Below are positions 1 to 30,660 of a stretch of DNA of 30,660 bases, one piece after another; the first letter of the stretch is position 1, and each line of letters begins with the position of its first letter. This stretch comes from a virus. Both the position numbers and the translations under genes were made by a program. The stretch spans positions 1 through 30,660 of the IMG/VR virus record IMGVR_UViG_3300042298_000506; one strand, written 5' to 3'. Below the pieces are notes generated by a model. The model worked only from the letters and a program-made list of their open reading frames with translations, was not told where the DNA came from and did not search any database.

Positions 1-398
1 ATGTCTTCCTCGATATGTAACGCTGTACGAGCGATACCTAAAGCATGTTCAAAAGCCGTACGATCACGGATGGTTGTTGGTGACAACGTCCATGAGAACT
101 GTGATGCCTGATGAACTACTCCACAGATTGTGTCCGGGAAGCCCACCGTTGCTACTCGATTCAATGTAACCTTTGCGACTGCCATCATACCTTGGTGGCC
201 CTCTCCACGGGCTTCGTGGTAGACGTTCTCGGCCAAACAGCGAAGCTCTTTGTCGCTGACCTTAGGTGCGGCTTTTTCGACTTGTTTTGCTACAGGTGCT
301 TCAGTGTATGTCGTAGGAACGACGTGTGTGACCTTCGCGAACGGCAGAATAAATAGCATCAACGCGAAGATCATAACGAAATTAAACATTGCTAACAT
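1..398 (-). CDS. SleB-like cell wall hydrolase, 3' end cut by the window edge
   Basis: I read this frame directly. It starts at ATG 396-398 behind the ribosome site AAAGGAT and stays open to base 1, giving 132 residues with no stop in the window. Residues 1-21 are a hydrophobic signal sequence or anchor (MLAMFNFVMIFALMLFILPF). A linker rich in Lys, Ala and Pro follows. From about residue 50 it matches the SleB / Hydrolase_2 family: CLAENVYHEARGEG, then MMAVAKVTLNRV, then FPDTICGVVHQ and QFSWT. The Glu in YHEARGE is the expected catalytic residue of this muramidase/transglycosylase family. The inferred role is cleavage of peptidoglycan after export or while membrane-tethered. It is the second wall hydrolase here and is separated from the M15 endolysin by a terminator, so it may be expressed separately. 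Family assignment is confident; the role (lysis or other) is inferred. Confidence 0.85.
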   Translation of the reverse strand, partial: MLAMFNFVMIFALMLFILPFAKVTHVVPTTYTEAPVAKQVEKAAPKVSDKELRCLAENVYHEARGEGHQGMMAVAKVTLNRVATVGFPDTICGVVHQASQFSWTLSPTTIRDRTAFEHALGIARTALHIEED

Positions 399-457
399 AA
401 TTGATCCTTTAGTTGTTGTACCATATAAGATACCCCATTTTGCGCAGTTATTTTGCA

Positions 458-490
458 CAAAAAAGCCCCAAGGATATACTATCCCTGAGG
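458..490 (-). terminator. Rho-independent terminator after the lysis genes
   Basis: Read on the minus strand, 490 to 466 forms an 11-bp stem (CCTCAGGGATA with TATCCTTGGGG, two G-T wobbles) around a GTA loop. It is followed by C and a run of six T. It lies 8 bases past the stop of the 60-aa gene and ends that transcript. The SleB-like gene begins about 60 bases further on. Confidence 0.9.
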
Positions 491-498
491 CTGTCGAA

Positions 499-681
499 TC
501 ATTGGCTCGCGAGACGTTTCGCGGTCTTAGTCGTCAGATAGGGTAACTTTTTCCATTTCAGAATTACAGCAGCTATATCGGCAGTATCCAAACCAAAACG
601 ATTCAGTAGGATCGCCGCAGACTCACGATCACCTCCCCTCGCTTGTGATAGCAACGTCTTGTCACCTAGAGATTGCTTCAC
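499..681 (-). CDS. Small protein of unknown function, last gene of the lysis operon
   Basis: This 60-aa basic protein starts inside the end of the endolysin gene (ATGA overlap at 678-681), an arrangement typical of translational coupling, and it ends just before a strong terminator. It has no transmembrane segment, no lipobox and no signal sequence, so it does not look like an Rz or Rz1 spanin. Residues 14-45 resemble a small helical bundle (ARGGDRESAAILLNRFGLDT). I do not recognise a family. The overlap and operon position support a real gene; the function is open. Confidence 0.6.
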   Translation of the reverse strand: MKQSLGDKTLLSQARGGDRESAAILLNRFGLDTADIAAVILKWKKLPYLTTKTAKRLASQ

Positions 682-1031
682 TTAGTCACTCGCTCAAAGT
701 GCGGCATGTCTTTAAACGTCGACAGACCAGCCTCTATCTTACCTCGCCACGATCCTCCCCAACGATTACGCTCATTAAGTCCTTCCCAGAATTTACCTAA
801 TGACGCAGGATAGCAAATCTGTCCGTCCTTGATAAAGTGCAAATCCTGAGCGCACTTATTCAGGTGCTCAGAATCCATGGTCTTTGACTTGCCAGTATCG
901 AAGTATATCTTCTGCATATCCGTAGGACGCCACAATTCGCCTCCTCGGATTTCATAGCCTTGGCGATACGCCTCTGTGTACAACAAGGTGAGATCACGCA
1001 TGAACGCTTCTTGATGCTGTCCAAGTTTCAT
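678..1031 (-). CDS. Endolysin, M15-family peptidoglycan peptidase
   Basis: This 117-aa protein has the M15 (VanY / phage L-alanyl-D-glutamate or D-Ala-D-Ala peptidase) layout. SxHxxxxxxD appears at residues 54-63 (S54, H56, D63), and the final WGGSW...DMPHFE block supplies the third zinc ligand, H111, near the C terminus. These residues form the Zn site that cuts the peptide stem of Gram-negative peptidoglycan. There is no signal peptide, so it should accumulate in the cytoplasm and need the holin for release. The start overlaps the holin stop (ATGA at 1028-1031). Length and motif spacing fit small phage M15 endolysins. The exact bond cleaved cannot be read from sequence. Confidence 0.85.
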   Translation of the reverse strand: MKLGQHQEAFMRDLTLLYTEAYRQGYEIRGGELWRPTDMQKIYFDTGKSKTMDSEHLNKCAQDLHFIKDGQICYPASLGKFWEGLNERNRWGGSWRGKIEAGLSTFKDMPHFERVTK

Positions 1032-1570
1032 TTAGCGGCCTTCGATAGCGCACTTATCGTGTTGTCCTTAGTCGCAGAACGAGCAGAAGAGCCACGATGG
1101 AAGTTAAGGATAGTGCCACTCATGGTGACCAATGAACCGAAGACCATATAGGCGATCTCCTTGTTCTCAACCGGTATACGCATAACGAACAATGCGAATG
1201 CCATTAGAATCGTCGCGCCTACAAGCATGAAGTCAATATAGTACGCAGCTTCTTTGACGAACACAGTGGTGTTCTCTGTCTGCTGAATGCTAGTATTAGC
1301 TACACGTGCGCCATCAGTGTTGGCGACATCCAGCTTGTCAGCCTCCAGTTCGAATTTGATCTTATCCTGCGCAGCCAATACGAGGAACTGTTCGTGTTCC
1401 ATCTCAAGCTGCTTATACTTCAGTGCATTGTCTGTGATGTCTTTCTCAGACAGCTTAACACCAAGCTTCTCTTCAATTACGTCTTGCCCTTTCGCCAACA
1501 CAGCATTTCCCAGGATCGTCAGACCCTGGGAGAATAGTGCTGACACTATAGGTGCCAATATCGGTAACAT
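1028..1570 (-). CDS. Holin, three-TM type
   Basis: This 180-aa membrane protein sits immediately upstream of the endolysin. A moderately hydrophobic N terminus (residues 2-26) is followed by a long charged helical region (27-100), then two clear membrane segments at about 111-131 and 139-157. The tail is polar and basic, after ILNFHRGSSARS. This pattern, including an NFxxGSS-like motif after the last segment and a C-terminal LSK, matches the 3-TM holin family first described for gene transfer agents (GTA_holin_3TM). Its role would be to permeabilise the inner membrane and release the endolysin. The start codon directly follows the preceding stop in the same frame (TAAATG), which suggests reinitiation. 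Confidence 0.75.
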   Translation of the reverse strand: MLPILAPIVSALFSQGLTILGNAVLAKGQDVIEEKLGVKLSEKDITDNALKYKQLEMEHEQFLVLAAQDKIKFELEADKLDVANTDGARVANTSIQQTENTTVFVKEAAYYIDFMLVGATILMAFALFVMRIPVENKEIAYMVFGSLVTMSGTILNFHRGSSARSATKDNTISALSKAAK

Positions 1571-2026
1571 TTATTTTCCTAACGGTAATGGTAATTCCAT
1601 AGAATCAGGTACATGGCCATTCCACCAAAAGACAATGAGCGTGGCAAGTATCAGTATCAAGCCAATAGCACCCTTCTTCCCTAGTTCTTTTCCGACCTCT
1701 TGTTTCAAGTTAGAATAGAACAATGTTGTAGCCTCTTTCTTAGCAATCTCTGCGTCTATCCAAGCGGACCGAGTTCTTATCATTTCAATTGGCCCTATCT
1801 CTTGAAAAATTCTATCTTCGTTCCGGAGATGAGGTATCAAGACCTTTGCAATGTTATTGACGGAGTGTAAAATAAGCGTATCGACGTCCCTTCGATCACC
1901 GTTCAGAAAGAGGTCGATTTCTTCTGTGGAGTACACTCTAACCTCCTCTTCAAGATCTTTCTCCATCAGTATTTCCCATCGTGGTGTGATTACATCTGGA
2001 CCACGCACATCCAACAGTCGGGGCAC
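1571..2026 (-). CDS. Lysis-cassette protein with C-terminal membrane anchor, function unknown
   Basis: The protein has 151 residues if it starts at GTG 2026; an ATG at 1966 would give 131 residues. No ATG, GTG or TTG lies further upstream in the open frame, and neither start has a strong ribosome site. The N-terminal 110 residues are charged and probably helical (LEEEVRVYSTEEIDLFLNG onward). A single membrane segment lies at about 117-135 (GAIGLILILATLIVFWW), followed by a short Pro-rich tail. The protein sits directly before the holin with a TAAATG junction, so a role in lysis (antiholin, or membrane partner of the holin) is plausible. I do not recognise a family. Confidence 0.65.
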   Translation of the reverse strand: MPRLLDVRGPDVITPRWEILMEKDLEEEVRVYSTEEIDLFLNGDRRDVDTLILHSVNNIAKVLIPHLRNEDRIFQEIGPIEMIRTRSAWIDAEIAKKEATTLFYSNLKQEVGKELGKKGAIGLILILATLIVFWWNGHVPDSMELPLPLGK

Positions 2027-2060
2027 CGACCTGTTACAGTCAAGTGCTCCGACGTGAATG

Positions 2061-2228
2061 TTACGTAGGTGCGTCAGCAGGCGGCGGTGGAACGCCTTGT
2101 GAATCTGCCTGCGCTTTGAGTTTCGTCATCAGCATGAACGCACCCGTCTTAGACGGAAGCTCGCCGAGTACTTGTTGAATGAAATTGAACTCGTTAATGT
2201 CGAGTTCCACTTTGATGTTTTCGCTCAT
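2061..2228 (-). CDS. Small 55-aa protein of unknown function
   Basis: I found this frame by reading the gap between the two neighbouring genes: ATG 2226-2228 to TAA 2061-2063. The N terminus is acidic and could be a short beta strand (MSENIKVELDINEFNF). A helix follows (FIQQVLGELPSKTGAFMLM), and the C terminus is Pro-rich (VPPPPADAPT). It fits tightly in the gene string, starting 7 bases after the stop of the gene before it. No clear ribosome site is seen, so translation probably depends on the upstream gene. No function can be given. Confidence 0.6.
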   Translation of the reverse strand: MSENIKVELDINEFNFIQQVLGELPSKTGAFMLMTKLKAQADSQGVPPPPADAPT

Positions 2229-2234
2229 TTTGAA

Positions 2235-2564
2235 TTACCAAGGAGTACCAGTAGCTTCGACTGGATTAAGTTTGAGATTCAGCTCGGATAAGAGCTGCTG
2301 TTCATATTGTTCAACTACTTCTGGCGTCAAACATTCCTTGACCCAGACCACAACCATGTCTTCAGTAAGCGCATCGAACGACACGAAGCCTTCTGCATTC
2401 GGATCGGTCTCGGGGAGAGACACTGTGCCGATACAACCTGTGTTCGCCATTACTGAGCCGTCCTCTGTGATATCCTCTGCTACACACAACCATTCTGCCT
2501 TCTTAACTACACCACTGCTCTTCTCGCGAATGAGCTGTTCGATCGTCCATTTCGTTTGTTGCAT
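2235..2564 (-). CDS. Conserved-type small phage protein ending in GTPW
   Basis: This 109-aa acidic protein has a good ribosome site (AAGGAT, then AATCAA, then ATG). Its sequence has the look of small proteins often found near tail fibre genes of podoviruses and cyanophages: W at residue 6, a strand-rich middle (SLPETDPNAEGFVSFDALTE), VVVWVKECL, an amphipathic helix (VVEQYEQQLLSELNLKL) and a terminal GTPW. That resemblance is from memory and could be wrong. No enzymatic motif is visible. A fibre-associated or fibre-assembly role is possible from position alone. Confidence 0.65.
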   Translation of the reverse strand: MQQTKWTIEQLIREKSSGVVKKAEWLCVAEDITEDGSVMANTGCIGTVSLPETDPNAEGFVSFDALTEDMVVVWVKECLTPEVVEQYEQQLLSELNLKLNPVEATGTPW

Positions 2565-2574
2565 TTGATTATCC

Positions 2575-2718
2575 TTATGCGTAGAAGTTAGAGGCCTTAT
2601 TCTTCGTGCCTATATTACTCGATTGATAATGAATATCGATGTATTCGATGAAGAAATCACCAGCTGTCACAGTCGGGATGCCTGTCACAATCTCCATCAC
2701 CGCAGGGATGACACACAT
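2575..2718 (-). CDS. Small ORF, probably the 3' part of a frameshifted gene
   Basis: A 47-aa frame runs from ATG 2716-2718 to TAA 2575-2577. The peptide looks like real protein (MCVIPAVMEIVTGIPTVTAG then DFFIEYIDIHYQSSN) and ends 10 bases before the next gene. The only nearby ribosome-like sequence, GAGG, is 2 bases from the ATG and too close to work well. A +1 shift upstream would join it to the frame in 2723-2809. The more likely reading is the C-terminal two thirds of a 76-aa gene. The alternative is a stand-alone 47-aa gene. Confidence 0.45.
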   Translation of the reverse strand: MCVIPAVMEIVTGIPTVTAGDFFIEYIDIHYQSSNIGTKNKASNFYA

Positions 2719-2722
2719 CGCC

Positions 2723-2809
2723 TCAACGGAGAGCGATGGTCACGCCGAAGGTGCTGCGCTTCGGGTTCGTGATGCCTTCGTCGCAGGTGGTGAGTTGATG
2801 GACTTTCAC
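2723..2809 (-). pseudogene. 5' fragment of a possibly frameshifted small gene
   Basis: A GTG at 2807-2809 overlaps the TGA of the preceding gene (GTGA), the usual coupled junction in this region. It opens 28 codons (VKVHQLTTCDEGITNPKRST and so on) before a TGA at 2723-2725. The downstream 47-aa frame is one base away and continues with similar composition. Joined near base 2728, the two would give about 76 residues. This is inference from frame geometry; no homologue was compared. Confidence 0.35.
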
Positions 2810-3267
2810 AGCGCCGCCCGTATAAGCGCAGCCTTCTGTTCCCACTCAGCCATTCTTACCGTGTCACCTTCACGAATCGCCCGGATACTGGCAAGGTCGA
2901 TTTCGCGGAGCTTGGCTTTTGCCTCTGCTGCGATCTGTTCCGGTGTCGGCTCAGGATACGGAATCTGATTCGCTTCGACTTGCGCGATCAGGTCGGCATA
3001 CTCCGCCGCATCTGCGCCGAGGTCTGCCCTTAGCATGTCCATCTGCACGTCGGCGTAGCTGTGGCACTTGACTTGTACTTCTGTAACCGTGCCGGGGACT
3101 ATGTGCGCTGGAATGACTTTGCCGAGAGTGATATTGCCTTCAACGTCTGTGGTATCCGGCAGCAGTTCCTCCGCTACCTCTGTATCAGGAGCGATGGTTC
3201 TATCCACCCAAGTAGCTTCGACGCTGTTGGTGTCTGGATAGTGTTTGACTTGTTTTAGGATGATCAT
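2806..3267 (-). CDS. Tail-fibre-linked protein, possible fibre chaperone
   Basis: This 153-aa protein begins inside the end of the second tail fibre gene (ATGA at 3264-3267) with AAGGAG 8 bases upstream, so it is clearly coupled to the fibre. The N-terminal half is beta-rich (residues 1-70). The C-terminal half is acidic and helical (YADVQMDMLRADLGADAAEY, then PEPTPEQIAAEAKAKLREID and MAEWEQKAALIRAAL). A small protein with a helical C terminus right after a fibre gene is the standard place for a tail fibre assembly protein. I see no certain family motif, so that role is inferred from position and composition. Confidence 0.65.
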   Translation of the reverse strand: MIILKQVKHYPDTNSVEATWVDRTIAPDTEVAEELLPDTTDVEGNITLGKVIPAHIVPGTVTEVQVKCHSYADVQMDMLRADLGADAAEYADLIAQVEANQIPYPEPTPEQIAAEAKAKLREIDLASIRAIREGDTVRMAEWEQKAALIRAAL

Positions 3268-5996
3268 GACGTTGCTCCTTTTATAATTGTGAAATTCACA
3301 ACGGGCGTATCAGATGCCGTTCCGACAGCAGAATAGAAAGTCACATCGAAACCAGTATATGCAACTATTTTCGACACGAACATGATGTAAGTATTCGTTG
3401 AGCTAGATACGGTTAGGAGAACGGTGTCCGGCGCGGCGATAAGCGTGTTTGACACTCTGAATGTGGCAGGCGTAGCACTTCCTGCTGCCGTGAACATCGT
3501 GATCTGGCCTGTTGGCTTTGGTATGGCAGGGGTTGCCGTAACTCTTGATGTTGCCTGTATTGTTGTAGCCCCTGCGCCTGTGCCGTAGCCGAGTCCGGTC
3601 GTTGGGCTTTGCACTCCAACAAAGTCAGCTTGAATACGGAACGCGTTCGTGCCAGTAGTTGGTTCTGCCCCCGCTGTTTGCCCAACTTGGAATTGAAACG
3701 CGCCAAGTACTCCAACGTTGTACATAGAACATTGTTTGTTCTGCGTTGCGTGGGAATTACTTAGAACGAAGGCAACAGACGATGTTGCCTGATTCGTTGT
3801 CAGTTGGATTCGTGCATTTACCGATGCGGCCGTACTTGTTAGGTGGAGAGCTTGAGCACCTGCTGAGTTGCCACCTGTTATCTGACCAACGCTATCAATC
3901 CGCATACTCTCTACGTATGCTTGATTATCAGCAGAAGCTGTGGGAACTCTGGCAAACAACATGCCCCCAGCGTTATCTGTCGTTATGATAGAACCGGCAA
4001 TACCTCTAGTGCGGAAGGTATTGTTGGTCGTTCCCGCCTCGCAGCTCAACGCGATAAAGGGTTGACCAGTACCAACAGAACAACCTAAGTTGCTCCCATA
4101 TCCAGCGGTATTGGGGTGCCCCCACTCGAAATTATTTCCCCCGGCTCTATAGGAGAACTTAGCTCCAGACTGAGCAGAAGCGTACGAACCATATGCGGTA
4201 ATAACCCCACTCGCATCAATCCGCATCTTTTCGCTACCAGCTGTGACAACGCTGATGCCATTAGGCACAGTGGCGTGAGTTGCACCATAGACAGTAATCC
4301 CGGTGGTGCCACCAGAATTAACCAATGACCCGAAGCCTGTCGCAGTGCCCAGTGCCACGGTTGATGCAGCATTGCTCAGTGTGAGCGCACCTGTAGCTAT
4401 CGAGACATTCCCACTTGAATCAATCCGCATTTTCTCCGTGGGAGTGGCCGAGGCAGATGTGTAGAAAGTCAAGAAGGAGTTGCCCGCAGCAATAACCGCG
4501 CACTCTCCAGTGGAGCCGTTTGATTGCAGCATCAGCGAATTAGTGCCATCACTCGCTGCCGCGTTGATTACTGAATTGTTTCTTTGCCTGAAGTAACCAC
4601 CAAAGTTGTCCACCCTAAACCCGGAAGTCGGTGCAACACCAATCCCCACATTCCCACTTGAATCAATCCGCATCCGTTCGGTATTGGTCGTTCCAAAGGT
4701 AAGCGGGTAAGCGCCGATTGTGTTGAGCGAAACAACGTCAGCGCCAGCAAATAACTCTGCGTTGCTCGGGTTTGTGGTAGTCCGCTCAATCCTCAAACCA
4801 GTAGAGGCAGAGGCTGTCTGAATCTCCATACCCAATGCTAGGTTTGTAAAACCGGGCGTGGTTCCAATCCCCACATTCCCACTGGAATCAATCCGCATCT
4901 TCTCTGTTCCATCCACCTTGAACAGGAGAAGACTACTCGCCCCCACGTTAGTTGGGTCGGCCTCTATTGCGATTGACCGGGAAGTATTGCTCAGGTTTTC
5001 AATGCCGCCAGAATATGCTGTCGAACCAGTAGCGCCTACACGAACTGTACTGGTAGCGAACACTGTTCCAGTGACTTGCAGTTCGCCGACAGAAGCGGTT
5101 GGATTGTTACCTATCCCTACATTCCCACTCGAATCAATCCGCATCTTCTCGGTAAGGCCAACACCATTTGTTGCGGTTGAGAACTGCAAATAGCCATTCG
5201 CGTTATTGTCAGTGGCGTTCGATTTGCGCCCAGAAATCTTGCCAAAAGTCCCCATCGTGGTGCCGGTGTAAGCCCCACCAAGACTGATTGATCCGCCTAT
5301 ATCAGCAGCAACGGCATCAGTAACATGCACCATCAAGTTAGCAGAACCGAAAGTCGTACTGGCTATGCTCGCGGCTTTTTGCGTTACATTTCCACTCGTA
5401 TCAATCCGCATCTTTTCGGTTGCGGCTGTATAAAACAGCATTGCGTTGGAGGTGTGCTGGTAGGACAGATACCCCATGTAAGTATCTGTCGTAGTCGTTC
5501 CATCAGCGAAAGCAAGCCCACCAACGCCTGTTGTTCCGGTATAAATTGTCACCCCGGCTGAACCCGAGCCAGACCCTACTACTAAATCTGCTACGCCATT
5601 CGCGGCGTCAATGGTTAATGCTGATGCAGTACCAATCCCTACATTCCCGCTCGTATCAATCCGCATCCGCTCCGTGCCGCCAGTGCTGACAGCGACGGTA
5701 TCTGCAGCTGGGAACCATACTCCAGTGTTGGGATCGCCTGTGGGGATGATAGCGGGGAGGAGGGCTGTACCTGCTTGGACGGTAGTAACACCAGTTGCAC
5801 TCAGCGTCCCAGTGACAGCCGCCCCCGTCGCTGTTAGCGATAACGTCTTCACATTACCAGCATAAAAGTCCATCACGTTATCAGCAGACTCTACTAAATA
5901 CGTATTACCACCACCTGCCACCCCATCTAAGTAGATCTTAGATAGGGCAGCTACGGCTATGGCATTTTGGATAACTCTAAGAGGTGTCTTAGCCAT
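3264..5996 (-). CDS. Second long tail fibre / receptor-binding fibre
   Basis: This 910-aa protein is low-complexity, Gly/Ser/Thr-rich and has no enzyme motif. Residues 20-64 carry a YLDG...NTYLVESADNVMDFYAG module also found three times in the neighbouring fibre. From about residue 88 it has the phrase GVWFPAADTVAVSTGGTERM and then eight copies of an [ST]E[KR]MRIDSSGNVxIG motif (one reads VES), spaced 40 to 130 residues apart. This is a well-known environmental-phage fibre repeat, likely one beta-hairpin or trimer rung per copy. The N terminus overlaps the upstream fibre by 8 bases and lacks the PLTNAEL domain that the upstream fibre has. It may therefore attach to that fibre rather than to the tail. 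The last 100 residues are beta-rich and may form the tip. Confidence 0.85.
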   Translation of the reverse strand: MAKTPLRVIQNAIAVAALSKIYLDGVAGGGNTYLVESADNVMDFYAGNVKTLSLTATGAAVTGTLSATGVTTVQAGTALLPAIIPTGDPNTGVWFPAADTVAVSTGGTERMRIDTSGNVGIGTASALTIDAANGVADLVVGSGSGSAGVTIYTGTTGVGGLAFADGTTTTDTYMGYLSYQHTSNAMLFYTAATEKMRIDTSGNVTQKAASIASTTFGSANLMVHVTDAVAADIGGSISLGGAYTGTTMGTFGKISGRKSNATDNNANGYLQFSTATNGVGLTEKMRIDSSGNVGIGNNPTASVGELQVTGTVFATSTVRVGATGSTAYSGGIENLSNTSRSIAIEADPTNVGASSLLLFKVDGTEKMRIDSSGNVGIGTTPGFTNLALGMEIQTASASTGLRIERTTTNPSNAELFAGADVVSLNTIGAYPLTFGTTNTERMRIDSSGNVGIGVAPTSGFRVDNFGGYFRQRNNSVINAAASDGTNSLMLQSNGSTGECAVIAAGNSFLTFYTSASATPTEKMRIDSSGNVSIATGALTLSNAASTVALGTATGFGSLVNSGGTTGITVYGATHATVPNGISVVTAGSEKMRIDASGVITAYGSYASAQSGAKFSYRAGGNNFEWGHPNTAGYGSNLGCSVGTGQPFIALSCEAGTTNNTFRTRGIAGSIITTDNAGGMLFARVPTASADNQAYVESMRIDSVGQITGGNSAGAQALHLTSTAASVNARIQLTTNQATSSVAFVLSNSHATQNKQCSMYNVGVLGAFQFQVGQTAGAEPTTGTNAFRIQADFVGVQSPTTGLGYGTGAGATTIQATSRVTATPAIPKPTGQITMFTAAGSATPATFRVSNTLIAAPDTVLLTVSSSTNTYIMFVSKIVAYTGFDVTFYSAVGTASDTPVVNFTIIKGATS
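3884..5675 (-). repeat. Eight dispersed MRIDSSGNV-type repeats in the second fibre
   Basis: Eight copies encode [TSV]E[KRS]MRID[ST]xG. At DNA level they share the plus-strand core TCAATCCGCAT, often with CCCACTTGAA or a close variant before it. The last two copies (ASGVITAYG and SVGQITGG versions) are the most diverged. Spacing is irregular, which suggests rungs separated by variable inserts rather than a simple tandem array. Confidence 0.85.
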
Positions 5997-8900
5997 TAGT
6001 TCTTACTCCCATAATGCATATAAAGTCACCAGTCGTGCAAGCATCTATCAGCGTTGAAGTCCAGATAAAGCCGTCGAAGGTGTCACTGTAATCGTTCGCA
6101 TCAGGGCGAATTAATTGGCTGTTGCGATATACAAACTTAGGTTTCCATCCCATTGGCATCGGGAAGGCTACTTGACTAGAAGTCGCGGTGAACCAACGAG
6201 GCTCTAATACTGCGCCTAATTTAGCTGTCTGCTCAGCTTTCCTTGCAAGTTCCTCGCGGAGACTCATAGCTGGAATATAGACGTCTGCACCGCTAGTACC
6301 GCTTTGTGCAATAATACCGCCAGAAGCTGATAGTGCTGTGATGGAACCTACAGCTGTAGCTTCAGATGCAGTACGCACAAGTCCCTTGAAAGTGGACCTA
6401 CCGTAGGACGTGCCGACATGTAGTAAATCGGTTTCGTCATCATAGGCAATCGCGGTGACGGCGTTGCTGCTACCGGCGAGGACGCAAGAGGCATTCGCCT
6501 CGAACAGTGGACGTTCGGTTTCGTAGATATGGCGGATTTGCTCGGCGCTGGGGGTGGTTGCAGATGCGCGCCAGAGGGCGAGCGAGCCACCCCAGGGACG
6601 CGAGTCCCCACCTTGCAGATTTCCAATAGTTAAGACACCAGAGGTTCCTAAGTTCTGCGTACTGTTGCCTGTGACCGGGGTGCCTGCATTTATATAAAAA
6701 CTGACAACCCCTGATCGACGGACGGCAACTACGAATTTCCAATCAGAGCTAGTTCCTACTGTTACCCCGTCATTCAAATTTCCAGCAGTAGCGTCATAGT
6801 AGTAGAGGGTGCCTGTGGTCTGGTTAGATCCGATGACAACTAAATTCCTCAAACCAAACGCGTAGTCGTCTGCGCCTCCTGACTTCAGCCACCCCATGAT
6901 GCAGAAGTCACCCGTCCCGAAATCCAGATCGGAGTTGTACGGCTGCTCAAGGTAGTTCGCCGCGCTAAAGCCGCTGTAGCCTACTAACTGCGAACCACTA
7001 GCTACTGCTGTTTTGGTCAGCGAACCGAATACTTGCAAGCCCTTTGCTTTGACGCTGCGGTCGACGTCGGCGCGGCGGCAGGAGATGTTGTCGAGGATAC
7101 TGTTACGCAAATCCACCGCTTGACTGTTAGCAAAGTACAAGTAAGTCGTGGTCGAGGTTGCCACGAAGGTAGCCGCAACAAGCTGTGTTGAAGATAGGGT
7201 TGCACCGCCGAGAGTTGCGCCTCCTTGACTTGTACTGATGCCATACGTCATGCCAGATGAAGTATCTTTGGTGTAGCTGAATGACAGCGTGTAGGTTTTT
7301 CCAACAACCGTTGTGAAGGATTGATATGCATAGCCGTTGGTGCCCCCTATATTGGCGACATTTAAGGCCCCAGCAACGGCTGAGAGGGTTGCAGTCGATG
7401 CAGACCACCCCGTCGTATCCGTCGCAAATGTCCCGTTCGTCACCAACTCTGTACCAGTTAGAGTCTCGGCCACGATGTCCGCCAACCATGCACCGCGAAT
7501 GTTGCCGGGCATCCAGCCGGAGTTGTAGGCCTTGCTAACATAAGCCACAAGGCTAGACGAGGGAGTTGCCCTGTTTGCAAGCAACAAAGCTAAGCCAGCA
7601 TCTGAAGCGTTAGGAATCACGCTTCCGAGCGAGAGCGGCATAGATCTACCGTTTATCGCCCCTGATGTGGCCGGTGCCGGCAGAGGGTACGGTGTCGTCA
7701 CCACGCTCCATACAAATGACGCTGCAATGGTTTGCAGATTCGCATATTGCAAGTAAGCACCGGCACTATTGCCGTTATGCCAAACGTACCCATATTTATC
7801 AAACGCGACGGCTGGATGGGAGCTTGTGTTGCTTGAGTTGACGACCGTGCCATCACCCCTGATGACACTCACACCCCCAGCCGTTGCCACGGCAATCGTC
7901 GGCACCGGCAGGCCCGTGGCGATATCTACAGGAGCGTTGGGCAGGACGGTCATGGCGACGTCGTTGATGGTGTTGCTGACTATCGCGCCGCGACCACTAC
8001 TAAGCGTAGCCAAGGTGTGTGTAGTGACACACCCGCTGATGCAACGGCCCGATAAACCTACTGTCGTCTGGTATGCCCCTACAACATCAACAACAAAATC
8101 TATGCTCAGCAGCCCCCAATCAACAGCCGTGCCAAACACCACAATCCCATTCGCGGCAGCAACGCACGTTGCGTAACGACTTGCTCCGGTGTACCACCAC
8201 GAATACGCGCCAGCACTGGTGGATGGAAAGAACACCCTCCACATCGGCGTACCCGCCTGCGTCAAGTCCCAAAGCACCACCCGCGCCGCTTCAACGGTAA
8301 TCAATACCTGCGCCGGGAACTGTCGTGCACTACCTCTGTAGACTTGCGTAACGCCACTACCTGCATTCAGCTTGTAGAACATCGCAGCTGTAGTATCATA
8401 GTAGTAACTGTTAGTCGTTGCACCTGCAATAGCTCTCGCACCGGCCTCGTTAGCAGCACTTCCTAGCCAGTTACCTGACAGTGTCTCATTCTCCCAAGAC
8501 GTATGTGAACAGCGCTTTCTCCAAGCGCCACCGTCAGAGTCCTTAGCGGTGTCATAGATAAAGGTATCTACGATTACACCTGGGAAGACCGTTTTGTCGA
8601 TGACTGCTGCGGACAGGTCAGGTACAGATACAGCGGTGGCGATTGTGGTCAACACAGCTGTTAGTTTGAGCGTGTTAACACCACCAACGTAAGCGTCCAG
8701 GACGTCGGCGGCTGACTCTACAAGGTAAGTATTACCAGCAGCGGCTACCCCATCGAGATACAGCTTGGCTGTCGAACCGATTGCCAGATTACCAGCCGCA
8801 GATAGTACAGCTCTGACTACCGAGTTCGTGGCGAACTCGAGAGGTAGCGCACCTTCTGTGCCAATACCAGCACTGTAAGCTGTTGATCCTGTGAACAATG

Positions 8901-10944
8901 TTCCAGTCGATGAAGCGACACCCATGAGGAGAGCGCAGCCTGTATTAGCAATGCGATACCCAGACCAGCCAGTTGTGGCACCTGTAATGTTGAATGCAAT
9001 TATGCTATTGCGTGTAGTCTGGGCAACCGTACCATTAAGCGTATGGCTGTACGAACCATCTATTCCTAGTGTGAGCGCACCGCTTGTGCTACGAATTCCG
9101 CGCACACCACCAGCATACAGATCCAGCACATTAGCGCTCGACTCAGTGATGTAGGTATCACCACCACTTAGGCCACTGCCTGCTCCATCGAGGTACAACT
9201 TATCAGCAGCTCGTATAGAGAGGCCTGTCGTGTCGATCAAGGCTCTTTCTAAAGCATTCACAACAAACCGGATAGCATAGGGAGATGCACCTGTCGCACC
9301 ATACATCTGCATGAATGATGTAGCACCAAAATTACCATAGTATCCGAACCCTGCAGCTACTCCAGCAGTGAAGCCAGATGACGCTGTGGTCGCAGAGATG
9401 ACACCTGTAGCACTCACCGTAGTAAATGCCCCCGCCAGCGGAGTAATCGTTCCTATGACAACGTTGTTGATCTGATTGCCGCCACCGGAGACTGTGCCGC
9501 CGAGGGTGAAGGCGGGAAGGGTCCATGTCGCTGCGGCAGTCCAAGCACCTCCAACAGCAGCGGCGACATTAATCGTTGGTGTCCCACCCAATGAATACGC
9601 CCCGCTGAATGCCCCGGTAAATGCTGGCGTTGTGATTGCCGGGGATGTCATCGTTTGCACGCCGGTAAAGACATTGGCCGCATCGCGATTCGCCGGCACG
9701 TAACCAATGTTGCTTTCCAGCGCACTCCAATTTCCGGCTGTTTGGCTCGGTGTATCAGTTAGCGCTCTGACAGAATCCCCAATACCTACAGCAGTCCCCC
9801 CTAGTGTCCCTGCGACACTGATATACCAAAGGTCGCCTTTAAGGATGGCCCCTGCCGTACCACTACCTCCTGAAGCTGGAAACGTATTTACTGAAGCGTC
9901 ATAGCTACCGCGATCATCGAGCAGACCAACGACCAATCCATCGACGTATCCTTGAGTGGCGAGCGTTCCTGTAGTCGGCAGGGTGACGTTCGTTGCGCCG
10001 GTGGATGTCAGCGTGATACTGTTCGTTGCCGAGGTAGCCAGCGTTGATCCTGCGCCTAGCGTGAGCGTTCCGGTTCCGGTGGTGATGGTATTGCCGTTGA
10101 TACTGGTCGCTGTGGCTACGCCGAGAACAGGGGCTACGAGCGTTGGGGTGTTGGCAAAGACCAAAGCACCCGTGCCGGTTTCGTCTGTTACCACTGCCGC
10201 AAGGTTTGCGCTGCTAGGAGTCGCCAGCCACGTCCCAACGTTTGCGCCAAGCGTGATGTACGCCGACGTGCCGAGCGTACCGCCCGTGCCGATGCTGAGT
10301 GTGCTGCCGTCAGTGCCGGCGAGAGTAAGAGTGTTGCTCGACGTGAAGGTTTTAGATGCCGCTATTGTCAGGACGCCAGTTCCGGTTGTTATCGTGTTCC
10401 CATTCACCGTCGTCGCAACCAATGCGCCAATCGTTTGCGTGCCGGTGAAGGTGTTCGCTGCGTCAGTCCGGGCGATGGTAGCGCTCGTCGTCGGGAACGT
10501 CATCGTCGTGCCGTCAGTGCCAGTCAGCGTCAGGGTATTGCTTGCAGTCAGGACCTTGCCTGCACCTAGCGTGAGCGTTCCGGTTCCGGTGCTGATGGTG
10601 TTGCCGTTGACTCTAGCTGCTGAGAGCGCCCCAGTTACAACCAAGTTGCCTGTTACTGTAGCTCCCACTGCATTCAGTCTGAGTGTATTGACAGTACCTG
10701 CTACAAAATCAATTACATTGTCGCTAGATTCAGTCAGATAGGTATTACCTGCGAAACTGCCATCAAGATACAGTTTGCTAGCAGCATTCAAGACCGTTCC
10801 ATTAGCGGTCAAGCCTTGTGTATCACCCGAGATGATCTTATTGATATTGTCAATTGTCGTGTCGAGCTCAGCGTTAGTCAATGGAGCACCTTTTACAGTG
10901 CTACCAGTGCTAGTTCCAGTTTCACGTAAAAGGATCGTAGCCAT
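5989..10944 (-). CDS. Very large tail fibre with carbohydrate-binding and LamG-like domains
   Basis: This is a 1,651-aa fibre. Residues 19-27 (KGAPLTNAEL) are the conserved N-terminal motif by which many phage fibres dock to the virion. Three copies of GNTI[ST]TGTGxLT follow (near residues 113, 182 and 283), with long Thr/Gly beta repeats. Three YLDG modules lie near residue 57 and near bases 9150 and 8710. A middle segment (DTFIYDTAKDSDGGAWRKRC and on) is common in environmental phage fibres and looks like a beta-propeller. About residues 1164-1293 (ELVTNGTFATDTTGW) resemble a CBM4/9-type sugar-binding domain. About 1317-1485 resemble a LamG / concanavalin-like domain. The C terminus (from about 1565: WFTATSSQVAFPM, GWKPKFVYRN) is a known fibre knob. 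The inferred role is binding of host surface glycans. The start overlaps the upstream stop (TAATG). Confidence 0.88.
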   Translation of the reverse strand: MATILLRETGTSTGSTVKGAPLTNAELDTTIDNINKIISGDTQGLTANGTVLNAASKLYLDGSFAGNTYLTESSDNVIDFVAGTVNTLRLNAVGATVTGNLVVTGALSAARVNGNTISTGTGTLTLGAGKVLTASNTLTLTGTDGTTMTFPTTSATIARTDAANTFTGTQTIGALVATTVNGNTITTGTGVLTIAASKTFTSSNTLTLAGTDGSTLSIGTGGTLGTSAYITLGANVGTWLATPSSANLAAVVTDETGTGALVFANTPTLVAPVLGVATATSINGNTITTGTGTLTLGAGSTLATSATNSITLTSTGATNVTLPTTGTLATQGYVDGLVVGLLDDRGSYDASVNTFPASGGSGTAGAILKGDLWYISVAGTLGGTAVGIGDSVRALTDTPSQTAGNWSALESNIGYVPANRDAANVFTGVQTMTSPAITTPAFTGAFSGAYSLGGTPTINVAAAVGGAWTAAATWTLPAFTLGGTVSGGGNQINNVVIGTITPLAGAFTTVSATGVISATTASSGFTAGVAAGFGYYGNFGATSFMQMYGATGASPYAIRFVVNALERALIDTTGLSIRAADKLYLDGAGSGLSGGDTYITESSANVLDLYAGGVRGIRSTSGALTLGIDGSYSHTLNGTVAQTTRNSIIAFNITGATTGWSGYRIANTGCALLMGVASSTGTLFTGSTAYSAGIGTEGALPLEFATNSVVRAVLSAAGNLAIGSTAKLYLDGVAAAGNTYLVESAADVLDAYVGGVNTLKLTAVLTTIATAVSVPDLSAAVIDKTVFPGVIVDTFIYDTAKDSDGGAWRKRCSHTSWENETLSGNWLGSAANEAGARAIAGATTNSYYYDTTAAMFYKLNAGSGVTQVYRGSARQFPAQVLITVEAARVVLWDLTQAGTPMWRVFFPSTSAGAYSWWYTGASRYATCVAAANGIVVFGTAVDWGLLSIDFVVDVVGAYQTTVGLSGRCISGCVTTHTLATLSSGRGAIVSNTINDVAMTVLPNAPVDIATGLPVPTIAVATAGGVSVIRGDGTVVNSSNTSSHPAVAFDKYGYVWHNGNSAGAYLQYANLQTIAASFVWSVVTTPYPLPAPATSGAINGRSMPLSLGSVIPNASDAGLALLLANRATPSSSLVAYVSKAYNSGWMPGNIRGAWLADIVAETLTGTELVTNGTFATDTTGWSASTATLSAVAGALNVANIGGTNGYAYQSFTTVVGKTYTLSFSYTKDTSSGMTYGISTSQGGATLGGATLSSTQLVAATFVATSTTTYLYFANSQAVDLRNSILDNISCRRADVDRSVKAKGLQVFGSLTKTAVASGSQLVGYSGFSAANYLEQPYNSDLDFGTGDFCIMGWLKSGGADDYAFGLRNLVVIGSNQTTGTLYYYDATAGNLNDGVTVGTSSDWKFVVAVRRSGVVSFYINAGTPVTGNSTQNLGTSGVLTIGNLQGGDSRPWGGSLALWRASATTPSAEQIRHIYETERPLFEANASCVLAGSSNAVTAIAYDDETDLLHVGTSYGRSTFKGLVRTASEATAVGSITALSASGGIIAQSGTSGADVYIPAMSLREELARKAEQTAKLGAVLEPRWFTATSSQVAFPMPMGWKPKFVYRNSQLIRPDANDYSDTFDGFIWTSTLIDACTTGDFICIMGVRTNG

Positions 10945-11402
10945 TAGGCGCTCCGTACGTTCCAGATGACAGTCATGCTATCGAGAGCACCTTTGTTGAT
11001 AACAGCGAAGACAGTCCTTGCGAGTAGCGTACCAGCGCCAGCTGCGTTCAGAATACCGGCCTCGACGATAGCGCCTGTACCTGTTCCAGCGGGAAAGGTT
11101 GCAGCATAGGTAAGCGTATCATTCGCCACTGTGGTTGTAGTGATAGTAGAACTCGCAAGAGCGACACGGCCAACTTCAGCCAACAGAGCTGTCTGTGCGT
11201 CTGCAGCAGCGGTAGCGCTAGTGCCAATAGCCATATGCGACATAGCAGTAGCGCTGGCATCCTTCATGCGCGAGATGATGTAGGCAAGACCTGTGTCAAC
11301 CACAAGGTTGTTAACTTCACGCTCATCCTTAATGTTGCCCTCTGCGTCCTTGACGGTGATATTTAGAGAGCCCTTGAATTTGATTACTTCGTTTGTTTGC
11401 AT
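10944..11402 (-). CDS. Small structural protein next to the fibres
   Basis: This 152-aa protein has AAGGA 6 bases before its ATG. Residues 7-45 are charged and strand-forming (KFKGSLNITVKDAEGNIKDE). The middle contains MSHMAIGTSATAAADAQTAL followed by LLAEVGRVAL, a phrase I associate with small virion proteins placed between tip and fibre genes (fibre connectors or collar-type proteins). The second half is Thr/Ala-rich beta sequence ending in MTVIWNVRSA. It is coupled to the large fibre through TAATG. A connector between fibre and tail is an inference from position. No enzyme motif is seen. Confidence 0.7.
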   Translation of the reverse strand: MQTNEVIKFKGSLNITVKDAEGNIKDEREVNNLVVDTGLAYIISRMKDASATAMSHMAIGTSATAAADAQTALLAEVGRVALASSTITTTTVANDTLTYAATFPAGTGTGAIVEAGILNAAGAGTLLARTVFAVINKGALDSMTVIWNVRSA

Positions 11403-11411
11403 TTCAGTTCC

Positions 11412-12206
11412 TTAAAATGTGGAGTAAGAGCCTGTGTAAGCTTGTGAAAAATAATCCTCTGAGCCGTACGACTGTGACACTACACCACCAGTATCTGAGA
11501 CTGTTATAAGCTCAGCCGCCAGCGACTTTGTATTCGAGATCGCCAACGAATCGAGGATACTGGCTGTTTCAGTAAGCACAGACGTAATGCCGAAGCTAAA
11601 GATGTCTGTACACGTTGTAGTGTCGACACTATCTTCCGAAATACCAACGCTGAATAACGGTGGACCGTCTGTAGCTACGAGGGTGTCATTCACAATCTTG
11701 ATAACTGATACTGTACTATTATCAAGTATTGAGACACTCTCTGAAGGGAATACAGCACCGATTTCAATATTAAATATCTCATCAAACAGTATTTGCTCAT
11801 TAAAGCGTTTATCAATTTGAATTATACTGTCGTCACCAACGAAAATATCAGTGGTCGTGAATGTGTCCGTATCTGCTACTTTTACAGCCAGTATGATAGC
11901 AGAGTCCAATACATTAAGCTGATCCTCATCCGCAACACGCGTCGTTCCAAATACAGGAATATCGACCATGTCTGCAATATCGGTGAAGCGCGATTGGTTA
12001 TTGTTCTGTAAAACATAGATGTCGCTTCTCGGGCCATACCCTTCAATCGATATGTCGGACTCTGTGGTATCGACTGTAACTGTCTTAGTGATATTCGCGT
12101 CTATTGTGGCAATATACGCTTCACCGTCTATTGTGGCAATATACGCTTCACCGTCTATTGTGGCAATATACGCTTCACCGACGATCCTTATCAGCTTAGT
12201 GGTCAT
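11412..12206 (-). CDS. Repeat-bearing virion-like protein of unknown function
   Basis: This 264-aa acidic protein is rich in Asp, Thr, Ser and Ile. Residues 10-36 are three perfect copies of GEAYIATID, followed by a fourth partial one (ANITKTVTVD). The rest is a series of degenerate strands built on D[ST] with alternating Ile/Val (for example SVSILDNSTVSVIKIVND and TASILDSLAISNTKSLAAEL), repeating about every 35-45 residues. This looks like a beta-solenoid or an irregular fibre. It starts one base after the preceding stop. No known family was recognised; a structural role near the tail tip is inferred from its neighbours. Confidence 0.65.
   Translation of the reverse strand: MTTKLIRIVGEAYIATIDGEAYIATIDGEAYIATIDANITKTVTVDTTESDISIEGYGPRSDIYVLQNNNQSRFTDIADMVDIPVFGTTRVADEDQLNVLDSAIILAVKVADTDTFTTTDIFVGDDSIIQIDKRFNEQILFDEIFNIEIGAVFPSESVSILDNSTVSVIKIVNDTLVATDGPPLFSVGISEDSVDTTTCTDIFSFGITSVLTETASILDSLAISNTKSLAAELITVSDTGGVVSQSYGSEDYFSQAYTGSYSTF
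12100..12180. repeat. Three perfect tandem copies of a 27-bp unit
   Basis: The plus-strand unit TCTATTGTGGCAATATACGC (first 20 of 27 bases) begins at 12100, 12127 and 12154. The three copies are identical apart from the edge of the last, and the unit keeps the reading frame, adding nine residues (GEAYIATID) per copy. The perfect DNA identity points to recent duplication by slippage or unequal crossover. Confidence 0.95.
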
Positions 12207-12207
12207 A

Positions 12208-12810
12208 TTACACCACTACTTCTGTAGGACTGAATAGAAATTCTATCATGCCTCGCATTGGTTTCCATGTCCGTTGGAAGAATACAGTATTAGGCTCAGT
12301 GACTCTTAGCTCAAAGAAGCCGTGTGTAGGGATACCAGGCTTAGGTTGCACAGCCCATGTAGTGGACAATGAAGACTCAAACTGCAGATACACAGTTGCT
12401 GGGTTAAACTCGATCCAATCTGCTGAGGTGTTCGGCGGAGTGGCATCAATAATGCCAGTACCGGTTCTACGCTTATAATACAGCGTATTATGTAGGACAA
12501 ACTCCTCGCGTGTGTATGCATTACCTGCTACCCAGACATCACGATATGTTGGTACCCTGACGTTAAGTGCTGATTCTACACCGGAGGGCTGTACTGTCGA
12601 AGGCTTCGCATCAGGATCCTCAGGATCGATAACACCTGTGTTTTCAGCCTCGATGATAACAGCCTCAAATGTGAAGCCTAATGCAGCATTAGATAAAAAG
12701 TCCAACACGATTGGAAATTCGAGTCGCTCACCCTGGACAATAGACCATAGCACAGAGCCGGTGTCCGACTGAAGATCCGTCGTTATATCAATGATTCGTG
12801 ATCTAGCCAT
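12208..12810 (-). CDS. Virion-like protein with a carbohydrate-binding-type module
   Basis: This 200-aa protein has GAGGG 3 bases before its ATG. The N-terminal 85 residues are beta-rich (VLWSIVQGERLEFPIVLDFL). Residues about 89-137 follow the CBM5/12 pattern: W[VA]xGxAYTREEFVLHNTLYY, then K/R-rich sequence, and PPNTSADWIEF at the end. The first aromatic strand, the YY pair and the final W fit the aromatic platform of chitin- or glucan-binding modules. The C-terminal part returns to beta sequence (HGFFELRVTEPNTVFFQRTW). The same module type occurs twice in the gpJ-like protein. An adhesive accessory subunit of the tail tip is the likeliest role, by inference. Confidence 0.7.
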   Translation of the reverse strand: MARSRIIDITTDLQSDTGSVLWSIVQGERLEFPIVLDFLSNAALGFTFEAVIIEAENTGVIDPEDPDAKPSTVQPSGVESALNVRVPTYRDVWVAGNAYTREEFVLHNTLYYKRRTGTGIIDATPPNTSADWIEFNPATVYLQFESSLSTTWAVQPKPGIPTHGFFELRVTEPNTVFFQRTWKPMRGMIEFLFSPTEVVV

Positions 12811-12984
12811 GATCCCTCATTTCTTTCTTTCTCAGTTAGTAAAGATACACTAATCACTAGCGCATCCTTATTGTTAATAAAGGGGGGCGGCGAAGTAGGA
12901 TAAGTTAACAGTATCACGTACTGACCAGAGAGACGCAGGTACATTATTCTTGTACCCTTATTTTGCGTATATAGGCCTGTCCGC
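12811..12984. other. Intergenic gap with a small hairpin, no gene seen
   Basis: This 174-base gap contains a perfect 6-bp hairpin at 12938-12956 (GGTACA / TGTACC, 7-base loop) without a T-run, and a G6 run near 12882. Neither strand holds a convincing ORF. I found no good pair of -35 and -10 boxes on the minus strand. It could carry a weak promoter for the adhesion genes downstream, but I cannot show this. Confidence 0.5.
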
Positions 12985-13836
12985 TTAAACGTTGACAGAC
13001 ATCTCCAGCGATTCCATGACCAGGAAGTTAGTAGCGCTCCCTGTGAGGCCTGTTATCGACACCGTTACGTCCACGCCGGTATCCACCGAGCCGTAGAGAG
13101 GAGCAGCCACACCTTCGTTATCAGTGATAACTTGGCGAACAACAAGTCCTCTATTCTGCGCAGAGACACTGTGCTTCGCATGTGCCATACTAGCGTTGGC
13201 GGCTGTCTTCATCGTCGTAGCGCCGAGTTTCAGCACAGTAGTCTTCGAATCAGCGTTGTTTACAACAGAGAATGTAGCATCAACACTGATACTCCCATGC
13301 ACTCCGAGCAAGCCACCAGGAACAGAGTAAGCCAGCATATTGACAGCTGCAATAGTTGCAACATATCCCGATGCCGAACCTACAGCTGCAACTAGACCAG
13401 CTGCCTCTTCACCTGCAGGCGTATAGGGCACGAATTGTGCCTCAGCCTTGGTGAACTTGTTGAAGACCTGACCGACTGTAGTTGTAGAGAACACGACATA
13501 GTAGTAACCTGCAAGGCCACCTACGATTGCATTCACTGGGAGATAAAGCCATGCCGAGCTGTATACAGCCGGTAGTGCTACGTTGAGTGTCACAATACCT
13601 GCTGCATCAACTGCACCATTACTACCAAGCACAACAGGTACAGCCGTCTTGACGATAACCTCTGTCTTCCTCTCCGGTGCAACAGCTGCTCTGATCATCT
13701 CATTGAACTTCGAGAGCGTGGTCGATAGTGTTCGACCTGATTTGCGATTGTATGCTACGACGTTCGAGCCGTCGTTCGACTGCATTTCCCAGTTGCTAGC
13801 TAGTTGCTGGTCGAGTATCTTTTGTCTGACGTTCAT
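12985..13836 (-). CDS. Virion-like beta-rich protein of unknown function
   Basis: This 283-aa protein has a good ribosome site (AAGGATAACAA then ATG). The N terminus (MNVRQKILDQQLASNWEMQS) is helical and polar. From residue 55 on it is Ala/Val/Thr/Gly-rich beta sequence with phrases such as YYYVVFSTTTVGQVF and SISVDATFSVVNNADSKTTV, typical of phage decoration, tail spike or fibre-like structural proteins. No catalytic motif, signal peptide or membrane segment is seen. It lies between the tip/GNAT block and the fibre block, flanked on both sides by non-coding gaps, so it may be an independently acquired structural gene. Confidence 0.7.
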   Translation of the reverse strand: MNVRQKILDQQLASNWEMQSNDGSNVVAYNRKSGRTLSTTLSKFNEMIRAAVAPERKTEVIVKTAVPVVLGSNGAVDAAGIVTLNVALPAVYSSAWLYLPVNAIVGGLAGYYYVVFSTTTVGQVFNKFTKAEAQFVPYTPAGEEAAGLVAAVGSASGYVATIAAVNMLAYSVPGGLLGVHGSISVDATFSVVNNADSKTTVLKLGATTMKTAANASMAHAKHSVSAQNRGLVVRQVITDNEGVAAPLYGSVDTGVDVTVSITGLTGSATNFLVMESLEMSVNV

Positions 13837-14100
13837 TTGTTATCCTTAACTGTTCATTAAAATTACATTGAGTCGTAAGTGCGCTCGTCTATTCCTCGTC
13901 TGTCCTTCTGCCACATCAAAAGGCGGGAAAATGCCCAGAGTTGCCCGAAAGTGGCCGCAGGAGCAGCTCGGTCGCATGCCATCACCCTCGCATCGCCGAC
14001 CCCGCAATCGCCTCGCCCGTGACCACTCTGCAGGTCAGTCCAGGCAAGGGCGAAAATGCGGTCGCCGAGAGTTGCGTTTGCGATTCAGACACCGTTTGCT
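13837..14100. other. GC-rich gap with several inverted repeats, no convincing gene
   Basis: This 264-base gap is visibly richer in G and C than its neighbours between about 13921 and 14085. Inverted repeats include 13970-14001 (GGTCG-C-ATGC ... GCAT-CGC-CGACC) and 14020-14037 (TGACC, 8-base loop, GGTCA), the latter nested inside CGCCC 14014-14018 / GGGCG 14048-14052. Two plus-strand frames are open across it, but their peptides are very basic or Cys/Ser-rich with no protein-like pattern. It could encode a structured RNA or be a foreign insert; it is not a standard terminator because no T-run follows. Confidence 0.45.
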
Positions 14101-14583
14101 CTATAGGGTTTCAAGCCTCTCGTTACATGTTTTGTAATGCGAGGTGTGCCATATAGCAGTATGTCCTCTACGTTTCCAACCCCTCTTCTCAAGTATCTTC
14201 GTAAAGATATTCTGCTCGTCGTAGAAGCTACCGACAGACAGGACAATCTCTATTCTGAAACGTTCAGCTAATCGAATCAACTCCTCGTGTGCCAGGATGA
14301 TAGCTCTAGCTGATTTAATACCTCGCATGTTCGTTACGTAGAACGATTGCTGCAAGAAGGAGTGCGAAGAAAAAGGGTGCTTTAGGCGTTCGGCCAGTAA
14401 CCACCCTACAAGGACATCATCGTCCTTGATCGTATACAAGAAGCCACTCTTTGAATGCTCTCGCAACTGTAGCAGAGATTTCTTACGATCCACATGAATG
14501 AAGGTATCGTCATTGTAGTCTGCATAAATATCTATGCAAGTCGAAAATTCATCTATCGACTTTATCTTTTGCAAGGTTATCAT
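14101..14583 (-). CDS. GNAT-like acetyltransferase
   Basis: This 160-aa protein has the order expected of a GNAT fold: an N-terminal strand and helix (ITLQKIKSIDEFSTCIDIYA), central strands (SGFLYTIKDDDVLVGWLLAE), a strand ending in QQSFYVTNMRGIKSARAIIL that replaces the usual acetyl-CoA loop, a helix (HEELIRLAERF), the strand EIVLSVGS and a final FTKILEKRGWKRRGHTAIW. The KxxFTKxLEKxGW end is typical of GNATs. The Q/R-x-x-G-x-G/A loop appears as RGIKSA, so catalysis is plausible but not certain. It follows the tip gene directly (TAAATG junction, same frame). GNAT genes do occur in phage tail regions; the substrate is unknown. Confidence 0.65.
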   Translation of the reverse strand: MITLQKIKSIDEFSTCIDIYADYNDDTFIHVDRKKSLLQLREHSKSGFLYTIKDDDVLVGWLLAERLKHPFSSHSFLQQSFYVTNMRGIKSARAIILAHEELIRLAERFRIEIVLSVGSFYDEQNIFTKILEKRGWKRRGHTAIWHTSHYKTCNERLETL

Positions 14584-17500
14584 TTAGTCTCCAATAGCCA
14601 TCCAGTTAAGCGTGCCTGTAGCGAGCACTTGCGCAGTCGCCAATGCTACCGTGTAGTCTACAAACTTGAACGTGTTTGCAGGGGTCGTGCTGTTAGGCAC
14701 AGGACGCCTAATAGTTATCAGAGCGTCCGCAGTCACCGTACCGGTCACGTATCCCACACCTTTGTACAGGGCACCGTAGGTGAACACGTACTCAGTCAAC
14801 TCCATCGTCCAGTAGTTCGGATTGTATGTACCAGTGACCACGGTAGCAACATTATAGACACGCGTGTTTGATTGCAATTCCTCAAATATAGCTGTACCGT
14901 CAGCTAGATCACCATAGAAATTATTAGATGCCCTTAGGAAGTAATTACCGCCTGAGTATATCTTAGATACGTTCCATGTTTCAGCCTCACCACCGCCCTT
15001 TCTAAGCAGAATAGAACAGATGTTATTGGCATTCTCCTGGTAAGGGGTAGCTGACAAACTAGGCGTACCGAATCCGAATGTTGCTGAATAGGCTACACTA
15101 TAGATGCTCCAGCCGGATGGTGCGGAGTATGCGGACATTGCGGGGGATAATGTAGTGCTAGAACTGAATCCACTATAGGGGTACGGAATGTCTGTAGGTG
15201 AACCAGATATAGGCCCACTACTAACAGCTTGTGTTGCGTACTCATATGTGAGTGAACCAAATAGACTAGCGCTCTCGTCGGACGCTGTGTACGCGATGAA
15301 GAACTCATATGTGTTCGCACCAGCAGGAAATGTGAACGACACCGTATCTGTTACGATACCTGTAGTAGCTCCTATCGATTTAACCTTCGGTGTTGAGTAT
15401 GAATATGCACTACCGCTACCTGATACTCGATACCCTATACGCCAGCTTACAGTTCGGTAGATGTATTGCGATAATCCATTTCCACGGTATGACACTAGCT
15501 CGACATTGCAGGTAACACTAGCTGTATTAGCAGGCGTCGTACGCGTCGGTGTTGAAGAGTAAGTGTTGCTCGATATAGAACCAGATGTCTGATTCAACAC
15601 TGTATTTACCGTACTAGCCGACAGTGTCAGATATGCTATGGCTGTAAAACGCCATTGCATACTACCAAGCGATGTTTCCGCGATATTTTGCGCTTCACAG
15701 ACAATAGACTGGCCCTGCGCGACATATGCAGGATCAAAGAACTTTAACACGAAAGGTGAAACAAGAATTTTCGGTTGTGTCTTCCAGTAGCCCGGCAGTG
15801 TCACCAAATCGCCACTAGCAGCTGTACCAGTCTCATATCTCCGGAGGTAAGCATACTCTACTGCGTAACCTAATGCAGGCACGTAGCGATACAGCCTTAG
15901 ATTACCACTATCTAGCCTTGAGTAATCGCCGGCTGTACTGTAACCAGCTTGTGAGTAACTCTCAATGTAACCGTCGCCAAACAGCTTCAACTTGCCACCT
16001 ACCTGTATGTACTCTGTTGCCTGTAGAGTTCCTGCAAGAATCTTATCTGCTGTTAGACTCTCGATCATTGCATTCGTTATCGCACCGTTAGCGACAGCCA
16101 GTGAGCCTACGGCAATAGCACCAATCGCCAGCTTATCGCCTCCGACCGCGCCATCTGCAAGGTTAGTTGCCTCAATAATCAGCGGGTTAAGGTCGACACC
16201 ATTGATCTTCCCTGTCGTTGCATCAATACCATTCGTGCCACCAAAAGCGTTTACAGACAAGTAACCATCATTGGAGATGTTCTTGAACCATAGCTTTAGC
16301 ACCTTACCTAATGTTGACGGCATGGAGGCTTGCGTACCATTGAACCGATACATCTCAACTGCATCACCGAACACTGGCGTAGCACCCTCAGCTCCGTAAA
16401 CTACAGTGAAGCCATGTCCATGTCCCTCGGAGTACGAAGGTGCAGGTGATACAGCAATGAACACCGTACTGAAGCCTGTCGTTACTGTCACACCGACGGC
16501 ACCTGGTGGTGGTGTGGTATCTCGAACAGCTCCCACGTTCAATGCGAGGACATCGATATTATGATACACATCTCGACCGTTATAGGTGGCCTTCACAGTG
16601 AAGAAACCTACATTGCCTGTGAGCGTGGTTACGTTGTAGTAGCCCTTGTTGTCGGTATTGTTTATTGAAGCATCACAACTCGTCTCTGAATGTATTACGA
16701 ATGAAGTGCTTGCTGTAACGTTTGTGTCACCGCTACGTATAGATAGATAACCGTTGGCATTCGCGTAGCCATAGTTCACTCCTAGGTTATCCTGCAACAC
16801 CGTCAGTGAGTTCTTCGTTGATAGCGTATCAAGTACAGCCGGTTGTATCAACGCAGGTGTTTCCCATGTGCCAGCAGCAATGATACCTGTGCTATTTTGC
16901 GCAGAGATGATCGTAATTGAACGATACAAGTCTGTCGTACCTGCAGGAATCCCTGCTGACCATACAGTAGGCAACCCTGTCGGCAACGTAGCAAACTGAA
17001 ACGTGTCAAAGTTGTAAGTACCACCGACTGGAGTAGTAGGTGTTGTCAATGATCGTGCATACACGTTTAACGGCAGTGAGGCGTAATAGTCAGTATCCGC
17101 TGGCGTCACAGCTGCCGAGATTGCAGCCCATGAGGAGAACGGGCCAAGCTTCCCAAAGAGCATCGGTATGACAACAAAGGTACGTGTCGCAGCAGCCATT
17201 GACGGCAACAGAAAGTGATCACCATGGGCAACACCCAGCTCATCCATACCAGATGTTATCGTCAGTTCGTTTACTGGCACAGAGGTGTATCGTATGGAAT
17301 AGCCAGACACTCGGGAGTCATTAGAAACAACCCACGATAACGTACCACTAGACAGTGCCATGTTGCTACTTGCGAGTAGCGTCAGAGACGTCACTGCTGG
17401 TACAGCACTGTCATAGATGTTACGTTGCGGTATTACCTCGTTGTCCTTAGCATTCCACTCCAGATTCCTTGCATCGAACTTAGAAGCCTCAACAATGACA

Positions 17501-19266
17501 TTACCTTCAGCATTGATAGTCACGCTATTAACCATCAACAGCTCACCAGGTATCTCCAGGAAATCACTTTCCAGCCTCATGAAGTCTGTCGGCTCTAATC
17601 CACCATATCTATGTGACAGCGTTATGTTGTACGAGGTTGCAGAACGCGAGCTCCGTACAATGGATTCTGCTTTTGCGAGCGCATGGTAATAGTCAACAAT
17701 ACCATCTCCGAAAATAGACGACTCTAATTCCACTCCGTTGTCTAAGCCGATATAGGTTCGGTATACGTCATTTACTCCGTCTACGAGTGCCCAGGCAGTT
17801 GTGTCCACCGAAGGGTCCACAGCATAGACTCGCGACTCACCAAACCTAAGCTGATAGCTGTTACCACCATAGGTTACATAATCACTTCGGTTGTATGCGG
17901 TTCCACTAGCCCAGGCTCCTCTTTCGACACCAGCACCAGGAACAAAATTTGTCTTCGGAGGCCAACTTGCCGAGTCCTCTGAGAAGTCCTTCGCCTCATT
18001 ACGAAAGCGTACAGTAGCAAAGTTGTAGCGTGTGCTAGCGTTTGGCCATGTTACCTTGAATTCATCTCGCTTGATGATGTCATCGTCAGTAATGGTAGCG
18101 GCCAGAGCTGTCACCCAATTAGCAGTGTTGAGTGCTGTATTGTTACCATTGATCAAAGATCGATAGACAGTAACGTCACTAGTGCCAGAGTTCGTCTGTA
18201 CAACATCATTCTTAGCGTATGTCACCAGTGCGTTGTACACATATGGATACTGCAACAGAAGCTTATACTTACCTGTTGTCCATATCAACTCAGAGGCATC
18301 CATCGTATCTAGAATTCTCTCGATGTTGTCTACTATCTTGGCATCCGAAAACATTGTGATGTTAGCTTCGTAAAGTGGAAGATCACGCGTGAGAATAGGC
18401 GTATTTCGTTTGCGCCATATTTTACCTTCAGCAGAGACACCGGACTGTACGATCTTGTCGCAGATTACCTTCGCGTTGTAGAAGCTCTCCAGATCGATTT
18501 CGTCGTATGATAATCCTTTTCCATACGCTGTGTTCGTCAGGTAGTCCAGTAAGACCAACGCTGGGTTGTTCGAATAGCTACGAGCACCTACAGTGTAAAC
18601 ACCAAGGCTCTCAGTAAGTGTTGCTACCTTCAATCCTTCGATGTAGAACTGTGCTGTTGGCACACCTCCGAACTGCGGATCGTCTCGATTAAGCCTGAAT
18701 ACACCAGAAGCGAACGCGAATCCAGGAAATAACGACGTACCAAGCACACTCGGATAATTAGCTGCAGCAATCGAATCGTTCTCATTACCGGAGTAATGCA
18801 CGTCGAGTCTTAGACCGCCGGCACCACCTGTATTGACATAGTCAGCTGAAGGTGGACCCTTTGTGGCAAATCGACTGGTATTGTAATCTTGCTTATCTAC
18901 GTCAGCCCATATGCAACTATTTATCGGAGCCATCGATATGACTTGCTGAACCGTCAGGTATTCGTGCTTTTTACCGCCGATACTTCCTGATAGCGCGTTT
19001 ACGAGCTGCTTCTGCGAGTTGGGAGTTGTGTATGTAAAGCTACTGAGAGTATTGTGGTACACACGTATACCACCTACTAGACAGCGGCCATAGACGATGT
19101 TAGCTGGACTGGCTTCACCTTCAGCAACGATCTCAATACCTTTAGCGCGGTCTGCACGTTCAAACGCCTCTTGCTCAGCCTTTTTCTGTCGCTCTTTTGC
19201 CTTCTTCTGTTGTTGATGTTGTACAACCATACTAACAATAAAAGAGAATACCGAAAACCAACCCAT
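14584..19266 (-). CDS. gpJ-like tail tip / host-specificity protein
   Basis: This 1,560-aa protein matches the layout of lambda-type tip attachment protein J. Residues 1-16 are hydrophobic and 17-42 are a charged coiled coil. The hub-type start follows (ASPANIVYGRCLVGGIRVYH) with LNRDDPQFGGVPTAQFYIEG near 192-211. Domains of the Phage-tail_3 type extend to about 600. Two carbohydrate-binding-like inserts interrupt this part (about 342-388 and 451-494). A fibronectin-III-like stretch follows (about 620-720). Near 1040-1120 the sequence has the coil-like NLADGAVGGDKLAIGAIAVG and ADKILAGTLQATEYIQ segment seen in J homologues. The C-terminal third is Ser/Thr/Tyr-rich beta sequence, probably the receptor-contacting tip. 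It closes the tail tube and binds the host. It is coupled to the upstream minor tail gene by TAATG. Confidence 0.88.
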   Translation of the reverse strand: MGWFSVFSFIVSMVVQHQQQKKAKERQKKAEQEAFERADRAKGIEIVAEGEASPANIVYGRCLVGGIRVYHNTLSSFTYTTPNSQKQLVNALSGSIGGKKHEYLTVQQVISMAPINSCIWADVDKQDYNTSRFATKGPPSADYVNTGGAGGLRLDVHYSGNENDSIAAANYPSVLGTSLFPGFAFASGVFRLNRDDPQFGGVPTAQFYIEGLKVATLTESLGVYTVGARSYSNNPALVLLDYLTNTAYGKGLSYDEIDLESFYNAKVICDKIVQSGVSAEGKIWRKRNTPILTRDLPLYEANITMFSDAKIVDNIERILDTMDASELIWTTGKYKLLLQYPYVYNALVTYAKNDVVQTNSGTSDVTVYRSLINGNNTALNTANWVTALAATITDDDIIKRDEFKVTWPNASTRYNFATVRFRNEAKDFSEDSASWPPKTNFVPGAGVERGAWASGTAYNRSDYVTYGGNSYQLRFGESRVYAVDPSVDTTAWALVDGVNDVYRTYIGLDNGVELESSIFGDGIVDYYHALAKAESIVRSSRSATSYNITLSHRYGGLEPTDFMRLESDFLEIPGELLMVNSVTINAEGNVIVEASKFDARNLEWNAKDNEVIPQRNIYDSAVPAVTSLTLLASSNMALSSGTLSWVVSNDSRVSGYSIRYTSVPVNELTITSGMDELGVAHGDHFLLPSMAAATRTFVVIPMLFGKLGPFSSWAAISAAVTPADTDYYASLPLNVYARSLTTPTTPVGGTYNFDTFQFATLPTGLPTVWSAGIPAGTTDLYRSITIISAQNSTGIIAAGTWETPALIQPAVLDTLSTKNSLTVLQDNLGVNYGYANANGYLSIRSGDTNVTASTSFVIHSETSCDASINNTDNKGYYNVTTLTGNVGFFTVKATYNGRDVYHNIDVLALNVGAVRDTTPPPGAVGVTVTTGFSTVFIAVSPAPSYSEGHGHGFTVVYGAEGATPVFGDAVEMYRFNGTQASMPSTLGKVLKLWFKNISNDGYLSVNAFGGTNGIDATTGKINGVDLNPLIIEATNLADGAVGGDKLAIGAIAVGSLAVANGAITNAMIESLTADKILAGTLQATEYIQVGGKLKLFGDGYIESYSQAGYSTAGDYSRLDSGNLRLYRYVPALGYAVEYAYLRRYETGTAASGDLVTLPGYWKTQPKILVSPFVLKFFDPAYVAQGQSIVCEAQNIAETSLGSMQWRFTAIAYLTLSASTVNTVLNQTSGSISSNTYSSTPTRTTPANTASVTCNVELVSYRGNGLSQYIYRTVSWRIGYRVSGSGSAYSYSTPKVKSIGATTGIVTDTVSFTFPAGANTYEFFIAYTASDESASLFGSLTYEYATQAVSSGPISGSPTDIPYPYSGFSSSTTLSPAMSAYSAPSGWSIYSVAYSATFGFGTPSLSATPYQENANNICSILLRKGGGEAETWNVSKIYSGGNYFLRASNNFYGDLADGTAIFEELQSNTRVYNVATVVTGTYNPNYWTMELTEYVFTYGALYKGVGYVTGTVTADALITIRRPVPNSTTPANTFKFVDYTVALATAQVLATGTLNWMAIGD

Positions 19267-19862
19267 TAGTATTTCCCCCAGATTAGATCGATGGATTTAG
19301 AACCATCGTATACTTGATCGAATGATGTATCTGATGTCATGCCTATCTGCCTTAGATAATCCTTTGAGGTAGTGATTACCTTCTTAGCATCTAAGTTCGC
19401 AACAGGAGATGAACCCTCGATAATGGCATCTACCTCGTCGTCTTCAGACACCGTATAGCCATGCGAGTCGATTAGACCTTTGTACACTAAAGGTATATCC
19501 GCAGGTTGCAGGAGAGGCTGTCCAGGTAGAGCGCCACCGATAGTGATGGCAAGTGTATTGAAGAATCCATAGTACACCCTGAACTTAGTACCTACAAGGC
19601 CCACCTCGAACATTGGCCTGAAGACAAATGCTGGATCAGCGTAAATCAGCTTGTAGGCCTCTCTGTCAACTACACGAGACAACTTAGGAGGCTCTGTGGA
19701 TTTCAGATTACCGTCAGCAAGATATGTCACACCGTCTACCGTGATATTGAATGGCGCTGTGGTGTGATACATCGGAGTGCTAGTCTCTATGTGAACTAGT
19801 GTGAAGATAGAGACAGTAGACTCTGCTAGTAACGTGAGAATGTTATTACTAAGGACACGCAT
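19266..19862 (-). CDS. Minor tail protein before the tip gene
   Basis: This 198-aa protein starts at TAATG coupled to the gene before it and ends at TAATG coupled to the tip gene. Visible strands include VSIFTLVHIETSTPMYHTTA and FRPMFEVGLVGTKFRVYYG, a DUF1833/DUF2163-like tail layout. The C terminus (TSDTSFDQVYDGSKSIDLIW then GKY) matches the closing phrase of such minor tail proteins. The place between tape measure and J corresponds to lambda gpL/gpK territory, but the typical Cys cluster of gpL and the NlpC/P60 or JAB motifs of gpK are absent. Role: part of the distal tail hub, inferred from order and C-terminal motif. Confidence 0.7.
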   Translation of the reverse strand: MRVLSNNILTLLAESTVSIFTLVHIETSTPMYHTTAPFNITVDGVTYLADGNLKSTEPPKLSRVVDREAYKLIYADPAFVFRPMFEVGLVGTKFRVYYGFFNTLAITIGGALPGQPLLQPADIPLVYKGLIDSHGYTVSEDDEVDAIIEGSSPVANLDAKKVITTSKDYLRQIGMTSDTSFDQVYDGSKSIDLIWGKY

Positions 19863-20476
19863 TAGGTGGCCTCTATTAGTTTGAGCATGCCAGGATCCTG
19901 TAACACGCCATCGATATACTTCATGCCCGATGCGTTGTCTACGTCGTAGAAGGCGCGCATTGTAACCTTACTACCGTAGGTTATTACAGTTCCAGGAGCT
20001 TTAGTTGAACGTAGCTCTGGGAAGACCTTCGTGTAGGTCACGTCAGAATTGTCGACGATCAGATACACTTTCGAGTCACCTGCGAATGTAATGAACTCAC
20101 CGGCCTTTATCAGTGACTTAGTGATGCCACCCACGACGATAAGGTCAGTACCAACGCTCGCCGACAAAGAAACGACAGGTGTATAGCCTTCAGGCATCAG
20201 ATCACGTGAGTACAGTTGAGGCATCCGTACATAGAAGTACTCGGTTACATTTTTGAGAACCGAGTGTACGAACAACTCTGAATTCGTACGAATGGGCATT
20301 ATCATCGAAGATATTTCCCACCGTTGTGCTTTCCGATCTTGTGTTACTCGCTTGAGCGACAGTGTGTCGGATACACTGGCTCCTTGATTGTTGATGATCT
20401 CCAGAGGCGCGGCAAATATCGCGATAAGTTCGGAGCCGACCCCTGTGTTCGTGCTACTTCGTAAAATTCCAAACAT
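19862..20476 (-). CDS. Distal minor tail protein
   Basis: This 204-aa protein is the first gene after the tape measure, in the place of lambda gpM or a distal tail protein. The sequence is beta-rich with a charged surface (QRWEISSMIMPIRTNSELFV, then EFITFAGDSKVYLIVDN). The middle segment with alternating Val/Ile and Gly resembles an OB-like or Dit-type barrel. It has GGAGAG before its ATG and lies 13 bases downstream of the terminator's T-run. Function is inferred from gene order only; I do not recognise a specific Pfam family. Confidence 0.65.
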   Translation of the reverse strand: MFGILRSSTNTGVGSELIAIFAAPLEIINNQGASVSDTLSLKRVTQDRKAQRWEISSMIMPIRTNSELFVHSVLKNVTEYFYVRMPQLYSRDLMPEGYTPVVSLSASVGTDLIVVGGITKSLIKAGEFITFAGDSKVYLIVDNSDVTYTKVFPELRSTKAPGTVITYGSKVTMRAFYDVDNASGMKYIDGVLQDPGMLKLIEAT

Positions 20477-20489
20477 ACGCTCTCCGTTT

Positions 20490-20530
20490 AAAAAATAAGC
20501 CCTGTCTGTATACTACAGCGTATACGGGCT
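20490..20530 (-). terminator. Rho-independent terminator between the tape measure and distal tail genes
   Basis: Read on the minus strand, AGCCC-GTATAC-GCTGTA-GTATAC-AGACA-GGGCT forms an outer 5-bp and an inner 6-bp stem (20530-20498), followed by TATTTTTT. It lies 6 bases after the tape measure stop and just before the ribosome site of the next gene. With no room for a promoter between, it must act as a partial stop or be overcome by antitermination. Confidence 0.8.
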
Positions 20531-20536
20531 ACCTGT

Positions 20537-23500
20537 TTAGTTGCGATGTCCATTCTCACGATTGTTCATGTTGACACCTGTCGTGATCTGTGGTAACATC
20601 GAGATTATCTCTTTACGCGTCTGGCGAGAGATATCACCTGTGATTTTGATATTGACGATTTGCTGATTCCCGCGAGCAGTATCACTGAAAGCGGCAGGTC
20701 CGGGTACTACAACCCCATCTGACACCATACCACCTTCAGCAAAGCCGTGGAAATTACCGTCGTTGATTGCCATCAGCATGTTTCTGAAACGCTTAGTGGA
20801 TGCGGCATTAACAACGAACTCACCGTTCGATAACATCGCAGGGATACTATCCGAGGTTCCATTACCTGGGCCTACGACACGACCCCCTGATGCAAATAGA
20901 CTAGGGATGAAGTCGAACACACTTGAGACATCGAAGTCAGAGAACATGTCAGAGATGCCACTAAACAAGCCACCGGCACCACCCTCTTTGCCACTGAACA
21001 AACCGCTTATCCCATTAAATGCCGAAGTCAGCGTCGTCTTCAGGAAGTCCCAACCCTGCTCTAACACCGAGGACAGACCATCCCATGCATTCGTCAGTGT
21101 GGTCGACAGTGAAGAATCACTCGTTGCTAATGTTGCAGCCGTTTCACTGTTTGCGGTCTCAAGTAGCGTCTTGGTGTTAACACCTGCATCAGCAAGAACA
21201 GTAGCTGTGGCTGTGTTACCCGCTGCAGCTAGATTAGCCTTCGCTGTATTATCCGTCGAGAAAATATTGGAAAGTTTCTCATTGAACCAGCCGAATATAC
21301 CCTTCTGCTCTTGATTAGCATCCTTAGCTGCATCACCAGACTTGGCAGCTGATTTTCCATCCAGACTAAAACCCTTGCCAGAGAGGAAATTGCCAGTCTT
21401 GCTACCTAGGTCAGATACACCGCCGATGATGACATCATTCACTATCTTGTCGACAATACCACCGGCAAACTTAGTCGCCATCGAGGAGAAGAAAGAGTCG
21501 ATGATCTTGCTGGATAACGAGTCGGCCCATTGCTCGATCATTCCCTTGAAGGTGATCTTACGCTTGGCAAAGGCAGACATCGACGTCTCCACTTCCTTGA
21601 AGAATGCCTGCGAGAAGGGCTTGGCCATATTTCGGCCCTCAAAGGACGAACTCATCATCGACAGCAGAGTAACTTCATTGCTGAACACTTCAGTATACTG
21701 CTTTAGGAACTCACCAGCAGCATCTTTAGCGAGAGATGCATTCACACGAACACCTTGTGTTGAACCTGTCTTCTCCAGTTCAGCGTAACGTTCGTATGTC
21801 TCCATCATATCAAGTATCTTGGCATACGCAGTTTTAGGAACGGCTGCACTTATATCGGCCAATTGCTTGCCAGGAAAGAAGTCACCCAGAGCGCCTTTGT
21901 AGTCCATCTCTTTCTTAACTTCAGGCGTAAGGTTCTTGAAAATCTCAGCTACAGCACCTTGTTGCCCGCTTATGTTGTTCACAAGCTTGGCTCTGGATAT
22001 TTCAGACAGATTAGTGGCACCTAGTGACTTCGTATTAAGTGCTATCTCATCAAGGGCCTTTCCGACAGTCGTCAGTTGACCAGCTTGTACCAGCTTGGTG
22101 ACATCAGCAATTGTTACTGGATTGGCCAGTGCACCAGATGCATTGATGTACTTCGCAACACCTTCAAAGTCGCCTATCTTCTCGATACCTGTAGGGTTTC
22201 CAGCTACCATGTCACGGATCATTTTGCTAATATCGACACCTGTGTTAGCCTTGATCCATGCATTGATGCCTTCAACGCCTTTCATCATCGCAGCCTTGAA
22301 ATCCGCAAGTACTGATGTGGATTTTTCTGTCTCAACAGTTTGATCTGCAGTGGCAACAGATTGACCGACGATAGCGCCCTCCGCCTTCGATATAACACTC
22401 ACCATATTCTTAGAGTAGTTTGCATCTGTGGCGTAACCACCTTTTTGTACAGCCGTGGCGTACTCGCCTAAGTCCTTCCTACCACGCGCACCATCGTATC
22501 TCTTGCTGGACATTACACGTTCGAAGTCCTTAAAGAAATCGTCAATGGTTGCATACTTAACGTAGTTGCCGCCTTCACTGGCAGGGCGTGGAGAGCCTTT
22601 AGAGCCGTTCGGATTGCCCTCAGTATATGTAATCCCACCGAAGTTGTTATTCAGCTTCGCAACATTAGATGTACCGCCCTGGCTCTCATAGTACAACTGC
22701 TTCAACAAAAGGTCAGAATCGATGCCCAACGAAGTAGATATACGTTCTGCTTGTGGCTTGTACTTCTTTATGAAGCCTCCTAGATTGAATCCAGGCACAC
22801 CACCGTTAAGCGCCTCTAAGAACGGTCTGAATTGTGCAGCAGCCTTGGCGTTTACGACAAACTCACCGTTTGACAGCATCGCAGGGATACTATCAGACGT
22901 CGCGGAGCCAAGTCCGAATACAGATCCTCCTGTAGAGAAACCTGGAATACCTCTTGCCTTGTTCGTCATGAAGTAATTCAAGGTCGTCTCTAGATCGTCA
23001 CGTCTACCTGTCTGGCTTTCTGCGATATCAACGGCAGGGGCAATCATCTTGCTCTTGTCGAACTTAGCGAAGCCTTTCAGTAGATCAAAGTTCGTCGTAC
23101 TGAACTTACCAGTTAGGTCTTGAAACGTCAATGCACCAGAGGAGTTATTGATCTTAGCATCATCAGCTATATCTATGAGGCCTCTCGCTCTGGTCAACGC
23201 ATCGTGATCGTTTAGCATGCTCCTTGCAAGGTATGAGCGCGCTGCTATGGCTAAGGTCGCTTCACCCGCCGGACTCTTAATAGCCGCATTCTCGAAAGCC
23301 CACTTAGATGCTTGTGCCTCAAACAGAAAACGTGAATCAAACATGTCCTGGTAATTGGCGAAACGAGCCATATACTGCTGGTTCAATGCAGAACCTATTG
23401 CGTTCGCTTCCTTATACTCGTTACTGCGCAAGTAAGGCTCGCCGACTTCTCTGTAACGCTTCAAGGCCCTCGCAGAGTGCTCTTCAAGTTGCATACGTAA

Positions 23501-26500
23501 CGGCAATATGTCGCTACGTACCGTTTCCAAGAAAGCATTATCAGAATGGATATGTCCAATCTCATGCAATGACACGTAGTACTCGCCGTATCCGTTCTCT
23601 GGAGTGATAGCGGGGACATTAAGTGTTTTACTTGCTGGATCAGTACGCGCTGCAACAGCATCTACATACTTAAGTTGATAGCCGACCAGTCCTGCTTTAG
23701 TGGCGACATCTTGTTGCATGGCAGCAACTATTGCAGGTGAGACACCATTGTTGATAGCCTCGAGCAACTGCATGTTGTCCTTAGCAGCTGCGGCCTTAAC
23801 GACGAATTCACCGTTGGACACCTTAGCGTTGATACTGTCAGATGTCCCCGTTCCTGGACCACGAACCTTACCACCACCTGAGAAGGCTGTATAAGGATAC
23901 GGTTCAGCTTCACCATCTTGTTGCTCACCACGCTGCAGGAGAATGTTCTTGGTTGTGTCGAAGAAATTTGTTATACTCTTTCCGACAGACATACTCCAAT
24001 CTAGGAATCCTTTTTCCATTCTAGCAGCAGTAGCATCAGGTAGCAGCTTAAAGTCGCGTCCACCATCAGGCAGCATCTCTACCAGCAGCGGTTTCTCCAA
24101 ACCCATTGTGCCTAGGATGGCCTTCTCCACATGGACACCTACTTGCTTGCCCATACGTTCAGCTTGCTCGAAGTCACCTTGCGCTATCGATACGGCAGTT
24201 GCACCGATACCCATTGCGGCTGAGGCAGCATGCTGTCCAGGTGTCGTCGGTTCAACATCAGGACTGTCACCCATTAGCCACGGGAACTCTTTCTTCAGAT
24301 AATCTGTCAGCGCCTTAGCACCAAGATCGAGGCCTTCTTTTATTGCCTTAGGGATCTCATCAGTAACAATGAACTTAAGTGTGTTCCAGGTCTCAGGCTC
24401 TTTGAAGAACAACCAACCCGCGATCAAAGCTGCAGTGATGATTGCGCCTATAGGCGTGAACACAGCACCGAGAACCGCACCGAACAACAAGGTGAAGGCA
24501 GATACCGCTGTAGCACCAGTGAGCTGACCTAAAATGCCAGCACCGATTGTGACAGCTATCTTCTGATGCTCAGGTAAGTCAGACTGTCGTGCAAACTCAG
24601 AACCAGCTGTGAAGCCTGCGTAGCCACCTAAGAAGCCACCTGCGCTTGCTAACGAGTTCTTCAGACCATCCTTGAACTGAGTGGAAGCATCACTAATGCT
24701 CTTACGCAGTGTGTCACGTGTAGCTGAAAGCTGTTGTATCTGTGGGCCAAGCATTGCCACTTGCGACGTAGCGTTTGTAACTTGGCGTTGCGAGAATGCA
24801 GCGCCCTCTTTGATGGTCTTGTTAAGCGACAACAATTCCTTCTGGATAGGAGCTACAGCGCGTTGCGCGTCATTAGCAGTGGATAGCCTAGAGATGGGCA
24901 AGTCATTGACTAGCTTCTGTACCTGTGCCTGTTCACTTAACCGCTTCGTATTCAGTGCCACCACTGCCGTCGATCTGTCGAATGTCTTGGTAGCGTCCTT
25001 AACTTGCTTGTTAAGATAGCTCAGCTCAAGTTGTTTACCGACCGATTTTCCCATCGCAGTTGGCGAAGTAATGACATCGACAAGAGCACCGCCAGCGGCC
25101 TTTCTATTGTCCGAGGAAAACAAGAACGCCAGAGCTGCCAGCTTAAGTGTAAACTCAGCGATACCCTTCACGACGGCTATAAGCTTGTCACCCATGCTGT
25201 CAGCAGTCTCTAGGTACGTTGATATTGGACCGAAAGCGCCACTACCAAAGATTGCTTCTTTGATCGACCTGCCAATATCCAACGTAGTGCGAATGCCTTT
25301 AACGAGTGCGTTGACGAGCGTCCCTTCATCGACGTTCTTCGCCAACATCGTGCCGGTCAGCCCTACACCACTCACAGCAGCAGCTTTAAGTAGGAAGCCA
25401 CGCATGGGGGCCATCGATGAGAAGATAACAGTAGGTATCAAAAGCATCGCGCCTAAGATAGCAGTCAGCGTTGCACCAATAGCTAAAGTGGCAACCACCT
25501 GATCTTTGTTGTCGAACGCATTTATGATGTCATGCATGAACGGTCTATCGACTTCTTGTTTGTGAGGACCGAATGGGACTTGCGCGCCGCCTTTATCGTC
25601 AGGGATACCTACGATCTGCCGTACTAACTTGCCACGATCAGTGCTTTGTAACCAGTTTAGGCCACTAGCTACATCCGACTGTTTAGCGATGATACGGCCT
25701 AATGACTTGAAGAATCTAGGCACAAACGAGATGAAATCGTTGTACATGTCACCGATAGTAGAGAGGGCGTCGCTAGTGTGAGACGCAACAGAGCGACCGA
25801 GTCCATTAACAAAGCTGAGAAGCCTCTCCACATAACTTTCTTCGGCGGCTTCTATATTACTGGCTACCAGACCCTTAGATGCTATCCCTGTAGACAGCGC
25901 CTTGCCGATTTCAGTGCTAGCACTCTTGTTCATAGAACCGAGCAAATCAAATGGCTTAGCCTTAGCACCGTCACCTAGGTGATTCTTCCTGAACTCGGGG
26001 AATGTACCTTTAGAGTTCTTCTGGAGGTTGTTGAGATATTCTACGGTGTCGAAACCAGGCATTTCAACTTTAGGCGGCTCCTTTACAGCCTCCTTTATAT
26101 CCTTCAAAATCTTAACCTGCTTGACACTTTCGTCGAGTATCTCGACATTAGTTTCTGGATAGATAATAGGGGCCAGCCATTCCTTACGCCAAGCTTCTAT
26201 TTCTGCCTCTGTGAAACCTGTATCACTCTTATTAGGAGCTGTAGTTTTCTCATCTGGATAGATAAGTGGTTTCAGCCATTGATCCTGCCAGTCTTTGACC
26301 TCCTGCTTGGAGAAGTCACTCCAGGGGTTCGTGGAAGGTGCTTTGTAGTTGGCATCAGTCGGCTCAGGTAGAGCTTTCGGTGTTGGTTTCAACCACTCAG
26401 CTGCCCACGCCTCGTCTGCAGTTTGGGTACGAGCCTTAGATGTCGTAGATGCGGCAGGCTTATCAGCAATACCTAAGACCTGCTTCCAGTACTTAGCTGC

Positions 26501-27802
26501 ATCAGTGAACACCGTCTCGAACATCGATGTGAATGTGACCAGCAAGGGTTTCACTGCAGTGGTCATCTTACCTATCCAGCTGATGACACCCTCTACCAAA
26601 TCAGGGATCCACGAGTTGCCAATGACTCTGTCATACAGCCAGGCGAAGGCAGCTTCAATTCGTTGTACTGTGCTGATGACCTGTTTAGCAGACGCCTCGA
26701 AACCACCGAATGTGAACTTCATGTCGAAGCTCAGCATGTCCCCCAACATCTTAGCAATCTTCTGGAATGCGGCACCTGCCGTATCAGGTAGATCAGAAAA
26801 GAACACCAATAATGGCATCAGCGCTACGATAGCCTTAACCTTCAGGTAGGCCATGTCTGTGATGAAGCGAGTAGCGAATCCTGTGATGGACACCGCTAGC
26901 TTATCAATGAATATGGCGATAGGATTCGATCCACCGAACAGCTGCAAGACAGCCTGCATAATCACTGTGAATGCATTACCAAGGTTCTTCAGAGAGCCAC
27001 CTATGGTAACGAATCGACTCATGTTCTTGTTGATCTCGTCCGTTTGTGACAGAATACCTGCGAACACACGATTCGCTGATAGTGTACCTTCCTCACCCAT
27101 CAGCCGTAGTTGGCCGATTGATACGTTCATACTCTTGGCAATCACTGTAGCCAATTCAGGTATGTTCTCGAGGATAGACCGAAGTTCGTCACCCTGCAGT
27201 CTGCCAGAGCTTAACGCTTGACCAAGCTGCAGAATACCAGCAGAGGCTTGCGCAGCTTCTACGCCGGAGGACTTTATGATGCGAGCAACGTTAGCTGTCA
27301 CTTGCAGTGCGTCCTTGCTAGATGCGCCGAAGTTCTCAGAGGCACGCCGCAGTTTGACATACAAATCAGCCACATCAGTGATCGCTATGCTTGCATCCAT
27401 AGCCACAGCGGTTATCTCTTTGAATCGTTCAGCCTGCGCGCCTGTGCTTTTCTCCACGAGACGGAGCTTAGCATTCAGTGTGGCTACCTTGTCGGACAAT
27501 GCTGCTACACCAACAGTTGCTACTGCGATAGCCGCGAATTCGCCAATAGAGCGTGTAGCTCGCATCAAGCTATCTGACATGCTGTTGGCTGACTTACCGA
27601 TATCCTTTACCGAATCAGACAACCTGCCAAGCTTGGCCGTATTAGCCCCTGAGCCTACCTTATCAGTGGCCTTGGTGATAGCCTCAAGTTTCTCAGTTGT
27701 CTTGTCAGAGGCAGTACCGATTCCTGTAACAGCCGTGACTAATCTCTGTATGTCACTTTCGGCTTTGGCGGCATTAGTTTTTACTTCTAGTTCAATTGCC
27801 AT
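20537..27802 (-). CDS. Tape measure protein with peptidase-like and glucosaminidase domains
   Basis: This 2,421-aa protein sets tail length and is ejected with the DNA. Residues 1-270 match a tape-measure N-terminal domain (ARIIKSSGVEAAQASAGILQ then RSILENIPELATVIAKSM and MGEEGTLSANRVFAGIL). Residues 463-552 hold three W-x3-WL repeats. Hydrophobic segments near 767-797 and 1083-1132 could enter the host membrane. Residues about 1350-1610 hold a zinc-peptidase-like part with HEIGH at 1413-1417 and a candidate third ligand E1495 in FEAQASKWAFE. Residues 1678-1808 resemble GH73 glucosaminidase, with candidate catalytic E1706 in YYESQ, then NNNFGGI and YATDANYSKNM. TSDSI...SNGEFVV repeats lie near 1320, 1635 and 2316. 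A strong GGAGGT ribosome site precedes the ATG. At about 0.15 nm per residue the tail would be near 360 nm, less if the domains fold inside the count. Confidence 0.92.
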   Translation of the reverse strand: MAIELEVKTNAAKAESDIQRLVTAVTGIGTASDKTTEKLEAITKATDKVGSGANTAKLGRLSDSVKDIGKSANSMSDSLMRATRSIGEFAAIAVATVGVAALSDKVATLNAKLRLVEKSTGAQAERFKEITAVAMDASIAITDVADLYVKLRRASENFGASSKDALQVTANVARIIKSSGVEAAQASAGILQLGQALSSGRLQGDELRSILENIPELATVIAKSMNVSIGQLRLMGEEGTLSANRVFAGILSQTDEINKNMSRFVTIGGSLKNLGNAFTVIMQAVLQLFGGSNPIAIFIDKLAVSITGFATRFITDMAYLKVKAIVALMPLLVFFSDLPDTAGAAFQKIAKMLGDMLSFDMKFTFGGFEASAKQVISTVQRIEAAFAWLYDRVIGNSWIPDLVEGVISWIGKMTTAVKPLLVTFTSMFETVFTDAAKYWKQVLGIADKPAASTTSKARTQTADEAWAAEWLKPTPKALPEPTDANYKAPSTNPWSDFSKQEVKDWQDQWLKPLIYPDEKTTAPNKSDTGFTEAEIEAWRKEWLAPIIYPETNVEILDESVKQVKILKDIKEAVKEPPKVEMPGFDTVEYLNNLQKNSKGTFPEFRKNHLGDGAKAKPFDLLGSMNKSASTEIGKALSTGIASKGLVASNIEAAEESYVERLLSFVNGLGRSVASHTSDALSTIGDMYNDFISFVPRFFKSLGRIIAKQSDVASGLNWLQSTDRGKLVRQIVGIPDDKGGAQVPFGPHKQEVDRPFMHDIINAFDNKDQVVATLAIGATLTAILGAMLLIPTVIFSSMAPMRGFLLKAAAVSGVGLTGTMLAKNVDEGTLVNALVKGIRTTLDIGRSIKEAIFGSGAFGPISTYLETADSMGDKLIAVVKGIAEFTLKLAALAFLFSSDNRKAAGGALVDVITSPTAMGKSVGKQLELSYLNKQVKDATKTFDRSTAVVALNTKRLSEQAQVQKLVNDLPISRLSTANDAQRAVAPIQKELLSLNKTIKEGAAFSQRQVTNATSQVAMLGPQIQQLSATRDTLRKSISDASTQFKDGLKNSLASAGGFLGGYAGFTAGSEFARQSDLPEHQKIAVTIGAGILGQLTGATAVSAFTLLFGAVLGAVFTPIGAIITAALIAGWLFFKEPETWNTLKFIVTDEIPKAIKEGLDLGAKALTDYLKKEFPWLMGDSPDVEPTTPGQHAASAAMGIGATAVSIAQGDFEQAERMGKQVGVHVEKAILGTMGLEKPLLVEMLPDGGRDFKLLPDATAARMEKGFLDWSMSVGKSITNFFDTTKNILLQRGEQQDGEAEPYPYTAFSGGGKVRGPGTGTSDSINAKVSNGEFVVKAAAAKDNMQLLEAINNGVSPAIVAAMQQDVATKAGLVGYQLKYVDAVAARTDPASKTLNVPAITPENGYGEYYVSLHEIGHIHSDNAFLETVRSDILPLRMQLEEHSARALKRYREVGEPYLRSNEYKEANAIGSALNQQYMARFANYQDMFDSRFLFEAQASKWAFENAAIKSPAGEATLAIAARSYLARSMLNDHDALTRARGLIDIADDAKINNSSGALTFQDLTGKFSTTNFDLLKGFAKFDKSKMIAPAVDIAESQTGRRDDLETTLNYFMTNKARGIPGFSTGGSVFGLGSATSDSIPAMLSNGEFVVNAKAAAQFRPFLEALNGGVPGFNLGGFIKKYKPQAERISTSLGIDSDLLLKQLYYESQGGTSNVAKLNNNFGGITYTEGNPNGSKGSPRPASEGGNYVKYATIDDFFKDFERVMSSKRYDGARGRKDLGEYATAVQKGGYATDANYSKNMVSVISKAEGAIVGQSVATADQTVETEKSTSVLADFKAAMMKGVEGINAWIKANTGVDISKMIRDMVAGNPTGIEKIGDFEGVAKYINASGALANPVTIADVTKLVQAGQLTTVGKALDEIALNTKSLGATNLSEISRAKLVNNISGQQGAVAEIFKNLTPEVKKEMDYKGALGDFFPGKQLADISAAVPKTAYAKILDMMETYERYAELEKTGSTQGVRVNASLAKDAAGEFLKQYTEVFSNEVTLLSMMSSSFEGRNMAKPFSQAFFKEVETSMSAFAKRKITFKGMIEQWADSLSSKIIDSFFSSMATKFAGGIVDKIVNDVIIGGVSDLGSKTGNFLSGKGFSLDGKSAAKSGDAAKDANQEQKGIFGWFNEKLSNIFSTDNTAKANLAAAGNTATATVLADAGVNTKTLLETANSETAATLATSDSSLSTTLTNAWDGLSSVLEQGWDFLKTTLTSAFNGISGLFSGKEGGAGGLFSGISDMFSDFDVSSVFDFIPSLFASGGRVVGPGNGTSDSIPAMLSNGEFVVNAASTKRFRNMLMAINDGNFHGFAEGGMVSDGVVVPGPAAFSDTARGNQQIVNIKITGDISRQTRKEIISMLPQITTGVNMNNRENGHRN
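20756..20896 (-). repeat. Tape measure repeat copy 3 (residues 2303-2349)
   Basis: The copy reads FASGGRVVGPGNGTSDSI then PAMLSNGEFVVNAASTKRF and MLMAINDG. It is the C-terminal copy and is nearly identical in its core to copy 2 (TSDSIPAMLSNGEFVVNA). It lies after the coiled and amphipathic C-terminal part, about 70 residues from the protein end. Confidence 0.85.
22379..22771 (-). other. GH73-like glucosaminidase segment in the tape measure protein
   Basis: Residues about 1678-1808 read KKYKPQAERISTSLGIDSDL, then LLKQLYYESQGG with candidate catalytic Glu 1706, NNNFGGIT, VKYATIDDFFKDFERVM, KRYDGA, YATAVQKGGYATDANYSKNM. This order (substrate-side Glu, N-x-FGI/GI motif, Y-x-S/T-x-x-D helix, final YATDxxYxxxM) is that of the glucosaminidase family. 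It would open the peptidoglycan during DNA entry. Confidence 0.8.
22799..22939 (-). repeat. Tape measure repeat copy 2 (residues 1622-1668)
   Basis: The copy reads FSTGGSVFGLGSATSDSI then PAMLSNGEFVVNAKAAAQF and FLEALNGG. It lies between the peptidase-like part and the GH73-like part. Confidence 0.85.
23744..23887 (-). repeat. Tape measure repeat copy 1 (residues 1306-1353)
   Basis: The copy reads AFSGGGKVRGPGTGTSDSI then NAKVSNGEFVVKAAAAKDN and LLEAINNG. It immediately precedes the peptidase-like part and is the most diverged of the three copies (INAKV for IPAML). Confidence 0.85.
26147..26416 (-). repeat. Three degenerate Trp repeats in the tape measure protein (residues 463-552)
   Basis: The units are DEAWAAEWLKP, VKDWQDQWLKPLIYPDE and EIEAWRKEWLAPIIYPE, with first Trp residues at 466, 505 and 538. 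Pro/Thr/Ser-rich linkers join them. At DNA level two copies still share the stretch TCTGGATAGATAA, so the duplication is not very old. Confidence 0.75.
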
Positions 27803-27805
27803 ACT

Positions 27806-27811
27806 ACCTCC
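27806..27811 (-). promoter_or_regulatory. Strong ribosome binding site of the tape measure gene
   Basis: GGAGGT, the best Shine-Dalgarno match in the window, ends three bases before ATG 27800-27802. It lies directly after the T-run of the upstream terminator, so the terminated RNA and the ribosome site nearly touch. Confidence 0.75.
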
Positions 27812-27812
27812 G

Positions 27813-27849
27813 AAAAAAATCCCCTAGATAAGTTCTCCTTATCAGGGGG
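27813..27849 (-). terminator. Rho-independent terminator just before the tape measure gene
   Basis: Read on the minus strand, CCCCTGATAAG pairs with CTTATC-T-AGGGG around GAGAA (27849-27821, one bulged T), followed by ATTTTTTT. It starts 5 bases after the stop of the gp10-like gene and ends about 10 bases before the tape measure ATG. There is no space for a promoter after it, so tape measure transcription depends on read-through. Confidence 0.9.
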
Positions 27850-27853
27850 CGTG

Positions 27854-28171
27854 TCATTTGACACTCACGGGACCAGTTAGTCTACCGTATTTTAGTGCAG
27901 TTCGTTCTACGAAGAATTGTGGTGCTTGCTTCGAGGAACCACTATTCAAGTCCTCAATATACGGTGCATCGTTACTGACCACGACACTATTACCGTTAAC
28001 AGAACTCTTCCAACGTGATCTTGCGTAGCCTGTGTCGACTGGCGTATTTATCGCCATGTCTATTGCCATCACCTCGGCTACGGTCTTGGATTGCTTAACG
28101 CGCTCCTTTAAGAGTTCATCTCTCATGCCCGCGAGAGCCTTGTCAATTCCCTTGGCTTTTACTGTCAGCAT
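27854..28171 (-). CDS. HK97 gp10-like tail completion protein
   Basis: This 105-aa protein shows the HK97 gp10 pattern: an N-terminal helix (GIDKALAGMRDELLKERV), then TPVDTGYARSRWKSSVNGN, then APYIEDLNSGSSKQAPQFFV. P-V-D-T-G followed by S-N-x-A-P-Y and the final AP-x-FV is diagnostic of this neck/tail completion group (lambda gpZ-type). Such proteins complete the end of the tail before joining to the head. The gene overlaps the 3' end of the T-like chaperone by 29 bases and is the last gene before a terminator. Its place between chaperones and tape measure is unusual, because this family normally precedes the tail terminator. Confidence 0.8.
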   Translation of the reverse strand: MLTVKAKGIDKALAGMRDELLKERVKQSKTVAEVMAIDMAINTPVDTGYARSRWKSSVNGNSVVVSNDAPYIEDLNSGSSKQAPQFFVERTALKYGRLTGPVSVK

Positions 28172-28523
28172 TTGAGTCTCCTAGTAGCGGATTAATATTA
28201 CCCTTCGCACCGAGCAATTTCTTGAACAATGCGCTGGCTTTGAAGTTTGCACCTGAGATCTTACCAAGCTTCTTGTCCTCATCACGCTTCTTAAAGATAG
28301 GCGCTAATGAAGGAAACAGCTCTTCAGGCTTTTGTTTCAGACCTTGTGCTTTCAGTAGAAGAAATGTCCTATAATCTTCTTGCCAACCTGCAGGCCGTCG
28401 TTTATAGTACTCTATCCACCCCGTAAACTCGTCATAGGGCATTTCGTCTAATAACCGATACAAGGGCAGACGAAGAGTTTCTGCTAATTGAAAGAACACA
28501 AGCTCTTCGTCTGATAGATCCAT
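28143..28523 (-). CDS. Tail assembly chaperone, lambda gpT-like
   Basis: This 126-aa protein contains RLPLYRLLDEMPYDEFTGWI then EYYKRRPAGWQEDYRTFLLL. It resembles the Phage_tail_T core (hydrophobic helix, MP-S/Y-x-E/D-F/L-x-x-W, then G-x-x-x-x-D). The second half is basic and Pro-rich. In lambda the gpT domain is made only as a G-T fusion by a -1 frameshift and binds the tape measure and tube proteins. Here the frame has its own ATG right after the G-like stop (TAAATG) and in the same frame, so no frameshift can fuse them. Confidence 0.7.
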   Translation of the reverse strand: MDLSDEELVFFQLAETLRLPLYRLLDEMPYDEFTGWIEYYKRRPAGWQEDYRTFLLLKAQGLKQKPEELFPSLAPIFKKRDEDKKLGKISGANFKASALFKKLLGAKGNINPLLGDSNADSKSQGN

Positions 28524-28835
28524 TTACTTACCCAGGCCCGAGTTCTTCATGATTTCAGCAGACAGTTTCGTCAACTCATCCATCGGAAGATCAGAGATGT
28601 CGGAGTCACTGTATTCAGCGAATTCCGGGCAACCTGTGCGAATAACGAACAGCAGAACCTTGAGGTTGTCCCCTTCATCGTTCTCATTGCTCTTGACGAG
28701 CTTTTGAATTTCGATGACCTGGTTCACGGACAGCTTGAAGATCTCTACTTCTTCTCCCAGAAACTTGATTTTCTTCGGAGTCTTGTTGGCGGTAAATCGC
28801 ATGCTCATTTTGTTATCTCTTTCGATGGATAGCAT
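28524..28835 (-). CDS. Tail assembly chaperone, lambda gpG-like
   Basis: This 103-aa protein starts at a TAATG junction behind AAGAGG. An alternative ATG at 28808 behind AAAGAG would give MSMRFTANKT as N terminus, which looks more natural. The core reads KKIKFLGEEVEIFKLSVNQV, then an acidic segment with VIRTGCPEFAEYSDSDISDL and a C-terminal helix. This short acidic protein before a T-like frame and the tape measure gene is the standard place of the first tail chaperone, which keeps the tape measure protein soluble during tube assembly. Assignment rests on context plus general character, not on a diagnostic motif. Confidence 0.65.
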   Translation of the reverse strand: MLSIERDNKMSMRFTANKTPKKIKFLGEEVEIFKLSVNQVIEIQKLVKSNENDEGDNLKVLLFVIRTGCPEFAEYSDSDISDLPMDELTKLSAEIMKNSGLGK

Positions 28836-29062
28836 TATTTGAAATCCTCTTGATGCTTCGCCTGGAACTCATCTAAAGCCTTGAGCATTCCATGCAATAC
28901 ACCGAGAGTCTTGAATAATTCAACAGACTTCGGGCCTTCCACAAATTCTGGCAGACGTTCGTAAGTCTTTCTGATACTGATATCTACGCAACGCCGCATG
29001 TGTTTCGCAGTGGTGCGCAGTACATAACCCTGACTGAAGGGTTTCTCTTTCTGATTTTCCAT
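28835..29062 (-). CDS. Small protein of unknown function after the tube gene
   Basis: I chose ATG 29060-29062 because AAGGAT lies 4 bases upstream, the same box used by other genes here. An ATG at 29077 has no such site. The 75-aa product (MENQKEKPFSQGYVLRTTAK, then helical sequence with RRCVDISIRKTYERL and LFKTLGVLHGMLKALDEF) looks mostly alpha-helical and slightly basic at the start. It is coupled to the G-like gene through TAATG. It may take part in tail assembly, but I do not recognise a family. Confidence 0.6.
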   Translation of the reverse strand: MENQKEKPFSQGYVLRTTAKHMRRCVDISIRKTYERLPEFVEGPKSVELFKTLGVLHGMLKALDEFQAKHQEDFK

Positions 29063-29085
29063 TATTATCCTTAACATTGAGGACG

Positions 29086-29145
29086 CCGAACGCGGTGGTC
29101 TTCGGTCGTTTAAGATAGGGCAACCAATCCCTATCTCCTCAAACG
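29086..29145 (-). promoter_or_regulatory. Two hairpins downstream of the major tail gene
   Basis: The first has an 8-bp perfect stem (AGATAGGG 29113-29120 with CCCTATCT 29129-29136) extended by CGTTT/AAACG at 29107-29111 and 29141-29145. The second is CCGAA 29086-29090 with TTCGG 29101-29105. No T-run follows either, so they are better read as an RNA processing or stabilising element, or an attenuator, after a highly expressed tube gene. Confidence 0.55.
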
Positions 29146-29152
29146 TCAGCTA

Positions 29153-29764
29153 TTAGGCAACCGGCTCAGTGGTGTAAGCACCATAGAAGTCGGACTGGAT
29201 CGACAGCGTCAGGGTCGCGGTATTCGCGTCCGTCAGCTGCGGATTCACCAGCAACGCCTCGATCTTGCCCAGCCAGAAGAACTGAGTGTTCTTCGTAGCA
29301 GTGCCGTCAGAGGTGTCACCACCCAGGGCGGTCGAAGCAGCAACCGAACTGTAGCCAGGAGGCTCAGCATTCAGAAGCGTGAAGCGGAAGGCGTGGGTAA
29401 CGCCGTCAGCAACAGCTTGACCCAGAAGCGTAGTGCTCGCCCAATCGGACGGCACGTAGTTGACAGTGACTTCCAGATTCGGAGCGTCAGACTGACCTTG
29501 TACCTGTTGCGACTGCGACTGTCCGAAGACAGGCACGTTCACAATGTTCGGAGGAGTACCGATAGCGGGAAACTCACGAACGTTCGCAATACGAGCGAAC
29601 TTGGTAGCGCCAGCAGCGGCTTGGTCAACCGAGGTGAACATCGCCGCCCAATTGGTGATAAGACTGGGAGTAGCCGGAAGAGCCACGTCCGTATCAGCGC
29701 TAGCGCCGAAGTGAACGGACAGGTCCGAGTACATACCAGCGCCGATAGAAGAGATGTGTGCCAT
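29153..29764 (-). CDS. Major tail tube protein
   Basis: This 203-aa protein has a strong AAGGAT ribosome site and lies between the tail terminator and the chaperone genes, the normal place of the tube subunit. It is beta-rich with few charges (VALPATPSLITNWAAMFTSV, PNLEVTVNYVPSDWASTTLL, THAFRFTLLNAEPPGYSS, TQFFWLGKIEALLVNPQL, TATLTLSIQSDFYGAY). F-R-F-x-L, then F-W-L/G-K-I, and S-I-Q-S-D-F-Y are typical of siphovirus tube proteins. Many copies form the tail tube. Codon choice looks biased to C- and G-ending codons compared with neighbours, as expected for a very highly expressed gene. Confidence 0.82.
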   Translation of the reverse strand: MAHISSIGAGMYSDLSVHFGASADTDVALPATPSLITNWAAMFTSVDQAAAGATKFARIANVREFPAIGTPPNIVNVPVFGQSQSQQVQGQSDAPNLEVTVNYVPSDWASTTLLGQAVADGVTHAFRFTLLNAEPPGYSSVAASTALGGDTSDGTATKNTQFFWLGKIEALLVNPQLTDANTATLTLSIQSDFYGAYTTEPVA

Positions 29765-29767
29765 TTG

Positions 29768-30172
29768 TTAATCCTTAAGAAAGTAGTTGAACGGTACTGA
29801 ATAGACGGCTTTGTACAACGCTGAGTTGTCCTTATCGTATCCACTAAGTACTAAATTGCTAGAACCAACCTGTGTGTGTCCACTTCCTGTTTCCAAAGAC
29901 TTTCCAACGAGATGTTTATCAAGCTTGTCAGCTATCTCAACAACACGCTTTGGGCCTTGTCCAGCTTGGACGAATATGTCTATATTCAGGATTCCAGAAG
30001 TGGATTTCAGATTGACACCACTACCTCCCGAGATGATCGAAACTCTTATGTACTCATTGTTTGGTGCACTACCAACGTAGTTTGTCGGAAACGTTAAGAC
30101 ACCCTCGTTGGTCCATCGTGGCCTTTTGAATACAGAAAACACGTCCTGTTCCACAGCAGAGTATTTACCCAT
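29768..30172 (-). CDS. Tail terminator protein
   Basis: This 134-aa protein resembles small tail terminators (lambda gpU-type, DUF4128-like): an N-terminal helix (SAVEQDVFSVFKRPRW), strands with NNEYIRVSIISGG, then ILNIDIFVQAGQGPKRVVEI with a helix ending ADKLDKHLVGK, and a C-terminal strand YKAVYSVPFNYFLKD. The terminator ring caps the finished tube and forms the head-binding face. It is coupled to the gene before it through TAATG at 30168-30172, and its stop overlaps the ribosome site of the major tail gene. Confidence 0.75.
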   Translation of the reverse strand: MGKYSAVEQDVFSVFKRPRWTNEGVLTFPTNYVGSAPNNEYIRVSIISGGSGVNLKSTSGILNIDIFVQAGQGPKRVVEIADKLDKHLVGKSLETGSGHTQVGSSNLVLSGYDKDNSALYKAVYSVPFNYFLKD

Positions 30173-30543
30173 TATGTGGCCCTCGTGACTGTAACTGTTG
30201 TAGTGTATCCATTATCCTCTACCGGATGCGATATTCGCCATGTGTTGCCATTAAAGGTAGCTGTGTCGTAGACCGAAAGGTCGGACAAGTCCTCAGAGAT
30301 CATCATCAGCTCGGCAGTCAGAGTGTTATTCTCTGGACTTTCGCCTTGCTGCTTCTTATCCCTACGCTTGGTGTTCAACACAGCTCTAACAACGGTCGTG
30401 ACAGGAGTGGTGGTAGCCACAGTACCAGTCGCGAAGTTAAAGCTGGATGAATCCTTTTGCGTCAACGTAACGTCAATAGCTAGATCGCCTACGGCTTTGA
30501 AAGCCTTCCTTACAGCCTTTCGGACTGTCGCAAGGTAGGACAT
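30172..30543 (-). CDS. Head-tail joining (stopper-like) protein
   Basis: This 123-aa protein lies directly before the tail terminator in the place of a neck protein. The N-terminal 20 residues are a basic helix (MSYLATVRKAVRKAFKAVGD). The rest is a beta barrel (IDVTLTQKDSSSFNFATGTV, NTLTAELMMISEDLSDLSVY, TFNGNTWRISHPVEDNGYTT). The DxAxFNGxxWxI...P...GYTTTVTV pattern is that of small FII/stopper-type proteins. Both ends are TAATG coupled. Role as the tail-side neck component is inferred from fold and position. Confidence 0.65.
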   Translation of the reverse strand: MSYLATVRKAVRKAFKAVGDLAIDVTLTQKDSSSFNFATGTVATTTPVTTVVRAVLNTKRRDKKQQGESPENNTLTAELMMISEDLSDLSVYDTATFNGNTWRISHPVEDNGYTTTVTVTRAT

Positions 30544-30660
30544 TAGTTAGCCCTCCATACAGCATTGCGTCCTCCTGTCCGCAGCATAGGATTGATAATC
30601 CGACGCACACTTGCAGGGATCAAGCTTACAGGAATGATGTTCTTCAGTTTGATCGAACCC
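30543..30660 (-). CDS. C-terminal end of an unidentified upstream virion gene
   Basis: I translated this end by hand. The 39 visible codons end at TAA 30543-30545, overlapping the next ATG as TAATG. The tail reads GSIKLKNIIPVSLIPASVRR then IINPMLRTGGRNAVWRAN, basic and hydrophobic. By position it belongs to the head completion or neck set. Nothing more can be said because its start lies outside the window. Confidence 0.55.
   Translation of the reverse strand, partial: GSIKLKNIIPVSLIPASVRRIINPMLRTGGRNAVWRAN

Follow-up and report, generated by a model that had tools for sequence, protein, structure and literature searches.

A predicted tape measure hook as the left border of exchangeable cell wall enzyme segments in phages

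Analyses of the tape measure protein (TMP) gene in the window, by which we mean the whole 30,660-nucleotide stretch of viral DNA under study (a 30.7 kb IMG/VR record), and of related genes in other phages showed that a short repeat acts as a border on the left side of cell wall enzymes, and that segments of TMP genes are exchanged at the edges of this repeat. We consider it somewhat probable (roughly 0.58) that the repeat, a predicted hook, and the enzyme beyond it form modules that are exchanged mainly between phages, with the junction at the edge of the hook or inside it. The initial annotation had described three copies of the repeat in the window TMP, two of them placed just before and just after a HEIGH-containing segment, with a GH73-like segment following copy 2 and copy 3 standing near the C terminus. 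Searches with a repeat HMM and with Pfam showed this description to be accurate.

Layout of the tape measure protein and its enzyme segments

Profile searches indicated that the window protein is a phage tape measure protein of the TMP_3 type. The Pfam family TMP_3 (PF20155) matched with an E value of 6.6e-45 and a score of 153.6 bits, where the cut-off is 41. Many PHROG tape measure families and the NCBIfam model tape_meas_nterm (E 8e-18) agreed with this assignment. The C-terminal domain of the lambda TMP (Tape_meas_lam_C, PF09718) had no Pfam match in the protein at E values up to 1. Several other contigs carry an identical TMP gene (100%). The gene and its parts are as follows, with the basis of each assignment in brackets.

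20537..27802, minus strand: TMP gene, 2421 aa (open frame and profile matches)
26954..27508, minus strand: TMP_3 N-terminal domain, aa 99-283 (Pfam)
23744..23884, minus strand: repeat (hook) copy 1, aa 1307-1353 (repeat HMM)
22940..23743, minus strand: inter-repeat segment with HEIGH, aa 1354-1621, putative zinc-metallopeptidase-like (motif and homology to the TMP L030)
22799..22939, minus strand: repeat (hook) copy 2, aa 1622-1668 (repeat HMM)
22382..22756, minus strand: predicted GH73 / Glucosaminidase domain, aa 1683-1807 (Pfam PF01832 and FlgJ relatives in the PDB)
20756..20896, minus strand: repeat (hook) copy 3, aa 2303-2349, in the canonical C-terminal place (repeat HMM)
20540..20755, minus strand: C-terminal tail, aa 2350-2421, linker and predicted terminal helix of the tail-tip plug type (AlphaFold model)

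The region 22379-23887 on the minus strand, to which the initial annotation referred, corresponds to residues 1306-1808. The repeat is about 48 aa long and each of the three copies was detected with an E value of about 1e-22 to 1e-25; when all frames of the window were searched with the repeat HMM, nothing further that was convincing came up. The repeat itself was not covered by a Pfam or NCBIfam model in the scan of the window TMP. Pairwise identity among the copies is 59-66% in protein and, over 132 nt, 62-65% in DNA, far above chance. Between copy 3 and the C terminus there are 72 aa, and between the GH73 domain and copy 3 about 495 aa; the GH73 domain therefore has a repeat border on one side only.

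The initial annotation had called both segments enzymes, and the two calls fared differently. The residues starting 14 aa past copy 2 matched the Pfam Glucosaminidase family (E 8.9e-17; 62.3 bits, cut-off 30.2) and had FlgJ relatives in the PDB at E 4.5e-5, which identifies them as a domain of the GH73 glucosaminidase family and a predicted hydrolase. The HEIGH segment had no significant Pfam match, no PDB match and no match in INPHARED. Its motif is at aa 1413-1417 (23552-23566), 60 aa past copy 1, and HEIGH occurs at the matching place in L030, whose residues 1440-1699 are homologous to the segment with a z score of about 9-10. The homology reaches beyond the motif, as the score was still 5.9 after motif masking. 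The segment thus has the HEXXH pattern of zinc metallopeptidases within a conserved domain, and we infer from the motif and the L030 homologue that it is a putative enzyme. Another TMP, L198, also has a HEIGH segment, whose link to that of the window was not significant (z 1.9). An AlphaFold model of the stretch from copy 1 through the HEIGH segment and copy 2 to the GH73 domain, built from 4 sequences only, was poor (pLDDT 37).

Base composition was also considered as a sign of recent cassette entry into the window TMP and gave none. The GC content is near-uniform, at 0.48 in the HEIGH and GH73 segments, 0.47 in the stretch after them and 0.49 in the N-terminal part.

The repeat family and its likely identity as a hook

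The repeat family was collected by profile searches of IMG/VR and a search of INPHARED (1312 records in the latter). The suggestion that such repeats occur in other phage TMPs was borne out in 171 non-redundant TMPs, most of which (133) have a single copy; only 38 resemble the window TMP in having several, from two to four. The multi-copy TMPs are about twice as long as the single-copy ones (2009 vs 1050 aa), and the distance from the last copy to the C terminus has a median of 81 aa in single-copy and 83 aa in multi-copy TMPs. Given this median place in the family, about 80 aa short of the C terminus, the window TMP has its canonical copy in copy 3, and copies 1 and 2 are extra.

The repeat profile matched the TMP of Pseudomonas phage JBD30 (gp46; 8rk3) at 1019-1066 with E 5.2e-12, indicating that the repeat is the same element as the predicted JBD30 TMP hook (residues 1022-1066). 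In JBD30 the element occupies the canonical C-terminal place, as copy 3 does in the window; unlike the window TMP, gp46 has a single copy, and no peptidase motif was identified there. According to a published prediction, the JBD30 hook would anchor in the hub once the C terminus is expelled, and cleavage at the end of the hook has been speculated for gp46 (PMC11445458). In the AlphaFold model of copy 3 and the tail, a beta pair is followed by two helices, and a linker leads from these to a terminal helix; the mean pLDDT is 69 (about 57-66 in the strands and loop of copy 3, 73-85 in its helices) and the pTM only 0.32. With modest confidence, this model agrees with a JBD30-type hook. Foldseek with the hook model returned no match.

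We therefore refer to the repeat as a candidate TMP hook, a small predicted beta-pair and two-helix element that usually occurs once, about 80 aa before the C terminus. The hook would anchor the TMP in the tail-tip hub following expulsion of the C-terminal extremity. In the window phage the hook has apparently been multiplied, giving the order hook 1 and HEIGH segment, hook 2 and GH73, hook 3 and terminal plug, in which each extra copy directly precedes a cell wall enzyme or a likely one. With its position directly C-terminal to a hook, an enzyme would sit beyond the anchor in the direction of exit and could meet the peptidoglycan during passage of the TMP out of the tail, possibly after a cut near the hook. 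This role in anchoring and release is hypothetical, and the possible cut would resemble that of T5 pb2 after R1127. The hook and its downstream enzyme may then constitute a module, the part past the hook being swapped by recombination mainly between the genes of two phages and rarely between copies within one gene.

Enzyme positions and exchange at hook edges

The positions of hydrolase families were scored in a paired test of 200-aa intervals after repeats, before repeats and elsewhere. Hydrolases were found in 14-17 of 84 intervals after repeats (a range arising from families that possibly overlap in one interval), in 2 of 69 before them and in 2 of 73 elsewhere, an enrichment of about six-fold after repeats (Fisher p 5e-4 for 14/84 vs the pooled controls, and lower for the higher counts). 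Within inter-repeat segments, hydrolase starts were strongly shifted toward the preceding repeat (p 1e-4). In seven of the eight cases mapped by Pfam the enzyme started 9-37 aa past a copy:

9 aa past copy: pesticin-type lysozyme, L034 and L046
14 aa past copy: GH73, window
20 aa past copy: GH108, L053
21 aa past copy: GH23/SLT, L030
34 aa past copy: M23, L094
37 aa past copy: NlpC/P60 (part), L063
118 aa past copy: CHAP, L057

In addition, L231 has a lysozyme domain after its copy 1. Enzymes whose borders lie apart from repeats, a finding that the initial annotation had named as contrary to its proposal, do occur. The SLT domains of L037 and L092 are hundreds of residues from any copy, Gordonia TMPs have SLT just before, not after, copy 2, and the right-hand borders of enzymes rarely coincide with a repeat.

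Comparisons between homologues showed different enzymes in corresponding places. The searches for relatives of the window TMP found, besides near-identical contigs, one distant relative that shares its backbone, L030. The two proteins are homologous at aa 780-1110 of the backbone (z 58), not homologous over the 200 aa ahead of copy 1 (z 0.3), homologous in the HEIGH segment (z 9), not homologous after copy 2 (z -0.4), where GH73 stands against GH23/SLT, and homologous again in the C-terminal block and tail (z 12 and 25). Therefore, the HEIGH segment and its two copies behave as a unit, and the enzyme past copy 2 has been replaced. The proteins L031 and L034 show homology ahead of copy 1 (z 15) and again beyond copy 2 (z 3.9) and none between the copies (z 1.1), where L031 has a GH19-like segment (called by motif, with weak PDB endolysin matches and no Pfam match) and L034, like L046, a pesticin-type lysozyme. 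This pair comes close to the prediction of the initial annotation. The relatives with a single copy and no enzyme that it had sought were not found in the window TMP's own family; elsewhere the repeat was seen, and is conserved, in TMPs without enzymes.

Recent swaps were visible in DNA. The TMP genes of phages TM4 and BoostSeason are about 95-98% identical up to the 3' end of their single repeat; the next 550 nt or so are unrelated, encoding mt3 in TM4 and an NlpC/P60-like segment in BoostSeason. Beyond this stretch the genes are homologous again, with no repeat at the point of return. Besides TM4 itself, HMC1 was the only one of the close relatives found that has mt3 in the TM4 backbone. In Urkel/Amohnition and Vetrix/Archie the replaced segment starts 12-14 aa past the repeat. 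We identified only 21 unique sharp junctions, defined by at least 92% identity on one side and less than 70% on the other. At distances chosen afterwards, four of these were no more than 10 aa away from a repeat, against 1.26 expected (p 0.03), and seven no more than 15 aa away, against 1.45 expected (p 0.0004). The crossover between L048 and L247 is in the middle of the repeat, where identity is 99.3% (307 nt) to one side and not to the other, and that between L053 and L096 is at the first codons of the repeat. To the left of the latter crossover one TMP has a GH108 segment and the other a LysM-like end, the LysM match being weak (E 0.04) and the L096 sequence ending 30 aa before the repeat. 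Together, the enrichment, the different enzymes in one slot and the junctions near repeats uphold the initial view of the repeat as a boundary.

Alternative explanations

The initial annotation had proposed that enzyme cassettes enter and leave TMP genes by recombination between repeats. In this reading the repeats are direct ones within a single gene, and one of them stays behind when a cassette is lost. Exchange at the repeat stood up to analysis, and two TMPs appear to carry recently duplicated or converted copies: in L170 they share 92% identity across 169 nt, and in L198 copies 1 and 2, which flank its HEIGH segment, share 86% across 175 nt, in the repeat only. The HEIGH segment common to the window and L030, which copies 1 and 2 enclose and which has no homologous sequence on the far side of either copy, also fits the proposal. 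Synonymous identity between copies of one gene was slightly raised overall (0.51 vs 0.44 expected, p 4e-5), with synonymous sites mostly near saturation. Concerted evolution as proof of repeat-repeat recombination was rejected for most TMPs and kept for L198 and L170. Against such events in the window itself, its copies agree at only about 45-50% of synonymous sites, and the longest exact DNA match is 8 nt between copies 1 and 2 or 1 and 3 and 18 nt between copies 2 and 3. Orthologous copies have remained distinct in L043/L084, and mostly so in cluster L; repeats mostly border enzymes on the left only; no empty-site relative of the window TMP was found; and the TM4-type swaps took place with one copy. 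Recombination between copies of one gene as the general route is thus weakly supported and we regard it as unlikely. Exchange between phages in or beside the hook fits better because one copy suffices for it.

A serious rival is that the repeat is a functional boundary only, with junctions arising at random and selection keeping those that join intact domains, so that the hook edge is simply a tolerated seam. The likely tail-tip job of the hook could by itself make a natural border, as its conservation in enzyme-less TMPs and its predicted anchoring role would allow, and the linkers on either side of the repeat vary strongly. In L031 and L034 the copies within each protein are closer to one another than to their orthologues in amino acids, and not clearly so at synonymous sites, as shared function would give. 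However, the crossover of L048/L247 in mid-repeat is not at a domain seam, and mycobacteriophage groups with otherwise diverged TMPs still share 92-98% DNA identity along 45-55 nt of the repeat core, although TMPs have other conserved islands as well. We judge a selected seam to be improbable, if less so than recombination between copies of one gene, and we infer that the junctions would stem from homologous recombination in hook DNA. That enzymes and repeats are neighbors merely by sharing the C-terminal half of the TMP would suit the SLT domains of L037 and L092; the scarcity of hydrolases before the very same repeats and the shift of their starts toward the preceding copy make this reading very improbable. 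A broader form of hook-module exchange, in which the hook serves both as a protein anchor in the tail tip and as a DNA target for recombination, and phages of many hosts trade hook-enzyme modules, string several together in one TMP and deliver wall activities in order, is put forward only tentatively.

In comparisons of distant homologues, linkers that vary on either side of a conserved element could give a false impression of borders.

Relation to known tape measure enzymes

Earlier work has described TMP mosaicism, a predicted hook in single copy and, beginning with TM4 and T5, enzymes in TMPs. The mt3 hydrolase motif of mycobacteriophage TM4 gp17 was studied by Piuri and Hatfull, and its deletion gave viable phage with shorter tails and lower infection of stationary cells (PMC1796659); the word "repeat" is absent from that paper. 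Like the window TMP, gp17 has a peptidoglycan-hydrolysing segment soon after the repeat (repeat at aa 704-749; W853 in mt3), but it has one copy only, and mt3 is related to PDB chains of LysM proteins and not to the GH73 or HEIGH segment. In T5, a cut after R1127 of pb2 separates a hydrophobic stretch from a muralytic metallopeptidase segment, and the new C-terminal residues lodge in the hub (PMC10038345). The repeat HMM had no match in T5 pb2, which resembles the window TMP in plan and not in sequence. In mycobacteriophage Douge gp16 and the cluster L TMPs (Vetrix, Archie, LeBron), two copies flank a segment with an NlpC/P60-like part, with the difference that NlpC/P60 precedes copy 2. The resolved part of the Douge TMP is limited to residues 1658-1699.

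The open-licence papers found contained no description of multiple hooks as borders of exchangeable enzyme modules and no explanation of the site of enzyme insertion or the mode of exchange in TMPs, and a literature text search for the motif letters returned no paper. A conserved landmark beside the enzymes offers a rule for spotting TMP enzymes, including those without a Pfam name such as the HEIGH segment, and gives a C-terminal TMP repeat that had no name a testable role. Swaps at the hook edge would be a simple way for phages to alter how they breach the bacterial wall. Because TM4 and BoostSeason differ by one swap in a near-identical backbone, the effect of the enzyme on infection is directly comparable between these two laboratory phages.

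DNA identity steps and an insertion in the tape measure genes

Comparison of the tape measure protein (TMP) DNA of L134 and L151, two prophages (contigs 2887800589_000005 and 2887800589_000001) that are both named from a single bacterial genome, revealed 99% identity across aa 1–693, followed by a stretch of 72% and finally one of 94%. The 94% stretch opened shortly upstream of the repeat and ran to the end of the TMP. The TMPs of L100 and L112 differed by an insertion of about 106 aa at aa 641, approximately 125 aa upstream of the repeat, and this is a tail-length-type indel away from any repeat.

The L100 TMP also had a second DNA-conserved island at about aa 610–630, not in the repeat, which had 93–97% DNA identity to Gordonia phage TMPs across 38–61 nt. 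A divergent repeat copy, GGSAWVPGxGxGDKVPAMLEPGEYVVN, was common to the giant TMPs L085 (aa 378–424) and L094 (aa 668–713), with the C terminus thousands of residues downstream.

Enzyme segments and their position relative to the repeat

The NlpC/P60-like segment was located upstream of copy 2 in the cluster L TMPs L106 and L115, and the same segment was downstream of the single repeat copy in L099–L102 (cluster K). The TMP of L110 (NC_003387, TM4_gp17) and those of other cluster K records are named just "endolysin" in RefSeq, probably because of the enzyme segment.

In the TMP of L198 (the same contig as L024), repeat copy 1 was directly followed by a twin-arginine-like stretch, MSRRNFLKLSGVAVA (aa about 3034–3048), and then by the HEIGH segment. 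The Pfam TAT_signal match to this stretch (E 0.004) was under the cut-off. This arrangement would fit the capture of an exported protein along with its signal.

Other tail genes in the window

The window has two other large tail genes:
3264–5996, tail fibre, 910 aa
14584–19266, relative of the J-like central tail fibre, 1560 aa
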